Below are positions 1 to 64,000 of a stretch of DNA of 64,000 nt, piece after piece (position 1 is the stretch's first letter; the number at the start of each line of letters is the position of its first letter). A program made the translations under genes and the position numbers. Source of the stretch: Agrococcus sp. Marseille-P2731 (GTDB lineage: Bacteria; Actinomycetota; Actinomycetes; Actinomycetales; Microbacteriaceae); assembly GCF_900117395.1 (NCBI RefSeq), contig NZ_FPEG01000003.1, positions 806,001 to 870,000 of the forward strand, in the 5' to 3' direction. The notes under the pieces were generated by a model, which searched no databases, was not told where the DNA came from, and worked only from the letters and a program-made list of their open reading frames with translations.

Positions 1-249
1 GGGCGCCGGGTGGCCGCAGCACGCGTTGGTCCAAACGCCGGGCCACGCGCGCTTGCCGAGCGCGCGACGCGTGACGAGCATCCGCCCCTCGTCGTCGAGC
101 AGGTGGCAGGAGAAGGCGAGGTGGAACGGCGTCGCGTCGGTGTGCACGTCGGCCTTCGGGGCCGTGCCGATCGGCGAGCCGCCCTCATCGAGCAGCACCA
201 CGAGCTCGACGTCCGTCACCGGCTCGGGCGCTTCCCGCGTCGTCGTCAT
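1..249 (-). CDS. idi: Isopentenyl-diphosphate delta-isomerase type 1, N-terminal part
   Basis: Interconverts IPP and DMAPP in isoprenoid synthesis. Only the first 83 codons lie in the window; the gene continues past the left edge. The translation begins [20 protein letters not shown] and continues with the type 1 Nudix-fold hallmarks: a PKADVHT stretch, a [15 protein letters not shown] stretch and a [10 protein letters not shown] stretch. The catalytic Cys lies in that last motif. The start is the ATG at 249. The gene is divergent from a MarR regulator with 59 bp between them, an arrangement common at the edge of actinobacterial carotenoid clusters (crtE/crtB/crtI), so such a cluster may lie just outside. 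That last point is inference. Confidence 0.9.
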
Positions 250-308
250 GAGCACAGCGTAGCAATACTTAGACAGTGCAACTATCAGTTTAGGAATAGA
301 ATGACCGC
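250..308. promoter_or_regulatory. Divergent idi/marR control region
   Basis: This 59-bp spacer is strikingly A/T-rich compared with its surroundings (about 260-302). It contains an imperfect dyad, roughly TAGACAGT-GCA-ACTATCAG (270-288), of the size MarR dimers bind. It must hold both promoters. Autoregulation and idi control by the MarR protein are inferred from position only. Confidence 0.5.
297..302 (+). promoter_or_regulatory. -10 box of marR, leaderless type
   Basis: TAGAAT ends exactly 6 nt before the ATG at 309 and no Shine-Dalgarno sequence is present, so transcription would begin at or next to the start codon. The same spacing recurs at four other genes in this window. Confidence 0.5.
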
Positions 309-848
309 ATGACGGAACCGCTGGGCACTCCTGACGAGCGTGCTGTCGTCGATCCCCGCAACCACCCCATGGCTGCGGATGCGATGCGCGAGCTGGGGCT
401 CGCGGATGCCGACGTCGACGAGATCGTCGACATGTTCGAGGCGCTGCGAGCGTGGCGCAAGGCCGCAGACGAGGAGCAGGAGCAGAGCCGTCGCCTCATG
501 GGCCTCGGCGAGAACGACATGCGGGCGCTGCGGTTCCTGATGGCGTCCAGCCACGGCGACGGCGTCATCACCTCGACGATGCTCGCCGAGCACCTGGGCC
601 TCCAGGGCTCGTCGGTGACGAAGATGCTCGACCGCCTCGAGCGCGCCGGCCACGTGCGCCGCAAGCCGCACCCGACCGATCGCCGCGCGCTCTCGATCGT
701 CGTGACGCCCGCGACCGCCGCGAGCGCCACCGAGGGCGTCGGCGCCGCGCACCTGCGGCGCTTCCGCGTTGCGGCCACCATGCCGAGCACCGACCGCCGC
801 GCCGTGACGCGCTTCCTCACCGAGATCACCGCCCGCACCGGCCTCTGA
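309..848 (+). CDS. MarR family transcriptional regulator
   Basis: A 179-residue MarR-type dimeric repressor. The winged helix-turn-helix spans roughly residues 70-132, with the recognition helix around [19 protein letters not shown] and the typical wing DRRALSIV. The first 60 residues are charged and helical and would form the dimer arm. It is transcribed away from idi. In corynebacteria a MarR protein (CrtR) next to carotenoid genes responds to geranylgeranyl diphosphate; by position this could be a functional counterpart, but the ligand cannot be read from sequence. The start is supported by the -10 box 6 nt upstream. Confidence 0.85.
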
Positions 849-930
849 GCCTGGCCCGCCCACGGTGCCGCGCTCCACGTGCGGCGCACTGGCCGCGCCG
901 CCTGCGGAGCCGCGCAGACCGCGGACCGGG

Positions 931-2358
931 TCAGAACGGCGTCGGACCGCCGGGGGCGAAGCCCGCGTCGACGCGATCGCGCGCGTCGTCCTCGGCGGCG
1001 GACTCGGCGGGAGCGTCGTGCGCGGCAGGGGTCGTCGCGCGAGGGCCCCCGGATGCGTCGCGCAGGTCGTCGCGCGCGGCGCGCGCGGCATCGCGCTCCC
1101 GCACCTCGTGGATGAAGCGGCGCACCCGCTGATCGACGATGATGTCGCGCGGCTGCAGCGGCCGCGAGAGGTAGAGCCCCTCGAGCGACGTGAGCCGCGA
1201 GAGCGCCACGTAGGTCTGCCCGGGCGCGAAGGCCCGCGAGCCGAGGTCGACGATCGCGCGGTCGAAGGTCTTGCCCTGCGACTTGTGGATGGTGACCGCC
1301 CACGCGAGCCGCAGCGGGAACTGCGTGAACTCGGCCACGACATCCCGCTTGATCTCCTTCGTGGTCGGCGAGTAGGAGTAGCGGAACTGCTCCCACACCG
1401 CCGGCTCGACCTCGTGCTGCTCGCCGTCGACCTCGACCCAGACGGTGCCGCCGATGTCGACGACCTTGCCGAGCGAGCCGTTCACCCAGCGCCCCGCCGA
1501 GTCGTTGCGCAGGAACATCACCTGCGCCCCGATCTTGAGCTGCAGCTCGGCGTCGGCCGGGTACTGCCTCCCACCGAAGTCGCCAGAGACCTCCGCGACC
1601 GCGGTCTTCGACCTGCCGGCCAGCCGGGCGAGCTCGCGCGAGTTGATGCGCGTGACGGTGTCGTTGCGCGTCGCGAGGGTCAGCACGTCGTCGCCGGGCG
1701 GCGTGCGAGCGCCGGCGTCGTTGAGCAGCTGGGCGATCTCGGCCGTGACCGTGCCGTGCCGCACGGCGTTGAGCGCCTGCTTGAACTCCAGGTCGCTCTG
1801 ACGATGGATGTGCACGAGCTCGACCACCTCGAGCGGCTCGTCGCGCCACACCCGGGCGTCGAAGAACCACATCGACTCGTAGTGGTCGCCGAAGTAGGCG
1901 CGCTCCTCGGCATCGCCGGGCACCGGAGCCAGCTGGTACGGATCGCCGAACATGACGACCTGCACGCCGCCGAAGGGCACCGAGCGCACGCCGCGAGCCT
2001 GCCGCAGCGAGCGGTCGATGGCGTCCATGAGGTCGGCGTTGACCATCGAGATCTCGTCGATCACCAGCAAGTCGAGCTTGCCGAGCATGCGCTTGAGCTC
2101 GGCGCTCTGCCGCAGCGGTGCGTCGGCGATGACACCGAGCGGCAGCTTCAGCAGCGAGTGGATCGTCTGCCCGCCGACGTTGAGCGCCGCGACGCCGGTG
2201 GGCGCGCAGACGATGATCTGCTTCCTCGAGCTCTGGGTCAGGTGCCGCAGCAGCGTCGACTTGCCCGTGCCCGCGCGGCCGGTGATGAAGAGGTGCCCGT
2301 CGCCGTGCTCGATGCGCTCATAGATCGCCAGCTGCTCCTCGGTCAGCACGACGGTCAT
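931..2358 (-). CDS. Pif1/RecD-like ATP-dependent DNA helicase
   Basis: A 475-residue superfamily 1 helicase. Walker A GRAGTGKST is at about residues 27-35, Walker B LLVIDEIS near 97-104, followed by the FGDPYQLAPV motif (motif III). A C-terminal UvrD_C_2-like part has HKSQGKTFDRAIVDLG and TYVALSR (motifs V and VI). The first in-frame ATG at 2358 sits just before the family N-terminus (TEEQLAIYERI) and has a GAGG-like ribosome site; upstream starts would add about 68 arginine-rich residues with no family match. The last 50 residues are low-complexity Ala/Arg/Asp. It is probably a 5'-3' DNA helicase in repair or replication restart. No operon partner is evident. Confidence 0.85.
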   Translation of the reverse strand: MTVVLTEEQLAIYERIEHGDGHLFITGRAGTGKSTLLRHLTQSSRKQIIVCAPTGVAALNVGGQTIHSLLKLPLGVIADAPLRQSAELKRMLGKLDLLVIDEISMVNADLMDAIDRSLRQARGVRSVPFGGVQVVMFGDPYQLAPVPGDAEERAYFGDHYESMWFFDARVWRDEPLEVVELVHIHRQSDLEFKQALNAVRHGTVTAEIAQLLNDAGARTPPGDDVLTLATRNDTVTRINSRELARLAGRSKTAVAEVSGDFGGRQYPADAELQLKIGAQVMFLRNDSAGRWVNGSLGKVVDIGGTVWVEVDGEQHEVEPAVWEQFRYSYSPTTKEIKRDVVAEFTQFPLRLAWAVTIHKSQGKTFDRAIVDLGSRAFAPGQTYVALSRLTSLEGLYLSRPLQPRDIIVDQRVRRFIHEVRERDAARAARDDLRDASGGPRATTPAAHDAPAESAAEDDARDRVDAGFAPGGPTPF

Positions 2359-2528
2359 CCCACCATCCTCGCGCACGCCCGGCACCGTAGCCGGGAGCCG
2401 GCGCGCGCGTCCGCGCAAGCGGAGGGGCTGTGGATGCGCGGCGAGCGTCTGTGACCGAGTGTGACGACGGATACGCCGGGCCCTTGACGGATGCGAGAGG
2501 ATGGAGCCAGGAACGGAGGACCGCCCCC

Positions 2529-3338
2529 ATGTGTCGACTGCTCGCGCACGTCTCACCGACACCTGCCACGACGCAGGAGGTCATAGGGAGCGCGTCCTGC
2601 GCGGAGTGGCAGCGGCTGGGCCGCCTGCACACCGACGGCTGGGGAACGGCGTGGCTCGACGGTGACCAGGTGCGCCGCTATCGCGATGCTGCCCGCGGCC
2701 TCGACAGCGCCGACCTCACCGACGCGCTCGTCGACACCCCGACGCGCGCCCGCCTCACGCACCTGCGGCTCGCGACCGAGGGGCTCGCGACCCGCGTCGC
2801 GAACACGCACCCGTTCCGCGTCGGCGAGATCGTGCTGGCCCAGAACGGCTCGGTCACCCCGATCTCGCGCCTGCGCGAGAAGGTGACGGATGCGGAGCTC
2901 GCGCGCGTGGGCGGCGAGACCGACACGGCGATGGTCTTCGCGCTCATCCTGCGCCGCCACGAGGCGGGCGAGCCCCTCTTCGACGCCGTGACGACCACGG
3001 TGACCGAGCTGCGGCGCGACTTCCCCGCTGCAGCCCTCAACCTGCTGGTGCTCTCGCCCGACGAGCTGATCGCGACGCACGCGAACCAGGGCGCACCGAT
3101 CCCGCACGACCTCTTCGAGGAGTCGGGGCTCGGCGACGACCTGCCCGCCGACCACGTCGACCACTACTACCAGCTGTCGTGGCGGCGTGCAGAGGACGGC
3201 GCCATCGCGGTCACGTCGAGCGGACTCACGGGCGACGGCTGGAACCGCATGGCCCCCGAGACCGCGGTGCGGATCGACCTCGCCTCGCTCGAGGTGTCGC
3301 GCCGCGAGCTGCACGAGCACGTCGCGCTCTCAGCCTGA
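2529..3338 (+). CDS. Class II glutamine amidotransferase
   Basis: A 269-residue N-terminal-nucleophile amidotransferase of the YafJ/EgtC-like group. Translation from ATG 2529 (GGAGG about 10 nt upstream) gives MCRLLAHVSP, so Cys2 becomes the nucleophile after Met removal. The family motifs HTDGWGTAW, THLRLAT and NTHPFRVGEIVLAQNGS supply the glutamine pocket and oxyanion residues. The synthetase partner is not fused, and the acceptor substrate is unknown. There is no ergothioneine gene nearby, so a role as EgtC is not supported. A kinase-fold protein follows after only 5 bp and is probably co-transcribed. Confidence 0.85.
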   Translation: MCRLLAHVSPTPATTQEVIGSASCAEWQRLGRLHTDGWGTAWLDGDQVRRYRDAARGLDSADLTDALVDTPTRARLTHLRLATEGLATRVANTHPFRVGEIVLAQNGSVTPISRLREKVTDAELARVGGETDTAMVFALILRRHEAGEPLFDAVTTTVTELRRDFPAAALNLLVLSPDELIATHANQGAPIPHDLFEESGLGDDLPADHVDHYYQLSWRRAEDGAIAVTSSGLTGDGWNRMAPETAVRIDLASLEVSRRELHEHVALSA

Positions 3339-3343
3339 TCGCC

Positions 3344-4636
3344 GTGGGCGGCGCTCCGAACGACCACGTCGCCCTCATCGTCGGCGGCCGCGTGCTCGCC
3401 GACGCCAGCGGCCGCTTGCCGGCGCTCCCTCCGCTCGCACCCCACGCGCACCGCACCGAGCGTCCGCTCACCGAGGTGCTCTCGCTCGTCGACGGCGAGC
3501 TGCTCCTCGCCCCGACCGCCGAGCTCGCCGACGGGAGCCTGCTGCACTTCGTCGGCCTGCGGGGTCCGTCGGGCGACAGCGGCTCTGCCAGCGAGCACCG
3601 CAGCGCTCCGGGTGACCTCGCCGAACCGGAGCACGCGGCGGCCGTGGGGCGCACCATCGCCGAGCTCGCGCCCGGGGACGCTCCTGCGCTTCGCCCCGCG
3701 TGGTTCGCGCCGGGCTGGTTCGACCTCGTCGAGGCCTGGATCGACGCGGTGCTCGCACCGCTCGGCCGCCGGCGCATCGCGCCGGTGGAGCCGCATCAGC
3801 TGCGCAGCATCTCGGCCGTGCTGCGCGTGCCGACCGACGCCGGCGTGCTGTGGTGCAAGGCGCCGTTCCGGCACTTCCGCGACGAGGCGCGCATCCACCG
3901 CGAGGTCGCGCGGCTGCTGCCGGCGCTCGTGCCAGCGCTCGTCGCCGTCGAGGTCTCGGAAGGATGGCTGCTGATGGAGCCCATGGCGGGCGCCGAGGAG
4001 GAGACGCAGGCCGAGGGCATCGCCACCGAGGCCGCATCGCAGTGGGCGGCGGCGCAGCTGGCGACCGTCGAGCACGTGCCGTCGCTGCTGGCTGCGGGCC
4101 TCGAGCACCGCGGGCTCGAGGCCACGATCGGCGACTTCGAGCTGCTGCTGTCCTCGAGCTCCGAGCTCGCCCTGCTCACCGCCGACGAGCTGACCGCTGC
4201 GCGCACCGCAGCCGTGCGTGCGCTGACGCTCACCCGCGAGCTCTGGTCGGCGGGCATCCCCGAGGCGCTCTGCCACGGCGACCTGCACCTCGGCAACGTC
4301 GCCTGGGACGGCGACTCCCTGCGCGTGTTCGACTGGACCGACGGCTGCATCAGCCACCCGTTCCTCGACGGCGCGCACCTCGTGCGCGCCCTCGATGGCG
4401 AGGACGCTGCGATCGCGCGCGACGCCTACGCGTCCGTCTGGCGCGCGGCGCACCCGGCGGTCGTCGTCGGGCGGATGCTCGAGATCGCACCGCTCGTCGA
4501 CCTCGTCTTCCAGACCGTCACCTTCGAGCGGATCGCCCGCGCGACGGAGGCGCAGTCCGCGTGGGAGCTGGGCGGCATCGTCGCGCGCAACCTGCGGCAG
4601 CTGCCGCAGGCCGTCGCTGCCGTCAGCGGCGGCTGA
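3344..4636 (+). CDS. APH-fold phosphotransferase with N-terminal extension
   Basis: A 430-residue protein whose C-terminal two thirds is an aminoglycoside/choline kinase-like fold. The catalytic loop HGDLHLGN is at about residues 311-318, and the metal-binding FDWTDG follows near 329-334. Residues 1-110 form a separate beta-rich region I do not recognise. The GTG at 3344, 5 bp after the amidotransferase stop, is the most economical start, but it lacks a clear ribosome site, so the exact start is uncertain. The substrate (sugar, amino alcohol or antibiotic) cannot be read. The 3' end overlaps the convergent DUF3618 gene by 14 bp. Confidence 0.75.
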   Translation: MGGAPNDHVALIVGGRVLADASGRLPALPPLAPHAHRTERPLTEVLSLVDGELLLAPTAELADGSLLHFVGLRGPSGDSGSASEHRSAPGDLAEPEHAAAVGRTIAELAPGDAPALRPAWFAPGWFDLVEAWIDAVLAPLGRRRIAPVEPHQLRSISAVLRVPTDAGVLWCKAPFRHFRDEARIHREVARLLPALVPALVAVEVSEGWLLMEPMAGAEEETQAEGIATEAASQWAAAQLATVEHVPSLLAAGLEHRGLEATIGDFELLLSSSSELALLTADELTAARTAAVRALTLTRELWSAGIPEALCHGDLHLGNVAWDGDSLRVFDWTDGCISHPFLDGAHLVRALDGEDAAIARDAYASVWRAAHPAVVVGRMLEIAPLVDLVFQTVTFERIARATEAQSAWELGGIVARNLRQLPQAVAAVSGG

Positions 4637-4841
4637 AGAGCGCCAGCGCGATGCCTCCGACGATCAGCACGGCGACACCCGCGGCCGCCGCGATCCACGG
4701 CGTCGGGTCCTCGTTGTAGGAGTCCTGCGCCTTGCCGACCGCACGGTCGGCGACCTTCTTGGGGTTGACGCGCTCCTCGAGCTGGTTCAGGTGCTCGCGC
4801 AGCTCTTCGCGCTTGCGGTCGACCTCTCGCTGTTCGGTCAT
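4623..4841 (-). CDS. DUF3618-like small membrane protein
   Basis: A 72-residue protein with a charged helical N-terminal half (MTEQREVDRKREELREHLNQ) and one membrane helix near residues 48-69, ending in two arginines. The layout matches actinobacterial DUF3618 proteins. It is the last gene of a three-gene operon; its ATG overlaps the end of the Holin-X gene by 4 bp (ATGA). The role is unknown; association with the envelope is likely. Confidence 0.7.
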   Translation of the reverse strand: MTEQREVDRKREELREHLNQLEERVNPKKVADRAVGKAQDSYNEDPTPWIAAAAGVAVLIVGGIALALFSRR

Positions 4842-5338
4842 CGCTGCACTCCGTTGCTGTGAGATCCGGTGGTGTCGGTGCGGCTCGCCGTTGGGCCAGT
4901 CGCGCCGAGGCCGCCCGCGGGGATGTCGTCGAGCGGGTCGCTGCCGTCGGCGGCGTGGCCGAGGCCCCGCACCATGTTGACGTCGTCCTTGATGGAGTCG
5001 ACCGCTTCGAGGTTGTTGAAGTCCTTGTTCTTCTTGATCGACGAGAGCCCGGCGAGCGCCAGGATCGCGACGAGCAGCAGCAGCACGCCCGAGACGATCA
5101 GCGCCGAGAGCCACGGCGCGAAGGCCTCGTTCAGGCCCTGGTAGCCCGCGTAGATGAGCCAGCTGAGCAGGAACACGCCCAGCACGCCGGCGACCGCGAG
5201 CAGTGCGCCGCCGACGCCGAGGCCCTTCGCCTTGCCGGCGATCTCGGTCTTCAGGTTGTCGATCTCAGCCTTGACGAGCTCGACCATGAGCTTGGGGGTC
5301 TCTGCGAGCAGGTCTCCCAGCGACTTGCGCTGCACCAT
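4838..5338 (-). CDS. Holin-X/DUF1469 family membrane protein
   Basis: A 166-residue protein with an amphipathic N-terminal region (MVQRKSLGDLLAETPKLMVE), two hydrophobic helices (about residues 40-65 and 78-98) and a polar 60-residue tail. This is the pattern of Actinobacterial Holin-X (phage holin superfamily 3), which is usually a chromosomal envelope protein and not a phage lysis gene. Its start codon shares one base with the stop of the upstream YtxH-like gene (TGATG), so translation is coupled. Confidence 0.75.
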   Translation of the reverse strand: MVQRKSLGDLLAETPKLMVELVKAEIDNLKTEIAGKAKGLGVGGALLAVAGVLGVFLLSWLIYAGYQGLNEAFAPWLSALIVSGVLLLLVAILALAGLSSIKKNKDFNNLEAVDSIKDDVNMVRGLGHAADGSDPLDDIPAGGLGATGPTASRTDTTGSHSNGVQR

Positions 5339-5643
5339 CAGACGTCCTCGGGGCGCGCCACGTCAGTGCCGTGACCGCCGCGACGCGAGCCCTTGCTCTT
5401 GCCCTTGGTGCGGTGCGTGACCTTGCCGATCGCGTCGCTCGCGGCATCCGTCGCCGTCTCGACGAGCTTGGGGCCCTGGGTGCCCACGAAGTGCTGCACC
5501 TCGTGCCGCTGCTTCGTGACCGTCGGGGAGTTCCAGACCTTGTCCGCTGCTCCGGCGATCTGCTCGTAGCGCTGTCGGCCGGCCTTCGCGCCGAGCACGT
5601 AGCCCGCGCCCAGTCCGACCACGAAGAGGATCCTGCCGCGCAT
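5338..5643 (-). CDS. YtxH-like small membrane protein
   Basis: A 101-residue protein starting MRGRILFVVGLGAGYVLGAK. It has one N-terminal membrane helix with the glycine-rich GYVLGAKAG signature of YtxH-type proteins, then a hydrophilic Lys/Arg-rich tail. ATG 5643 is chosen because upstream starts would add a non-hydrophobic run before the helix. It is the first gene of the YtxH / Holin-X / DUF3618 operon, a set often found together in Microbacteriaceae and probably linked to envelope maintenance. Confidence 0.7.
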   Translation of the reverse strand: MRGRILFVVGLGAGYVLGAKAGRQRYEQIAGAADKVWNSPTVTKQRHEVQHFVGTQGPKLVETATDAASDAIGKVTHRTKGKSKGSRRGGHGTDVARPEDV

Positions 5644-5752
5644 GTTCACTCCTGCCGTTCGTGTGCCAGCGATGCTGGCGTTGGTCTGCCCCCACGATAC
5701 CCAGCGCATCCCTGGACGCGCTCACAGTCTTCGCGCCTCTCGCGCAGCGGCG

Positions 5753-7693
5753 TCACCAGATCGTGACGCGGGCCTCAGGATCGAGCCACAGGCCGTCGCC
5801 GGCCTGCACGTCGAAGGCCTCGACGAAGGCGTCGAGGTTCTTCACCACCTGGTTCGTGCGGTGCTCGTTGGGCGAGTGCGGGTCGATCGAGACCAGGCGC
5901 ACGGCCTCCTCCGGGCGGATCTTCATCTGCCAGGCGTAGGCCCACGACAGGAAGAAGCGCTGCGCGCCCGTCAGACCGTCGATCACCGGCGGCTCCTCGC
6001 CGCCGAGGGAGCGCAGGTAGGCGCGCCAGGCGATGCCGAGGCCGCCCAGGTCGCCGATGTTCTCGCCGATCGTGAGGGCACCGTTGACGCGGTGGCCCGG
6101 CGCCGCGACCGGCTCCAGGGCGTCGTACTGCGCGATGAGCGAGGCGGTGCGCTGCTCGAACGCGGCGCGGTCCGCATCCGTCCACCAGTCGATGAGGCGC
6201 CCGTCGCCGTCGTACTTCGAGCCCTGGTCGTCGAAGCCGTGCCCGATCTCGTGTCCGATGACCGCGCCGATGCCGCCGAAGTTGGCCGCCGCATCCCGAC
6301 CCGCGTCGAAGAACGGGGGCTGGAGGATGGCCGCCGGGAAGACGATCTCGTTGAAGCCCGGGTTGTAGTAGGCGTTGACCGTCTGCGGGTTCATGAACCA
6401 CTCGTCGCGGTCGATCGGCTTGCCGATCTTGGAGAGCTCGCGGTCGTGCTCGAAGCGCGTCGCCGCCTGCACGTTGGTGACCAGGTCGTCGCCGATCTCG
6501 AGCGAGCCGTAGTCCTTCCAGCGGCGCGGGAAGCCGATCTTCGGCGTGAACTTGTCGAGCTTCTCGAAGGCGCGCTGCCGCGTCTCCTCGCCCATCCACT
6601 CGAGCGTCGCCATGGAGGCCCGGTAGGCCTCGACGAGGTGCTCGATGAGGACGTCCATGGCCGCCTCGGCCTCCGGCGGGTAGTGCCGCTCGACGTAGAT
6701 CTTGCCGACGGCGTCGCCGAGCATGCCCTCGACGAGGGAGATGCCGCGCTTCCAGCGCTCGCGCTGCTCCGTCGCTCCCGTGAGCACGGTGCCGTAGAAG
6801 TCGAACTGGTCGCGCGAGATCTGCGTGGTCAGGTAGCTGGCGTAGGAGCGCAGGATGCCGATGCGCAGCCACGAGCGCCACTCGTCGATGCGCTCGTCGA
6901 CGAGCATCGTCTCGAGCCCGTCGAAGAAGCTGGGCTGGCGCACCACGGCCTCCGCGTAGATGCCGGCGGGCGCGTCGATGGCCTCGAGCCACGGGCGCAG
7001 GCGCGGGTGCTCGTCGATCAGGCGCTGCAGGTTGTAGGTCTTCTCGTCGTCGCGGCTCTGCACGTTGTCCCAGTGGTGGGTCGCGAGCTCGGTCTCGAGC
7101 GCGAACACGACCGCCGCCTCCGACTCGGCGCCCTCGGCGCCGAGGTGGCCGAACATCGTCTGCAGGTGCTCGAGGTAGGCGGCGCGGATCTCGGCGAACG
7201 ACTCCTCGCGGTAGTACGACTCGTCGGGCATGCCGATACCGCCCTGGGTGACGTGGACGAGGTAGCGGGACGGGTCCCCCGGGTCGGTGTCGACCCACTG
7301 GCCGGCGAGCGCGGGGCCGCCGATCGACTCGAGCTCGCCGAGCAGCGTCAGCAGGCCGTCGATGTCCGTGACGCGCTCGGCGCGCTCCAGCAGTGGGCGG
7401 ATCGGCTCGATGCCCTTCGCGTTCGCCGCGTCCTCGTCGAGGAACGAGGCGTAGAGGTCGCCGACCTTGCGGGCGTCGGTGCCGGGCTCTGCATCCTGCA
7501 TCTCGATGACGATCTCTCGCACGGCCTCCTCTGCCGCTTCGGCGAGCACCGCGAAGGAGCCCCAGCGGGCCTTGTCGGCGGGGATCTCCGTGCGCTCGAG
7601 CCAGCGGGAGTGCACGTGGAGGAACAGGTCGTCCTGAGGACGGATCGCGTCGTCGAAGTCGTCGACGGGCAGGCCGGAGGGCAGAGTCGTCAT
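5753..7693 (-). CDS. pepO: M13 family zinc metallo-oligopeptidase
   Basis: A 646-residue endopeptidase of the neprilysin/PepO family. The zinc motif HEIGH is at about residues 481-485 and the third ligand Glu544 lies in ENIGDLGG. The 63-residue spacing equals that of neprilysin. The substrate-binding motif NAYYNP precedes the zinc site, and the C-terminus ends in the conserved Trp (VTIW). No signal peptide is seen, so it is probably cytoplasmic and degrades short peptides. ATG 7693 follows GAGGAG by 1-2 nt, and a TAGGCT hexamer lies 7 nt upstream, so a leaderless or very short leader is possible. Confidence 0.92.
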   Translation of the reverse strand: MTTLPSGLPVDDFDDAIRPQDDLFLHVHSRWLERTEIPADKARWGSFAVLAEAAEEAVREIVIEMQDAEPGTDARKVGDLYASFLDEDAANAKGIEPIRPLLERAERVTDIDGLLTLLGELESIGGPALAGQWVDTDPGDPSRYLVHVTQGGIGMPDESYYREESFAEIRAAYLEHLQTMFGHLGAEGAESEAAVVFALETELATHHWDNVQSRDDEKTYNLQRLIDEHPRLRPWLEAIDAPAGIYAEAVVRQPSFFDGLETMLVDERIDEWRSWLRIGILRSYASYLTTQISRDQFDFYGTVLTGATEQRERWKRGISLVEGMLGDAVGKIYVERHYPPEAEAAMDVLIEHLVEAYRASMATLEWMGEETRQRAFEKLDKFTPKIGFPRRWKDYGSLEIGDDLVTNVQAATRFEHDRELSKIGKPIDRDEWFMNPQTVNAYYNPGFNEIVFPAAILQPPFFDAGRDAAANFGGIGAVIGHEIGHGFDDQGSKYDGDGRLIDWWTDADRAAFEQRTASLIAQYDALEPVAAPGHRVNGALTIGENIGDLGGLGIAWRAYLRSLGGEEPPVIDGLTGAQRFFLSWAYAWQMKIRPEEAVRLVSIDPHSPNEHRTNQVVKNLDAFVEAFDVQAGDGLWLDPEARVTIW

Positions 7694-7725
7694 GCTCCTC
7701 AGCCTACGGCCGGTGCTCTGATCGG

Positions 7726-7731
7726 TAGCGT
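7726..7731 (+). promoter_or_regulatory. -10 box of the MATE gene, leaderless type
   Basis: TAGCGT is followed by 6 nt (GGGGCG) and then the GTG at 7738. There is no separate ribosome site. This supports GTG 7738 over the ATG two codons later. Confidence 0.45.
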
Positions 7732-7737
7732 GGGGCG

Positions 7738-9054
7738 GTGCGGATGCAGCCCAGCGAGCGGGATCGCGAGATCCTGCGCCTCGCCGTGCCCGCGCTCGGC
7801 GCGCTCGTGGCGGAGCCGGCGTTCCTGCTCGTCGACACCGCGCTCGTCGGGCACCTCGGCGCCGAGCAGCTCGCCGGCGTCGGCATCGGCGTCGCCGTGC
7901 TTTCGACCGCTGTCGGCCTGCTGATCTTCCTCGCCTACGGCACGACGCCGGCTGTCGCGCGGCTGCTCGGCGCCGGCGACCGACCGGCGGCGATCCGCGC
8001 GGGCATCGACGGCATCTGGCTCGCGATCGTCGCAGGCGCGGCGCTGCTGCTGGCGACCCCGCTCGCGCATCCGCTCGTCGCCCTCTTCGGCGCCGCCTCC
8101 GCCGTCACCGAGCACGCCGCGGTCTACCTCGGCATCTCGATCCTCGGCCTGCCGGCGATGCTCATCGTGCTCGCCGCGACGGGCCTCATGCGCGGCCTGC
8201 AGGACACGCGCACGCCGCTCGTCGTCGCCACGATCGGCTTCGGCGCGAACGCCGCGCTCAACGTGCTCCTCATCTACGGCCTCGGGCTCGGCGTGGCCGG
8301 CAGCGCGCTCGGCACCGTCATCGCGCAGTGGGGCATGGCGGCCTTCTTCCTGTGGTTCGCGGTGCGCGAGGCGCGGCGGCAGGGCGTGCCGCTCGGCATC
8401 CGCTGGGCCGACCTGGGCCGCACGGCGTCCACGGGTGGCTGGCTCTTCGTGCGCACGCTCTCGCTGCGCGTCGCGCTGCTCGCGACGACCGCCGTCGCGA
8501 CGCAGGCCGGGACGACGACGCTCGCTGCCACGCAGATCGCCTTCACGCTCTTCTCGACCCTCGCCTTCGCGCTCGACGCGCTCGCGATCGCCGGGCAGGC
8601 GATGGTCGGCAGATCCCTAGGCGCGGGCGACGTGGGCGAGGTGCGCGCGGTGACGCGGCGGCTGCAGGTCTGGGGCGTGGGGTTCGGATGCGTCGTGGGC
8701 GCGGCGCTCCTCGCCGTCGCCTGGGTGCTCGGGCGGGTGTTCACCACCGATGCGGCCGTGCTCGAGGCGCTGCCGGTCGCGCTGGTGCTGCTGGCGCTCG
8801 CGCAGCCGATCGCGGGCTTCGTCTTCGTGCTCGACGGCGTGCTGATCGGTGCCGGCGACGTGCGCTACCTCGCCTGGACGGGCATCGTGAACCTGCTCGT
8901 CTACCTGCCGCTCCTGCTGCTCGCGCTCGTGCCGGGGTGGGGCGAGCTCGCCGTCATCTGGGCGGCGTTCTCGTTCGCCTACCTCGGCGCGCGGGCGGTC
9001 ACGCTGGGGCTGCGCGCGCGCAGCGACGCGTGGATGCGGGTCGGCCGCAGCTGA
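7738..9054 (+). CDS. MATE family efflux transporter (DinF-like)
   Basis: A 438-residue integral membrane protein with about 12 helices arranged as two MATE halves. The opening segment (ILRLAVPALGALVAEPAFLLVDTALVGHLG) has the Pro and Asp residues typical of DinF-type MATE proteins, and the second half repeats the pattern near residue 230. It should export organic cations, drugs or metabolites using a Na+ or H+ gradient. It starts back-to-back with the M13 peptidase (44-bp divergent spacer). The substrate is unknown. Confidence 0.85.
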   Translation: MRMQPSERDREILRLAVPALGALVAEPAFLLVDTALVGHLGAEQLAGVGIGVAVLSTAVGLLIFLAYGTTPAVARLLGAGDRPAAIRAGIDGIWLAIVAGAALLLATPLAHPLVALFGAASAVTEHAAVYLGISILGLPAMLIVLAATGLMRGLQDTRTPLVVATIGFGANAALNVLLIYGLGLGVAGSALGTVIAQWGMAAFFLWFAVREARRQGVPLGIRWADLGRTASTGGWLFVRTLSLRVALLATTAVATQAGTTTLAATQIAFTLFSTLAFALDALAIAGQAMVGRSLGAGDVGEVRAVTRRLQVWGVGFGCVVGAALLAVAWVLGRVFTTDAAVLEALPVALVLLALAQPIAGFVFVLDGVLIGAGDVRYLAWTGIVNLLVYLPLLLLALVPGWGELAVIWAAFSFAYLGARAVTLGLRARSDAWMRVGRS

Positions 9055-9212
9055 CGCGCGCCTCCGCCGACCGACCGAGGCGATCTCCCTCCGATGAGGG
9101 ATGCGCCGCCCAGCGCGCCCTGCCAGCGTTGAGGCGTCGGCGCGGTGCAGCCCAACGGGGCAGTGCCCGGACTCCGGTCCATCGCACGACGTCGCGAAGA
9201 GGAGCTGAGCAC

Positions 9213-10472
9213 ATGCGCACATCGAAGCTGCTGATCACTGCCGGGGCGGTCGCTGCCGTCACGGCCCTCACGGGCGCGAGCCTCGCGCCATCGGGCGAAC
9301 CCGCCGCGGTGCCCGACGACACCGCGCTGCACGAGCAGCTGTGGTCGTCGCCCGCGATCGATTCGCTGCGCTCGGCCGAGCCCGAGGGCACGCAGCAGCG
9401 GCCCGGGCAGGCACCGGAGCAGCCGCAGGACCCGTACGCGCAGATCGAGGCGGCGCTCGACGAGGTCGTCGCGGCCGGCGCGGTCGGAGCGGTGGCTCGC
9501 GTCGAGACCGCCGACGGTGCGTGGTCGGATGCGGCGGGCACGAGGGCGCTCGACCGTCGCCCGCCGGTGCTCGACCACAGCGGGTTCCGCGCCGCGAGCA
9601 ACACCAAGATGATGATCGCCGCGCTCGTCCTGCAGGAGGTCGAGGCCGGCACCTGGAGCCTCGACACCCCGATCGGCGAGGTCGTGCCCGGCATCTTCCC
9701 CGAGCACCCGGGCGTCACCCTCCGCCAGCTGCTGAGCCACACCGGCGGCACCCCCAACGGCACCGTCGAGCTGCTGCTCGCGAACATGCAGGACCCGACC
9801 TCGATCGACGAGCTCGTCGCGGTGCTCGGCGACCGCTACCCCGACGAGGAGCACGTCGCCGCCGCGAACGCCGGCGCGTGGACGCCCGCGGGCGAGTACG
9901 CCTACTCGAACGCCGCCTACGTGGCGCTCGGCGTCGCGCTCGAGGAGGCGACCGGCGAGAGCGTCGCCGACCTGCTCGAGGAGCGCATCTTCGACCCTCT
10001 GGGGCTGCGCCAGACCAGCTACCCAGATGAGCCGGGCCTGCGCGGCAACGCCATGCAGGAGGCGATGTGGGACGGCCAGCGCTGGCACGACCTGCAGCAC
10101 TTCGACCCGACGTTCTTCTCGCACGCCGGCGCGCTCGTGACCACCACGCGCGACCTGTCGGCCTTCACGGAGGCGCTCATCACCGGTGAGGTGGTGTCGC
10201 AGGAGTCGCTGGCCGAGATGATCGCGCCCGTGACCGAGGCGACCGGCTACGGCCTCGGCATCTACCGGGTGCCGGACCCGTGCGTGCCGGGCGAGTTCCT
10301 CTACGGCCACGACGGCGGCGCGATGGGCACGGTGAGCGTCGCCTACACCTCGGCCGACGGCTCGCGCCAGGTGACTTTCGCCATCACGGGCATGGATCGC
10401 TCCGGCAGCCCCGAGCCGCTGTACGACCTCAACGCGGTGCTGCTGCCGATGCTCGCGGCCAGCTGCGGCTGA
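9213..10472 (+). CDS. Secreted serine hydrolase, beta-lactamase/DD-peptidase fold
   Basis: A 419-residue protein with a signal-like N-terminus ([20 protein letters not shown]) and an Ala/Pro-rich linker to about residue 75. The penicillin-binding-like domain then has nucleophile Ser129 in SNTK, the second motif YSN (EYAYSNAAY) and a third motif HDGG near the C-terminus. ATG 9213 has GAGGAG 8-9 nt upstream. It is probably a D,D-carboxypeptidase or esterase outside the membrane; a true beta-lactamase role cannot be claimed. A strong hairpin follows. Confidence 0.85.
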
Positions 10473-10478
10473 CCCCCG

Positions 10479-10515
10479 CCGGCGGGCGGCGAGGCGCAGC
10501 GCGCCGCCCGCCGGC
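10479..10515. terminator. Perfect 14-bp hairpin terminator
   Basis: Arms 10479-10492 and 10502-10515 are exact complements around a 9-nt loop, starting 6 bp after the serine hydrolase stop. No T-run follows, as is usual in very GC-rich actinobacteria. Confidence 0.7.
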
Positions 10516-10519
10516 ACGG

Positions 10520-10525
10520 CAGAAT
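10520..10525 (+). promoter_or_regulatory. Candidate -10 box of the MFS-nucS unit
   Basis: CAGAAT lies 5 bp after the terminator hairpin and 6 nt before GTG 10532, the spacing seen at other leaderless starts here. Confidence 0.35.
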
Positions 10526-10531
10526 GGGCCG

Positions 10532-11731
10532 GTGCACTCCGTGACCTCGTGGCGCAACGCCATCTTCGCCACCTTCTTCGCCATGGGCTTCGGCTTCGCG
10601 AGCTGGATGGCGCGCGTGCCGCACGTGCGCGACCAGCTGGGCGTGACGACGGGCGAGATGGGGCTGATCCTCCTCGGCATCTCGATCGGCTCGGTCACCG
10701 GTCTGCTGCTCGCGAGCCACATCATCCACGCGCTCGGTACGCGCCTGGTGGTCTCCGCCGGCATGGTGGTCGTCTCTGTCGGCCTCGCGATCGCCGGCTG
10801 GGCCGCCGACTCGAGCCTGCTGTGGCTGCTGATCGCCGGCTTCATCCTGGGCGGCAGCTTCACCGGCATCACCGACGTGGCGATGAACATCTCGGGCGCG
10901 GCCAACGAGCGCGCCCTCGGCAAGCCGATCATGCCGATCTTCCACGCCTTCTTCTCGCTCGGCACCGTCGCCGGCGCGGGCGTCGGCGGGCTCTGCGAGC
11001 TGCTCGGCGTCGGCATCGGCTGGCAGGCCACGGGCGTCGGCATCGCCCTGATGGCGCTCGCCGTCACGGTCTTCCGCTTCCTGCCCGCCGACGTCGAGGC
11101 GGAGGACGAGGAGCCCGTGACGCTGCGCGAGCGCCTCGCGGTCTGGAAGGATCCGCGCACGATCATGCTGGGCCTGCTCGTGCTCGGCATGTCGCTCACC
11201 GAGGGCAGCGCCAACGACTGGCTCGCGCTCACGATGGTCGACGGCCACGGCTTCTCGAACGAGGGCGGCGCCTTCATGCTCGCGCTCTTCCTGACGGCCA
11301 TGACGCTCGGCCGCGTGCTCGGCGTCAAGCTGCTCGCGCGCTTCGGCCGCGTGCCGGTGCTGCGCGCCACCGCCGCGATCGCGGCCATCGGCCTGCTGCT
11401 CGTGATCTACGCCGAGCCCACCCCGCTCGTCATCACGGGCGTCGTGCTGTGGGGCGTGGGCGCGAGCCTCGGCTTCCCCGTGGGCATGAGCGCCGCCGCC
11501 GACGAGCCGCGCATGGCAGCGGCGCGCGTCGGCACCGTCTCGGCGATCGGCTACATCGCGTTCCTCGCCGGTCCGCCGCTGCTCGGCCTCCTCGGCGACG
11601 TCGTCGGCCTGCGGCTCGCGCTGCTCGCGGTGCTCGCCTTCGTGCTGCTGTCGCTGCTCACGAGCCACGTCGCCCGCGAGCGCGGCACCGCCGCCATCGC
11701 CGTCGTCAAGCCCCCGAAGGAGACCGCATGA
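10532..11731 (+). CDS. MFS transporter
   Basis: A 399-residue major facilitator with 12 predicted helices and a central cytoplasmic loop (residues about 185-210, rich in Glu). The loop 2-3 region and the start [23 protein letters not shown] resemble the YbjJ-type sugar or drug exporters. GTG 10532 is favoured by the leaderless-type promoter; GTG 10541 is an alternative. The stop overlaps nucS by 4 bp (ATGA), so the two genes are translationally coupled although their roles appear unrelated. Confidence 0.8.
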
Positions 11732-12423
11732 GGATCGTCGTCGCCCACTGCTCCGTCGACTACGCCGGGCGCCTCTCCGCGCACCTCCCGCTCGCCCCGC
11801 GGGTGCTGATGCTGAAGGCCGACGGCTCGATCCTCGTGCACTCCGACGGCGGCTCGTACAAGCCGCTCAACTGGATGAGCCCGCCCGCGGTGCTCACCGC
11901 ATCCGCGCCCGATCAGGACCAGGCGGATGCCGGGGTCACCGAGGTCTGGAAGGTCACCCACAAGAAGACCGGCGACTCGCTCATCGTGTCGCTGCACGAG
12001 ATCCTCTCGGACACCTCGCACGAGCTGGGTGTCGACCCGGGCCTCGTGAAGGACGGCGTCGAGGCGCACCTGCAGGTGCTGCTCGCCGAGCAGATCGAGC
12101 GCCTCGGCGACGGCTTCGAGCTGTGGCGGCGGGAGTACATGACGGCGATCGGGCCCGTCGACATCCTGGCTCGGGACGACGCCGGGGCGACCGTCGCGGT
12201 CGAGATCAAGCGCCGCGGCGAGATCGACGGCGTGGAGCAGCTGACCCGCTACCTCGAGCTGCTGAACCGCGACCCGCGCATCGCTCCGGTCACGGGAGTC
12301 TTCGCGGCGCAGGAGATCAAGCCGCAGGCGCGCACGCTCGCCGAGGATCGCGGCATCCGCTGCGTGGTGCTCGACTACGACGAGATGCGCGGCATCGACT
12401 CCGGGCGGGCGCGACTCTTCTAG
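11728..12423 (+). CDS. nucS: Mismatch-specific endonuclease NucS/EndoMS
   Basis: A 231-residue nuclease that replaces MutS/MutL in Actinobacteria by cutting both strands at mismatches. It starts [20 protein letters not shown], the family N-terminal DNA-binding domain. The RecB-like catalytic core carries the family signatures GPVDILARD (catalytic Asp), [20 protein letters not shown] (Glu, Lys) and the following YLELL. The C-terminus ends in GRARLF, resembling a beta-clamp-binding tail. A GAAGGAG ribosome site is inside the end of the MFS gene. Length matches the family. Confidence 0.95.
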
Positions 12424-12504
12424 CCGCAGCCACAGCCGCGCCCCGGCGTGGGGTTGCTAGCCTGTGGTCACTTCCCATGCAGCATCGGCCGAAGGCGGGC
12501 AACC

Positions 12505-12762
12505 GTGTCGAACATCACGCCAGAAGACGCTCGGAACGACCCAGAGGCGGGAGCCCGGGCCGCCGACGAGCACTCCGGCTTCAGCATCGAGGGCGACACG
12601 CCGCCCGCCGAGGGCACGGGCGTCGGCCCCACGAACCCGGGCCTCGACCGCGACCGTGGCGGTGAGGGCGCCGGCAACAAGGCCTGGCTGATCGCGATCC
12701 CCGTCGTGCTCGTGATCGCCGTGGTCCTCGGCATGGTCGGGCGCATCATCGGCTTCTTCTGA
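12505..12762 (+). CDS. Small DUF6480-like membrane protein
   Basis: An 85-residue protein from GTG 12505 (GAAGG upstream). The acidic, Pro/Gly-rich N-terminal part contains GDTPPAEGTG and TNPGL, features of the DUF6480 group, followed by one membrane helix at about residues 60-82. The function is unknown. The family assignment is by eye and tentative. Confidence 0.6.
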   Translation: MSNITPEDARNDPEAGARAADEHSGFSIEGDTPPAEGTGVGPTNPGLDRDRGGEGAGNKAWLIAIPVVLVIAVVLGMVGRIIGFF

Positions 12763-12763
12763 C

Positions 12764-12783
12764 GCGGCCGGCCCTGCGGCCGC
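12764..12783. terminator. Weak hairpin between convergent genes
   Basis: Arms 12764-12769 and 12778-12783 (GCGGCC/GGCCGC) around an 8-nt loop, placed between two convergent genes. Confidence 0.3.
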
Positions 12784-12790
12784 ACCGCCG

Positions 12791-13018
12791 CTACGAGGCG
12801 TAGGGGTCGATGCGGTCGCGCCAGCCTCCGGAGCGCTCCGGCAGCCGATCGTCGCGAGATGCGTAGGGCCCGACGCGCTCGGGGGTCGGCGTCGAGCCGG
12901 CAGGCAGGGCATCCTCGCGCGAGGCGTAGGGCTCGACGTGATCGGGCGTCGGGTGGCCGTGCTCGGGCAGCGCGTCCTCGCGGGAGGCGTAGGGCTCGAC
13001 GTGGTCGCGCCAGTCCGC
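12791..13018. repeat. 63-bp in-frame tandem repeat
   Basis: The octamer GCGTAGGG recurs at 12798, 12861, 12924 and 12987, exactly 63 bp apart, with matching flanks. It encodes the 21-residue units of the zinc-ribbon protein. The two inner copies are most alike, suggesting recent slippage. Confidence 0.85.
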
Positions 13019-13399
13019 ACCCGACGCGACGCCGCCGAAGTCCTCGTCGACGAACGGCGACGCATCCATCGCCGCTCGCACCGCGGCGCCGCCGTCGTTG
13101 CGCTCGTGGTCGCTCATGGGGGCCTCCTGCTTCGCGGGCTGCGGGTTGCTGAAGGCGACCGCGAACGGATGCTCGGTCGCCGTGGGCTCGGGCCGCTCGA
13201 GCGCCGCGCCGTCGGCATCGGCTCGGGTGCCGCACGCCGGGCACTGCAGTGCCGCGACGCGACCGTCGGGGTCGACGTCGATCACGCAGCCGCCGATCAC
13301 GACGTCACCGGCATCGGCCACGTCGGCGATGGTGCCGTAGCCCCACACGATCTCGCGCATGGTGCTGCCGCAGTTCGGGCATTCCAGCTGGGTCGCCAT
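12791..13399 (-). CDS. Zinc-ribbon protein with 21-residue PYAS repeats
   Basis: A 202-residue ORF in two parts. Residues 1-60 form a zinc ribbon with Cys7-x2-Cys10 and Cys53-x2-Cys56. Residues about 125-202 are an exact 21-residue tandem repeat whose core is V-E-P-Y-A-S-R-E-D-A-L-P; three full units and a final part-unit end the protein at PYAS. A TACGGT hexamer lies 7 nt before ATG 13399. An in-frame ATG at 13117 (Met95) has a perfect AGGAGG exactly 5 nt upstream, so a separate 108-residue product (MSDHERNDGG...) is very likely. I recognise no family for the repeat part. It could be a recent fusion of two genes or one gene making two products. Confidence 0.65.
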   Translation of the reverse strand: MATQLECPNCGSTMREIVWGYGTIADVADAGDVVIGGCVIDVDPDGRVAALQCPACGTRADADGAALERPEPTATEHPFAVAFSNPQPAKQEAPMSDHERNDGGAAVRAAMDASPFVDEDFGGVASGADWRDHVEPYASREDALPEHGHPTPDHVEPYASREDALPAGSTPTPERVGPYASRDDRLPERSGGWRDRIDPYAS

Positions 13400-13457
13400 G
13401 CCGCCCACCGTAACCGCGTTGCCCGCCGACGGCCAGGGGGCGGAATGCGGCGGCGCC

Positions 13458-14759
13458 TCAGCGAGTGGCTGCGGCAGCTGCTCGAGCGGCGGCAGGCAGC
13501 GCCTCGACGATGCGCGCCAGCGGCTCGTCACCGTGCGAGGCCATCACGAACCAGGCCTCGAAGACGCTCGGCGGCAGGCTCACGCCCGCGTCGAGCATCG
13601 CGTGGAAGAACGGCGGGGAGCGGGAGGCGTCCTGCGCGCGCACCTCGTCGAAGCTCGACGGCGCGCCCTCTCGGAACGCCACCGAGAAGAGGCTGCCGAC
13701 CCGCGTGATCGCGTGCGGCACGCCCTCGGCGTGCAGCGCATCCGTCAACGCCTGCGTGATCACGTCGGCCGCGGCGTCGAGCCTCGCGTAGACGCTGTCG
13801 GTCGTCAGGCGAAGCGTCGCGAGACCAGCGGCGACCGCGACCGGATTGCCGGAGAGCGTGCCCGCCTGGTACACCGGGCCCGTCGGGGCCAGGAGCTCCA
13901 TGAGCGCTGCCTTGCCGCCGAGGGCGGCGAGCGGCATGCCGCCGCCGATGACCTTGCCGAAGGTGATGAGGTCGGGGGCCTCGTCACCCACCCACTGCTC
14001 GATGCCCCACATGCCGGCCCGGTGGACGCGGAAGCCCGTGAGCACCTCGTCGCTGATGAGCAGCGCGCCGTGCGCGTGGGCGGTGCGGGCGAGGAAGGCG
14101 TTGAAGTCGCCGTCGGGCTCGACGACGCCCATGTTGGCGGGCGCGGCCTCGACGATGACGGCCGCGATCTCGTCACCGCGCTCGGCGAAGACCGCCCGGA
14201 CGGCGTCGCGGTCGTTGTAGGGGATGACGAGGGTCGTCGCGGCGACCGCGGCCGGCACGCCGGCCGAGCCGGGCAGCGCGAGCGTCGCGAGACCGCTGCC
14301 CGCGGCGGCCAGCAGCCCGTCGGAGTGCCCGTGGTAGTGCCCGTCGAACTTCACCAGCAGGTCGCGGCCGGTCGCGCCGCGCGCGAGGCGGATCGCCGTC
14401 ATGGTCGCCTCGGTGCCGGTCGAGACGAGCCGCAGCCGCTCGACGGGGCCGACGCGGCGCTCGACCTCCTCGGCGAGCAGCGCCTCGCCCGGCGTGGACG
14501 CGCCGAACGACAGGCCGCGGCTCGCGGCATCCTGCACGGCCTCGACGACCTCCGGGTGCGCGTGGCCGAGGATCGCCGGGCCCCAGCTCGCGACCAGGTC
14601 GACGAGCTCGCGACCCTCCGCATCCGTCACGTATGCGCCCTTGGCGCCGACGAGGAACGCGGGCGTGCCGCCCACCGAGCCGAAGGCGCGGACGGGCGAG
14701 CTCACGCCGCCCGGGATCGCGAGCTTGGCCCGCTCGAACAGCTCGGCGTTGGTGCTCAC
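13458..14759 (-). CDS. hemL: Glutamate-1-semialdehyde 2,1-aminomutase
   Basis: A 433-residue PLP enzyme that makes 5-aminolevulinate from the GluTR product. Motifs: [16 protein letters not shown] (phosphate pocket), [21 protein letters not shown] (Asp237 to the pyridine nitrogen) and the Schiff-base Lys269 in [14 protein letters not shown] 14759 overlaps the hemB stop by 4 bp (GTGA). The last ten residues are Ala-rich. Together with hemB it forms a two-gene unit 28 kb away from the main haem cluster. Confidence 0.95.
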
Positions 14760-15793
14760 GGTCGTGCCCCCGATGCTCCGTGCAGGCCCTGGTCGGGCAT
14801 GCCCTGCGTGCTGAGCCCGCGCGCCTGCAGCCATTCGGCCTGCTCGATGGCCCAGTAGGTCAGCACGGTGTCGGCCCCGGCCCGCACGATGCTCGTCAGG
14901 CTCTCGGTGATGAGGCGGTCGCGGTCGATCCAGCCGTTCGCGGCCGCGGCCTCGACCATCGCGTACTCCCCCGACACCTGATAGGCCCAGACGGGCACGT
15001 CGGATGCGGCGGCGACGTCGGCGAGCACGTCGAGGTAGAGGCCGGCCGGCTTCACCATCACGATGTCGGCGCCCTCGGCGATGTCGAGGAGCGCCTCGCG
15101 CAGGCCCTCGCGGCGGTTGCCCGGATCCTGCTGGTAGGTCTTGCGGTCGCCGGTGAGGCTCGAGTCGACGGCCTCGCGGAAGGGGCCGTAGAGCGCGGTC
15201 GCGTACTTCGCGCTGTAGGCGAGGATCGCGGTCTGCTGGTGGCCGGTGGCGTCGAGGGCGGTGCGCACGTGCTCGACCTGGCCGTCCATCATGCCGCTGA
15301 GGCCGAGGATGCGGCTGCCGGCCTCGGCCTGCGCGATGGCCATGTCGGCGTAGCGCTCGAGGGTCGCGTCGTTGTCGACCGAGCCGTCGTCGGCGAGCAC
15401 GCCGCAGTGGCCGTGGTCGGTGAACTCGTCGAGGCACAGGTCGGTCTGGATGACCGTGGCGTCGCCGAAGCGCTCGGCGAGGAACGCCGTCGCGCGGTTG
15501 AGGATGCCGTCCGGATCCGTCGCTCCCGAGCCCACCGCATCCTTGTGCTGCGGCACGCCGAAGAGCATGACGCCGCCGATGCCGGCGGCGATGCCCCGCT
15601 CGACCTCGCGCGCGGCGGTGTCGAGCGTGTGCTGCACCTGGCCGGGCATCGAGCTGATCGCGCGCGGCTCGGTCAGCCCCTCGGCGACGAACATCGGCAG
15701 CACGAGCTGGGCGGGGTGGATGCGGGTCTCGGCGACCAGGCGGCGCATGGGTGCGCTCTGCCGCAGCCGGCGGGGGCGGATGGTGGGAGGCAT
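14756..15793 (-). CDS. hemB: Delta-aminolevulinic acid dehydratase (porphobilinogen synthase)
   Basis: A 345-residue enzyme that condenses two ALA to porphobilinogen. The active-site lysines are Lys196 ([14 protein letters not shown]) and Lys248 ([10 protein letters not shown]). The metal loop reads [15 protein letters not shown], i.e. Cys120-x-Asp122...Cys130. The middle zinc Cys of the E. coli type is replaced by Asp, a mixed type I believe is common in Actinobacteria. ATG 15793 has GGAGG 2 nt upstream and a TACCCT hexamer 7 nt upstream, so it may be nearly leaderless. It is coupled to hemL. Confidence 0.95.
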
Positions 15794-15814
15794 TGCCTCC
15801 AGGGTACTCGCGCG

Positions 15815-15853
15815 ACCCAGGGGCCGACCCGCGCTGCGGATCGGCCCCTGGGT
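15815..15853. terminator. 13-bp perfect hairpin terminator
   Basis: Arms 15815-15827 and 15841-15853 are exact complements (ACCCAGGGGCCGA and its partner) with a 13-nt loop. It lies 22 bp beyond the permease stop and separates the HMG-CoA operon from hemB. Confidence 0.7.
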
Positions 15854-15875
15854 GCTCTGCTCGAGCGTGCTCGGA

Positions 15876-17258
15876 TCAGGCGAAGAGCGCCATGATCGCG
15901 GGCACCGAGAGCGCCGCGACGTAGAAGCCCATGAACTGCACGCCCGTGTGCATGTTGAACATGCGGTTGAGCATGCCGCCCACGAGGCCGACCGTGAGCG
16001 TCACCAGCAGCGCGACGATGCCGCCCTCGTAGAGGCAGATGACCACGATCAGCGCCGCGAAGGCCCCGATGATCGCCTCGTGCGAGACCTTGCGCATGAC
16101 CCACTTCGCCGCCCGGTGCGCCTGCGTCATCGCGAAGGGGTAGCTGATGAGCACCGCGATGATCACCGCGACGAGGCCGAACACGAGGAACTGCCACGGC
16201 TCGAGCATGTCGTGCAGGTTATTCGTCGTGCCCGCCTCGGTGTCGATCGTGTAGACCGGCGGCGCGTTGAACAGCGGGCTCGCGACGCTCGCGGCCATCG
16301 GCGAGAGCGGCAGGCCGATCGCGATGAGCGGGATGAGCGTCTCGGCGATGTACGTCGACTCGGTCGTGCCGTTGCGGATGGCCATGCGCGCCGTGAGGCG
16401 GTGGTAGCCGTTCTTGAAGCGAGCGCCGAAGAGCTCACCCATGAGCACCGTCATGGCCACCGGCGAGAACACGAAGGTCGCGCTCGAGATGCCCGCGGCG
16501 GTCGCCGTGTAGCCGAGCTGCTTGCGGTCGAGCACCGAGAGCGGGTTCGGCATCCGCCCCTTCCAGGTGCGCGTGTCGCGCGCGAGCTCGAAGGTGCGCT
16601 GCTCGGTGCGACCGATGAGCTTGCGCCCTGCGGGGCTCGAGGCGAGGAAGAGGTCGGCGATCAGCGGACCGGTCGCGATGCCGAGGAAGAACGCGATGGT
16701 GAGGCCCTTGTCGAGCACCGAGGTCGCGAAGCCCTGCAGCCCGACCACGAGCAGCACGAAGGGCACGAGCGCGAACAGCGCGGCCCAGCGGCCCTTCGAG
16801 AGCACGGCGACGAGCGCGGCGGCCCCGAGGAACAGCCACGGCGCCACGGCGCCGATCGCGTCGGCGAAGGGGGTGAGCACGAGCGCGAAGAGCACGGCGA
16901 GCGGCACGGCGATGAGCGCCGCGACGACGCCGCCGGAGATCGCCTTGCGCAGCGCGATGTGCGGCACGCCGAGCTCGCGCAGCATCTGCGCGTCCTGCAG
17001 CAGGGGCGCAGCCATGGTGTCGCCCGGGATGCCGAGCAGGGTGGTCGGGATCGCGTGGGTGATGTGCTTCGAGGCGACTGCCGCCATGAAGAAGGCGAAG
17101 ACACCGGGTGCCGGCACGCCCAGCAGGATCACGAGCAGCGTCACGGGCGCGATGGTGGCGGTCTCGTCGGTGCCGGAGACCAGGCCGAGGAGGCCGAAGA
17201 CGATGGCGCCGATGAGCGCCATGCCCACGGCCCAGAGGGTTGCGTCGAGGATCTCCAT
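15876..17258 (-). CDS. Divergent TctA-family permease of the HMG-CoA operon
   Basis: A 460-residue polytopic membrane protein, somewhat shorter than the usual 500-residue TctA. The hallmark HAIPTTLLGIPGDTMAAPLL near residues 73-92 matches the TctA substrate motif (G-x-P-G), and a second inverted-repeat half carries the GLPLSPMAASVASPLF segment. About 11-12 helices. TctA proteins import carboxylates with TctB and a periplasmic TctC; here no TctC gene is present. The start ATG 17258 shares a base with the stop of the upstream small gene (TGATG). Being the last gene of the mvaA-mvaB operon, it is inferred to import mevalonate or another hydroxy acid. Confidence 0.75.
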   Translation of the reverse strand: MEILDATLWAVGMALIGAIVFGLLGLVSGTDETATIAPVTLLVILLGVPAPGVFAFFMAAVASKHITHAIPTTLLGIPGDTMAAPLLQDAQMLRELGVPHIALRKAISGGVVAALIAVPLAVLFALVLTPFADAIGAVAPWLFLGAAALVAVLSKGRWAALFALVPFVLLVVGLQGFATSVLDKGLTIAFFLGIATGPLIADLFLASSPAGRKLIGRTEQRTFELARDTRTWKGRMPNPLSVLDRKQLGYTATAAGISSATFVFSPVAMTVLMGELFGARFKNGYHRLTARMAIRNGTTESTYIAETLIPLIAIGLPLSPMAASVASPLFNAPPVYTIDTEAGTTNNLHDMLEPWQFLVFGLVAVIIAVLISYPFAMTQAHRAAKWVMRKVSHEAIIGAFAALIVVICLYEGGIVALLVTLTVGLVGGMLNRMFNMHTGVQFMGFYVAALSVPAIMALFA

Positions 17259-17683
17259 CAGCGGTTCGCCTCCTTCGCGGCGTGCTTCGCGTGCTGGCGT
17301 GCCAGGTCCTCGTAGAGCCCGAGCTCCTTGACCTCGCGCAGCACTGCGGGAGGCAACTCGTCGGGGTCGCCGAGCGGGCCGAACTCCTCCTCGATCGAGT
17401 CCATCGCGACCTCGCGCGAGCCCGGCTCGTCCGCCGCCTCGACGAGGACGCGCTTCGGCGGGAAGATGCGGGCGGAGATGACGCCCGTCAGGACGCAGGC
17501 GCCCAGTCCGACCAGCAGCGCGTAGGACTTGGACAGGGCGGGGTCGATGGTCTCCGCCTGACCGAACAGCCATGCGGCGACTAAGTAGGCCGGGGTGCCG
17601 AGGCCGACGCCGATGAGGATGGCCCCGAGCAGGTGGCGCCCGTCGACCGTGTCACCCCAGACCTCGAGATACGTGCGCTTCAT
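17258..17683 (-). CDS. Small two-helix membrane protein, possible TctB-like partner
   Basis: A 141-residue protein with two hydrophobic helices (about residues 18-38 and 52-70) and a 70-residue charged C-terminal part ending LARQHAKHAAKEANR. TctB normally has four helices, so this is at most a reduced analogue. Its ATG overlaps the mvaB stop by 4 bp, and its stop overlaps the permease start, which argues that it is the permease subunit. I do not recognise a named family. Confidence 0.65.
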   Translation of the reverse strand: MKRTYLEVWGDTVDGRHLLGAILIGVGLGTPAYLVAAWLFGQAETIDPALSKSYALLVGLGACVLTGVISARIFPPKRVLVEAADEPGSREVAMDSIEEEFGPLGDPDELPPAVLREVKELGLYEDLARQHAKHAAKEANR

Positions 17684-18636
17684 CGCGCTTCCTTTCCGCT
17701 CGCGAGCGCTCGTGCGACGCGAGATGTCGTGGCCTTGCCGAGCTGCACGCTCAGCCAGTTGCCGGTGTCGGCGATCGCCGACAGGTCCATGCCGTGCTCG
17801 ATGCCGAGCCCGTCGAGCATCCAGAGGAGATCCTCCGTCGCCAGGTTCCCGGTCGCGGACTTCGCGAACGGGCAGCCGCCCGTGCCTGCGACCGCGCTGT
17901 CGAAGATGCGCACGCCTGCCTCGAGGCCCGCGTAGACGTTCGCGAGCGCCTGGCCATAGGTGTCGTGCATGTGCAGCGCGAGCAGGTCGACGGGGATGCC
18001 GCGGTCGCGGTGCGCCGCGACGACGTCGGTGACCGCGCCGGGGGTGCCGACGCCGATCGTGTCGCCGAGCGACACCTCGGCGACGCCCCACTCGAGCATC
18101 CGCTCGGAGACCTCGACGGTCGCCTCGTGCGCGACCGGCCCCTCCCAGGGGTCGCCGAAGACCATGGAGACGTAGCCGCGCACCCGGATCCCCTGCTCGA
18201 GCGCCGCGCGCACGACCGCCTCAGCGGCGCGCTCGGCATCGGCCTTCGAGGCGCCGAGGTTCGCGAGTGAGAAGCGCTCGGTCGCGCTGAGGAAGACCGC
18301 GACCTCGCGAGCGCCGGCGGCGACCGCGTCGTCGAGCCCGCGCAGGTTCGGCGTGAGCACGGGCAGCCGCACGCCGACGTCGCCGAGCGCGCTCAGCACC
18401 TCACCGGAGCCGGCCATCTGCGGCACGCGGTCTGCGCGCACGAAGCTGCCCGCCTCGATCACGCTGGCCCCGGCTGCCGCGAGCCGCCGGATCAGGTCGA
18501 CGCGGTCGCCGACGGAGAGCGATGTCGCCTCGGCCTGCAGACCGTCACGGGGGCCGACCTCCCAGATCGTCACGCGCTCGGGCAGCCCCGCGCGGGAGCG
18601 CGGGACGGGGAGCCCGAGGGCGAGGGTGTCGGTCAC
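17680..18636 (-). CDS. mvaB: Hydroxymethylglutaryl-CoA lyase
   Basis: A 318-residue TIM-barrel lyase that cleaves HMG-CoA to acetyl-CoA and acetoacetate. Residues seen: Arg30-Asp31 in VGPRDGLQ, metal ligands His222 and His224 in ALHMHDTYG, and the catalytic-loop Cys255 in GTGGCPFAKSATGN. The loop that usually reads SCVLGCPYEG is here SMVFGDPWEG, so both of its cysteines are missing; this is a variant subgroup, and a related substrate is possible. It overlaps the reductase gene and the small membrane gene by 4 bp each, so all four genes are one translational unit. Confidence 0.88.
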   Translation of the reverse strand: MTDTLALGLPVPRSRAGLPERVTIWEVGPRDGLQAEATSLSVGDRVDLIRRLAAAGASVIEAGSFVRADRVPQMAGSGEVLSALGDVGVRLPVLTPNLRGLDDAVAAGAREVAVFLSATERFSLANLGASKADAERAAEAVVRAALEQGIRVRGYVSMVFGDPWEGPVAHEATVEVSERMLEWGVAEVSLGDTIGVGTPGAVTDVVAAHRDRGIPVDLLALHMHDTYGQALANVYAGLEAGVRIFDSAVAGTGGCPFAKSATGNLATEDLLWMLDGLGIEHGMDLSAIADTGNWLSVQLGKATTSRVARALASGKEAR

Positions 18637-19898
18637 GCCTTGCCCCGGATGGCGGCGAGCTCGCGCTCGGCGACGTCGGCGCGCACGGCGCGCTGCTCGA
18701 CGAGGCGCGCGGCGACGGCCTCGATCTCGTCGCCCTCCGCGCCTGCGGCCACGGCGACGTTGCGAGCGTGCAGGGCCATGTGCCCCTGCTGGATGCCCTC
18801 GGCGGCGAGCGCGCGCACGGCGGCGACGTTCTGCGAGAGGCCGACGGCGCAGATCAGCTCTGCGAGCTCCTGCGCGGTCGTGACCTCGGTCATCGCGACG
18901 GCGGCCTGGGCTGCGGGATGCGACTTGGTCGCGCCCCCGACGAGGCCGACGGCGAGGGGCAGCTCGAGCGTGGCGACGAGGTCGCCGGCCGCGTCGCGCT
19001 CGAAGTGCGAGAGCGAGCCGTAGTGGCCGTCGCGCGCCGCGTGCGAGTGCGCTCCTGCCTCCACCGCGCGGGTGTCGTTGCCGGTCGCGAGCACGACGGC
19101 GGTGATGCCGTTCATGATGCCCTTGTTGTGCGTGGCGGCGCGGTAGGGGTCGTCCTCCGCCAGCTGAGCGCCGAGGATCATGTTCTCGACGACCTCGGCG
19201 CCGCCGAGCATCTCGGCGGGGACCGTGACGCGCGCGCGGCTGAGGCGCAGGTCGGCCTTGTTCGTCAGGATGCGCAGCAGCGGCCGGCCGCCGGCGAGCT
19301 CGGCGACCCGAGGTGCGATGGCCTCCGCCATGGTGTTGACAGCGTTCGCGCCCATCGCGTCGCGGACGTCGACCAGCAGGTGCGCGACGAGGTGCCGCCG
19401 TCCGCCGCGCTCGACGATCCGAACGATCAGGTCGCGCACGCCGCCGCCGAGCTCCACCAGCCGCGGGTCCTGCTCGTCGGCGAGGCGCATGAGCTCGTCG
19501 CGCTGCTCGAGGATGCGCAGCTTCGCGCCGTGCGCGTCGGCGACCTCGACGACGTGGATCTGCGCCTGCATGATGGGCGCCGTGCTCGAGGTCGTGAACC
19601 CGCCGCGCTCGCGCGCCATGCGGGCGACGTTGCTCGCGGCCGCGACGACCGAGGGCTCCTCGGTGGCCATGGGCACGAGCACCTCGCGACCGTTCACGAG
19701 GAAGTTCGTGGCGACGCCGAGCGGGATGCCGATCTGGCCGACGACGTGCTCGATCATGCGATCGGCGCGCGCCTCGTCGAGGCCGCCGTCGACGAGCTGC
19801 GCGAGCGCATCCGGTGCGCCGAGCGCATCCGCGACGATCGCGCGACGCTCCTCGATCGTGTGATTGCGCAGCCCGCTGAGCCTGCTCGTCCGTGCCAT
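18633..19898 (-). CDS. mvaA: HMG-CoA reductase, class II (degradative type)
   Basis: A 421-residue class II reductase close in length to Pseudomonas mevalonii MvaA (428). Catalytic residues by alignment of motifs: Glu81 (ATEEPSVVAAAS), Lys259 (HNKGIMNG), Asp275 (GNDTRAVEAGAH) and His373 (GIQQGHMALHARN). The Lys-to-Asp (16) and Asp-to-His (98) spacings equal those of P. mevalonii. DAMGAN (180-185) is the dinucleotide-binding motif. ATG 19898 has GAGAGG upstream. Pairing with a lyase, and the absence nearby of HMG-CoA synthase or mevalonate kinases, point to the catabolic direction: mevalonate to HMG-CoA. Confidence 0.93.
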   Translation of the reverse strand: MARTSRLSGLRNHTIEERRAIVADALGAPDALAQLVDGGLDEARADRMIEHVVGQIGIPLGVATNFLVNGREVLVPMATEEPSVVAAASNVARMARERGGFTTSSTAPIMQAQIHVVEVADAHGAKLRILEQRDELMRLADEQDPRLVELGGGVRDLIVRIVERGGRRHLVAHLLVDVRDAMGANAVNTMAEAIAPRVAELAGGRPLLRILTNKADLRLSRARVTVPAEMLGGAEVVENMILGAQLAEDDPYRAATHNKGIMNGITAVVLATGNDTRAVEAGAHSHAARDGHYGSLSHFERDAAGDLVATLELPLAVGLVGGATKSHPAAQAAVAMTEVTTAQELAELICAVGLSQNVAAVRALAAEGIQQGHMALHARNVAVAAGAEGDEIEAVAARLVEQRAVRADVAERELAAIRGKA

Positions 19899-19978
19899 CC
19901 TCGCCACCTCTCGCGCCGCACCCTCGTCGGCCGCCTCAGTCAAGCGCGCGGCGCACCGCGGGTGCATGGCCGGATGGG
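19899..19978 (-). promoter_or_regulatory. Candidate promoter/operator of the mvaA operon
   Basis: The 80-bp spacer after the regulator stop contains, on the minus strand, TTGACT (19943-19938), a good -35 hexamer, and a short dyad GCACC-GCG-GGTGC (19953-19965). No convincing -10 box was found, so this is tentative. Confidence 0.3.
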
Positions 19979-21766
19979 TCACATTCCGGGGGTCGAGCGT
20001 GTCCTCTCCAGACCCTGCAGTGCGCGGTGGAGTCGGATGGCGACCTCGACTCGGAAGCGCGGCTCCGGCGCATCCCAGTCCTCGCCGAGCAGCGAGCGCA
20101 GCCGCGCCGCTCGCTGCTTCACGGTGCTGACGTGCACGCGCAGCACTCGGGCAGCCGAGACCGCCGAGCCCTGCGCCTCCAGCAGCGCGGCGAGCGTCGC
20201 ACCGAGCTCGGTGCCGCGACGCGCATCCCATCCGAGCACCGCGCCGATCGATGCGTCGATGAAGGCGCGAGCGCGTGCGCCGTCGTCGTCGAACATCGCC
20301 GCGTAGGGGCCGAGCTCGACGGCGGTCGTCGCCGCGTCGTCGATGCCGAGCCCCCGCAGCAACCGGGCGGCGCGCACCGCGGCGCGCATGCCCGACTGCG
20401 CGCCGGCGAGGGTCGCGACGGGCTCGGCGACCACGACCGCCGGCAGCCCCTCCAGCAGCGAGCGCACGGTCGATGCCGCCCGCTGCGCCTCGCCCTCCGG
20501 CACGAGCACCGCGCATCCGTCCGGAGCGATGCTGACGAGCGCGCCTCGCAGCTGCCGCAGTCGCGCGGCGGCGCGCGAGCGCTCGCTCTCGGCCACGCTC
20601 ACCGCGACCGTGCTCCACGGGCGGTCCACCGCGACCCCTCGCTGCCGCGCGCGGCGCACGGCCGCCTCGGCGTCGGCGCTGTCGAGCAGGTCGAGCACGA
20701 GCTCGCCGCGCACGCGCTCCTCGGCGTCGGAGACCGCGTTGCGCTGCATCGTCACGAGCGCCAGGATCTGCGCAGTGCGCTCGAGCGTGCGCCGCTGCAG
20801 CTCGCTGAGCGGGGTGACGCCGCCGATGTGCACCGCGCCGATGCGCTGGCCGGCGCCGAGCACGGTGATCGTCGCGCGTACCGGTCCGCCGCCGAGCACC
20901 GACACCCTGCCGGTCGCCGCGCTGTGCGAGACCGCCAGGGCGAGCTCTGCGCGGGCGTCGCGCGCACCCAGTCGCGGCGTGCCCCAGAGCGGTTCGCCGT
21001 GCAGGTCCTCGGCCCAGATCGGGCGCTCGAGCGCCACGGCGAGCGCCGCGAGCACGTCGGCCTGCCCGCCGCCACCGACGATGAGTCCGGTGAGCTCGCC
21101 GTGCAGCCGCGACGCCGAGAGCGTGTCGGCTGCGAGCCGCTCCGCCCGCTCGCGCGCCGCCTCCGCCTCGTGCCTGCTCGCGGTCAGCGCGTCGAGCACG
21201 CCGGCGATGCGCAGCACGATCGCCGCGTGGTCGGCGAAGGCGGTGAGCAGCGACGAGTCCTCCTCGTCGAAGCGGCGCGCGGCGCGATTCGCGACGAACA
21301 GCACGCCAAGCACCTCGCCGGCCGCGAGCAGCGGCGCACCGAGGATCGCGTGGATGCCCTCAGCACCGACGATCTCGTCGATCTGGTGGTCGCGCGGCAG
21401 CGCACCGAGCTCGTCGTAGTCGGCGACCGACTGCGCGCTGCGCGTGCGAACCGCGAGGCTCGCGACGCCCACGCCCGCCGGAACCCGCATGCCGAGGAAC
21501 CTGCCGGAGCGCGAGCCGCGCACCGCGCGCACGAACAGCTCGTCGGAGTCGACGTCGTACACGGAGAGATAGGTGACGTCGGCACCCGCGAGCTCGTGCA
21601 CGCGATCGACGATGCGCTGCAGCATCGCCGTCGCATCCTGCACCTCGAGCAGGTCGCGGGTCGTGCTCGCGATCGCGGCGAGCTGCGCCTCGGCGCGCTG
21701 CAGGCGCTCGAGCTCGTCGCGCCTCGACCCGTCGTCGACCACGGCACCTCCAGCGCTCTCCGGCAT
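19979..21766 (-). CDS. GAF-domain PucR/CdaR-type transcriptional regulator
   Basis: A 595-residue regulator. Residues about 20-175 form a GAF sensor (VYDVDSDELFVRAVRGSRSG; GAPLLAAGEVLGVLFVANR). The middle (about 240-500) is a CdaR/PucR-like region, and residues about 530-590 form the PucR C-terminal helix-turn-helix (AARVLRVHVSTVKQRAARLRSL). It lies 80 bp upstream of mvaA on the same strand and is the obvious activator candidate. PucR-type proteins typically sense the substrate of the pathway they control; the ligand here is inferred to be mevalonate, HMG-CoA or a derived metabolite. Confidence 0.75.
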   Translation of the reverse strand: MPESAGGAVVDDGSRRDELERLQRAEAQLAAIASTTRDLLEVQDATAMLQRIVDRVHELAGADVTYLSVYDVDSDELFVRAVRGSRSGRFLGMRVPAGVGVASLAVRTRSAQSVADYDELGALPRDHQIDEIVGAEGIHAILGAPLLAAGEVLGVLFVANRAARRFDEEDSSLLTAFADHAAIVLRIAGVLDALTASRHEAEAARERAERLAADTLSASRLHGELTGLIVGGGGQADVLAALAVALERPIWAEDLHGEPLWGTPRLGARDARAELALAVSHSAATGRVSVLGGGPVRATITVLGAGQRIGAVHIGGVTPLSELQRRTLERTAQILALVTMQRNAVSDAEERVRGELVLDLLDSADAEAAVRRARQRGVAVDRPWSTVAVSVAESERSRAAARLRQLRGALVSIAPDGCAVLVPEGEAQRAASTVRSLLEGLPAVVVAEPVATLAGAQSGMRAAVRAARLLRGLGIDDAATTAVELGPYAAMFDDDGARARAFIDASIGAVLGWDARRGTELGATLAALLEAQGSAVSAARVLRVHVSTVKQRAARLRSLLGEDWDAPEPRFRVEVAIRLHRALQGLERTRSTPGM

Positions 21767-21807
21767 CCTGCGCGCAGCATGCGCTGCGGGGCCGGCCGTC
21801 GCTCAGG

Positions 21808-22650
21808 CTATCGAGGCATCCGCGCGCTCAGGGTCGACAGCAGCCGCAGCTTCTCGGCGCTCTCGCTGCCCGGAGCGGCCGTGTACACGAGCAGGACGTG
21901 CGACTGGCTCGGCTCGACGAGCGTCTGGCAGGAGAGCTCGAGCGTGCCGACCTCCGGGTGCTCGAAGCGCTTGACCTCGCGCGGTCGCAGCCCCACCTCC
22001 TGCAGCTCCCAGACGCTGCGGAACTCGGCGCTGCGCTCGAGCAGCAGGTCGAGCAGCATCGTGCCGCGCGACGGGCGCCCGCGCTCTGCCACCACCTGGC
22101 GGATGCCGGAGGCCCACAGGCGCGACAGGAACTCGTGGTCGTCGGTGGCGTAGAGCCGGCGGCTCTCCGGGTCGGTGAACCACCGGTAGCCGATGCTGCG
22201 CTCCGGCCCCCGCAGGCTCGCGGTGTCGCCGGTGAGCACCACGCCGAGCGGGGTCTGCCGCAGCGTCTCGCCGAGCTCTGTGACGATCTCGGCCGGGGTG
22301 TCGGCGAGCCGATCGAAGATGCGCAGCATCCCCGGGCTGACGTGATCGCTCGAGGCGCCTCGCAGCGGCGCTCGGTGGCCCGCGAGCCGGAACAGGTGGT
22401 CGCGCTCGTCGACGCTCAGGTGCAGCCCCTGTGCGATCGCGGCGAGCATCTGCTCGGAGGGCTGCGGCCCCGTGCCGCGCTCCAGGCGCGCGTAGTAGTC
22501 GGTCGACATGCTGCTGAGCGCGGCGACCTCCTCGCGGCGCAGGCCCTCCGTGCGGCGCCGCTGGCCGCGGCCGAGCCCCACGTCCTCCGGCTGCAGCACC
22601 GAGCGACGATGCCGCAGGAACTCGGCGAGCCCGTCTCGATCGATCACCAT
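21808..22650 (-). CDS. XRE regulator with MmyB-like ligand domain
   Basis: A 280-residue regulator. The N-terminal XRE helix-turn-helix (residues about 8-80) carries the MmyB signature RRTEGLRREEVAALSSMSTDYYARLERG, and residues about 105-275 form the MmyB domain, which binds fatty-acid-like ligands in characterised members. ATG 22650 has GGAGG 6 nt upstream. It is divergent from a short-chain dehydrogenase, a very common pairing in which the regulator controls the dehydrogenase. A 14-bp tandem repeat lies between them. Confidence 0.9.
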   Translation of the reverse strand: MVIDRDGLAEFLRHRRSVLQPEDVGLGRGQRRRTEGLRREEVAALSSMSTDYYARLERGTGPQPSEQMLAAIAQGLHLSVDERDHLFRLAGHRAPLRGASSDHVSPGMLRIFDRLADTPAEIVTELGETLRQTPLGVVLTGDTASLRGPERSIGYRWFTDPESRRLYATDDHEFLSRLWASGIRQVVAERGRPSRGTMLLDLLLERSAEFRSVWELQEVGLRPREVKRFEHPEVGTLELSCQTLVEPSQSHVLLVYTAAPGSESAEKLRLLSTLSARMPR

Positions 22651-22718
22651 GTCGCACCTCCGCCTCATCGTCGTTCCTACCGGGTCGAGCGGCGTCGAGC
22701 CACGCCCTGACGATCCAC

Positions 22719-22774
22719 GGATGCGGAGCGGCGGATGCGGAGTGGCGGATGCGGAGCGGTGGATGCGGAGCGGT
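22719..22774. repeat. 14-bp tandem repeat in divergent promoter
   Basis: Four consecutive 14-bp units of GGATGCGGAGCGGY (22719-22732, 22733-22746, 22747-22760, 22761-22774), followed by a decayed fifth starting GGATCGGGAGG. They fill the centre of the 196-bp XRE/SDR spacer. Confidence 0.85.
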
Positions 22775-22846
22775 GGATCGGGAGGTCCTGGTTCAGGCCA
22801 GCGGCGCGCCCGACAGTGGAGGCACCACCCGAACGATGGAGCACCC

Positions 22847-23791
22847 ATGACACGCAGGACGATCGACATCGAGATCCCCGACCTGAGCGGCACGCGCGCC
22901 CTCGTCACCGGCGGCAGCGACGGCATCGGGCTGGGCATCGCGACTCGCCTCGCCCGCGCCGGCGCCGAGCTGGTGCTGCCCGTGCGCAACCAGCAGAAGG
23001 GCGCTGCGGCCAAGGCCGCGATCGAGGAGCGCGCGCCGGCCGCGACGGTCGAGCTGCAGCAGCTCGACCTCTCCTCGCTCGCCTCCGTGGCGGCGCTCGG
23101 CGACACCCTGCGGGGCGACGGCAGGCCCATCCACCTCCTGATCAACAACGCGGGCGTCATGACGCCGCCGACGCGGCAGGTAACGAGCGACTGCTTCGAG
23201 CTGCAGCTCGGCACCAATCACCTCGGCCACTTCGCGCTCGTGGCGCAGCTGCTGCCGCTGCTGCGCCACGGCCGCGCGCGCGTCACCTCGCAGGTGAGCG
23301 TCGCGGCGAACGGCGGCGCGATCAACTGGCAGGACTCGAACTGGGAGCGCAGCTACGACGGCATGCGGGCCTACCGGCACTCGAAGATCCTCTTCGGCCT
23401 GTTCGGGCTCGAGCTCGAGCGGCGCAGCGCGGCGGCGGGCTGGGGCATCACGAGCAACCTCTCGCACCCCGGCATCGCACCGACCAGCCTGCTCTCGGCG
23501 CGACCGGAGCTCGACCGCGCGCGCGACACCGCAGCCGTGCGCGCGATCCGCTGGATGTCCGCGCGCGGCATCCTCGCCGGCACCCCGCAGACCGCTGGCC
23601 TGCCGGCGCTCCACGCGGCCACCTCGCCAGACGCTCGACCGGGCAGGCTGTACGGCCCGCGCGGGCCTGGGCACCTGGGCGGCGCGCCCGCCGAGCAGCG
23701 GATGTACTCGCGCCTGCGCAGCGAGGACGACGCGCGCCGCGGCTGGAGCCTCTCGGAGGAGCTGACGGGCGTGCGCTTCCCCACGGCCTGA
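22847..23791 (+). CDS. Short-chain dehydrogenase/reductase
   Basis: A 314-residue SDR oxidoreductase. NAD(P)-binding TGGSDGIG is at 21-28, NNAG at 100-103, and the catalytic Tyr176 and Lys180 lie in YRHSK; the catalytic Ser is probably Ser148 or Ser151 in TSQVSVAANG. The Arg47 region (VRNQQKG) suggests NADP preference. Overall it resembles the retinol dehydrogenase/protochlorophyllide reductase-like group. The start ATG 22847 is preceded by GATGGAG. Regulation by the divergent MmyB-type protein is likely. Confidence 0.88.
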   Translation: MTRRTIDIEIPDLSGTRALVTGGSDGIGLGIATRLARAGAELVLPVRNQQKGAAAKAAIEERAPAATVELQQLDLSSLASVAALGDTLRGDGRPIHLLINNAGVMTPPTRQVTSDCFELQLGTNHLGHFALVAQLLPLLRHGRARVTSQVSVAANGGAINWQDSNWERSYDGMRAYRHSKILFGLFGLELERRSAAAGWGITSNLSHPGIAPTSLLSARPELDRARDTAAVRAIRWMSARGILAGTPQTAGLPALHAATSPDARPGRLYGPRGPGHLGGAPAEQRMYSRLRSEDDARRGWSLSEELTGVRFPTA

Positions 23792-23799
23792 GGATGCCG

Positions 23800-23817
23800 C
23801 GGCTCGCGGCGGAGCCG
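23800..23817. terminator. Weak hairpin between convergent genes
   Basis: CGGCTC (23800-23805) pairs with GAGCCG (23812-23817) across a 6-nt loop in the short convergent gap after the SDR gene. Confidence 0.3.
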
Positions 23818-23837
23818 GCGGCCGCGTCGTCGGTCCG

Positions 23838-24884
23838 TCAGGCCCCGGGGTCGTCGAGCGCCCACCCAGCGCCCTCCAGCTCGGCGTCGATAGCCTCGGC
23901 GAGCACGCCGATCACCGGCCACGCGCCCTCGGAGCTGTTGCCGAGCACGCTGACGGTCGTCTGCGACGCGGGGATGTGGGTGGTGCGGAACGAGGCGCCG
24001 GCGTCGTAGCCCTCGAGCACGAGCGCAGGGCCGGTGGCGTGCAGGAAGAGGCCGAGCCCGGCGCGCAGGTCCTCCCCCGGCACCTCGTGGCGCGGCTGGG
24101 TCATGGTGTCGACGCTCTCCCTCGAGACGATGCGGCCATCCAGCAGCGCGAGCCAGAAGCGGTGCAGGTCACCGGCGGTCGTGAACGCCCCGCCGTCGCC
24201 GTTGCCCAGCACCGGCAGGTGTAGGGTGTTGGCGAGGTCGCCCTCCTCGTCCAGGTATCCGACCGCCGCATCACCCGGCAGCGCGTTGAGGGGCAGGAAG
24301 CCGGTGCGCTCGAGACCCGCGGGCTCGAGCACGAGTCGCTGCACCGCATCCTGGTACCCCTCGCCCGTCACGCGCTCGAGCACCAGGGCCAGCACCATGG
24401 AGCCGCCGTTGCAGTAGGCGAAGCGCTCACCCGGTGCGGAGCGCTGCTCGTGCCCCTCGAGCATCGGCAGGAACGCCTCCGCCCGCGTGAGCGCGTGCAC
24501 CGGCTCGGTCATGACGAAGTCGCTGATGTCGCCGAGCGCCTCCTCGTCGAGGTAGTCGCCGATGCCGGAGGTGTGGCCGAGCAGGTGCTCGATCGTCACC
24601 GCGTCGTCGATGAGCGGCAGGTCGTCGCCGAGCACCTCGCGCACGGGCTGCTCGAGCCGCAGCGCGGCCTCCTCGACGAGCCGCATGATCGCGAGCGCTG
24701 TGAAGGCCTTGCTGCCGCTCGCGATCGCGATGCGCGTGTCCGCGGTCATCGGCGCCTCGAGCGCACGGTGCCGGTATCCCTCGCAGCGCTCGAGCGTGCG
24801 CTCGCCTGCCACGTCGATCGTGGCGACGCCGGTGAAGGCGCGCTCCGCGACGGCCTCGTCGAGCGCTCGGGTGTCCACGTGCAT
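23838..24884 (-). CDS. Cytoplasmic serine hydrolase, beta-lactamase fold
   Basis: A 348-residue class C-like hydrolase. The nucleophile is in SGSK (IAIASGSKAFTAL, about residue 57), the second motif is YCN (FAYCNGGSM) and the third region reads GYDAG instead of HxG. There is no signal peptide. Two adjacent ATGs exist; the second (24884) has GGAGG 5 nt upstream and is preferred to 24887. It is probably an esterase or D-amino-acid peptidase. It stands alone and converges on the SDR gene. Confidence 0.82.
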   Translation of the reverse strand: MHVDTRALDEAVAERAFTGVATIDVAGERTLERCEGYRHRALEAPMTADTRIAIASGSKAFTALAIMRLVEEAALRLEQPVREVLGDDLPLIDDAVTIEHLLGHTSGIGDYLDEEALGDISDFVMTEPVHALTRAEAFLPMLEGHEQRSAPGERFAYCNGGSMVLALVLERVTGEGYQDAVQRLVLEPAGLERTGFLPLNALPGDAAVGYLDEEGDLANTLHLPVLGNGDGGAFTTAGDLHRFWLALLDGRIVSRESVDTMTQPRHEVPGEDLRAGLGLFLHATGPALVLEGYDAGASFRTTHIPASQTTVSVLGNSSEGAWPVIGVLAEAIDAELEGAGWALDDPGA

Positions 24885-24943
24885 CATCGCCTCCGGGGGT
24901 CTCCATCGGTGTCCTCCGCTCGATGCTACGGGCGCGGCGGCGC

Positions 24944-26620
24944 TCACGGCAGGCGATCGACGAGCCCGCCGGCCTCGATCGACCAGCTGCGCGTGCTGCC
25001 GATCCGCTCGAGGAAGCCGGCGTCGTGGCTCACCACGACGAGCGCGCCCTCGAAGGCCGCGAGCGCCTCCACCAGCCGGTCGACCGAGTCGAGGTCGAGC
25101 GAGTTCGTCGGCTCGTCGAGCAGCAGCAGCTGGGGCGGCGGGTCGGCCAGCAGCAGGCGCGCGAGCGCGAGCCGCAAGCGCTCGCCGCCCGAGAGCTCGC
25201 GCACGCGCTGCTCGGCCCTGCGCCCGCGGAACAGGAATCGCGCGAGCTGCGCGCGCACCTCACCGGGGTCGCGATCCGGCGCGACCTCGCGCACGGCGTC
25301 GATGAGCGTCGCATCCTCGTCGCCGAAGCGCACGCGCTGCGGCAGCAGGGCGGTGCTGCGGATGCGGTGGGTCACGACCGCGACAGGCGCCGGCCGAGCG
25401 TGGCTCGCCTCGGGCGTCGCGCTGACGGACGTCACACCGCCGGACGACGCGCTGCCGAACGAAGCGATGGCGTCGAGCAGCGTCGACTTCCCCGCGCCGT
25501 TCGCGCCGGTCAGCGCGATGCGTTCGGGCCCGCGGACGCGGATGGCTGCGCCCGCGGCCGTGCGCAGCTCGAGCACCTCGCGCCCAGCGGGCACGCGGGT
25601 GTCGGGCAGCTCGATGCGGATCGCGCGATCGTCGCGCAGCCGCTCCTCGGCCGCCTCGAGCGCTGCGCCCGCAGCCGCCTCCCGCCCCTCGTGCAGCGCC
25701 TTCGAGCGCGCGCTCGTGCCCTCAGCCTTCCGCTGCAGTCCGCCCGCCACGATCTTCGGGATCCCGCCCGCCGCGCCCGCGCGTCGCCCGGCGGCCTCCG
25801 ACCGCGAGCGCCGCTCGGCCGCCTCGATGCGCTGGCGCTTCTCGCGTCGCAGCAGCTGCTCGGCGTCGCGCACGTCGCGCTCGGCCTCGCGCTGCTCGGC
25901 CTCGATCGCCGCGCGGTACACCGAGTAGGGCCCGTCGAACGTGCGCAGGCTCGCGCCCGCGGCGCCCGAGCGCGTGCTGCCGTGCAGCTCGGCGATGCGG
26001 TCGACCCGCTCGAGCAGCTCGGTGTCGTGGCTGACCACGACGAGCGTGCCGCGCCAGCCCTCGACCGCCGCGTGCAGGCGGGCACGAGCGGATGCGTCCA
26101 GGTTGTTGGTCGGCTCGTCGAGCAGCGCGATGTCGGCGCGCTGCAGCCGGATGGCGGTCAGGCCGACGAGCACGGCCTCCCCGCCCGAGAGCGAGGCGAT
26201 GGGGCGGCGCAGCAGCTCTGCGTCGCCGGCGAGGCCGAGCGCGGCGAGCTCGCCGAGCGCCTCGGCCTCGACGCCCCAGCGGTCGCCGACCTCGTCGAAG
26301 CGCGCGGGCGAGGCGTCGCCCGACTCGATCGCCTCGATCGCGCCGAGCACGCGTGCGATGCCGAGCGCATCCGCCACCGTGCCCGGCCCGAGCGCGAGCT
26401 GCTGCGGCAGCGTCGCGACCGTGCCGTGCACCGAGACGTCGCCGGCGGCGGGTGCGAGCTCGCCGGCGATGAGGCGCAGCAGCGTCGACTTGCCGACGCC
26501 GTTGCGGCCGACGAGCCCGGTGCGGCCGTGGCCGAGGCTGCCGGTGAGGCCGTCGAGCACCGCGGTGCCGTCAGGCCAGGAGACGTGGATGCGCGTGAGC
26601 GCGATGGCGGGATGAGCCAA
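24944..26620 (-). CDS. ABC-F family ATPase (ribosome-associated)
   Basis: A 558-residue soluble twin-ATPase without membrane segments. First domain: Walker [10 protein letters not shown] (38-46), LSGGE (144-148) and [10 protein letters not shown] (166-175). A 100-residue charged linker (about 220-330, rich in Glu/Arg) corresponds to the P-site interaction motif. Second domain: GANGAGKST (about 361-369), [16 protein letters not shown] and [12 protein letters not shown]. The start is TTG 26620 with GGAGG 9 nt upstream. ABC-F proteins rescue or protect ribosomes, often against ribosome-targeting antibiotics; the leader ORF and hairpin upstream suggest antibiotic-responsive attenuation. Confidence 0.88.
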
Positions 26621-26645
26621 GAGAGATCCTCCGAGAGCGGGATGC

Positions 26646-26686
26646 GCTGACGGATCGATCGACCGTGCGTGTGCGGTCGGGTCAGC
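26646..26686 (-). promoter_or_regulatory. Attenuator hairpin upstream of the ABC-F gene
   Basis: On the minus-strand RNA, GCTGAC (26686-26681) pairs with GTCAGC (26651-26646), and inside it GACCG (26678-26674) pairs with CGGTC (26665-26661). The stop codon of the 11-codon leader ORF lies inside the 5' arm, so a ribosome stalled at or near the stop would prevent the stem forming. It ends 10-15 nt before the ABC-F ribosome site. Confidence 0.5.
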
Positions 26687-26717
26687 GCGTGGTCGCGGCT
26701 CCCTGGGTCTCGGTCAT
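26682..26717 (-). CDS. Candidate 11-residue leader peptide of the ABC-F gene
   Basis: ATG 26717 to TGA 26682 encodes [12 protein letters not shown] purine-rich GAGAGAAGAG lies just upstream. The position, 62 bp before the ABC-F start with its stop inside a hairpin arm, is that of regulatory leader ORFs of ABC-F and Erm resistance genes. There is no homology evidence at this length. Confidence 0.45.
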
Positions 26718-26797
26718 CTCGGCTCTTCTCTCGCGGAGGGCACGGGCACTGACACTGCCCGCACGTGCTCGAGCGATGCTACGCGAAGCGATGCCGC

Positions 26798-26844
26798 GAG
26801 GGAAGCGTGAGGCGTGGCCACCGACCCGTGAGGGAAGCGTGAGG
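26798..26844. promoter_or_regulatory. Candidate KdpE operator (paired direct repeats)
   Basis: GAGGGAAGCGTGAGG occurs twice, at 26798-26812 and 26830-26844, exactly 32 bp apart (three helical turns). Within each copy GNGAGG repeats with an 11-bp period, the arrangement bound by OmpR/PhoB-type dimers. It lies 93 bp upstream of the kdp operon, whose regulator KdpE is of that class. Confidence 0.5.
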
Positions 26845-26936
26845 ACTGACCGCCGGGCCCTCCGGCAGGTGTCTGATCGAGATCGGCCGCCCGCGGCCCG
26901 GCGACGGCTGCGTCGCCGCCCCGACCGGAGGAACCC

Positions 26937-27020
26937 ATGCTCGACCTTGTCGTCGTCGCCGGCATCATCGCGATCTTCGCGCTCGTCGGCCTGCTCGTGC
27001 GGGGGGCCGACGCGCTGTGA
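26937..27020 (+). CDS. 27-residue single-helix protein at the head of kdp
   Basis: ATG 26937, with GGAGG 6 nt upstream, encodes one hydrophobic helix beginning [14 protein letters not shown] and ending VRGADAL. It has the best ribosome site in the operon and overlaps the kdpF GTG by 4 bp (GTGA). It resembles KdpF in size but lacks the C-terminal PER motif. It may be a second small regulatory or stabilising peptide of the Kdp complex. Confidence 0.6.
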
Positions 27021-27103
27021 TCGTCTTCGAGATCATCGCCGTCGCCCTCGCCCTCGCTGCGCTCGCACTGCTCGTGCGCACGCTCGTGCACCCGGAGCGG
27101 TGA
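27017..27103 (+). CDS. kdpF: Potassium-transporting ATPase subunit KdpF
   Basis: A 28-residue single-helix peptide starting at GTG 27017 and ending [10 protein letters not shown], which matches the typical KdpF C-terminus (...PER). KdpF stabilises the KdpABC complex and sits at the KdpA lipid face. The gene is translationally coupled to the preceding micro-ORF and lies 2 bp before kdpA. Confidence 0.75.
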
Positions 27104-27105
27104 GC

Positions 27106-28785
27106 ATGCCCGCCGACCTCCTGCCCGGCCTCGCCCAGGCCGCCGCCCTCGTCGCCGTGCTCGCGCTGCTCTGGCGCCCGGTGGGCGACGGCATGGCGCG
27201 AGCCTTCACCTCCCCGCACGACCTCACGATCGAGCGCGGCGCCTACCGGCTGCTGGGCGTCGACCCGGAGCGCGAGCAGTCGTGGCAGTCCTACGCGAAG
27301 TCAGTGCTCGCCGTATCGCTCGTGGGCGTGCTCGTCGTCTACGGGCTCCAGCGCTTGCAGGCCTTCCTGCCGCTCTCGCTCGGCACGCCCGCAGTGCCAG
27401 AGCTGCTCGCGGCCAACACCGCCGTCTCGTTCGTGACGAACACGAACTGGCAGTCCTACTCGCCGGAGGTGACCATGGGGCACCTGGTGCAGCTCGGCGG
27501 CCTCGCAGTGCAGAACTTCGTCTCGGCGGCCGTCGGCATCGCCGTCGCGGTGGCGCTCGTGCGCGGCCTCTCGCGGCGCAGGGCAGCGACGATCGGCTCC
27601 TTCTGGGTCGACCTCGTGCGCATCTGCACGCGCATCCTGCTGCCGCTCGCCGCGATCGTCGCCGTCGTGCTCGTGATCGGCGGCACCGTCCAGACGCTCG
27701 CGCCCTTCGGCAGCGCGACCTCGCTCACCGGCCAGCAGGTGACCGTGCCGCTCGGTCCCGTCGCCTCGCAGGAGGCGATCAAGATCCTTGGCACGAACGG
27801 CGGCGGCTTCTTCAACGCCAACTCCGCGCATCCGCTCGAGAACCCGACCGCCTGGACCAGCCTGGTGCAGACGGTGCTCATGCTGCTGATCCCGGTGGCG
27901 CTCACCCGCACCTTCGGCACGATGGTCGGCGACCGCAGGCAGGGGTTGGCGATCCTCGGTGCGATGGCGGCGATCTTCATCGCATCCCTCACGATCCTCT
28001 CGGTCGTCGAGAGCGCGGGCCACGGCACCGCCCCTGAGCTCGCCGGCGGCGCCATGGAGGGCAAGGAGGTGCGCTTCGGTGTGCTCGGCACGACGCTGTT
28101 CGGCACGGTCTCGACCGCCACCTCCACTGGCGCGGTCAACGGCATGCACGACTCCTTCACGGCCTTCGGCGGTCTGCTGCCGATGCTCAACATGATGCTC
28201 GGCGAGGTCGCGCCCGGCGGGGTCGGCTCCGGCCTCTACGGGATGCTCGTGCTCGCGATCATCGCCGTCTTCCTCTCTGGCCTGCTGGTCGGACGCAGCC
28301 CCGAGTACCTCGGCAAGCGCATCGGACCGCGAGAGATGAAGCTCGCGAGCCTCATGATCCTGGTGACGCCGACGCTCGTGCTCGCGGGCACCGCGCTCAG
28401 CTTCGCGATCCCTGCGGTGCGCGCATCGGTGGAGGGCGAGTCGCTGTGGAACCCCGGGCTGCACGGCCTCAGCGAGGTGCTCTACGCCTTCACCTCAGCC
28501 GCCAACAACAACGGCTCGGCCTTCGCGGGCCTCACCGCCTCGACGCCCTGGTTCACCGTGGCGCTCGGAGTCGCGATGCTGCTGGGCCGCTTCGTGCCGA
28601 TCGTCCTGGTGCTCGCGCTCGCGGGCAGCTTCGCCCGCCAGGGCGCTGCGCCCGCCACCGTCGGCACCCTGCCGACGCACCGGCCGCTCTTCGTCGGCCT
28701 GCTCGTGGGCGTGACGGTCATCGTCACCGCCCTCACCTACTTCCCCATCCTCACCCTCGGACCCATCGCGGAGGGCCTCCTGTGA
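27106..28785 (+). CDS. kdpA: Potassium-transporting ATPase subunit KdpA
   Basis: A 559-residue membrane subunit (E. coli 557) that selects and passes K+. The SKT-type filter loops are visible: [34 protein letters not shown] and [12 protein letters not shown]. The start ATG 27106 begins [11 protein letters not shown]. It overlaps kdpB by 4 bp (GTGA). It works with KdpB and KdpC as a high-affinity K+ pump induced under K+ limitation or osmotic stress. Confidence 0.97.
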
Positions 28786-30944
28786 CCACCACGCCCACGA
28801 CCACGCCGGCATCCAGCCCGGCATCCACCTCGGCCAAGCCCGACGCGCACTCCGCCGAGGGCGAGCGCCGCGGCGCACTGACGCCCGCCCAGCTCTGGCA
28901 GGCGCTGCCCGGCGCGCTGCGCAAGCTGCACCCGCGCCACATGCTCGCCACGCCCGTCATGCTCATCGTGGAGGCGGGCGCCGCCCTCACGACCGCGATC
29001 GCCGTCGCGCACCCGTTCCTCCCGGCAGGCGGAGGCTCGTCGCTGGCCTTCACCTGGGCGATCGCGGTCTGGCTCTGGCTCACGGTGCTCTTCGCGAACC
29101 TCGCGGAGGCGGTCGCCGAGGGCCGCGGCAAGGCGCAGGCGGATTCGCTGCGCCAGACCCGCACGGCGACCCCTGCCCGCAGGCTCGCCTCGTGGACCCC
29201 GGCGGATGCGGGGGCCGAGCGCGCGCAGACGAGCGAGATCTCGTCGAGCGAGCTGCTGCCCGGCGACCACGTGCTCGTGACGGCTGGCGAGGCGATCCCC
29301 GGCGACGGCGAGATCGTCTGGGGCATCGCGACGGTCGACGAATCGGCGATCACTGGCGAGTCGGCTCCGGTCGTGCGCGAATCCGGCGGAGATCGCAGCG
29401 CCGTGACCGGCGGCACGCGGGTGCTGAGCGACCGCATCGTCGTGCGCATCACCTCGAAGCCGGGAGAGAGCTTCGTCGACCGCATGATCGCGCTGGTCGA
29501 GGGTGCCGACCGTCAGAAGACGCCCAACGAGATCGCTCTCGAGATCCTGCTCGCGAGCCTCTCGATCGTCTTCGTGGTCGTGGCGCTCACCATCAACCCG
29601 ATCGCCGGCTTCGTGGCAGAGCCCGTGAGCGTCGCGGTGCTCATCGCGCTGCTCGTGTGCCTCATCCCCACTACCATCGGCGCCCTGCTCTCCGCCATCG
29701 GCATCGCCGGCATGGATCGGCTGGTGCAGCGCAACGTGCTGGCGATGTCGGGTCGCGCGGTCGAGGCCGCCGGCGACGTCACGACGCTGCTGCTCGACAA
29801 GACCGGCACGATCACGCACGGCAACCGTCGCGCGGTGGCGTTCCTGCCTGCCGACGGCGTGACGGATGCGCGGCTCGCCATCGCGGCCGCGACCGGCTCG
29901 CTCGCCGATCCCACCCCCGAGGGGGCATCCATCGTCGAGCTCGCGCACCAGCAGGGTCACGAGTTCGGCGAGGTCGCAGGCGAGCCGGTCGAGTTCACGG
30001 CGCAGACGCGCATGTCGGGCGTCGACCTGCAGGGGCCCGATGGCCTGCGCGAGATCCGCAAGGGTGCGGCGGGCGCCGTGCTGGCCTGGATGGGATCGGA
30101 TGCATCCACCGGGGCGGATGCGCGCGCGCTGACCGAGCAGGTCGAGGCGATCGCCCGCTCGGGCGGCACGCCGCTCGTGGTCGCGGAGCGCATCGGCGGC
30201 GTCGCTCGTGCGCTCGGCGTCGTGCACCTCAAGGACATCGTCAAGGACGGTCTGCGCGAGCGCTTCGCGGAGCTGCGGGCGATGGGCATCCGCACCGTCA
30301 TGATCACCGGCGACAACCGGCTCACGGCCGCCGCGATCGCCGAGGAGGCAGGCGTCGACGACGTGCTCGCCGAGGCCACGCCGGAGGACAAGCTGGCGCT
30401 CATCCGCAAGGAGCAGGAAGGCGGGCGGCTGGTGGCGATGACGGGCGACGGCACGAACGACGCCCCCGCGCTGGCGCAGGCGGATGTCGGGGTCGCCATG
30501 AACTCCGGCACCTCGGCAGCGAAGGAGGCCGGCAACATGGTCGACCTCGACTCCGACCCGACGAAGCTCATCGACGTCGTGCGGATCGGCAAGCAGCTGC
30601 TCGTCACCCGGGGGGCCCTGACGACCTTCTCGATCGCGAACGACATCGCGAAGTACTTCGCCATCGTGCCCGCGATGTTCGCCGCCTCGCTCCCGCAGCT
30701 CGCACCGCTCAACGTGATGCAGCTGAGCTCCCCGGAGTCGGCCATCCTCTCCGCCGTCATCTTCAACGCGCTCGTCATCGTCGCGCTCGTGCCGCTCGCC
30801 CTGCGGGGCGTGCGCACCCGCGCGGAGAGCGCATCCCGGATGCTCTCCCGCAACCTGCTCGTCTACGGGCTCGGCGGCGTGATCGCACCCTTCATCGGCA
30901 TCAAGCTCATCGACCTCGTCGTGAGCCTGCTGCCCGGATTCTGA
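28782..30944 (+). CDS. kdpB: Potassium-transporting P-type ATPase subunit KdpB
   Basis: A 720-residue P-type ATPase. The actuator motif TGES (ITGESAPV), phosphorylated Asp339 in DKTGTIT, and the hinge [11 protein letters not shown] are present. The protein is about 38 residues longer than E. coli KdpB because of a Thr/Ser/Ala-rich N-terminal tail (about residues 1-30), common in actinobacterial KdpB. GTG 28782 overlaps the kdpA stop. Its Ser in TGES is the site of inhibitory phosphorylation in E. coli KdpB; that mode is not demonstrated here. Confidence 0.97.
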
Positions 30945-30954
30945 GGAGACCCTC

Positions 30955-31557
30955 GTGCGCACCGCGCTCAAGACCCACCTGACCGCCCTCCGCGCCCTCG
31001 CGCTGGCCACCGTCGTGCTCGGCATCGCCTACACGCTCGCCGTCACCGGCGTCGCGCAGCTGCTGCTGCCGGCGCAGGCGAACGGCTCGCTCGTCGAGCG
31101 CGAGGGGCAGGTCGTCGGTTCCGCCCTCATCGGCCAGTCCTGGCTCGACGCCGAGGGTGAGCCGCTGCCGGAGTGGTTCCAGGGCCGCCCCTCGGCGGCC
31201 GGCGACGGCTACGACGGCGGCGCATCCAGCGGCTCCAACCTGGGGCCGGAGCATCCCGATCTGATCACCGCCATCGTCGAGCGCCGGGCCGCCATCGCTG
31301 CCTTCGAGGGCGTGGAGGCGGCGGCGATCCCGGCCGACGCGCTCACCGCATCCGGCTCGGGCCTCGATCCCCACATCTCGCCCGACTACGCCCTGCTGCA
31401 GGCGCCTCGCGTCGCCGAGGCGCGCGGCCTGCCGACGAGCGAGGTGCGCGAGCTCGTGGAGCGTAGGATCGCCCCGCGCGACCTCGGCATCCTCGGCGAG
31501 CCGCGCGTGAACGTGCTCGAGCTCAACCTGGCGCTCGACGAGCTCACTGGGAGGTGA
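30955..31557 (+). CDS. kdpC: Potassium-transporting ATPase subunit KdpC
   Basis: A 200-residue subunit with one N-terminal membrane helix (about 12-38) and an extracytoplasmic domain with the family motifs SALIGQSW, FQGRPSAAG.GYDGGASSGSNLGP, SGSGLDPHISP and ELNLALDEL. GTG 30955 has GAGGAG upstream, 10 bp after kdpB. It raises the affinity of the pump for its substrates. Confidence 0.96.
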   Translation: MRTALKTHLTALRALALATVVLGIAYTLAVTGVAQLLLPAQANGSLVEREGQVVGSALIGQSWLDAEGEPLPEWFQGRPSAAGDGYDGGASSGSNLGPEHPDLITAIVERRAAIAAFEGVEAAAIPADALTASGSGLDPHISPDYALLQAPRVAEARGLPTSEVRELVERRIAPRDLGILGEPRVNVLELNLALDELTGR

Positions 31558-31559
31558 CC

Positions 31560-34070
31560 GTGGCCCGCGGTGCATTGCGCGTGCTGCTCGGCGCCGCGCC
31601 CGGCGTCGGCAAGACGTTCGCGATGCTCGAGGAGGGCCACCAGCTGCTGGCCGCGAGGCGCGATGTCGTGGTGGGCGTCGTCGAGACCCACGGCCGCGCG
31701 GGGACCGCCGCGCTGCTCGACGGCTTCGAGCAGGTGGCGACGCGCGGGGTGCAGCACCGCGGTGTGGAGCTGCAGGAGCTGGACCTGGATGCGGTGCTGC
31801 GGCGGGCACCGGAGGTCGCGCTGATCGACGAGCTGGCGCACACGAACGCACCGGGCGGAGCGCACGAGAAGCGGTGGCAGGATGTCGCGGCGCTGCTGGA
31901 TGCCGGCATCGACGTGATCTCCACCGTCAACGTGCAGCACCTGGAGTCGCTCGGCGACGTCGTCGAGCAGATCACCGGCGTCCGGCAGCGGGAGACCGTG
32001 CCGGATGCGGTGCTGCGCGACGCCGATCGCGTCGAGCTCGTCGACCTGCAGCCGCAGGCGCTGCGAGCGCGGCTCGAGGCGGGCGAGGTCTACCCCGCCG
32101 CCCGCGTCGACGCGGCGCTGTCGAACTACTTCCGGCTCGGCAACCTCACGGCGCTGCGCGAGCTCGCGCTGCTGTGGCTGGCCGACGAGGTCGACCAGGC
32201 GCTGCAGCGCTATCGCGAGCAGCAGGGCATCGACGCGACCTGGGAGACCCGCGAGCGCGTCGTCGTCGCGCTCACCGGCGGCCCCGAGGGTGAGACGCTG
32301 CTGAAGCGCGGCGCGCGCATCGCCGCGCGCTCCTCCGGCGGCGACCTGCTCGCGGTGCACGTGCAGCGGCAGGACGGCCTCGTCGACCGCGACCTCGCCG
32401 CCATCACCGCGCAGCGCGCGCTCGTCGAGCGGCTGGGGGGCTCGTTCCACACGGTGGTCGGCGACGACGTGCCCAAGGCGCTCGTGCAGTTCGCGCGCGC
32501 CAGCCACGCCACGCAGCTCGTGGTCGGCGCGAGCCGCCGCGGCTGGCTGCAGACCGCCCTCACCGGTCCCGGCATCGGGCAGGCCGTGGTGCGCGAGTCC
32601 GGCGACATCGACGTGCACACGGTGGCGCACGCTGCCGCCGCACGGGGTCGCAGGCTGCCGTCGCTCGCCCACGCGCCGCTGTCGGGACGGCGGCAGCTGG
32701 CCGGCTGGGCGCTCGCCGTGCTGGGCGTGCCAATGCTGACCTGGATGCTCGACGCCGGGAGCGAGCAGGCGTCGGTGACCGCGGATGCGCTGCTGCTGCA
32801 GCTCTGGGTGGTGGTCGTGGCGCTCGTCGGCGGCATCTGGGCCGCCACGTTCGCCGCGCTGCTGGCCGGCGTGCTGTTCCTGGTCGTGCTGGTGGAGCCG
32901 CGCTTCACGTTCGTGGTCGCCGAGCCGTGGCACGTGGTGGCCGTCGTGGTGCTGTTCGTGAGTGCGCTGCTGGTGAGCTGGGTCGTCGACCGCGCCGCCC
33001 GCACCACGCGCGCAGCGGGTCGCTCGGCGGCGGAGTCGGAGCTGCTCGCCGCGATCTCGAGCGGCGTGCTCGGCGGTCAGGGCTCGATCCAGGTGGCGCT
33101 GACGCGCACGCGCGAGGCGCTCGGGCTCACCGGCGTGCGGCTGCTGCAGGGCGAGCGCGTCGTCGCCCTCGACGGCGAGCCGGCCGACGGCGCTGGCGAG
33201 AGCGGGCGCGCGCCCACCACGGTGCCGGTGGGGGACGACTCGATGCTGGAGCTGCACGGGCGGATGCTCGACGCGGGCGAGCGCCGCATCCTCGACGTCG
33301 TGGTCCACCAGCTCGCTGCCTCGCTGCGGCACCGCTCCGTCGCCGCCATCGCCTCCGAGCTCGAGCCGCTCGCCGCGCAGGATCGCGTGCGTTCGGCGCT
33401 GCTGCGCGCCGTCAGCCACGACCTGCGCCGACCGCTCGCCGCCGCGACCGCCTCCGTCGGTGCCCTGCGATCCTCGACGATCAGCCTGGGCGAGGCCGAC
33501 CGCGCCGAGCTGCTCGCCACCGCCGGCGAGAGCCTCGCGACCCTCGGCGCGCTCGTCACCGATCTGCTCGACGTGAGCCGCATCGACGCGGGCGCGCTCG
33601 CCGTCGCGACGCGTGCGATCGACGTCGAGGACGCCATCGCGCCGGCGCTCGACGAGGTCGGCGCCTCGCCGGACGCGATCGCGCTCAAGCTGGGCGCGGT
33701 GCCGCAGGTCGTGGCCGATCCGGTCCTCCTGCAGCGCGTGCTCGTCAACCTGCTGAGCAACGCGATGCGGCACAGCCCGGCACGGGTGCCGGTCACCATC
33801 GTCGCGAGCGCGTTCGGCGAGGCGGTGGAGGTGCGCATCGCCGACCGCGGGCCGGGCATCGCGCCCGACGAGCGCGATCGCGCGTTCGTACCCTTCCAGC
33901 GCCTGGGCGATACCGACAACGACACCGGACTGGGCCTGGGCCTCGCGCTCTCGCGCGGCTTCGCCGAGGCGATGGGCGGTGAGCTCGCCGCGGAGACCAC
34001 GCCGGGTGGCGGGCTGACGATGGTGGTGCGGCTGCGGCGAGCCGCCGATGCGGGTGAGGCGGGCTCGTGA
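31560..34070 (+). CDS. kdpD: Osmosensitive K+ channel histidine kinase KdpD
   Basis: An 836-residue sensor kinase (E. coli 894). The N-terminal KdpD domain has Walker A GAAPGVGKT (11-19) and ETHGR; a USP-like domain spans about 235-355; four helices lie at about 375-480; then come a GAF-like segment, the HisKA box with His620 (AVSHDLRRP) and an HATPase domain (NLLSNAMRHSP, GLGLGLALSR). Two GTGs are possible: 31560 has GGGAGG 5 nt upstream and is preferred to 31554. It overlaps kdpE by 4 bp. It phosphorylates KdpE when K+ is low. Confidence 0.95.
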   Translation: MARGALRVLLGAAPGVGKTFAMLEEGHQLLAARRDVVVGVVETHGRAGTAALLDGFEQVATRGVQHRGVELQELDLDAVLRRAPEVALIDELAHTNAPGGAHEKRWQDVAALLDAGIDVISTVNVQHLESLGDVVEQITGVRQRETVPDAVLRDADRVELVDLQPQALRARLEAGEVYPAARVDAALSNYFRLGNLTALRELALLWLADEVDQALQRYREQQGIDATWETRERVVVALTGGPEGETLLKRGARIAARSSGGDLLAVHVQRQDGLVDRDLAAITAQRALVERLGGSFHTVVGDDVPKALVQFARASHATQLVVGASRRGWLQTALTGPGIGQAVVRESGDIDVHTVAHAAAARGRRLPSLAHAPLSGRRQLAGWALAVLGVPMLTWMLDAGSEQASVTADALLLQLWVVVVALVGGIWAATFAALLAGVLFLVVLVEPRFTFVVAEPWHVVAVVVLFVSALLVSWVVDRAARTTRAAGRSAAESELLAAISSGVLGGQGSIQVALTRTREALGLTGVRLLQGERVVALDGEPADGAGESGRAPTTVPVGDDSMLELHGRMLDAGERRILDVVVHQLAASLRHRSVAAIASELEPLAAQDRVRSALLRAVSHDLRRPLAAATASVGALRSSTISLGEADRAELLATAGESLATLGALVTDLLDVSRIDAGALAVATRAIDVEDAIAPALDEVGASPDAIALKLGAVPQVVADPVLLQRVLVNLLSNAMRHSPARVPVTIVASAFGEAVEVRIADRGPGIAPDERDRAFVPFQRLGDTDNDTGLGLGLALSRGFAEAMGGELAAETTPGGGLTMVVRLRRAADAGEAGS

Positions 34071-34744
34071 AGGTGCTCGTCGTCGACGACGATCCGCAGA
34101 TCGTGCGGGCGCTGCGCCTGACGCTGCGCAGCGTCGGCTACGAGGTGGAGACGGCCGTCGACGGCCAGGAGGCGATCCGCATGGCCGCGACGATCCGCCC
34201 CGACATCGTGATGCTCGACCTCGGCATGCCGGCGGTCGACGGCATCGACGTCATCGCGGCGCTTCGAGGCTGGAGCGAGGTGCCCATCCTGGTCGTGTCC
34301 GGCCGGACGGGATCGGCCGACAAGGTCGAGGCGCTCGACGCCGGCGCCGACGACTACGTGACCAAGCCGTTCGAGATCGACGAGCTGCTGGCGCGGCTGC
34401 GCGCGCTCGGCCGGCGCCGCGGCGGGGTGGACGCGGCCCCGGTGCTGCGGGTCGGCGACGCCGAGATCGACCTGGGCGCGAAGGCTGTCGCACGCGGCGG
34501 TGAGCGCGTGCGCCTCACCCCGACCGAGTGGCGCATCCTCGAGCAGCTCGCCCGGGCCGAGGGTCGCCTGGTGACCCGCGCCGAGTTGCTGACGGAGCTG
34601 TGGGGCACCGCCGAGGTGCGCGACACCGGCTACCTGCGCATCTACATCTCGCAGCTGCGCAAGAAGCTCGAGCCACGGCCCGCGGCACCGAAGCACATCC
34701 TGACGGAGGCCGGCATGGGCTATCGACTGGTGACCGGCCCCTGA
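34067..34744 (+). CDS. kdpE: Response regulator KdpE
   Basis: A 225-residue OmpR-type regulator. The receiver domain (1-115) has Asp7-Asp8-Asp9, the phosphoacceptor Asp51 (VMLDLGMP) and the Lys of TKPFEIDELLAR. The winged helix spans about 130-222 with ELLTELWG and RIYISQLRKKLEP. GTG 34067 overlaps the kdpD stop (GTGA). It is the expected activator of the kdp promoter, where a matching direct repeat was found at 26798-26844. Confidence 0.95.
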   Translation: MKVLVVDDDPQIVRALRLTLRSVGYEVETAVDGQEAIRMAATIRPDIVMLDLGMPAVDGIDVIAALRGWSEVPILVVSGRTGSADKVEALDAGADDYVTKPFEIDELLARLRALGRRRGGVDAAPVLRVGDAEIDLGAKAVARGGERVRLTPTEWRILEQLARAEGRLVTRAELLTELWGTAEVRDTGYLRIYISQLRKKLEPRPAAPKHILTEAGMGYRLVTGP

Positions 34745-34749
34745 GGGCG

Positions 34750-35427
34750 TCAGCCGACGACGCCGAGCTCGTAGGCGCGGATGACCGCCTCGACCCGATT
34801 GCGCAGGTGCAGCTTCGAGAGCACGCGGCCGACGTTCGCCTTCACGGTCGACTCGCTGAGGAAGAGCGACGCGGCGATCTCGCCGTTGGTGGCGCCCCGC
34901 CCGATGAGAAGGAAGATCTCGCGCTCGCGCGGGGTCAGCTCGCCGAGGGCCGCGTCGGCATCGGGTGCCCGGCCGTCGCCGGGGCGATGCGCGCCCAGGT
35001 GCGGCGCCGCGACCTCGATGAGCCTCGCGGTGATGCGCGGCGAGACGACGGCGTCGCCCGCGTGCACGGCTCGGATGGCGGCGACCAGGTCGTCGGGCCG
35101 CGCATCCTTCAGCAGGAAGCCGGAGGCACCGGCGCTGAGCGCGCCGAAGGCATGGTCGTCGAGGTCGTAGGTCGTGAGCACGAGCACCCGCGCGTCCGGC
35201 CGCAGCTCGGTGATGCGCCGCGTCGCCTCGATGCCGCCGACGCCGGGCATCCGCACATCCATCAGCACCACGTCGGGCTGCAGCCGGGCGACCGCGTCGA
35301 TCGCCTCCGCACCGTCGCCCGCCTCGCCGACGACGACGAGGCCCGGCCGAGCGTCGAGCATCAGTCGCAAGCCGTAGCGCACGAGCTCCTGGTCGTCGAC
35401 GAGCAGCACCCTGATCTCGTCCCTCAT
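34750..35427 (-). CDS. NarL/LuxR-type response regulator
   Basis: A 225-residue regulator with a receiver domain (Asp11-Asp12, phosphoacceptor Asp57 in VVLMDVRMP, LLKDARPDDL) and a LuxR helix-turn-helix at about 158-218 (LTPREREIFLLIGRGATNGEIA...STVKANVGRVLSKL). ATG 35427 overlaps the kinase stop by 4 bp. It is the last gene of an ABC-ATPase / permease / kinase / regulator operon and converges on kdpE with only 5 bp between. Confidence 0.92.
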   Translation of the reverse strand: MRDEIRVLLVDDQELVRYGLRLMLDARPGLVVVGEAGDGAEAIDAVARLQPDVVLMDVRMPGVGGIEATRRITELRPDARVLVLTTYDLDDHAFGALSAGASGFLLKDARPDDLVAAIRAVHAGDAVVSPRITARLIEVAAPHLGAHRPGDGRAPDADAALGELTPREREIFLLIGRGATNGEIAASLFLSESTVKANVGRVLSKLHLRNRVEAVIRAYELGVVG

Positions 35428-36719
35428 CGAGCCTGCTCCTCTCGCAGCAGCCGGGCGTCGACGCGCCAGCCGCCTGCAGCGAGCCGCCGCGACTCGACCG
35501 TGCCGCCGAAGAGGGCAGCGCGCTCCTGCATCCCGAGGATGCCACGGCCCGGCTGCGACGGTGCAGCAGCTCCCGTGCCCGAGTCGGTGACCGCGATCCG
35601 CACCTCGTCCGGCTCCCAGGTGATCGCCACGGAGGCGGAGCCCGCGCCCTGCGCATGCCGGAGGGCGTTCGTGAGCGACTCCTGCACGATCCGGTAGATG
35701 GTGAGACCGAGGGCCGGGTCGGTCGAGGCGACCCCCGTCACGGCGAGCCGCACGGGCAGACCGGCGGCCGTGATCTCGGCGACGAGGGCCGGCAGGTCTG
35801 CCGCGCCCGGCTGTGGCGCGTCCCGCACCATTCCCCGGTCGTGCTCGGCAGCAGCACCACCTGCAGCAGCCTCGCCGCGCACCGCGCCCAGCAGGCGACG
35901 CACCTCCCCCAAGGTGCGCCTGCCGGTCTCCGCGACGCGCCCGATCGCTCGCTTCGCCTCCTCCGGGCGCTGCTCGATCGAGGCGTGCGCGCCGTCGGAG
36001 ATCGCGACCATGACCGAGAGGCTGTGGGCGATCACGTCGTGCATCTCCCGCGCGATCCGCTCCCGCTCGAGCGCCTTCGCGATCTCGGCCTGCTGGTCGC
36101 GCTCGCGCGCGAGGCGCTCGGCGCGGTCGACGAGCTCGGCGATGTGGCGTCGCCGATGCCCGGTGTTCATGCCGAGCAGCGCGGCGATCAGCAGCACGCC
36201 GGTCACGAGCGCGAAGACGTTGACCCAGTCGAGCAGGGTGTCGCGCGGCAGCGTGGGCGGCGCGATGCCGAGGATCGGCGGCCCGAGCCGCGTGCGCAGC
36301 GTGAGCGCGAGCGCCCCGAGCGCGCCGGCGGCCGCCGCGATGCCGAAGGCGAGCCAGGCGCGACCGGCGCTGCAGCGCACCCCAGCGGCGTGCACCGCGA
36401 CGACGGCGAGCAGCGCCTCGGCGCCCGAGCCGCCCGCGAACGAGAGCACCGGCAGCGCCATCGCGGCCGCGAACGCCGTGCGCGGATGCCGGCGCCGCAC
36501 CGCGAGCGCGGCGAACCCGCCTGCAACGAGCGCCACCATCGACCACAGCGGCGTGACGAACGGCGGTTCGAGCGAGAGCACGGCCATCCCAGCGGCCATT
36601 GCGGCGTAGGCCGTGATGAGCACCGCATCCGAGACCCGTCGTCGCCGCTGCCCGCCTGCGGGCGCGGCAGTGCGCGGCGCCTCGGGCGAGGCGCCGCGCG
36701 TGCCCAGCAGGGGGATCAG
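35424..36719 (-). CDS. NarL-type sensor histidine kinase, possible CTG start
   Basis: A 431-residue kinase if started at CTG 36719. Six hydrophobic helices (about residues 35-180) are followed by the HisKA_3 box with His227 (REMHDVIAHSLSVMV) and the HATPase (IVQESLTNALRHA; DSGTG; GILGMQERAALFGG). No ATG/GTG/TTG lies near the upstream stop. The CTG at 36719 overlaps the permease stop as CTGA and has AGGAGG 5 nt upstream, exactly like the ATGA/GTGA couplings elsewhere. The conservative alternative is GTG 36623 (399 residues). It pairs with the response regulator downstream. Confidence 0.85.
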   Translation of the reverse strand: MIPLLGTRGASPEAPRTAAPAGGQRRRRVSDAVLITAYAAMAAGMAVLSLEPPFVTPLWSMVALVAGGFAALAVRRRHPRTAFAAAMALPVLSFAGGSGAEALLAVVAVHAAGVRCSAGRAWLAFGIAAAAGALGALALTLRTRLGPPILGIAPPTLPRDTLLDWVNVFALVTGVLLIAALLGMNTGHRRRHIAELVDRAERLARERDQQAEIAKALERERIAREMHDVIAHSLSVMVAISDGAHASIEQRPEEAKRAIGRVAETGRRTLGEVRRLLGAVRGEAAAGGAAAEHDRGMVRDAPQPGAADLPALVAEITAAGLPVRLAVTGVASTDPALGLTIYRIVQESLTNALRHAQGAGSASVAITWEPDEVRIAVTDSGTGAAAPSQPGRGILGMQERAALFGGTVESRRLAAGGWRVDARLLREEQAR

Positions 36720-37561
36720 GCGTCCCTCCTGCGCAGCGCCAGCGCGCCGAGGGCGAGGAAGCCGAGCGCCCAGACCGTCGCGATCAGCCAGCCGGCGCCG
36801 GTGCTCACGTAGCCGGCGGCCAGGTCGAAGAACCCGCCGTGGGCGTCGACGCCGCTCACCATCGCGTCGCCGGCCTTCGACATCGTGAGCAGGTGCAGGT
36901 TGCGCACGAGGTCGGATGCGGGCAGCACCGACAGCACGATCGGCAGCAGGAGGATGGCCGAGACGACGGCCGCGACCCCTGCCGCGACCGAGCGCAGCAG
37001 CGTGCCGATGCCGAGGCCGAGGACGCCGGCGAGGCCGACGTACACGGCGCCACCGAGCAGCGCGGGCACGACGCCCTCGGCGCCCAGGCCGATCTCGATG
37101 CCGTGCGTCGCGAGCATCGGGTAGGTCACCGCCCACGAGCCGAGCATCGCGATGAGCGCCGCTGCCGTCACGCTCGCGAAGACCACGACCGCCTTGGCGG
37201 AGAGCACCCTGAGTCGCGCGGGCACCGCGGTGAGCGTGGGCTGGATGGTGCCGCTCGCGTACTCGCCGGTGATGACGAGCACGCCGAGCACCCCGGCGAT
37301 GAGCTGACCGAACAGCACGGTGCCGATCGTGACCTGGTCGAGCATGAAGCCGGCGGACGGCCCGGCCGGGAGGCCGGCGCTCTCGAGCGTGAGCCCGAGC
37401 GCGACGCTCACGCCGATGCCGAGGACGACGATCGAGAGGAGGAGCCCCACGGACGACCGCAGGCTCGTGAGCTTGATGGCCTCGGAGCGCACGAGGTCGA
37501 CGAAGCGGAGCCTGTCGTGCTGCTCGGCGGTGGTGGTGCGCTCGAGCGAGGTGGCGGTCAT
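36716..37561 (-). CDS. ABC-2 type transporter permease
   Basis: A 281-residue membrane protein with six predicted helices. A cytoplasmic N-terminus (LVRSEAIKLTSLRSSVGLL) shows the typical permease entry motif of ABC-2 exporters, and the segment VITGEYASGTIQPTLTAVP is the conserved gating loop. It overlaps the ATPase gene by 4 bp. With the ATPase it would export a peptide, lipid or antibiotic; the linked two-component system suggests induction by envelope stress. Confidence 0.85.
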   Translation of the reverse strand: MTATSLERTTTAEQHDRLRFVDLVRSEAIKLTSLRSSVGLLLSIVVLGIGVSVALGLTLESAGLPAGPSAGFMLDQVTIGTVLFGQLIAGVLGVLVITGEYASGTIQPTLTAVPARLRVLSAKAVVVFASVTAAALIAMLGSWAVTYPMLATHGIEIGLGAEGVVPALLGGAVYVGLAGVLGLGIGTLLRSVAAGVAAVVSAILLLPIVLSVLPASDLVRNLHLLTMSKAGDAMVSGVDAHGGFFDLAAGYVSTGAGWLIATVWALGFLALGALALRRRDA

Positions 37562-38487
37562 CGGTCTGCTCCTGTGGTCGCGGCGGATGCCGAGCGGTAT
37601 TCGACGGCTCCCGCGGTGAGCGAGAGGTAGGCCTGCTCGAGCGAGCCGGTCAGCGACGCGATCTCGTGCAGCACGATACCCGCGCCGGCGGCCGCGACCG
37701 CGACCTGCTCAGCGGTCAGGCCCGCGATGTCGAGGGCGCCGTCCTCGAGCACGGTCACCGTGACCTCCGGCCCGGCGACCGCCTCGGTGAGCTGCGCGGC
37801 CGCGTGGGTGCGCACCCGCACGACCGAGCGCGTCGCGCCGGCGATGACGTCGCCGATCGCGTCGTCGGCGAGGATCCGGCCGCGCCCGATCACGATGAGG
37901 CGATCGGCCGTCTGCGCCATCTCGCTCATCAGGTGCGACGAGAGCAGCACGGTGCGACCCTCCTCCGCGAGGCCGCGCAGCAGGGTCCTCGCCCAGCGCA
38001 CGCCCTCGGGGTCGAGCCCGTTGACCGGCTCGTCGAGGATGATCGTCGCCGGGTCGCCGATGAGCGCCGCCGCGATGCCGAGGCGCTGGCGCATGCCGAG
38101 CGAGAAGCCGCCGACGCGCTTGCCGGCGACGGGGTCGAGCCCGGCGAGGCCGATGACCTCGCGCACCCGGGACGCACCGATCCGGTGGGTGGCCGCGATG
38201 GCGAGCAGGTGCTTGTAGGCCGTGCGGCCGGAGGCTGCGGCGCGCGCGTCGAGCAGCACGCCCACCTCGCGCAGCGGCGCGCGGTGCTCGAGGTAGGGCC
38301 GGCCGTTCACCTGCACGCTGCCGCTCGTGGGCCGATCGAGCCCCACGATCATCCGCATCGTCGTCGACTTGCCCGCCCCGTTCGGCCCGAGGAATCCGGT
38401 CACCTGACCGGGCCTCACCGTGAAGTCGACGCCGTCGACGGCAGCCGTGCTGCCGTATCGCTTCGTCAGCGCTGTCGCTGTGATCAT
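37558..38487 (-). CDS. ABC transporter ATP-binding protein (DrrA/BcrA-like)
   Basis: A 309-residue ATPase: Walker A GPNGAGKST (34-42), signature FSLGMRQRLGIAAAL, Walker B ATIILDEPVNGLDP, then the H-loop SSHLMSEM and a C-terminal accessory domain (about 215-300). ATG 38487 begins MITATALTKRYG. It is the first gene of the four-gene export/two-component operon. The 135-bp upstream gap should hold its promoter; no clear box was seen. Confidence 0.92.
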   Translation of the reverse strand: MITATALTKRYGSTAAVDGVDFTVRPGQVTGFLGPNGAGKSTTMRMIVGLDRPTSGSVQVNGRPYLEHRAPLREVGVLLDARAAASGRTAYKHLLAIAATHRIGASRVREVIGLAGLDPVAGKRVGGFSLGMRQRLGIAAALIGDPATIILDEPVNGLDPEGVRWARTLLRGLAEEGRTVLLSSHLMSEMAQTADRLIVIGRGRILADDAIGDVIAGATRSVVRVRTHAAAQLTEAVAGPEVTVTVLEDGALDIAGLTAEQVAVAAAGAGIVLHEIASLTGSLEQAYLSLTAGAVEYRSASAATTGADR

Positions 38488-38622
38488 GTGCCCACCTCTT
38501 CCATGCCCTCCACGCTAGGCACGGGCATCCGGCACCGCATCGGACCGCGGTCCCGTCGGCGCCCGCTCGGGGCGGCACCTGGGTACTGCCGGAACGCGGC
38601 GCTGCTGCAGGCGTGCCTCGGC

Positions 38623-39213
38623 TCAGTCGGCGACCGGCGCGTCCTCCGCCGACGCGACGGCCCCGCCGACGTGCGTGTGCATGCGCACGCCGTCGTCGTT
38701 GAAGATGCTGATGACCTGCGCGGGCTTGCCGCCCGCGGCGTGGATGGCGTGCGGGATGCGGGTGTCGAACTCGGCGGCCTCGCCGCGCGTGAGCACGAGA
38801 TCCTGCTCCCCGAGCCGCAGCCGCAGGCGCCCGGAGAGCACGTAGAGCCACTCGTAGCCGTCGTGCACGCGCAGCTCGGGCAGCTCGCGCAGCGGCGGGT
38901 AGGTGATCTTGTAGGTGTGCACGGCCGAGCCCTCCGGCGCGAGCGGCGCGATCACGAGCCCGTCGCGGCGGATCGCCGGGCGGCGCACGCGCGGGTCGGG
39001 CGCCTCGACGCTGATGAGGTCGTCGATGCGGATGCCCAGCTGGCGCGTGAGCGGCAGCAGCAGCTCGAGGCTCGCCTGGCGCTTGCCGGACTCCAGGCGC
39101 GAGAGCGTGCTCGGCGACATGCCGGCACGGGCGGCGAGCTCGTCGAGCGTCCAGCCCTTGTCGTGCCGCACCGCGCGCAGCCGCGGGCCCATCTGCTCCA
39201 GCGCTTCGCGCAT
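38623..39213 (-). CDS. XRE regulator with C-terminal cupin domain
   Basis: A 196-residue regulator: XRE helix-turn-helix (about 10-65; LDELAARAGMSPSTLSRLESGKRQ) and a cupin_2 fold (about 110-185; HDGYEWLYVLSGRLRL, IPHAIHAAGG). ATG 39213 has GAGGAG 7-8 nt upstream. A farther ATG at 39276 would place the coding region over a perfect palindrome, so the shorter form is preferred. It is divergent from the flavin reductase gene and probably represses it. Confidence 0.88.
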   Translation of the reverse strand: MREALEQMGPRLRAVRHDKGWTLDELAARAGMSPSTLSRLESGKRQASLELLLPLTRQLGIRIDDLISVEAPDPRVRRPAIRRDGLVIAPLAPEGSAVHTYKITYPPLRELPELRVHDGYEWLYVLSGRLRLRLGEQDLVLTRGEAAEFDTRIPHAIHAAGGKPAQVISIFNDDGVRMHTHVGGAVASAEDAPVAD

Positions 39214-39251
39214 CCGCTCGCTCCTCTGTGCTTCGGGTGCTTGCCAATTCT

Positions 39252-39265
39252 GCAAGCGCGCTTGC
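39252..39265. promoter_or_regulatory. Perfect 14-bp palindrome, candidate operator
   Basis: GCAAGCGCGCTTGC is an exact palindrome, centred in the 84-bp space between the divergent XRE-cupin and oxidoreductase genes and embedded in A/T-richer flanks (CAATTCT and GATTCTC). This is the expected site for the XRE dimer. Confidence 0.55.
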
Positions 39266-39297
39266 GATTCTCTCATGCCCCGCGATGCAATGGAGCC

Positions 39298-40353
39298 ATG
39301 AACTCCTCAGACCTGATCTCCGGCCCGAGCGCTTCGGGCTCCTCCCCCGCGTGGGATGCCATCGTCGTCGGCGGCAGCGCCGCCGGCCTCTCCGCGGCGC
39401 TCATGCTCGGACGCGCCCGTCGGCGCGTGCTCGTGATCGACGCTGGCTCGCCGCGCAACCGCTTCGCCGCGCACATGCACGGCGTGCTCGGCAACGAGGG
39501 CACGGCACCCGCCGAGCTCGTGGGCCGCGGCCGCGCCGAGGTCGCCGCCTACGGCGTCGAGGTCCGCGAGGGCACGGTCGAGCGCGTGAGCGAGATCGCC
39601 GCGGGTGCGCCCACCAGCGCAGGTGAGGCGGATGCGCGCCTGACGGTCGCGGTGTCGGGCGCGGCACCCGAGCGCACGCGAGCGCTCATCGTGGCCACCG
39701 GCATCGCCGACGAGCTCCCCGCCATCCCCGGCCTCGCCGAGCGCTGGGGCACCAGCGTGCTCCACTGCCCCTACTGCCACGGCTGGGAGGTGCGCGATCG
39801 GCGCATCGGCGTGATCGCGACCTCGCCGATGGCGCTGCACCAGGCGCGGCTCGTGCGCCAGTGGAGCGATCGGGTCGTGCTCTTCTCCGCCGCGGCAGGT
39901 GAGATCGACGCCGCCGATGCGCAGCGGCTGCGCTCGCGCGGCGTCGAGGTGGAGACCTCGCCCGTGGTGGAGGTGCTCGGCGACGGCGACGCCGTGACGG
40001 GCGTGCGCACCGCCGACGGGCGCGTGACCGAGGTCGGCGCGATCTTCACAGCCGGCGCCCCGCGGCCGCACGACGGCTTCCTCGCCGACCTCGACCTCGC
40101 GCGCACCGAGCAGCCGTTCGGCCTCGGCTCCTTCCTGACCGTCGACTTCGCCGGCAGGACGAGCCACGAGCGCATCTGGGGCGTTGGCAACGTCGTGAAC
40201 CCGATGGCCAACGTGCCCATCGCGATGGCAGCGGGGGCGATGGCGGGCGGCGCGGCGAACGGCGCGCTCGTCGAAGCCGACTTCGACCTCGCGGTGCGAG
40301 CGACGAGCGAGGGCTCGGATGCGGACGCCGGGGCCGCGGGAGCTCGCGCGTGA
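39298..40353 (+). CDS. FAD-dependent thioredoxin reductase-like protein
   Basis: A 351-residue flavoprotein. The FAD motif VVGGSAAG is at about 23-30, the redox pair CPYC at Cys157-x2-Cys160 (LHCPYCHGWE), and the C-terminal FAD contact GVGNVVNPMANV near 305. The NADPH motif region (GVIATSPMALHQA) has a weakened Gly-rich loop. The family (HCPYCHG type) is often linked to an XRE-cupin repressor and reduces unknown disulfides. ATG 39298 follows GGAG by 3 nt. It overlaps the methyltransferase by 4 bp. Confidence 0.87.
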   Translation: MNSSDLISGPSASGSSPAWDAIVVGGSAAGLSAALMLGRARRRVLVIDAGSPRNRFAAHMHGVLGNEGTAPAELVGRGRAEVAAYGVEVREGTVERVSEIAAGAPTSAGEADARLTVAVSGAAPERTRALIVATGIADELPAIPGLAERWGTSVLHCPYCHGWEVRDRRIGVIATSPMALHQARLVRQWSDRVVLFSAAAGEIDAADAQRLRSRGVEVETSPVVEVLGDGDAVTGVRTADGRVTEVGAIFTAGAPRPHDGFLADLDLARTEQPFGLGSFLTVDFAGRTSHERIWGVGNVVNPMANVPIAMAAGAMAGGAANGALVEADFDLAVRATSEGSDADAGAAGARA

Positions 40354-41012
40354 GCGGGACGACGGCTGCTGCCGAGTTCTGGGAGGCGCGCTACGCCGAC
40401 GCCGACCGCATCTGGTCGGGCCGCGTCAACGCGGTGCTCGCCGACGTCGCGGCCACGCTCACGCCCGGCCGGGCGCTCGACCTCGGCTGCGGCGAGGGCG
40501 GCGACGCGCTCTGGCTGGCGCAGCAGGGCTGGCGCGTCACCGGCGTCGACCTCTCGCCGACCGCGATCGAGCGCGCGCGTGCCGCGGCAGCCGCCGCGGG
40601 CATCCGCACCGCCGACCTGCACCTCGAGGCCGGCGACCTCGCGACGTGGCAGACGACGGATGCGCACGACCTGGTGAGCGCGTCGTTCCTGCAGTCGTGG
40701 CCGGTTGTGATCCCGCGGGAGGAGATCCTGCACCGCGCGACCGGCTTCGTCGCGCCCGGCGGGCACCTGCTCGTCGTCGCGCACGCCGGTGCGCCCTCGT
40801 GGGCCGACCCCGAGATGGCGCGCACGCACCCCTTCCCGACGCCCGAGGGCGATCTCGCGGCGCTGCAGCTGGACGCTTCACGGTGGGAGGTGCTCGCGTG
40901 CGAGCGGCGGGAGCGCTCGATCACGGCGCCCGACGGATCACCCGCGACGCTGGACGACTCGGTGGTGCTGGTGCGCCGCATGGGCGAGCGGCGCGCCAGG
41001 ATGGTGCCATGA
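40350..41012 (+). CDS. Class I SAM-dependent methyltransferase
   Basis: A 220-residue methyltransferase of the TehB/thiopurine-like type. Motif I LDLGCGEGG (43-51), the acidic end VTGVDLSPTAIERA, and motif II/III around DLVSASFLQS and VAPGGHLLVVAH are present. GTG 40350 overlaps the flavoprotein stop. With the flavoprotein it is the second gene of an operon repressed, presumably, by the XRE-cupin protein. It may detoxify an oxyanion or small electrophile; the substrate is not readable. Confidence 0.87.
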   Translation: MSGTTAAAEFWEARYADADRIWSGRVNAVLADVAATLTPGRALDLGCGEGGDALWLAQQGWRVTGVDLSPTAIERARAAAAAAGIRTADLHLEAGDLATWQTTDAHDLVSASFLQSWPVVIPREEILHRATGFVAPGGHLLVVAHAGAPSWADPEMARTHPFPTPEGDLAALQLDASRWEVLACERRERSITAPDGSPATLDDSVVLVRRMGERRARMVP

Positions 41013-41296
41013 CCGAACCCACGCCGCTCGATGTCACCTTCACCGCGCCCATCGGCGTCGACGTCAAGGGCGAGCTGTGGTCCTGCGTCGAGGTTCCGGG
41101 CTCTGCCGAGCTCTTCGGCACCAAGCGCGCGGTGCGGGTGGACGCATCCGTCGACGGCATCGCGCTGCCGAACGTCGGGCTGATGGTGACCGGCACCGGC
41201 GGGCACATGCTCTCCCTGAGCGCCAAGCTGCGCAAGCAGCTCGACAAGGAGCTCGGGGACACCGTCACCGTGCGGCTGGAGCGCCGCCTCACCTGA
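41009..41296 (+). CDS. DUF1905 domain protein
   Basis: A 95-residue beta-barrel-like protein. The pattern of DUF1905 is seen: GELWSCVEVPGSAELFGTKRAVRVDASVDG and KLRKQLDKELGDTVTVRLERR. ATG 41009 overlaps the methyltransferase stop (ATGA), so it is the third gene of the operon. The function of the family is unknown. Confidence 0.8.
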   Translation: MTEPTPLDVTFTAPIGVDVKGELWSCVEVPGSAELFGTKRAVRVDASVDGIALPNVGLMVTGTGGHMLSLSAKLRKQLDKELGDTVTVRLERRLT

Positions 41297-41303
41297 CCCC
41301 GAG

Positions 41304-41795
41304 TCAGCGCGGCTGCTCGGCCTCGGTCACGTCGGCGACCCGCGCGCCCAGGTGCGCGATCAACGCGTCGCCGTCGAGCGTGGCGGCGACGCCGTGGGCT
41401 CCGGCGCCGATCGAGACGCGGCGGCCACGCACCCGATCGTCGGCGACGACGGGCAGCTGCTGCGTCGTGCCGAAGGGAGTGATCGTGCCGCGTTCGAAGC
41501 CCGTCACGGTGCGCGCCTCCGCAGCATCAGGCATCGAGAGGCGCTTGACGCCCAGCAGCTCGCGCAGCTTCGGCCACGAGATGGTGCGGTCACCCGGGAC
41601 GAGCACGAGCAGGTGATCGCCCTCTCCGCGCCGCACGACCATCGTCTTGATGATGTCGGCGGGCGTCACGCCCCGCGCGGCCGCCGCCTCGGCGAGCGAG
41701 CCGACTCGGCCGTGGCGCGTCACCTCGTGCTCGAGGCCGGATGCGCTGAGCGCGTCGAGCGCAGGATTCGCGGCTTCGCGATCGGTGTCAGCCAT
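41304..41795 (-). CDS. YbaK/ProX-type aminoacyl-tRNA deacylase
   Basis: A 163-residue trans-editing domain protein that hydrolyses mischarged tRNA (Cys-tRNAPro or similar). Lys50 (ADIIKTMVV) and the GDRTISWPKLRELLG and GTTQQLPVVAD regions fit YbaK/EbsC. ATG 41795 is preceded by TAGCCT with a 6-nt gap, a leaderless arrangement. It converges on the DUF1905 gene with 7 bp between. Confidence 0.85.
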   Translation of the reverse strand: MADTDREAANPALDALSASGLEHEVTRHGRVGSLAEAAAARGVTPADIIKTMVVRRGEGDHLLVLVPGDRTISWPKLRELLGVKRLSMPDAAEARTVTGFERGTITPFGTTQQLPVVADDRVRGRRVSIGAGAHGVAATLDGDALIAHLGARVADVTEAEQPR

Positions 41796-41801
41796 GCGGC
41801 C

Positions 41802-41807
41802 AGGCTA
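41802..41807 (-). promoter_or_regulatory. -10 box of the YbaK gene, leaderless type
   Basis: On the minus strand TAGCCT is followed by GGCCGC and then the ATG at 41795. There is no Shine-Dalgarno sequence. Confidence 0.5.
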
Positions 41808-41898
41808 CGCCGCGCGCCGGGCGCGCCAGGCGCGCCCGCGCTTCGCGATGCGATGCGGCGCGGTGCGCCGGCGCTCCACGCGCAGGAGCCCGACCCCT

Positions 41899-41940
41899 TG
41901 CGCCAAGGGCGACCCGGTCCACCAGGTCGCCCTTGGCGCA
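41899..41940. terminator. 16-bp perfect inverted repeat after hemD
   Basis: Arms 41899-41914 and 41925-41940 are exact complements (TGCGCCAAGGGCGACC and its partner) with a 10-nt loop. It lies 37 bp past the hemD stop and ends the minus-strand haem operon. No T-run is present. Confidence 0.75.
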
Positions 41941-41976
41941 CGAGGTCGGCGATTCGTGCCGCACGCTCCGGCCGCG

Positions 41977-42825
41977 TCAGGTGCGTGCGGTCGGCGCAGC
42001 CGCGAGCAGCGCGGCCACGAGGCCCGCGGCGCTCGGCTGCTTCGCGATGCCCGCGACCTGCAGACCGGCGCGACGGCAGTCCTCGGCCGTCTGCTCGCCG
42101 ATCGCGATGATGCTCGTGCTGGCGGCGAGCCCGAGCCGCGCCACCTGCTTCGCGACCGACCCAGAGGTCACGAGCACCGCGTCGATCGGGGTCTCCGCGG
42201 GCTCGACGGCGGTCAGCACGCCCTCGTCCCCATCCTGCCCGGCCGCGGTGGCCTCCTCGCGGCGCCGCAGCGCATCCGCATCGATCACGGGCATGACGCC
42301 CGTGTGCGCCGCCTCGAGCAGCTGCTCGGCGGAGCGGAAGATCGGGGTGGTGCGGTAGGCGACGACCTCGCTCAGCTGCATGCCGTGCTGGCGCAGGCCG
42401 TCGGCGATCGTCGGCTTCGCGTCGAGCGCGTGCGGCCAGAGCACCCGGCCCGAGCGGATGGGCCACTCGTCGACGAGACCGGCGGCCGACTGCTTCGTCG
42501 GGATGAAGGCGACGGGCACGCCGCGCTCGCGCAGCGCCGCCGCGGTGACCGAGCCGACCGCGGCGACCGAGGTCGAGACGGGCACCCGCGGCAGCACCCG
42601 CACCGTCGACTGGCTGGTGACCACGAGCCAGTCGAAGCGGCCCGCGGCGAGCTGGTCGAGCATGAGCTGCAGCTGCTGCTGATCCTCGGCGGGCGAGAGC
42701 TGCACGAGCGGCAGGATCAGCGGCTCGAAGCCGGCCTCGGTGACGCGCTGGGCGACGTCGTCGCCCCAGCTGCCGCCGCGCGGGATCAGGACGCGGACGT
42801 GCCTGCTCTGCGTGGGATCGATCAT
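41977..42825 (-). CDS. hemD: Uroporphyrinogen-III synthase
   Basis: A 282-residue two-domain enzyme that closes hydroxymethylbilane with inversion of ring D. The sequence is poorly conserved, as usual, but VLIPRGGSWGDDVAQRV, WLVVTSQSTVRVL, AAVGSVTAAALRERG and the late IDAVLVTSGSVAKQVARL segments fit HemD, and it follows hemC by 17 bp. ATG 42825 begins MIDPTQSRHV. It is the last gene of the minus-strand haem operon. Confidence 0.88.
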   Translation of the reverse strand: MIDPTQSRHVRVLIPRGGSWGDDVAQRVTEAGFEPLILPLVQLSPAEDQQQLQLMLDQLAAGRFDWLVVTSQSTVRVLPRVPVSTSVAAVGSVTAAALRERGVPVAFIPTKQSAAGLVDEWPIRSGRVLWPHALDAKPTIADGLRQHGMQLSEVVAYRTTPIFRSAEQLLEAAHTGVMPVIDADALRRREEATAAGQDGDEGVLTAVEPAETPIDAVLVTSGSVAKQVARLGLAASTSIIAIGEQTAEDCRRAGLQVAGIAKQPSAAGLVAALLAAAPTART

Positions 42826-42842
42826 GCGCGCAGACCGACCGC

Positions 42843-43790
42843 TCAGTGGATGAGGTCGGCGGCGCCGGCGTCCATCAGCTCGGACACCGCCCGGTCGGCG
42901 ACGTCGCGCGCCGCCTCGGCGAGCTCCGATGCCGAGGTGGCGTCGAGCGTGTAGGCGTGGGATGCGCTGAGCTTCTTCGAGCCATCGGTCGCGTACGCGA
43001 CGGCGGCGAGGAAGAGCATGCCGTCCGCGACCTCGGCGTGCGCGGCCAGCGGCGCCGCGCATCCGGCCTCGAGGCCCGCGAGCACGCGCCGCTCGGCGTC
43101 GGTCGCGGCGCGCGTCGAGGCGTGGTCGGTCTTCGCGACGGCCGTGCGCGCTGCCGCGTCGCCCGCGCGGATCTCGACCGCGAGGGCGCCCTGCCCGGGC
43201 GCGGTCGGGAAGTCGATCAGGTCGAGGAGCTCGGTCGCCTTCGCCTCGAGCCCGAGGCGCTTGAGGCCAGCGAGCGCCAGCACGACGGCATCGAGGTCGC
43301 CGCCCTCCCCCGTCTCGGCGTCGCCGAGCGCGCGGGCGATGCGGGTCGGCACGTTGCCGCGGATGTCGACGATCTCGACGTCGGGGCGCGCGAGCCGGAG
43401 CTGCGCGGCTCGGCGGGGCGAGCCGGTGCCGATCCTCGCGCCCTCAGGCAGGTCAGCGAAGGAGAGGCCGTCGCGGGCGATGAGCGCGTCGCGGGCGTCC
43501 TCGCGCTTCGCGACCGCCGCCAGCTCGATGCCCTCAGCGGGCTTCGTCGGCAGGTCCTTCATCGAGTGGACCGCCACGTCGACGGTGCCGTCGAGCAGCG
43601 CGTCGCGCAGCGCCGACACGAACACGCCAGTGCCGCCCAGCTGCTGCAGCGACGAGCGATCGGTGTCGCCCTGCGTCGTGATCGGCACGAGCTCGACCTC
43701 GCCGGCGAAGCGCGCGGCGAGCGCCGAGCACTGCGCCATCGCGAGCGCCGAGCCGCGCGTGCCGACCCGCAGCGGCGCGGTGGCGCTCAT
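42843..43790 (-). CDS. hemC: Porphobilinogen deaminase (hydroxymethylbilane synthase)
   Basis: A 315-residue enzyme that joins four porphobilinogens. The dipyrromethane cofactor attaches at Cys244 (EAGCAAPLAAH); HSMKDLPT (75-82), GTGSPRRAAQL and VDIRGNVPTR are the active-site signatures. ATG 43790 has GAGGAG about 8 nt upstream; the ATG 11 codons earlier is less likely. It is separated from cpfC by 91 bp with a palindrome, so it may have its own promoter. Confidence 0.96.
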   Translation of the reverse strand: MSATAPLRVGTRGSALAMAQCSALAARFAGEVELVPITTQGDTDRSSLQQLGGTGVFVSALRDALLDGTVDVAVHSMKDLPTKPAEGIELAAVAKREDARDALIARDGLSFADLPEGARIGTGSPRRAAQLRLARPDVEIVDIRGNVPTRIARALGDAETGEGGDLDAVVLALAGLKRLGLEAKATELLDLIDFPTAPGQGALAVEIRAGDAAARTAVAKTDHASTRAATDAERRVLAGLEAGCAAPLAAHAEVADGMLFLAAVAYATDGSKKLSASHAYTLDATSASELAEAARDVADRAVSELMDAGAADLIH

Positions 43791-43823
43791 CGCTCGCTCC
43801 TCGGGGACCCGTTCCGCCCGCAC

Positions 43824-43843
43824 GGACCCGGTGCACCGGGTCC
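43824..43843. promoter_or_regulatory. 20-bp perfect palindrome between cpfC and hemC
   Basis: GGACCCGGTGCACCGGGTCC is an exact palindrome with no loop. It begins 34 bp upstream of the hemC start. A looped terminator would be expected to have a spacer, so an operator is the better reading; the binding protein is unknown. Confidence 0.45.
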
Positions 43844-43881
43844 CGCTCGGTGGAAGAGGTCCCGGACCGCCATCGGCGCGC

Positions 43882-45258
43882 TCACGGCTGCAGCCCGGCG
43901 ATCGCCGGGCGGAAGCCGAGGCGCGGGTTCTCGCAGCAGCCCGGACGGCACACGTCGTACCACGTGTGGATCGAGGTGACCGCCTTGCGGTCAGCGACCG
44001 GCCGGCCCTCGAGCCGCTCCTGCACGAGGTCGACGAGCGCGCCGACGTACTGCGGGTCGATGCCGGGCGTCGGCGCGCGACGCGCCCACAGGCCAGCCTC
44101 GGTGGCCGTCTCGATGGCCTCCTCGTCGAGGTCCCACATGACCTCCATGTGGTCGCTGACGAAGCCGAGCGGCACGATCACGATCGCCTTGCGGCCGCCC
44201 TCGCCGCCCGCCTGCTTCGAGGCCTCGGCGAGCTCGTCGATCGCATCGTTGATGTCGGGCTCGAGCCACGGCTGCGACGCCGGCCCCGAGCGCGACTGGT
44301 AGACGAGCTGCCAGGCGACGCCCGGCGCCGCCTCCGCCATGACCCACTCGGCGGCGGCGAGGTGCTGGCCCTCGTAGCCGCCGCCCGGGCCCCACTGGTG
44401 CAGGTCGGGCGCGCCGGAGCGCTCCGCGTCGGCGGTGGGGATGCTGTGGGTCGCGAAGAGCACCTCGACCTCAGCGTCGGCGAAGCCGGCGGCCCGCGCC
44501 TCGGCGACCGTGGCGCGCACGCCGTCGACGAAGGTCGCGAGGAAGCCGGGGTGGTTGAAGAACTGCCGCACCTTGTCGATCTGCATCGACGCCTGCAGGC
44601 CGGTGGCCTCGAGCGCGTCGGCCCAGTCCTCGCGGTACTGCCGGCACGACGAGTAGGAGGAGTAGGCCGAGGTGGGGATGGCGAGCAGCTTCGAGGCTCC
44701 CGCGTCGGCGGCCTCCTGCAGCGCCTCGTCGAGGTAGGGCGCCCAGTTGCGATTGCCCCAGTAGACGGGCAGGTCGACGCCGGCATCGGCGAGCGCGGCC
44801 TCGAACGCGGCCTTCAGGTCGCGGTTCTGCTGGTTGATGGGGCTGACACCGCCGAAGTGGCGGTAGTGGGTCGAGACCTCCTCGAGCCGCTCGTCGGGGA
44901 TCCCCCGGCCGCGCGTGACGTTGCGGAGGAACGGGATGACGTCGTCCTGGCCCTCCGGTCCGCCGAAGCCCGACAGCAGGATGCCGTCGTACGCGACCGG
45001 CTCCTCGACGTGCTCGGGGCCGGTCTGCGCGGCGGGCGTCGCGCTCGGCACCGCGGCGCCGGGCTCGATGTGCACGCCGGTCGCGGCGGGCGCCTTCGTC
45101 TCGCGGCGCTCGCTCTCCTGCTGGGCCTGCTGCTGCTGCGTCTGCAGCTGCAGCGCCTCCGCGCCCAGGGCCGAGGCCTCCGCCTGACCGCCACCGCAGC
45201 ATCCGCCACCGCAGCACCCGCCTGCGGGCTGCTGCACCTGCTCCATCGACTCGCTCAC
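43882..45258 (-). CDS. cpfC: Coproporphyrin III ferrochelatase with Cys-rich tail
   Basis: A 458-residue ferrochelatase that inserts iron into coproporphyrin III. Catalytic His271 (FATHSIPTAD), and the substrate loops SGFGGPEG and PLGFVSDHMEV. Cys205 (SSCRQYRED) and Cys437, Cys441, Cys442 (DVCRPGCCENPR) fit the [2Fe-2S] ligands known in actinobacterial enzymes. The first 88 residues are an extra tail: a Cys-Cys-Gly-Gly-Gly-Cys-Cys motif at 15-21 and a Gln-rich stretch (37-47). GTG 45258 overlaps the hemQ stop (GTGA), which supports the long form; ATG 45246 would keep the Cys motif. Confidence 0.93.
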   Translation of the reverse strand: MSESMEQVQQPAGGCCGGGCCGGGQAEASALGAEALQLQTQQQQAQQESERRETKAPAATGVHIEPGAAVPSATPAAQTGPEHVEEPVAYDGILLSGFGGPEGQDDVIPFLRNVTRGRGIPDERLEEVSTHYRHFGGVSPINQQNRDLKAAFEAALADAGVDLPVYWGNRNWAPYLDEALQEAADAGASKLLAIPTSAYSSYSSCRQYREDWADALEATGLQASMQIDKVRQFFNHPGFLATFVDGVRATVAEARAAGFADAEVEVLFATHSIPTADAERSGAPDLHQWGPGGGYEGQHLAAAEWVMAEAAPGVAWQLVYQSRSGPASQPWLEPDINDAIDELAEASKQAGGEGGRKAIVIVPLGFVSDHMEVMWDLDEEAIETATEAGLWARRAPTPGIDPQYVGALVDLVQERLEGRPVADRKAVTSIHTWYDVCRPGCCENPRLGFRPAIAGLQP

Positions 45259-45971
45259 GCGAGCACCTCCTCGATCTCGTCGGCCGCGATCCGGCGGCCC
45301 GTGAAGAATGGGGTCTCCTCGCGCACGTGCAGGCGGGCGTCGACCGCCCGCAGGTCGCGCATCATGTCGACGAGCTCGGTGAGCTCGTCTGCCTCGAGCG
45401 GGAGGATCCACTCGTAGTCGCCGAGCGCGAACGCCGCGACCGTGTTGGCGATCACCCCGGGGTAGGCCGACCCGGCGCGGCCGTGCTCGGCGAGCATCCG
45501 GCTGCGCTCCTCGGCCGGCAGCAGGTACCAGTCGTAGGAGCGGTCGAACGGGTAGACGCTCACCCAGCGCTTGGGCTCGACGTCGCGCAGGAAGCCGGGC
45601 ACGTGGCGCTTGTTGAACTCGGCGTCGCGGTGCACGCCCATCGCGCCCCAGACCTGCGTGGTGCCGGCGAGCTCGCGCGAGCGGCGCACGCGGCGGACGG
45701 CCGACTGCAGCGCCTCCGGCGGGGTGCCCGCGCCCTTCGCGCCGTGCATCCACACGAGCACGTCGGCGTCGGCGCGCATGCCGGAGACGTCGTAGACGCC
45801 GCGCGTGACGATGCCCTCGGCCGCGAGCTCGTCGAGCACCTCGGCGAGCGGCACGCGGGCGTCACCGTCTGCGGGCACGCCGGTGCCGCGCTGGAAGACC
45901 GCCCAGATCGCGTAGCCGTCGCCGATCTCGGCCTGGGGTGCCTCGTGGGCGTGCGTGCTCTGCTCGCTCAT
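45255..45971 (-). CDS. hemQ: Coproheme decarboxylase ChdC/HemQ
   Basis: A 238-residue chlorite dismutase-fold enzyme that converts coproheme to haem b, the final step in Actinobacteria and Firmicutes. Tyr140 in SVYPFDRSYDWYLLP is the catalytic tyrosine position, and His163 (LAEHGRAGSAYPG) the likely proximal haem ligand. ATG 45971 overlaps the cgoX stop by 4 bp. The gene order cgoX-hemQ-cpfC groups the three terminal enzymes of the coproporphyrin-dependent branch. Confidence 0.95.
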   Translation of the reverse strand: MSEQSTHAHEAPQAEIGDGYAIWAVFQRGTGVPADGDARVPLAEVLDELAAEGIVTRGVYDVSGMRADADVLVWMHGAKGAGTPPEALQSAVRRVRRSRELAGTTQVWGAMGVHRDAEFNKRHVPGFLRDVEPKRWVSVYPFDRSYDWYLLPAEERSRMLAEHGRAGSAYPGVIANTVAAFALGDYEWILPLEADELTELVDMMRDLRAVDARLHVREETPFFTGRRIAADEIEEVLA

Positions 45972-47740
45972 GCCTCTCCTCGTCCTGCTGCTGGTGTGGT
46001 GTCGGATGCGCCGGCCGGCTCGGCCGCGTCGGGCGCGATGGCCTCGTCGGGCGCGATGTCGGCCGTCCAGGGCGTGCCCTCGACGGCGAAGCGCTCGCGC
46101 CGGATCTCGAGCGCCGTCCTGCGCGCGTCGGGCACGACCTGGGCGAGGCCCGTGCCTGCGACGGCGGCGCCGACGACGAAGAGGTTGTCGCGCTCTGCGG
46201 CCGCATTGCGCAGCTCCTGCTGCCGGCGGCGGCCTCCGATGATGCTCGAGGGCTGGCCCTGGTGCCAGCGCACGCGGGCACTGGCGACCGGCCTCGGCAG
46301 CGCGGTGCCGAAGATCGCGCGGGCATCGTCGAGGGCGAGCTCGGCGGCGGCCGCATCGTCCAGCGGCTCGGTCGCCGGCACGTCGGTGCCGGCGCCATAG
46401 GACAGGCGCACGATCTCGCGGCCGGCGGCAGCCTCGCGCAGCCACGGCCACTTCGCGGTCGCATGGGTCATCGCCTTCGCGCGCACCCTGCGGTTGTCGG
46501 CCGCGACGAGCACGCCCGTGCCGCGCGGGTCGCCGGTGATGGCGCCGGGCGGGAAGACGAGGGTGACGAGCTCGACGACCGGGCTTCGAGACGCCTGCGC
46601 CTGCGGCGCGGGCTCCTCAGCCAACGGCGGTGCCTGCGGCGCGGGCTCCTCAGCCAACGGGGGCGCCTGCGGCGCGGGCTCCGGCTCCGGTCCCTGAGCC
46701 GATGCGCGCCCAAGGCGCTCATCGTGTCGAAGGGCAGCCGGCGAGGACAGCAGCGCGCGCGCAGCCGCCTCCGGGAGCGCGACGACCAGCGACGACGCGT
46801 GGTGCGTGCCCGCATCCGTCTCGACCGCCCAGCACGTCGCCGTCTCGGTCGCGCCGAGCACGCGCACACCCGTGCGGATCTCGGCGTGGTGCGCCACCGC
46901 CCGCTCGGCGAGGCGCTCCGGCAGCTGGTGGATGCCGCCGCGCAGGCCCTGCACCGCGCTGCCGGGCTTCGCGTCGCCACCACCGCCGGCAGCCTGCGCG
47001 CGCTCCTCGAGCACGAAGGCGACCCCGCCGGAGAGCGATCCCGCGCGCGTGACGCCGCCGTTGAGGCCCGGCGCCACCGTCGCCACGTCGAGCAGCTCGG
47101 GGTCGGCCGAGTACACGCCGCCCGCGAGCGGCGCGACGAGGCGGTCGAGCACCTTCTGACCCATGCGGCGCCGCACGAGCGGGCCGAGCGCGTCGTCGGT
47201 GCCGATGCGCAGCACGGGCATCAGTCGATCGAGGTAGGCGCGCAGCGCGCCGCCCCAGCCGAGCGCGTCGATGACATCCCGCGCCAGCGGCGTCGAAGGG
47301 ATGCCGAGCAGCGTGCGCTTCGGGAGCGGCACCGCGCGATCGGCCAGCTGCAGCCAGGCGCCTGCCGGATTGGGGTCGACGATCGCGTCGCCGAGGCCGA
47401 GCTCGGTCGCGAGCGCCGCGACCGCACCGCCGCGCACCGCGAACGACTCGGCGCCGGCGTCGATCGCGAGCGCGCCGGCCCGCCCGCCGCTGCCCGCTGC
47501 GCCTCCGATGCCCGGCAGCTCGAGCTTGGCGGCGGTGCCGCCGATGCGGTCGGCGGCCTCGAGCACGAGCACCCGGTAGCCGCGCGCCGCCAGGTCGTGC
47601 GCGACCGTCAGCCCCGCGATGCCCGCACCGGCCACGATCGTGTCGAACCGCGAGCGCTCGTCGCGCGCCGACGCATCCGCCCCCGTGCCGGGCTCGGGAG
47701 CGCCGGCGGGCGCAGCGGCAGCGGCGCTGTGCTCGGTCAC
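45968..47740 (-). CDS. cgoX: Coproporphyrinogen III oxidase (CgoX/HemY type)
   Basis: A 590-residue FAD oxidase that oxidises coproporphyrinogen III. FAD motif VAGAGIAGL (37-45), then EAADRIGGTA and a C-terminal NLFVVGAAVAGTGLAQVV. It is about 100 residues longer than usual: an Ala-rich N-terminal tail, an Asp/Pro/Ala-rich C-terminal tail, and an inserted Pro/Glu/Ala linker at about 343-386 made of a repeated PAPQAPPLAEE. The linker is encoded by a 33-bp tandem DNA repeat. GTG 47740 overlaps the hemE stop. It is possibly soluble or peripheral. Confidence 0.93.
   Translation of the reverse strand: MTEHSAAAAAPAGAPEPGTGADASARDERSRFDTIVAGAGIAGLTVAHDLAARGYRVLVLEAADRIGGTAAKLELPGIGGAAGSGGRAGALAIDAGAESFAVRGGAVAALATELGLGDAIVDPNPAGAWLQLADRAVPLPKRTLLGIPSTPLARDVIDALGWGGALRAYLDRLMPVLRIGTDDALGPLVRRRMGQKVLDRLVAPLAGGVYSADPELLDVATVAPGLNGGVTRAGSLSGGVAFVLEERAQAAGGGGDAKPGSAVQGLRGGIHQLPERLAERAVAHHAEIRTGVRVLGATETATCWAVETDAGTHHASSLVVALPEAAARALLSSPAALRHDERLGRASAQGPEPEPAPQAPPLAEEPAPQAPPLAEEPAPQAQASRSPVVELVTLVFPPGAITGDPRGTGVLVAADNRRVRAKAMTHATAKWPWLREAAAGREIVRLSYGAGTDVPATEPLDDAAAAELALDDARAIFGTALPRPVASARVRWHQGQPSSIIGGRRRQQELRNAAAERDNLFVVGAAVAGTGLAQVVPDARRTALEIRRERFAVEGTPWTADIAPDEAIAPDAAEPAGASDTTPAAGRGEA
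46599..46682. repeat. 33-bp in-frame tandem repeat inside cgoX
   Basis: Units 46599-46631 and 46632-46664 differ at one or two positions, and a third partial unit covers 46665-46682. Each encodes 11 residues (PAPQAPPLAEE). Confidence 0.88.
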
Positions 47741-48861
47741 CGCTCGTGCACCGCCTGCACGATGCGCGTCAGCACCGCGGGGTCGGCGCTCGGCGGCACC
47801 CCGTGGCCGAGGTTGAAGACGTGCGCTCGGGCGACGGATCCGGCCATCAGCACGTGGTCGATCGCCGCCTCGACGAACTCCCAGGGCGCGCCGAGCACTG
47901 CCGGGTCGAGGTTGCCCTGCACGGTGAGGTCGCTGCCGATGCGCTCGAGCGCGGTGTCGAGCGAGACGCGCCAGTCGACACCGACGGCGTCGACGTCGAG
48001 ATCCATCGCGCCGTAGAGCTCGCCCGCGCCGACGCCGAAGTGCACGAGCGGCACCCGGGTGCCGGATGCGTCGGTCAGCTCGCGCACGGCGTCGAGCGCG
48101 ACGCGCGAGGCAGGGGCGACGTGCTGCTGGTACTGGTCGAGCGGCAGCGAACCCGCCCACGAGTCGAACAGCTGCGCGGCGCTCGCGCCCTCCTCGACCT
48201 GCGCGCGCAGGAAGCGGCCGGTGACGTCGGCCGCCCAGCGCGTGAGGCGATCCCAGGCTTCGGGGTGCGAGCGCATGAGGGTGCGCGCCTCGAGGTGGTC
48301 CTTCGAGGGGCGGCCGGCCACGAGGTAGGCGGCGAGCGTGAAGGGGGCACCGGCGAAGCCGATCAGGGGGGTCGAGCCGTCGCCGATCTCAGCGAGCCCA
48401 GCCACCGTCTGGCGCACGCCCTCGCGCACCGGCTCGAGCGCTGCATCCAGCATCGCCGGGTCGTTGGCCACGAGCCGCTCGACGTCGTCGGGGGTGCGGA
48501 TGGGCTGGGCCACCACGGGCCCGACACCGGGCTCGATCTTCACGTCGACCCCCGCGAGCCGCAGCGGCACCATGATGTCGCTGAAGAAGATGGCGGCGTC
48601 GACGCCGTGGCGGCGCACGGGCTGGAGCGTGATCTCGCTCGCGAGCTCCGGCACGAGGCAGGTGTCGATCATGTCGCGCGCGGGACCGTCGGTGCGCGCG
48701 CGCAGCTCGCGGTACTCGGGCAGCGAGCGACCCGCCTGGCGCATGAACCAGACCGGCGTGATCTCCGGACGGTCGCCGCGGTACGCGCGCACCAGGCGGG
48801 ACTGGCCGGTGCGAGCGTTCAGGGGGTGGGCTTCGCGCAGAGCAGGCATCGCATCCATCAT
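47737..48861 (-). CDS. hemE: Uroporphyrinogen decarboxylase
   Basis: A 374-residue enzyme that decarboxylates uroporphyrinogen III to coproporphyrinogen III. PVWFMRQAGRSLPEYR is the signature, FSDIMVPLRLAGVDV carries the essential Asp, and FNLGHGVPP is near the C-terminus. Three in-frame ATGs (48861, 48858, 48849) compete; no clear ribosome site decides. It is the first gene of the six-gene haem operon hemE-cgoX-hemQ-cpfC-hemC-hemD. Confidence 0.95.
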   Translation of the reverse strand: MMDAMPALREAHPLNARTGQSRLVRAYRGDRPEITPVWFMRQAGRSLPEYRELRARTDGPARDMIDTCLVPELASEITLQPVRRHGVDAAIFFSDIMVPLRLAGVDVKIEPGVGPVVAQPIRTPDDVERLVANDPAMLDAALEPVREGVRQTVAGLAEIGDGSTPLIGFAGAPFTLAAYLVAGRPSKDHLEARTLMRSHPEAWDRLTRWAADVTGRFLRAQVEEGASAAQLFDSWAGSLPLDQYQQHVAPASRVALDAVRELTDASGTRVPLVHFGVGAGELYGAMDLDVDAVGVDWRVSLDTALERIGSDLTVQGNLDPAVLGAPWEFVEAAIDHVLMAGSVARAHVFNLGHGVPPSADPAVLTRIVQAVHER

Positions 48862-48907
48862 CCCACTTCGCGCGTGGGGCCGCGCCGAGCGCCGGTGTCG
48901 TCCGGCC

Positions 48908-49222
48908 TCAACCCTCGGGCGGCGGGTCGAGCTGCTCGATGCGCCGCACCTGCACGCGCACCGCGGCATCACTCCAGTCCTCCGGCAGGACGGCGCGCAC
49001 GGCGCCCGCGACGCTCGCTGCGACCACTCGGGAGTCGTCGGCCTCGGTGACGCCGACGCTCACCGCGACGCGACGGGGCAGGAGCGTGACGTGCGCGAGG
49101 ACGCTCGAGGGCGCAGCCCTGCCCGCCGCGGTCGGCACGGCGCGATAGGCGCGGGCCACGCCGGGGAGCGCGGCCACCGCCGCGTCCACGAGCTCTGCCA
49201 CGCGCTGCGGGCTCTCAGGCAT
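48908..49222 (-). CDS. Small Asp23-like protein
   Basis: A 104-residue protein with the alternating beta/alpha pattern of Asp23/Gls24 (LVDAAVAALPGVARAYRAV; VAVSVGVTEADDSRVVAASVAGAVRAVL; AAVRVQVRRIEQL). Its ATG overlaps the preceding Asp23-like gene by 8 bp. It is third in the sigma factor operon. Confidence 0.65.
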   Translation of the reverse strand: MPESPQRVAELVDAAVAALPGVARAYRAVPTAAGRAAPSSVLAHVTLLPRRVAVSVGVTEADDSRVVAASVAGAVRAVLPEDWSDAAVRVQVRRIEQLDPPPEG

Positions 49223-49772
49223 CCGGCACCCCCGCTTCGAAGACGTCGTCGATCACGACGTCGACCTGCTGCACCGGCGTCGGCGCGTGCGCCGCGAGCG
49301 CGGTGCGGATCCTCGAGCGCACGTCGTCCGCGCGCTCGCGCATGGGCGACCCGAAGCGAACGCCGATCGTGACGCGCACGTGCGGCTCCTGCTGCTCGTC
49401 GAAGCGCAGCTCGACGCTGCCGACGAGCACGCCGTCGACCTCGTCGCCCGCGCGCCGGACGAGCTCGCGGAGGGCGCCCTCGGTGACGGTCGTCTCCGTG
49501 CGATCGTCGATCGTCTCGAGCGGCAGGTCGCGACCCGCGCGCACCTCGTCGCGGACGACCGCGAGCACGCGATCGACCCAGCTGGACTCGACGACGCGCG
49601 ATTCCTCGGCCGCGAGGGCACGGGTGAGCCGCGACATCCGCTCCATCGATGCGAGCATCGCCCTGCACTCGGGATCCTGCTCGATCGCGTCGATCGCTGG
49701 AGACCTGCCCGCGTCGAAGTAGTCGGACAGCTCTTCGAGCGTCCGGCCGGACTCTCCGATCGTGTCATCCAT
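49215..49772 (-). CDS. Asp23/Gls24 family protein next to ECF sigma factor
   Basis: A 185-residue protein. The N-terminal region (about 8-60) has the actinobacterial motif LSDYFDAGRSPAIDAIEQDPECRAML, and the rest is an Asp23-like fold (VDGVLVGSVELRF, VRVTIGVRFGSPMRERADDVRSRI, QVDVVIDDVF). ATG 49772 uses a TGGAGG site inside the end of the sigma gene, 2 bp after it. By position it may act as an anti-sigma-like partner; there is no membrane segment. Confidence 0.75.
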   Translation of the reverse strand: MDDTIGESGRTLEELSDYFDAGRSPAIDAIEQDPECRAMLASMERMSRLTRALAAEESRVVESSWVDRVLAVVRDEVRAGRDLPLETIDDRTETTVTEGALRELVRRAGDEVDGVLVGSVELRFDEQQEPHVRVTIGVRFGSPMRERADDVRSRIRTALAAHAPTPVQQVDVVIDDVFEAGVPDA

Positions 49773-49774
49773 GG

Positions 49775-50329
49775 TCACCTCCACTCTTCCATCGCCGCGA
49801 GCACCGCGCCCCGAGCGCGAGCCAGGCGGCCGCGCACGGTCGCGACGCCGACGTCGAGCCGCTCGGCGATCTCGTCATAGGAGAGCTCGGCCATCTCGCG
49901 CAGCAGCCACACCTCTCGCTGGTCCTGCGGCAGCGCTGCCAGGACGTCGCCGAGCGCGCGCGTCGCTGCGCGGCCCTCTGCCACCGCCTCCGTCAGCGGC
50001 GCGAGCGAGGGGCGCTCCTCATCGGGCAGCGGCCGCACGTCGCGACGCGCGCGCGTGCGCAGCACATCCGTCGCCCGGCGCGCGACCGAGGTGGCGAGCC
50101 ACGACCGGATGCGCGCGGGGTCGCGGAGCTCGTCGAGCTGCCGCCACCCGGCGATGAGCGCCTCCTGCACCACGTCGTCGGCATCGCTCGAGCCGCCGAG
50201 GTAGCGGGTCGCGAAGGCGACGAGGAAAGGCGAGTGCCGGCGGATGAGCACGCCGAAGGCCCGCTCGTCACCGTCCTTCGCGCGCTGCGCGAGGAGGGCG
50301 TCGGGCGCAGATTCCAGCTGCGTCGTCAT
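49775..50329 (-). CDS. ECF-type RNA polymerase sigma factor
   Basis: A 184-residue sigma-70 family factor with region 2 (about 30-95; LIRRHSPFLVAFATRYLGGSSDADDVVQEALIAGWRQL) and region 4 (about 125-178; ALPQDQREVWLLREMAELSYDEIAERLDVGVATVRGRLARAR). ATG 50329 (MTTQLES) is chosen because upstream residues lack sigma features. It is divergent from the Asp23-AmaP genes and is the natural candidate to control them; no canonical ECF promoter pair was found in the 167-bp spacer, only a GGCAC/GTGCC dyad at 50437-50448. Confidence 0.88.
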   Translation of the reverse strand: MTTQLESAPDALLAQRAKDGDERAFGVLIRRHSPFLVAFATRYLGGSSDADDVVQEALIAGWRQLDELRDPARIRSWLATSVARRATDVLRTRARRDVRPLPDEERPSLAPLTEAVAEGRAATRALGDVLAALPQDQREVWLLREMAELSYDEIAERLDVGVATVRGRLARARGAVLAAMEEWR

Positions 50330-50496
50330 CGTGCTCGGAGCGTATGCCTCGTCCGCCGTGAGCGCGCCGAGGCGCACGGCGCCGGGGCCGCGCAATCCGG
50401 AGGCGGTTCGATCTCGAATCGATGTGTGACGAAACCGGCACTGGTGCCGTCTCAGTTGCAGAGGGGCGCATCCGCCCCCACGAATCGGAGGACATC

Positions 50497-50940
50497 ATGA
50501 GCAGCACCACTCCCGCCGCGAAGGTCAGCACGTCGGGCGACGGCACCGGCCTCGAGAGCACGGGGATCCACGGCACCACCGTGGTCGTCGACCCCGTGGT
50601 CGCGAAGATCGCCGGCATGGCGGCGCGCGAGGTGCCCGGCGTGCACGCGCTCGGCGGTGGCGCTGCGCGCGTGGTCGGCGCCGTGCGCGACGCGATCGGG
50701 CAGAGCGACCTCAGCCAGGGCGTGCGCGTCGAGGTGGGCGAGCACCAGGTGGCGGCCGACGTGACGATCGTCGTCGCCTACCCCGAGCAGCTCCACGTCG
50801 TCGCCGAGAACGTGCGGCAGGCGGTGGGCAACGCCATCGTCGAGCTCATCGGCATGGAGGTCGCCGAGGTCAACGTCACGGTCTCCGACGTGCACATCCC
50901 GGGTGACGACGAGGAGCCCGAGGGGCTGCGACTCGCATGA
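50497..50940 (+). CDS. Asp23/Gls24 family envelope stress protein
   Basis: A 147-residue Asp23 protein: GIHGTTVVVDPVVAKIAGMAAREVPGVHAL, VRVEVGEHQVAADVTIVVAYPEQLHVVAENVRQAV and VAEVNVTVSDVHIPGDD cover the whole fold. ATG 50497 has GGAGG 6 nt upstream. In staphylococci Asp23 is tethered to the membrane by AmaP; an AmaP-like gene is four genes downstream. It overlaps the next gene by 4 bp. Confidence 0.9.
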   Translation: MSSTTPAAKVSTSGDGTGLESTGIHGTTVVVDPVVAKIAGMAAREVPGVHALGGGAARVVGAVRDAIGQSDLSQGVRVEVGEHQVAADVTIVVAYPEQLHVVAENVRQAVGNAIVELIGMEVAEVNVTVSDVHIPGDDEEPEGLRLA

Positions 50941-51125
50941 GCGCCATCGCCTTCGGAGCATTCGCCGGCATCGCGCTGGCCGCGCTCGCGCTCGCGTTCG
51001 GGCCGGGCGGCTTCTTCCTCGGCCTCGCGCTCGCCGTGCTCGGGGCCCTGATCGCCGCCATCGCGACCGGCGCGCTCGACCTGCGCGCCGCGGCCGCGGC
51101 CGCCAGGGGCAGGAGCGTCTGGTGA
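50937..51125 (+). CDS. Small DUF2273-like membrane protein
   Basis: A 62-residue protein with two short hydrophobic helices (about 4-22 and 25-46; GPGGFFLGLALAVLGALIAA) and a basic C-terminus. This is the layout of the DUF2273 proteins that sit beside Asp23 and AmaP. It is coupled on both sides (ATGA and GTGA overlaps). Confidence 0.65.
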   Translation: MSAIAFGAFAGIALAALALAFGPGGFFLGLALAVLGALIAAIATGALDLRAAAAAARGRSVW

Positions 51126-51430
51126 CCGACGTGCCCGGGGCTGTCACCATCGCTCCCCGCGCGCTGCGCGCCACCGTGCGCGCGGCCGCTGCGGAGGCGT
51201 TCGGCGCCAGCGCGAGCGACGTCCGCGCCGAGGTGCTGGAGCGCGGTCGCTCTCTCGACATCCGCATCGCCACCCCCATCCGGCTCGGCCCCGAGACCGT
51301 GCAGGGCGCCGCCGAGCGATCGCGAGCGCGCCTGCTCGAGCGCGCCGGCGTGCTCACCGGGGCCAGGCTCGGCCGCTGCGAGGTCCGCATCACCCGATGC
51401 GCGCCGCCGGCTCGGCCTCGAGTCCGCTGA
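51122..51430 (+). CDS. Asp23-like protein, short form
   Basis: A 102-residue protein from GTG 51122, overlapping the preceding stop. TIAPRALRATVRAAAAEAFG and VLERGRSLDIRIATPIRL resemble the Asp23 fold without its usual first strand. It ends in an Arg/Pro-rich tail. Its role in the locus is unknown. Confidence 0.6.
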   Translation: MTDVPGAVTIAPRALRATVRAAAAEAFGASASDVRAEVLERGRSLDIRIATPIRLGPETVQGAAERSRARLLERAGVLTGARLGRCEVRITRCAPPARPRVR

Positions 51431-51458
51431 CGACCGCAAGGCCCAGGAAGGACAGGAC

Positions 51459-52076
51459 ATGACTCCGCACACGGAGGGCAGCACGGCCACGCTCGACACG
51501 AGCGTGCGCGGCACGACGGAAGCGCGCGCCCTGCGCCGCCTCGCGCGCCGAGAGCTGCACCGCTCGCGCTCCCTGTCGGCGAGCGCGGCGCTCTGGATCA
51601 CCGCTCTCGCCGTCGCGGCGACCGCTGCGCTGCTGCTGCTCGAGCGCACGGGGACCACGGTTCCCGGGCTCGCGCTGCCCGGCAGCGCCGAGATCGCGAC
51701 GCTGGCTGGCGGCGCGGGCGCCGTCGGGCTGGCGATCGGCGCGGCAGCAGTGGTGCTCGGCGCCGCCCTGCTCGTCGCCGCGCTGACGCCGGCTCGTCGT
51801 CGCAGGCACGCCCTGCAGCGGCCCGGCATGGCGATGCTCGCCGATGACGCCCTGCTCGCGAGCGCCATCTCCCGCGCAGCATCCCGCGGCTCACGCCTGC
51901 CGCTCGACCGCGCTCGCACCTCGCTCGGCCGCGCCGCAGCGATGGTCGCCCTACACCCGCAGAGCGGCTTCTCGAGCGACGCCCCCGCGGCCGACGCTGC
52001 CGTGCGCTCGCTCATCGAGTCGCTGCGACCCACGCCTGGTCTGCGCGTGGTCGTCCGAGAGGAGCGCAGCGCATGA
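51459..52076 (+). CDS. DUF6286-like membrane protein
   Basis: A 205-residue protein with a basic N-terminal tail (RRLARRELHRSRS), two membrane helices (about 42-62 and 80-108) and a cytoplasmic domain ending SLIESLRPTPGLRVVVREER. This matches the DUF6286 proteins found in actinobacterial Asp23 loci. ATG 51459 has AGGA upstream. It overlaps the AmaP-like gene by 4 bp. Confidence 0.7.
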   Translation: MTPHTEGSTATLDTSVRGTTEARALRRLARRELHRSRSLSASAALWITALAVAATAALLLLERTGTTVPGLALPGSAEIATLAGGAGAVGLAIGAAAVVLGAALLVAALTPARRRRHALQRPGMAMLADDALLASAISRAASRGSRLPLDRARTSLGRAAAMVALHPQSGFSSDAPAADAAVRSLIESLRPTPGLRVVVREERSA

Positions 52077-52618
52077 GCGGCTCCTCCCGCATCCTGAACC
52101 GGGTGCTGCTGGCCGTGCTGGGAATCGCCTGGCTCGCAGCGGGCTCGCTCGTGCTGCTGTGGCACCTGCAGCCGGAGGCAGTGATCGCTGCCCTCGCCCC
52201 GCTCGCGGCACCCGCGGCGCAGCTCGACTGGCCGATCGTCGCCGCAATCGCCGGCGCGGCACTCATCCTCATCGCGGCGATCCACACCGCGACCAGGGGC
52301 CGCGGCCGCAGCGACGACGCGCTCGTCGCCGGATCGATCACGGTCGACAAGCACGCCGTGCGCGACGTCTTCCGCGCCGAGCTCGGCGAGCACCCCGACC
52401 TGCTCGACCTCGACGTGCAGCCCTGGCGGACACGTGGGCGCGAGGCGTGGCAGGTCACCCTGCGCGTGCGTCGCGGCGCTCGGCTCGACGAGCTCGCCGA
52501 CCGGGCAGCGGCCGCCGCCGAGGGCACCCGCGCACGGCTGGGCGCTGCGGCGCCCATCCTCATCCACCTCAGCGGCGGGCTGCGCTCAGCCGTCGCTCAC
52601 GCTCGACGGGCCGAATGA
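52073..52618 (+). CDS. AmaP-like alkaline-shock membrane anchor
   Basis: A 181-residue protein with two N-terminal helices (about 8-30 and 50-68) and a C-terminal domain (about 85-180; ITVDKHAVRDVFRAELGEHPDLLDLDVQPW). This topology is that of AmaP, which anchors Asp23 to the membrane. It is the last coupled gene of the plus-strand Asp23 operon. Confidence 0.72.
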   Translation: MSGSSRILNRVLLAVLGIAWLAAGSLVLLWHLQPEAVIAALAPLAAPAAQLDWPIVAAIAGAALILIAAIHTATRGRGRSDDALVAGSITVDKHAVRDVFRAELGEHPDLLDLDVQPWRTRGREAWQVTLRVRRGARLDELADRAAAAAEGTRARLGAAAPILIHLSGGLRSAVAHARRAE

Positions 52619-52690
52619 CCCGTCGCCCTGCGACGCATCCGCACCGCAGGCAACGCGCGTCGAATCGCGCACCCATCGAAGGAGGCCCCC

Positions 52691-52876
52691 GTGGGCATGG
52701 ACGACAAGATCCGCAACAAGGCTGAGGAGCTCGGCGGCAAGGCCAAGGAGGCCTTCGGCGACCTCACGAACAACGAGCGCCTCGAGGCCGAGGGCCAGGC
52801 CGACCAGGCCGGCGCCAAGGCCAAGCAGGCCGGCGAGCACGTGAAGGATGCGGCCAAGGACGCATTCGGCAAGTGA
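52691..52876 (+). CDS. CsbD family stress protein
   Basis: A 61-residue hydrophilic helical protein: MGMDDKIRNKAEELGGKAKE, TNNERLEAEGQADQAGAKAK, GEHVKDAAKDAFGK. GTG 52691 has GGAGG 5 nt upstream; ATG 52697 is the alternative. CsbD proteins accumulate in general stress. It lies 72 bp after the AmaP-like gene and is followed by a strong hairpin. Confidence 0.88.
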   Translation: MGMDDKIRNKAEELGGKAKEAFGDLTNNERLEAEGQADQAGAKAKQAGEHVKDAAKDAFGK

Positions 52877-52882
52877 GCCACC

Positions 52883-52917
52883 GAGCGGCCCCCGTCGAGC
52901 TCCGGCGGGGGCCGCTC
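52883..52917. terminator. 12-bp perfect hairpin terminator
   Basis: Arms 52883-52894 and 52906-52917 (GAGCGGCCCCCG and its exact partner) around an 11-nt loop, 6 bp after the CsbD stop. Confidence 0.75.
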
Positions 52918-52971
52918 CGCTCGTTCGCCGCGAGCGGATGCGGCGCGCTCGAGCGCCAAGTGGGGTACGGG

Positions 52972-52977
52972 TAGGAT
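52972..52977 (+). promoter_or_regulatory. -10 box of hemA, leaderless type
   Basis: TAGGAT ends 6 nt before GTG 52984 and there is no ribosome site between. No good -35 hexamer is visible. Confidence 0.5.
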
Positions 52978-52983
52978 GGTCCA

Positions 52984-54405
52984 GTGCTGATCTGCCTCAC
53001 GGCGAGCCACAAGAACGCCGACTTCACCGCTCTCGAGACTCTGTCGACCGCAGACGCAGCCCAGCTCCCCACCGCGTTCGCCGCGCATCCCGCCGTGGAC
53101 GGCGCCGTCGTGATCTCCACCTGCAACCGCTTCGAGGTCTACCTCGACGTGCAGACCGACAAGGATGCCGCGGAGGCCGCGGGCATCGCACAGACGGCGG
53201 CAGCGGATGCGCTGGGCTTCCACCACCCGGAGGCCCTGGAGCCGCTCACCGACGTGCGCGCCGCCGAGCACCTCTTCTCGGTCGCGGCGGGCCTCGAGTC
53301 GGTCGTCATCGGTGAGGGCGAGATCGCCGGGCAGGTGCGCCGAGCGCTCTCCTCCGCGCAGGAGGCCGGCACCACGAGCCCGCACCTCGAGCGCCTCTTC
53401 CAGCGGGCCTCCGAGACCCAGCGCGGCATCAAGAACCGCACCGGCATCGGCGAGGCGGGCCGCTCGATCGTGCGCCTCGCGCTCGACCTCGCGAGTGCCC
53501 GCGTCGACCTCGCCGACGCCCGCGTGCTGCTCGTCGGCACCGGCCGCTTCGCCGGCATCTCGCTCGCCGAGCTGCGCCGCCGCGGCGCCAAGAGCGTCGA
53601 GGTGTGGAGCCCCTCCGGCCGCGGCAACGGCTTCGCCCGCAGCCACGCGATCGGCCACGTCGACGGCCGCGACGCGGCCCTCGCCGCGGCGACCGCCGAC
53701 GTCATCGTCACCTGCACGAGCGCCGACGGCTTCGTCGTCGACGCCGAGCTCCTGACCGCCGGGCGGCAGCAGCTCGCGGCGACCCACGCCTTCCCGGGCT
53801 CCGCTGCCCGCGACCACGACGCATCCGGCTGCCCCATGCGCCTCCTCACGGCGGGCGCCTCGATCGCAGACGCGCACCGCGCGACCACGACGGCCCCCCT
53901 CGGCTGCCCCGTGCACGCCGGCGGCGCGACCGCCGTCGCCGAGTGCCCGGTCGAGCACGGCCGCGCCGCCCAGCTCGTCATCGACATGGGCATGCCCCGC
54001 AACGTCGACCCCGACGTCGCCACGGTGCACGGGGTCGAGCTGCTCGACCTCGAGACCATCCGCCTGCACGCGCCCCTGGAGCACCTCACGGCCACCGAGG
54101 ATGCCCGCGGCCTCGTCCGCAAGGCCGCGCGCCGCTTCGAGCGCGGCACCGCCGAGCGCCAGGTCGGGCCTGCGATCGCGGCGCTGCGCCAGCACGTCGA
54201 GGAGGCCATGGAGGCCGAGCTCGAGCGCATCGCGAAGCGCGGCAGCGAGGCAGAGCGCAAGGCTGCCGAGCAGGCGCTGCGCCACTTCGCCGGGGTGCTG
54301 CTGCACAAGCCCACCGTGCGCGCCCGCGAGCTCGCGGCCGAGGGCCGCCACGACGACTTCCTCTCGGCCATCGACGCGCTGTACGGCATCGACGACGTCG
54401 CCTAG
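52984..54405 (+). CDS. hemA: Glutamyl-tRNA reductase with Cys-Pro insertion
   Basis: A 473-residue GluTR that reduces Glu-tRNA to glutamate semialdehyde, the first and usually rate-limiting step of this pathway. Catalytic Cys47 (VISTCNRFEVY), GEGEIAGQVRRAL, NADPH motif LLVGTGRFAG (182-191) and dimer helix at the C-terminus. Between VVDAELL and LVIDMGMPRNVDP there is an insertion of about 50 residues (262-326) with three Cys-Pro motifs: Cys283-Pro, Cys308-Pro-Val-His and Cys321-Pro-Val-Glu-His. Cys-Pro is the core of haem regulatory motifs, so direct haem sensing is plausible. The gene is divergent from hemE by 4 kb. Confidence 0.95.
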   Translation: MLICLTASHKNADFTALETLSTADAAQLPTAFAAHPAVDGAVVISTCNRFEVYLDVQTDKDAAEAAGIAQTAAADALGFHHPEALEPLTDVRAAEHLFSVAAGLESVVIGEGEIAGQVRRALSSAQEAGTTSPHLERLFQRASETQRGIKNRTGIGEAGRSIVRLALDLASARVDLADARVLLVGTGRFAGISLAELRRRGAKSVEVWSPSGRGNGFARSHAIGHVDGRDAALAAATADVIVTCTSADGFVVDAELLTAGRQQLAATHAFPGSAARDHDASGCPMRLLTAGASIADAHRATTTAPLGCPVHAGGATAVAECPVEHGRAAQLVIDMGMPRNVDPDVATVHGVELLDLETIRLHAPLEHLTATEDARGLVRKAARRFERGTAERQVGPAIAALRQHVEEAMEAELERIAKRGSEAERKAAEQALRHFAGVLLHKPTVRARELAAEGRHDDFLSAIDALYGIDDVA

Positions 54406-54420
54406 GCGCGGTCTCGCCGC

Positions 54421-55884
54421 GTGACAGAGCCCTTCGAGTCCGGCGCAGAGCCGACCACCGGCGCCCACGGCATCCTGCCGCCCGCTGGCGCACAGCTGCC
54501 GGGCCAGAGCGCGGCAGCTGATGATGGCGCTGCGGGCGACGGGGCAGGCGTCGGCGAACCCCTGAAGCGCCGCCGCTTCGTCGACCTCGCCCCGCTGCGG
54601 GCCTCGCCGGTCTTCGCGCGCCTCTGGATCGGCAACGCCATCAGCGGCATCGGGGCGCAGATGACGATCGTGGCCGTCGGGCTGCAGATCTTCGACATGA
54701 CGCAGAGCACCATGATGGTCGCGCTCGTCGGCGGCGTCGCCCTGCTGCCGATGGTGGTCGCGGGCCTCTGGGGCGGCATGCTCGCCGACGCGTTCGATCG
54801 GCGGCTGGTCCTCATCATCTCGAGCCTCACCGGCTGGGCGGCCGTGCTGGGGCTCGTCGCGCTCTCCACGTGGGACGCGATGCTCATCGACGCCGGCGAG
54901 CGCGCGGTGGTCTGGCCCTTCTACGTGCTCACGACGATCAACACCGTCGCGCACACCATCTCGGGTGCGACGCGCAGCGCCGTCACCCCGCGCATCCTGC
55001 CCGCGCACCTCATCTCCCGCGCCGCCGCGCTCAACGGCATCGCCATGGGCATCATGCTCACGGTCGGCCCGGCCGCGGCAGGGGTGCTCGTGGCGGGGGT
55101 CGGCCTGCCGATCACCTTCGCGATCGACGCGGTGCTGTTCACGGCCGGCTTCCTCGGCATCATCGGGCTGCCGAAGCTGCCGCCGCTCGGCGCGGTCGTC
55201 CGGCCGGGGCTCGCGTCGCTGCTCGACGGCGTCGCGTTCATGCGGCAGGCGCCCAACATCCGCATGTCGTTCATCGTCGACATCATCGCCATGACCTTCG
55301 GGCGGCCCTTCGCCCTGCTGCCGGCGGTCGGTGCCGTCGCGATCGGCGGCGGGCCCGTCACGGTCGGCGTGCTCACGGCGGCGGCCGCGGTCGGCACGCT
55401 GCTGGCGAGCGTCTTCTCGGGCCCGGTGGCGCACGTGCACCGCCACGGCCTCGCCGTGTCGCGGTCGATCATGCTCTACGGCGGCTTCGTCACGCTGCTG
55501 GGCGCGGTGATCCTGGCGATGGCGATCGGATGGGGCGGGCCGGTCGGGCCGGAGTGGCCGGACGTGTCCTGGGTCGCGCTGGGCGTCGCAGCGGTCGCGT
55601 TCGCGGGCATGGGCGCGAGCGACGAGATCAGCGCGATCTTCCGCTCGACGATGATGCTGACCGCAGCCCCCGACGACATGCGCGGTCGCACGCAGGGCCT
55701 GTTCATGGTGGTCGTCGCGGGCGGGCCCCGCATCGGCGATCTCTACGCCGGAGCCGCCGCGACGCTCATCGCGCTGTGGGCTCCGCCGCTGTTCGGCGGG
55801 CTCGTCATCGTCGTGCTGATCGCCGTCGTGACGCGCGCGCAACGCTCGTTCCTTGCGTACGACGCGCGCAATCCGACGCCCTGA
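54421..55884 (+). CDS. MFS exporter (EntS-like)
   Basis: A 487-residue major facilitator with a 50-residue polar Gly/Ala-rich N-terminus and about 12 helices. WIGNAISGIGAQMTIVAVGLQIFDMT and GLWGGMLADAFDRR are typical of the TMR/EntS-like subfamily. GTG 54421 lies 15 bp after hemA. It may export a siderophore, porphyrin or drug; the proximity to hemA is suggestive but not evidence. Confidence 0.82.
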   Translation: MTEPFESGAEPTTGAHGILPPAGAQLPGQSAAADDGAAGDGAGVGEPLKRRRFVDLAPLRASPVFARLWIGNAISGIGAQMTIVAVGLQIFDMTQSTMMVALVGGVALLPMVVAGLWGGMLADAFDRRLVLIISSLTGWAAVLGLVALSTWDAMLIDAGERAVVWPFYVLTTINTVAHTISGATRSAVTPRILPAHLISRAAALNGIAMGIMLTVGPAAAGVLVAGVGLPITFAIDAVLFTAGFLGIIGLPKLPPLGAVVRPGLASLLDGVAFMRQAPNIRMSFIVDIIAMTFGRPFALLPAVGAVAIGGGPVTVGVLTAAAAVGTLLASVFSGPVAHVHRHGLAVSRSIMLYGGFVTLLGAVILAMAIGWGGPVGPEWPDVSWVALGVAAVAFAGMGASDEISAIFRSTMMLTAAPDDMRGRTQGLFMVVVAGGPRIGDLYAGAAATLIALWAPPLFGGLVIVVLIAVVTRAQRSFLAYDARNPTP

Positions 55885-56021
55885 ACCGCAGCCGCGCAGA
55901 CTCGCGATTCTCTGCCTCCGAGCCTGAGGAAACTGAAAGATAAGACTTGCTCACTCTTGGGCAGTCCGCGCAGGTGCGCGACTAGCGTTTGGTGCGCCGC
56001 CCGCAAAAGATCGGAAAAGTC

Positions 56022-58097
56022 ATGTCTCCAGAGCGCCTGAGAAGCGCCGTGCGACAGCCGCTTCTCTCCACCGAGAACCTCGCCCTCGCCGCCCCGACCC
56101 AGGTGTGGTCGGCGCAGGACGGCTCCATGACCGCGCCCTCCCACGGCGTCTTCCACGGCGACTGGCGCTACGTCTCCGGCATCGAGCTGCGCGTCGACGG
56201 CCTGCTCGTCGAGCCGCTCGCAGCCGCTGACGAGGACGGCGGCACCGTCTTCCGCGCGCTCGCGCTCGATCCCTCCACCCGGCGCGCGCGCACCCGCGTC
56301 ACCGTCGAGCAGCTGCGTCATGCGCACTCCGGCGGGATGGTGGAGCGAGCGACCATCATCAACGGCGGCGACGACCCGATCGACGTGCTCGTCGAGCTCG
56401 CCTGCCGCATCGAGCTCGCGCCCACCGCCTCGGTCGAGGCCGGCGCGCCCGACGCCGCCGACATCACGCTCGACCTCTTCGACGACGAGGCGATCGCCAC
56501 CGACGGCGTCCGCTCGGTGAGCGTGCGCAGCGACGGCGGCAGCGTGCGCCTCGAGGGTCACCGCGTCGTGGTCTCGCAGCGGGCGCGCATCGCACCGGAG
56601 GACTGGCTGGGCATCACGCTCGAGCTCGAGATCGACGATCCCTCGCTCGCGTTCCACGGTGCCACCGGCACGCATCTCGACGAGCCGCTGCCGACGGGCA
56701 GGGTCGCGCTCGACCGCTGGGCCGAGCGCGCCACGATCGACCTCGAGCACCTGCTGCTCGACGCGGGGCACGGCCCGTTCCCCGCAGCGAGCGCCCCCTG
56801 GCACATGACGCTGGTCGCGCGCGACGCGCTCATCGCGAGCCGCCTGCTGCTGCCGCTGGGCACCGAGGTCGCCGAGGGCACGCTGCGCACCCTCGCCGCC
56901 AGGCAGGGCGTGCAGCTCGACGCGTCCACCCGCGAGGAGCCGGGCCGCATCCTGCACGAGATCCGTCAGGGCGCCACCGAGGCGCCCCGACCCGGTGTCG
57001 AGCCTCCGCCCGTCTTCGCCGGCTCCGTCGACGCGACGCCGCTCTGGGTCGCACTGCTGCACGACGCCTGGCGCGCCGGCCTGCCGCTCGAGGTCGTGCG
57101 CGAGCTGCGCACGGCGCTGCACGCGGCGCTCGGCTGGATGCGATCGCACACGCGCGACGGACTGCTCATCAGCCCGGACGAGCAGTGCCTCGGCGTGACC
57201 GGCAAGGACGCGCACGACGACGACTGCCAGCGCCTCGACGGCAGCCGCAGCGGCATCGCCATGGCGCAGGTGCAGGGCCTCGCGTGCCGCGCGGCGGTCG
57301 GCGCGGCCGACCTGCTCGACGCGCTCGGCGACGACGGGGAGCCCTGGCGCGCATGGGCAGAGGAGATGCGCGAGCGGTTCCGCGCGTCGTACTGGGTCAC
57401 GGTGGCAGAGGATCGCTTCCCCGCCATGGCGCTCGACGCCGACGGTATCCCGGTGCCGACGCTCGTGAGCGACATCGGCCACCTCATCGGCACCACGCTG
57501 CTCGACGCGGCAGAGGAAGCCGAGGTCGCGCAGCTGCTGCTCGACGAGCGGCTCTCCTCGGGCTTCGGCCTGCGCACCATGGCGACCGATGCCGAGCAGT
57601 ACTGGCCGCTCGCGCACCACTGCGGCTCGGTCTGGCCGCACGACACCGCGATCGCCATCGAGGGGCTGCTGCGAGCAGGGCTCGTCGATGTGGCGGCGCA
57701 GCTCGCGGCCCAGCTCGAGCGCGCGGCGGATGCGTTCGACGGCCGGGTGCCGGAGGTCTACGCGGGCTACGGCACCGACGAGACCGAGATCCCGATCCCG
57801 CTCCCGGGTGCGCGTGCGCCGCAGGCGTGGGCCGCGGCATCCGTCGTGCCCGTGCTGCGCGCCGTGATCGAGGCGGAGGCCGCGCGGGCGCCGATGGCCG
57901 AGCGCCACCTGGCGGCGGTCGCGACGCTGAGCAGGCGCGGCAACGGGATGGACTCCGACACGGATGGCGCTGGCTCGGAGTCGGCGTCGAGCGGGCCCGA
58001 GCCCATCGAGATCAACGCGGGCGCGCGCGGCTCGGCGACGTCGCGGCAGCATCCGCACCTGCACCTCGTGCCGCCGCTGCCGCTGCCGCAGGGCTGA
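56022..58097 (+). CDS. Glycogen debranching-type glycosidase (GDE/trehalase-like fold)
   Basis: A 691-residue protein. Residues about 10-200 form the N-terminal GDE_N_bis beta domain (GVFHGDWRYVSGIELRVDG...VTVEQLRHAHSGGMVERA). Residues about 320-620 form an (alpha/alpha)6 barrel of the amylo-alpha-1,6-glucosidase type with LISPDEQCLGVTGKDAHDDD, RLDGSRSGIAMAQVQG and the conserved HHCGSVWPHDTAIAIEGLLRAG. It probably trims alpha-glucans or trehalose-like sugars. ATG 56022 has GGAAA 8 nt upstream; TAGCGT at 55983-55988 is a possible -10 box. Confidence 0.85.
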   Translation: MSPERLRSAVRQPLLSTENLALAAPTQVWSAQDGSMTAPSHGVFHGDWRYVSGIELRVDGLLVEPLAAADEDGGTVFRALALDPSTRRARTRVTVEQLRHAHSGGMVERATIINGGDDPIDVLVELACRIELAPTASVEAGAPDAADITLDLFDDEAIATDGVRSVSVRSDGGSVRLEGHRVVVSQRARIAPEDWLGITLELEIDDPSLAFHGATGTHLDEPLPTGRVALDRWAERATIDLEHLLLDAGHGPFPAASAPWHMTLVARDALIASRLLLPLGTEVAEGTLRTLAARQGVQLDASTREEPGRILHEIRQGATEAPRPGVEPPPVFAGSVDATPLWVALLHDAWRAGLPLEVVRELRTALHAALGWMRSHTRDGLLISPDEQCLGVTGKDAHDDDCQRLDGSRSGIAMAQVQGLACRAAVGAADLLDALGDDGEPWRAWAEEMRERFRASYWVTVAEDRFPAMALDADGIPVPTLVSDIGHLIGTTLLDAAEEAEVAQLLLDERLSSGFGLRTMATDAEQYWPLAHHCGSVWPHDTAIAIEGLLRAGLVDVAAQLAAQLERAADAFDGRVPEVYAGYGTDETEIPIPLPGARAPQAWAAASVVPVLRAVIEAEAARAPMAERHLAAVATLSRRGNGMDSDTDGAGSESASSGPEPIEINAGARGSATSRQHPHLHLVPPLPLPQG

Positions 58098-58218
58098 GGG
58101 GCCGCGAGGCGCATCCTCCGCTGCGTGCTGACGCTGACCTTGGCGCAGGCAGATCGGTGGGGCTGCCGCCCGTTCGCACCCGTCGGGTCGTGTCAGTGGT
58201 CGATGCGACACTTCGCCC

Positions 58219-59955
58219 ATGACGAGGGATGCGGTGCGGCAGCAAGGGCCGGAGGGCGCGGTCGGTGCGGCGAGCTTGGGTGCCGCGCCTGCTGTCGCGC
58301 GGGTTGCCTCGCCGCCGGCGCCGACGCTGCCGCCGCACCGGGTGCCGGTGCCGTTCGCGCCTGACTTCTTCGACGGCCCGACGTGGCTGCGCGGCGGGCC
58401 GCACCCGCTCGACGCGGCTGCGGCCGTGCCGTCTGGCGAGCGTGCGGTCGCGGCTGAGGCTGAACCGATCCCTCCCGCCCCGGTGACGGGTCGTGATGTG
58501 GCCGAATCGGCGATGCGTGCCGTGGTCGAGATCGATGTGGCGATCGCGAGCCTGGAGGCGATGCGGGTGCGGTTCCTCGCCGGCATCGGGCACGTCGCGG
58601 TCGAGGATGCGCTCGAGGAGCGCCTCGACCCGGGCGTCGGCGTGCGCGAGGTCGCCTGCGAGCTGGCGCTGATGGAGCGCCGCAGCGACCGCACCCTCGA
58701 GGCGAACATCAGTCACGCGATGGAACAGGTCGCCGCATGGCCGGCGACGGTGCACGCGTGGGGCGAGGCGCGCATCCACCGCGGACACGTCGGCGTGATC
58801 ACCGAGATCGGCGGAGCCATCCAAGACCCCGAAGGCCGGGCCGCGTTCGAGGAGGCGCTGCTACCGCACGCCGAGCAGACCACGCCCGGCCGCCTGCGAG
58901 CCATCGCGCGCCGCGAGCTCGAGCGGCACCTGGAGCAGCCGCTCGCGGCCCGGCATCGGTCGGCCAGGGATCGTCGGGGTGTGTTCCAGAAGGAGCTCGA
59001 CGACGGCATGTCGCGGCTCGAGCTGATCGCCCCGACCGTGCTCGTGGCCGCGACTCACGATCGGCTGACGCAGATGGCCAAGGCCACCCTCCGCGCCGCC
59101 GACGCCAGCGGAGAGGGCAAGGACCCGCGCACCTTCGACCAGCTCCGCGCAGATCTGATGTGCGATCTGCTGCTCACCGGCGACCCCGCCGGCGCCACAA
59201 TCGACGCCATCCGAGCAGACGTCACGATCGTCATGCCCGCCGACGTCCTCGTCGGTGTCGACGACGGCGACACCGACCGAGACCGCACCGCCGGCGACAC
59301 CGACGGCACTGCCGACGACGCTGTGAGTGACGCCGCTGTGAGTGACGCGGCGCAGCGCCCCAGTGTTGGTGGCGAAGTGTCCAGCCGGGCGCGTTCCGCC
59401 GACGTCGGCCGCGATCAGCGGACCCGCAGACGAACGGCCGCGGTCGCGCGGCTCTCCACCGGCGCCCCCGTCGACCCCGAGACCGCTAGGCGGCTCGCCG
59501 AGCGCGCGACCGCCTGGACGCGCCTGTTCACCGACCCCCTCACCGGCCACGTCACCGCCGTCGACACCTACGTGCCCTCCAAGCGGCTCAAGCAGCTCCT
59601 CCGAGCCAGAGACCAGCACTGCAGATGGCCCGGCTGCGGCCAACGCGCACACCGCAGCGACCTCGACCACACCATCCCCTGGACCGACGGCGGCACCACC
59701 GACACCGGCAACCTCGCCCACCTCTGCAGACGACACCACACCCTCAAAGGCGCACAGCTCTCCGGCGCCAGACGCTGGAAGGTCCACCAGCGCTCACCAG
59801 GCGTCCTCGCCTTCACCTCACCCATGGGGGAGACGTATGTGGACGAGCCGCCAGAGGTGAGGCCGGTGTTCCGCGAGCGCGAGCCTGAGCGTGAACCCGA
59901 GCCGCAGGTGTGGGGCACCGAGGTCAGCGAAACCGCGCGGCCGCTGCCCTTCTGA
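58219..59955 (+). CDS. DUF222 (13E12 repeat) HNH endonuclease-like protein
   Basis: A 578-residue protein. The DUF222 domain spans about 90-330 (EIDVAIASLEAMRVRFLAGIGHVAVE; TPGRLRAIARRELERH), and the HNH nuclease about 460-515: HCRWPGCGQRAHRSDLDHTIPW, then LAHLCRRHHTLK. The family is multicopy in Microbacteriaceae and mycobacteria, and its role is unknown. From about 59160 the codon use changes: five AGA arginine codons and many CAC/ACC-rich runs appear in about 120 codons, unlike neighbours. A 43-bp hairpin repeat follows. Signs of mobility or gene conversion. Confidence 0.9.
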   Translation: MTRDAVRQQGPEGAVGAASLGAAPAVARVASPPAPTLPPHRVPVPFAPDFFDGPTWLRGGPHPLDAAAAVPSGERAVAAEAEPIPPAPVTGRDVAESAMRAVVEIDVAIASLEAMRVRFLAGIGHVAVEDALEERLDPGVGVREVACELALMERRSDRTLEANISHAMEQVAAWPATVHAWGEARIHRGHVGVITEIGGAIQDPEGRAAFEEALLPHAEQTTPGRLRAIARRELERHLEQPLAARHRSARDRRGVFQKELDDGMSRLELIAPTVLVAATHDRLTQMAKATLRAADASGEGKDPRTFDQLRADLMCDLLLTGDPAGATIDAIRADVTIVMPADVLVGVDDGDTDRDRTAGDTDGTADDAVSDAAVSDAAQRPSVGGEVSSRARSADVGRDQRTRRRTAAVARLSTGAPVDPETARRLAERATAWTRLFTDPLTGHVTAVDTYVPSKRLKQLLRARDQHCRWPGCGQRAHRSDLDHTIPWTDGGTTDTGNLAHLCRRHHTLKGAQLSGARRWKVHQRSPGVLAFTSPMGETYVDEPPEVRPVFREREPEREPEPQVWGTEVSETARPLPF

Positions 59956-60017
59956 GGTCTCGCGGGTCGACGGCAGCCCTGGCTGGGCCTCGTGACGCGA
60001 GCGCCTGTGGTGCGCGG

Positions 60018-60128
60018 TCCGCCTCCTGCGGTCGTCGAAGCGCCACCAGCAGGCGCGCACTCCGCATCCTGTGGTGGTCGAAGCACCACCAGCGGGCGCC
60101 CGCTCCGGCTCCTTCGCTCATCGAAGGG
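60018..60128. repeat. 43-bp tandem hairpin repeat after the DUF222 gene
   Basis: Units begin at 60018, 60061 and 60104 (TCCGCCTCCTG, TCCGCATCCTG, TCCGGCTCCTT), each 43 bp, the third truncated. Unit 2 contains a 7-bp stem (60072-60078 with 60085-60091) around the loop CGAAGC. No gene lies in this 195-bp gap. Confidence 0.75.
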
Positions 60129-60150
60129 CGACCGACGCCGAGCTCGCCGG

Positions 60151-60984
60151 CTAGCCCTTCTCCGCACCCTCCGTCGTCGACATGATGCGCCGCTGGAAGA
60201 TGAAGAACACCACCGCGACCGGGATCGTCATGAGCACCGCCGCGGCGAGCTTCAGCGGGAACTGCGTCCCAGAGCCCAGCTGCCCAGAGACGAGCGAGCC
60301 GACCCCGGTGGTGAGCGTGTGCAGCTCCGGGCTCTGCCGCGAGATCACGAAGTGCGCGAACTCGTTCCAGGAGCCCTGGAACGACAGGATCGTCAGCGTG
60401 ATGAGCGCGGGCGTCGCCATCGGCAGCGTCACCGACCAGAAGGTGCGGAAGACACCGGCGCCGTCGATGCGCGCCGCCTCCTCGATCGACGCGGGGATGG
60501 AGTCGAAGAACTGCTTCATGATGAAGATGCCGGCGGCATCCGCGAGCAGCGGGATGATCATGCCCGCATAGCTGTCGTAGAGCCCGAGTTCCTTGATGAC
60601 GAGGAACCGCGGGATCATCAGCACCACGCTCGGCACCGCGAGCACGGCGATGAACAGCGCGAAGATCGCGCTCCTGCCGCGGAATCGCAGCCGAGACAGC
60701 GCGTAGGCCGCCAGCGAGTCGAAGAACACCCGGAACACCGTCACGACGACCGTGATGAACACCGAGTTCGCCGCCCACAGCGGCAGGTCGGTGCCCGTGA
60801 CCAGCCGCTCGTAGGCGGCGAAGGTGAACGTCTCGGGGATGAGCCGCATCGGGTCGCCGTTCGCCTCGGCATCGGTCTTGAACGAGCTGCTGATGGCGAT
60901 GACGAAGGGGTAGATGTAGAGCATCGCCAGGACGACGAGGATCACGTAGCCCGCGATCAGGCCACCGCTGATGCGCTCCCTCAT
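60151..60984 (-). CDS. Sugar ABC transporter permease, MalG-like
   Basis: A 277-residue permease with six helices. The inner-membrane coupling motif EAARIDGAGVFRTFWSVTLPMATPALIT (EAA loop) is at about residues 170-198. It starts MRERISGGLIAGYVILVVLA. ATG 60984 overlaps the MalF-like stop by 4 bp. It forms the inner channel with the MalF-like protein for a sugar importer; no ATPase gene is in the operon, so a shared MsiK-type ATPase is probable. Confidence 0.93.
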   Translation of the reverse strand: MRERISGGLIAGYVILVVLAMLYIYPFVIAISSSFKTDAEANGDPMRLIPETFTFAAYERLVTGTDLPLWAANSVFITVVVTVFRVFFDSLAAYALSRLRFRGRSAIFALFIAVLAVPSVVLMIPRFLVIKELGLYDSYAGMIIPLLADAAGIFIMKQFFDSIPASIEEAARIDGAGVFRTFWSVTLPMATPALITLTILSFQGSWNEFAHFVISRQSPELHTLTTGVGSLVSGQLGSGTQFPLKLAAAVLMTIPVAVVFFIFQRRIMSTTEGAEKG

Positions 60985-62180
60985 GTGAGCCCACCTCCCG
61001 TCGTGCTCTGCGGACCGGCCTGCAGGCGCACGGCGCCCTCCGCCATCAGCCCCGCCTCGCGGTCATCGCCCTTCCCCCTGCGACGCCGCTCGCGCTTCGT
61101 GCCCATGCCGCTCGCATCCCGCTCGCCCAGCACCCAGCGCTGGATGAGCGTCATCGCGATGATGATGAGGAACAGCACGAACGCGATCGCGGCCGCGATG
61201 CCCGGCTCGTTGTTCTCGAACGCCTGGTTGAAGGCCAGGTACGCCGGGCTCGTCAGCGTGGGCGCCGCGGGCGTGCCCCGCGTGAGGTAGACCTGGTCGA
61301 AGACCTGCCAGGTGCCGATGAGCCCGAGCGTGAGCACCGTGAACAGCGTCGGCTTGAGCATCGGCACGGTGACCGAGAAGAAGGTGCGGATGGGTCCGGC
61401 ACCGTCCATCACCGCCGCCTCCCCGACCTCGGCGCCGATGTTCTGCAGCCCGGCCAGGAAGAGCAGCATGAAGGTGCCGGAGGTCGTGAAGATCGCCATG
61501 ATGATCAGCACGCACTGGGCGACCGATGGTCCGGCGACCCACTCCCAGGCGGAGACGCCGAGGAAGCCCGGCGCCTCCCAGCCGGCGGGCGGCCCGTCGA
61601 CGCCGGCGAGCCCGAGCAGCATCTGCAGCACGCCGCGCGGGTCGGCGAACCAGTTCGGCCCGTTGATGCTCAGCCACGCGAGCACCCGGTTCACGACGCC
61701 CGTCGCGCCGAAGAGGAACAGGAACACTCCCGTGATCGCGATCGACGAGGTGACCGAGGGGAAGTAGAACGCGGTCCGGAAGAAGCTCTTCGCCCGCAGC
61801 ATGCGGCGGTTGACCTGCACTGCGAGGAAGAGGGCGAGCGCGGTCTGCAGCGGCACGACGAGCAGCACGTAGAAGACGTTGTTGCGGATCGAGCGGCCGA
61901 AGAGCTCGCGAGTGAGGGAGTCGTCGGTGGTGATCGCGGCGTAGTTCTCGAGCCCGACCACGTCGACGCTGTCGTTGAACAGCGGCGAGTTGCGGCCGTT
62001 CCAGTCGGTGAACGAGACCCAGAGCGCGAGGGCGATCGGCGCGATCAGGAAGACGCCGATGATGAGGATCGCCGGCAGCGTGAAGAGCCAGCCGGCGACG
62101 GCCTCGCCGCTGCGCTTGGTCTGGCGCCGCGCGCTCCGGCGCCGCGCATGCGGCGCCGGAGCGGCGGTGGTGGTGCTCAT
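60981..62180 (-). CDS. Sugar ABC transporter permease, MalF-like
   Basis: A 399-residue permease. A basic N-terminal tail is followed by about six helices with the EAA loop EVGEAAVMDGAGPIRTFFSVTVPMLKPTLFTV at about 264-295. A large extracytoplasmic segment (about 175-220) and a long basic C-terminal tail (about 355-399; RERRRRGKGDDREAG) distinguish it from MalF. ATG 62180 lies 20 bp after the binding protein gene. Confidence 0.93.
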   Translation of the reverse strand: MSTTTAAPAPHARRRSARRQTKRSGEAVAGWLFTLPAILIIGVFLIAPIALALWVSFTDWNGRNSPLFNDSVDVVGLENYAAITTDDSLTRELFGRSIRNNVFYVLLVVPLQTALALFLAVQVNRRMLRAKSFFRTAFYFPSVTSSIAITGVFLFLFGATGVVNRVLAWLSINGPNWFADPRGVLQMLLGLAGVDGPPAGWEAPGFLGVSAWEWVAGPSVAQCVLIIMAIFTTSGTFMLLFLAGLQNIGAEVGEAAVMDGAGPIRTFFSVTVPMLKPTLFTVLTLGLIGTWQVFDQVYLTRGTPAAPTLTSPAYLAFNQAFENNEPGIAAAIAFVLFLIIIAMTLIQRWVLGERDASGMGTKRERRRRGKGDDREAGLMAEGAVRLQAGPQSTTGGGLT

Positions 62181-62200
62181 GTCGGTCGCGCCCGGCTGCG

Positions 62201-63448
62201 TCAGCCCTGCGAGGCCTCGAGCGCAGCCTCGAGCTGCGTCTGCACCTGGTCGAGCACGGCCTGCGCGTCACCGCCCTGCAGGGTCGTGATGGCGTTGTTG
62301 AACTCGCCCACCACATCCGCTGCGCCCGAGAAGGCGACCGGGCTGACCGCGTAGTCGGCGCCCGCGACGAAGGCCTCGTTCTCGGGGTAGGTCTCGGCGT
62401 AGGTCGCCGCGGCCGACTCGGTCGAGGGGATCACACCGAAGGCCTCGGCGAACTCGAGCTGCTGCTCGTCGCTCGTGAGGAAGGCGACGAGCTCCTGCGC
62501 GCTCTCGACGGTGTCCTGCCCCTCGGGGATGCCCCAGCAGTTCGAGAACGTGAACGTGCCCTGCCCCGCGGGGCCGGCCGGCAGCTCGACGACCTGGAAC
62601 TCGACGTCCGGGAAGTCGTTCTCGAGCGCGCCGCGGATCCACGGGCCCTCGATCACCATCGCCGCCGAGCCGTTGCCGAACGCCTCGCCGCCCCAGCCCG
62701 CACCGAGGTCGGCCGGCCACTGCAGCGCGCCCGCCTCGAGCAGGCCCTGCACGTACTCGAGCGCCTCGAGGTTCTCCGGCGAGCTCGCCGTCACCGTCTC
62801 GCCATCCATGAGGCCGCCGCCGGCCTGCTCCATGAACACGCCGAGGCGCGCGTACTCCGCACCCATCGAGAGGCCGACGGTGTCGCCGCTCGTGAGCGTC
62901 TCGGCCGCCGACTGGAGCGACGCCCAGTCGGTCGGGATGTCTGCCTCCGTGAGTCCAGCATCCGCCCACAGCTGAGTGTTGATGACGAGGCCGAGCGTCG
63001 AGAAGTCCTTCGGGGCGCACACGAACTCGCCGTCGTAGGAGAAGGCGTCGACGAGCGCGGGGTAGAACGCGTCGGCGTTCTCGAGGTTCGCGGCGTAGGG
63101 CTCCAGGAAGTCGTCGCTCGCGTAGGTCTGGAACTGATCCCAGCCCATGTAGAAGACGTCGGGCGCCGTGTCACCCGCGAAGCCCTGCGCGAGCTCCTGG
63201 TTCAGGTCGGATGCGGCGATCACCTCGACGTCGACGCCGGACTCGGTGCTCCACGCGTCGGCAGCCGCCTGCACGGCGGCCGTCTCTGCGTCACCGGAGG
63301 AGCCGATGAGCATCGTCAGGGGGTCGCCCGAGGCTGCGGGCTCGCCCGCCTCGCCCGAGGTGTCGGGGGCGCCGCCGCCCGAGCAGGAGGCCAGGGCGAG
63401 AGCGAGCGCACCGACGAGGGCGACGCTGCCCAGCTTGCTGAGTCGCAT
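62201..63448 (-). CDS. Sugar ABC transporter substrate-binding lipoprotein
   Basis: A 415-residue extracytoplasmic solute-binding protein, family 1. The signal peptide ends in the lipobox LASC (Cys22 lipidated) followed by a Gly/Ser/Glu linker. The mature part has DTAPDVFYMGWDQFQTYAS, FVCAPKDFSTLGLVINTQLWADAG and GSAAMVIEGPWIRGAL, typical of oligosaccharide-binding proteins. ATG 63448 begins MRLSKLGSVALVG. It is the first structural gene after the LacI regulator (11 bp). Confidence 0.93.
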   Translation of the reverse strand: MRLSKLGSVALVGALALALASCSGGGAPDTSGEAGEPAASGDPLTMLIGSSGDAETAAVQAAADAWSTESGVDVEVIAASDLNQELAQGFAGDTAPDVFYMGWDQFQTYASDDFLEPYAANLENADAFYPALVDAFSYDGEFVCAPKDFSTLGLVINTQLWADAGLTEADIPTDWASLQSAAETLTSGDTVGLSMGAEYARLGVFMEQAGGGLMDGETVTASSPENLEALEYVQGLLEAGALQWPADLGAGWGGEAFGNGSAAMVIEGPWIRGALENDFPDVEFQVVELPAGPAGQGTFTFSNCWGIPEGQDTVESAQELVAFLTSDEQQLEFAEAFGVIPSTESAAATYAETYPENEAFVAGADYAVSPVAFSGAADVVGEFNNAITTLQGGDAQAVLDQVQTQLEAALEASQG

Positions 63449-63459
63449 GGGGATTCCTT

Positions 63460-64000
63460 TCAGGATGGGGTCGAGCCCCGGTCGGCGGCGGGGGCGATCC
63501 CCCACCGTGCGTCGTCGCGCCGCACCAGCTGCGGTGTGACGAGGGTCGTGGTGACGCCGGCCTCGGGGTCGAGCGCCAGCAGCGCTGCCGCCGCGACCTC
63601 GCCGAGGCTCTGGTCGACGCTCGGGAAGCCGAGGCCGGCCGCGAGCGAGGTGTTGTCGAAGCCGATGACCGGCACGCGGGCGGCGGTCTGCGCGAGGGCG
63701 CCGATGGCACCGGTCGCGAGCGAGTCGGAGGCGCACACCAGGGCGTCGACGCCCTGCTCGAGCAGCGGGGCCACGGCGGCGAGCGCCTCGGCGACGCCGT
63801 CCTCGCTGCGCACCGTGAGCGCGTCGAGGTCGCGCCCGTCGACGCCGAGCCGCTCGCGCATCGCACTCGCCCAGCCCAGTCGGCGGTCGTCGCCGGAGCC
63901 GCTGCCCTCGGGCCAGCCCAGGAACCCGATGCGGCGGTGACCGGCGTCGAGCAGCACCTCGGTGGCCTCTCGCGTGCCCGCCGCGCCGTCGACGTCCACC
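63460..64000 (-). CDS. LacI family regulator, C-terminal part
   Basis: The last 180 residues of a LacI/GalR repressor; the DNA-binding N-terminus lies beyond the right edge. Ligand-core motifs: VDGAAGTREATEVLLDAGHRRIGFLG, DALVCASDSLATGAIGALAQTAARVPVIGFDNTSLAAGL and the final VTTTLVTPQLVRRDDARWG. It heads the importer operon in the same direction and should repress it until sugar binds. Confidence 0.9.
   Translation of the reverse strand, partial: VDVDGAAGTREATEVLLDAGHRRIGFLGWPEGSGSGDDRRLGWASAMRERLGVDGRDLDALTVRSEDGVAEALAAVAPLLEQGVDALVCASDSLATGAIGALAQTAARVPVIGFDNTSLAAGLGFPSVDQSLGEVAAAALLALDPEAGVTTTLVTPQLVRRDDARWGIAPAADRGSTPS

Follow-up and report, generated by a model that had tools for sequence, protein, structure and literature searches.

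A five-gene unit on the minus strand

The window (the whole 64,000-nucleotide stretch of Agrococcus sp. Marseille-P2731 DNA that was analyzed) carries at 15876-21766 a unit of five minus-strand genes encoding, in order of reading, a regulator, an HMG-CoA reductase, an HMG-CoA lyase, a small membrane protein and a permease. The regulator (19979..21766, 595 aa) combines a GAF domain (residues 44-185) with a C-terminal PucR-type helix-turn-helix (523-578), the latter matching PF13556 HTH_30 at 48.3 bits (cut-off 27), which places the protein among PucR/CdaR-type regulators. A gap of 80 bp separates it from the reductase gene (18633..19898). An alternative in-frame start for the reductase exists at 19967; a start nearer ~19898 is favored by relatives. 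The reductase gene overlaps the lyase gene (17680..18636) by 4 bp, the lyase gene overlaps that of the small protein (17258..17683) by 4 bp, and the latter overlaps the permease gene (15876..17258) by 1 bp. Positions, families, overlaps and gap all agree with a preliminary description of this DNA. The overlapping genes suggest co-transcription as an operon. The synteny comparison across Actinobacteria proposed in the same description found the layout kept in all 11 named loci, so it is not a matter of chance, and in each of 11 relatives examined the reductase has a regulator homolog upstream.

An 18-bp hairpin follows the permease gene on the minus strand (15815..15853), ahead of the next gene. 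Its 18-nt arms (15815-15832 and 15836-15853) are 94% complementary, and the intergenic RNA was predicted to fold at -53 kcal/mol (z -4.83), which none of 200 shuffles equaled. The hairpin had been noted before as a terminator and is real, but it has no T-run and is absent from the list of a terminator scan based on such runs; it is likely a transcription terminator of the kind that lacks a T-run. The stretch between regulator and reductase that is conserved in three Agrococcus loci includes TTGACT (19938..19943, minus strand), possibly a -35 element. A sigma-70 promoter scan of the locus found none.

Predicted enzymes of mevalonate breakdown

The reductase is a class II degradative enzyme of the mvaA type, scoring 398.5 bits against TIGR00532 (cut-off 259.95). 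Its residues E104, K282, D298 and H396 match Glu83, Lys267, Asp283 and His381 of P. mevalonii, which we take to be the catalytic residues, and its D167 matches Asp146, presumably the residue marking NADH use. Among its closest PDB relatives is 1qax, which we take to be the P. mevalonii enzyme. The reductase is predicted to be NAD-dependent and would work in the oxidative direction with NAD+. The lyase, of the mvaB type, scores 334.2 bits against the HMG-CoA lyase model NF004283 (cut-off 246) and has all of the motifs RDGLQ, HMHD and GCPFA; its best PDB matches are HMG-CoA lyases, with the human enzyme at the top.

The preliminary description had considered mevalonate biosynthesis unlikely, and the genome-wide search bore this out. 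The two genes that it had named as contrary evidence, those for HMG-CoA synthase and mevalonate kinase, were not found: the synthase has no match in the genome, and the best kinase match reaches 20.2 bits against a cut-off of 163.05. The MEP route is represented by DXP reductoisomerase. Biosynthesis was therefore rejected. With reductase and lyase in one unit and the synthesis genes absent, the locus has the make-up of a mevalonate catabolic operon, and given the retained MEP route, mevalonate breakdown is its best reading.

A second HMG-CoA reductase is encoded elsewhere in this genome, beyond the window. In the family survey, 28 reductase matches were found in 398 genomes: three occur with the permease and small protein (below, the pair), 14 are of a second type, and 11 resemble the biosynthetic type. 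All 14 second-type loci, one of them in this genome, are without the pair. On the reductase tree, a fully supported branch separates the biosynthetic-type reductases sampled (seven rows, five from the 11 of the family survey and two found in the phylum) as one group from the operon reductase. The neighbors of four of these (L042, L047, L057 and L058) resemble mevalonate-pathway kinases and decarboxylases, as judged by eye from lists of open reading frames and not by profile. L037, on a 3.2-kb contig, was assigned to the biosynthetic type by identity (46%) alone.

Mevalonate has been known as a bacterial growth substrate for decades. To our knowledge, a degradative class II reductase and an HMG-CoA lyase are likewise joined in one operon in mvaAB of P. 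mevalonii. The unit described here differs in including a GAF/PucR regulator and a permease pair, a comparison that leaves aside the P. mevalonii transporter gene. The P. mevalonii reductase and growth are treated in PMC13412983, which in its accessible text cites a 1985 reference on bacterial growth on mevalonate.

The permease pair and its genomic settings

The permease (460 aa) is a divergent member of the TctA family. Its match to PF01970 scores 74.8 bits (cut-off 28.9), against 513 and 429 bits for canonical TctAs of the same genome. By sequence, it has no solved relative at E<=1, and its AlphaFold model (mean pLDDT 36.8) is too poor for use. The small protein (141 aa) carries an EVWxDxV ... 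PKR signature and is the predicted partner of the permease. Neither Pfam nor NCBIfam gives it a match at E<=0.001; across 18 members of its family, none matched PF07331 TctB at E<=1, and the best family match was DUF6232 (5 of 18, best E 1.7e-4). Two membrane-length helices are predicted, as opposed to four in TctB, and the structural model (pLDDT 79.5) has no PDB match at E<=0.001. The two-helix protein and TctA-like permease of the preliminary description are therefore confirmed, with the refinement that the small protein has no recognizable TctB identity. No TctC adjoins the pair, and all three PF03401 places in the genome lie outside the window.

The surroundings of relatives were surveyed in 398 genomes of the family and 396 of the phylum. 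Permease relatives at E<=1e-30 occur in nine genomes (the present one counted once), each time in a mevalonate gene setting: four with a reductase and five with genes of the lower mevalonate pathway. Close relatives of the permease are encoded next to HMG-CoA reductase in 11 of 11 actinobacterial loci and in 6 of 6 on plasmids. Some loci in the analysis are not independent of one another: L020 is the L054 contig, and two Sulfitobacter records represent one strain. L018, whose permease and regulator genes appear to be frameshifted, was excluded from A1, A3, A4 and the two trees; L019, with a shorter reductase match, was excluded from A3. The permease tree, which also omits L054 and L055, resolves the branching order within the catabolic group poorly. 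The lyase of L056 is missing from the locus table; an open reading frame with lyase motifs can be seen there by eye.

A search of a plasmid collection with the reductase returned 38 records. Seven from Firmicutes, five from archaea (two of which were opened) and those from Legionella and Photobacterium were set aside from the transporter count, leaving 24, of which 23 were examined. Six of these loci carry the TctA pair, 13 a TRAP system and three an ABC-type component; in one no transporter was seen. The TRAP genes lie directly downstream of the reductase in 9 of the 13 loci, in the position of the proteobacterial TctA pair, and upstream in four, including two Sagittula loci with one gene in between. 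Eleven of the 13 also have a MocR-like regulator in common with the proteobacterial TctA loci. The DctP of Ruegeria matches the lactate-binding TTHA0766 in the PDB (7e9y is the second match; the top match, 2zzv, is presumably the same protein). TRAP systems with a binding protein are importers. The reductase tree contained 12 of the 13 TRAP loci (omitting L083, a second plasmid of the same strain), 7 of the 14 second-type rows and none of the archaeal or Firmicutes plasmid matches; on it, the TctA label must change five times, at least four of them forced by well-supported branches. Transporters were thus exchanged.

In five genomes, more distant permease relatives (33-36% identity), each accompanied by a similar small partner, are found beside lower mevalonate-pathway genes, and mevalonate kinase is a neighbor of the pair in four of them; the fifth locus (G460) is truncated by the end of its contig and shows the isomerase alone. 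No HMG-CoA reductase was found in these five genomes.

Predicted import of mevalonate

The five genes very probably form an operon that is inducible and supports growth on mevalonate. The GAF/PucR regulator would turn the unit on, and mevalonate would enter through the TctA-like permease and its two-helix partner, with no dedicated binding protein and probably by ion symport. The reductase would convert mevalonate, CoA and two NAD+ to HMG-CoA, and the lyase would split this into acetyl-CoA and acetoacetate for central metabolism. Mevalonate is common to the settings with reductase and with lower-pathway genes, so we read the pair as a mevalonate importer, a variant within the TTT family. The import suggested in the preliminary description is strengthened by synteny in two phyla, by the TRAP systems that accompany the reductase in loci lacking the pair, and by the related pair in kinase operons of reductase-free genomes. 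Counting against it, most reductase loci in the family are without the pair.

The pair could instead import through a binding protein encoded elsewhere, such as one of the three TctCs of this genome, and orphan binding proteins are described as common in the TTT family in the accessible text of PMC5812351. This is unlikely. Of the three TctC loci, the two that were opened each contain a canonical TctA of their own, in one case together with a PF07331 TctB; the third TctC has a score identical to an opened one and may be a duplicate. In the four annotated plasmid loci, the annotation shows no TctC next to the pair.

Less likely again is a permease for free 3-hydroxy-3-methylglutarate or another hydroxy acid. 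The HMG-CoA lyase in the operon would suit this, as would the substrates of TTT systems known in 2018, nearly all of which have two acid-like groups according to the accessible part of PMC5812351. However, such a pathway would call for a CoA transferase but not for a reductase, and the operon has the reverse. The pair stays with the reductase in two Burkholderia loci in whose 15-kb stretches the lyase was not found, and related pairs occur in mevalonate kinase operons where the genome has no reductase.

Export of mevalonate made from leucine-derived HMG-CoA would need no HMG-CoA synthase, HMG-CoA reductase being reversible and leucine another source of HMG-CoA, but it is most improbable, given that the lyase of the same operon would drain HMG-CoA, that the reductase belongs to the degradative type, predicted to be NAD-dependent (TIGR00532, residue check), that TRAP importers with a binding protein accompany the reductase in other loci, and that in the salvage-type genomes no HMG-CoA reductase was found that could make mevalonate for export.

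Import by the pair resembles TctABC transport in that the large permease belongs to PF01970. It differs in the two-helix partner with no TctB match, in the absence of an adjacent TctC, and in the predicted monocarboxylate substrate; the systems characterized to 2018 required a binding protein (PMC5812351, accessible part). The preliminary description knew of no such importer without a binding protein. The absence of an adjacent TctC stands, but bacterial TctA genes without TctC had already been noted as rare orphans (Rosa et al., 2018; PMC5812351), so this absence is not in itself undescribed. The TRAP (DctPQM) systems of roseobacters and other Proteobacteria share the reductase setting in 13 loci, but they belong to another transporter family and have a dedicated binding protein. 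A mutant MCT1 (F360C) and an evolved yeast JEN1 can likewise import mevalonate, but these are altered eukaryotic proteins (PMC12405511). In its accessible text, this 2025 paper on the evolved yeast importer calls the mutant MCT1 the sole earlier one and states that several bacteria have import systems, naming no bacterial gene. No natural dedicated mevalonate importer gene was found named in the portions searched of the open-licence PMC literature.

The locus offers two candidate genes for such an importer. There is a fair probability that the permease and the EVWxDxV/PKR small subunit are a separate two-part family, mevalonate-specific and independent of a binding protein, serving breakdown beside reductase and lyase and isoprenoid salvage beside mevalonate kinase, where MEP is kept and HMG-CoA reductase is absent. 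The relatives of the pair suggest an import-and-salvage route to isoprenoids. Sterols and terpenes are built from mevalonate, and a working mevalonate importer would be useful for terpene production. If the pair works alone, it would also answer the question, raised in the accessible text of PMC5812351, of whether a bacterial TctA acts without a binding protein.

Operon layout and direction of the pathway

The operon occupies positions 15876-21766 of the window and, as the preliminary description had it, comprises five consecutive genes on the minus strand. The first encodes a regulator of 595 aa that combines a GAF domain with a PucR-type helix-turn-helix; then come a degradative class II HMG-CoA reductase, an HMG-CoA lyase, a membrane protein of 141 aa and a TctA-type permease of 460 aa. 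From the reductase gene to the permease gene, successive overlaps measure 4, 4 and 1 bases. Between the permease gene and the next gene lies an 18-bp hairpin with no T-run. Beyond it, same-strand open reading frames at 14756-15793 and 13458-14858 resemble hemB and hemL (haem synthesis) by eye; no link between them and the mevalonate operon was seen.

By residue comparison, the reductase shares with the P. mevalonii enzyme its catalytic residues and the Asp that sets NADH use there. Across the 3.02 Mb genome, searches found no HMG-CoA synthase and no mevalonate kinase above the cut-off, and DXP reductoisomerase of the MEP route is present. Mevalonate is thus neither made nor used for isoprenoids via the known route, and the earlier view that biosynthesis is unlikely now holds genome-wide. 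The reductase and lyase together point to the breakdown of mevalonate to acetyl-CoA and acetoacetate. All functions assigned to the operon and its permease pair are inferred from sequence. A catabolic operon of this kind is already known, and early work on mevalonate transport was reportedly done in Pseudomonas sp. M.

The permease and its small partner

The tripartite tricarboxylate transporter (TTT) consists of a large permease (TctA), a small subunit (TctB) and a solute-binding protein (TctC). The operon's permease belongs to PF01970 with 74.8 bits, compared with 513 and 429 for two canonical TctAs encoded elsewhere in this genome, to which it gave no significant BLAST match; judged by sequence, it is a very divergent member of the family. 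Its nearest named relatives are two Agrococcus records (90%). None of 18 members of the small-partner family matched Pfam TctB, and the best family match, DUF6232, was weak (5 of 18 members, best E 1.7e-4). The partner has two predicted membrane helices, whereas TctB has four. Ten of its residues (EVWxDxV, L18, G59 and PKR) are invariant over ten rows from catabolic and salvage settings; the Lichenicola protein, outside this set, has Leu at two of the ten positions.

No TctC was found at the operon locus by a genome profile search. The pair could borrow a binding protein encoded elsewhere, which we consider improbable; each of the two canonical TctAs is accompanied by its own TctC. According to Rosa et al. 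(2018; PMC5812351), bacterial TctA rarely occurs without TctC and its function in such cases is uncertain, and characterised TTT substrates carry two carboxylic or like groups, nicotinic acid being the exception. Archaeal TctA is reported to occur mostly alone (PMC5898192; PMC10133366). Given the account of Rosa et al., import of a monocarboxylate with no binding protein, as predicted for the pair, would be a real departure. We read the permease pair as a variant TTT system; the prediction of its substrate, mevalonate, is specific and easy to test. Two TctC genes on contig C3 (102277-103047 and 290944-291714) have identical scores and lie on opposite strands; with a contamination value of 7.69%, they may reflect duplication of a segment or a duplication in the assembly.

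Gene neighbourhoods of the permease pair

Conserved synteny of the five proteins, proposed earlier as a check, was borne out among close relatives scanned at one genome per species. Order and strand (regulator-reductase-lyase-small protein-permease) are kept in 11 of 11 loci with permease relatives, spread over Agrococcus, Microbacterium, Brachybacterium, Nocardioides and Cryobacterium. One locus (L018) has apparent frameshifts in two genes. The regulator lies 2 kb further away in Agrococcus jejuensis (L020); L020 and L054, on the same contig, have about 2 kb between regulator and reductase, and the other 10 loci differ. Six plasmid-borne relatives (59-61% identity; Roseomonas, Lichenicola, Rhizobium etli and Burkholderia) all stand next to a reductase and a homologue of the small protein. 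Four of these loci have the lyase, which is on the other strand in R. etli; in the two Burkholderia stretches none was found. Divergently from the reductase, the plasmid loci carry a gene annotated as encoding a PLP-dependent aminotransferase-family protein; we read this protein as a MocR-like regulator.

Other transporters take the place of the pair on plasmids. Used as a query against the plasmid collection, the reductase matched 38 records; 7 Firmicutes, 5 archaeal, 1 Legionella and 1 Photobacterium record were set aside and H35 was left out of the remaining 24. The 23 loci examined carry the TctA pair (6), TRAP systems (13), an ABC-type component (3) or no visible transporter (1, Rhodococcus); the collection's gene table is incomplete, and L021, L026, L080, L081 and L084 were read by tblastn only. 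The TRAP system lies directly downstream of the reductase, the place of the proteobacterial TctA pair, in 9 of 13 loci and upstream in four. The two Sagittula TRAP systems are divergent (DctM 40-41%) and stand one gene away from the reductase. In the reductase tree, TctA, TRAP and ABC loci are intermixed, and the TctA label needs five changes, at least four of them forced by well-supported branches. Unrelated transporters would be expected to replace one another around the same enzyme in this way if all of them carry its substrate.

A second setting was found in a survey of 398 family and 396 phylum genomes, in which nine genomes, including the present one, had permease relatives at E<=1e-30. 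Four have an adjacent reductase (the present genome, G722, G774 and G050), G774 being no new case since its contig is identical to that of L020. In the other five, the permease (33-36% identity) occurs with a small EVWND protein. Four of these continue with mevalonate kinase, diphosphomevalonate decarboxylase, phosphomevalonate kinase and type 2 isopentenyl-diphosphate isomerase (assigned by profile in L072 and elsewhere by tblastn with its proteins); in the fifth (G460), the contig ends inside the isomerase. No HMG-CoA reductase was found in any of the five at E<=0.01, and DXP reductoisomerase is present in four, the remaining genome being 83% complete. Judged by the reductase search, these genomes would therefore be able to phosphorylate mevalonate without having the known means of producing it; the permease pair would be its natural supplier. 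The loci (L071-L075; G577, G623, G465, G460 and G526) represent apparent mevalonate salvage. The metabolite common to a reductase running oxidatively and mevalonate kinase is mevalonate. Reductase synteny, transporter replacement and the kinase setting together support and sharpen the earlier reading of the pair as a probable mevalonate importer.

Distribution and other reductase loci

Of 28 reductase matches in the 398 family genomes, 3 have the TctA pair, 14 are of a second type without it and 11 resemble the biosynthetic type; the pair is not used by all mevalonate-type loci. Within the genus, only 3 of 10 listed genomes carry it, which makes the operon an accessory unit. Second-type loci have a related regulator (14/14), usually a lyase (12/14) and, in 6 of 14, a class III CoA-transferase with a dehydratase-like protein. 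The present genome has one, without lyase, around C1:1119942 (L007:6196-11838). It encodes a GAF/PucR regulator, a second degradative HMG-CoA reductase (63% to that of the operon), a class III CoA-transferase and a FAS1-type dehydratase-like protein; an amidohydrolase gene lies close by. Of 13 similar loci from other Microbacteriaceae genomes, 12 have the lyase.

On plasmids, TRAP systems adjoining degradative reductases (L061, L062, L065, L066, L068, L080, L081, L084 and L085; for example, Ruegeria pomeroyi megaplasmid SPO_RS20640-20655) are candidate mevalonate transporters. In the Rhodococcus operon without a visible transporter, an IS701 transposase lies directly 3' of the lyase, at the expected transporter place (L059:8294-9550). 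On two haloarchaeal plasmids (L069 and L086), a degradative HMG-CoA reductase gene stands immediately before an AtuA-family gene and two small genes, and a sodium symporter is encoded close by; this is a possible unit for archaeal mevalonate or terpenoid breakdown.
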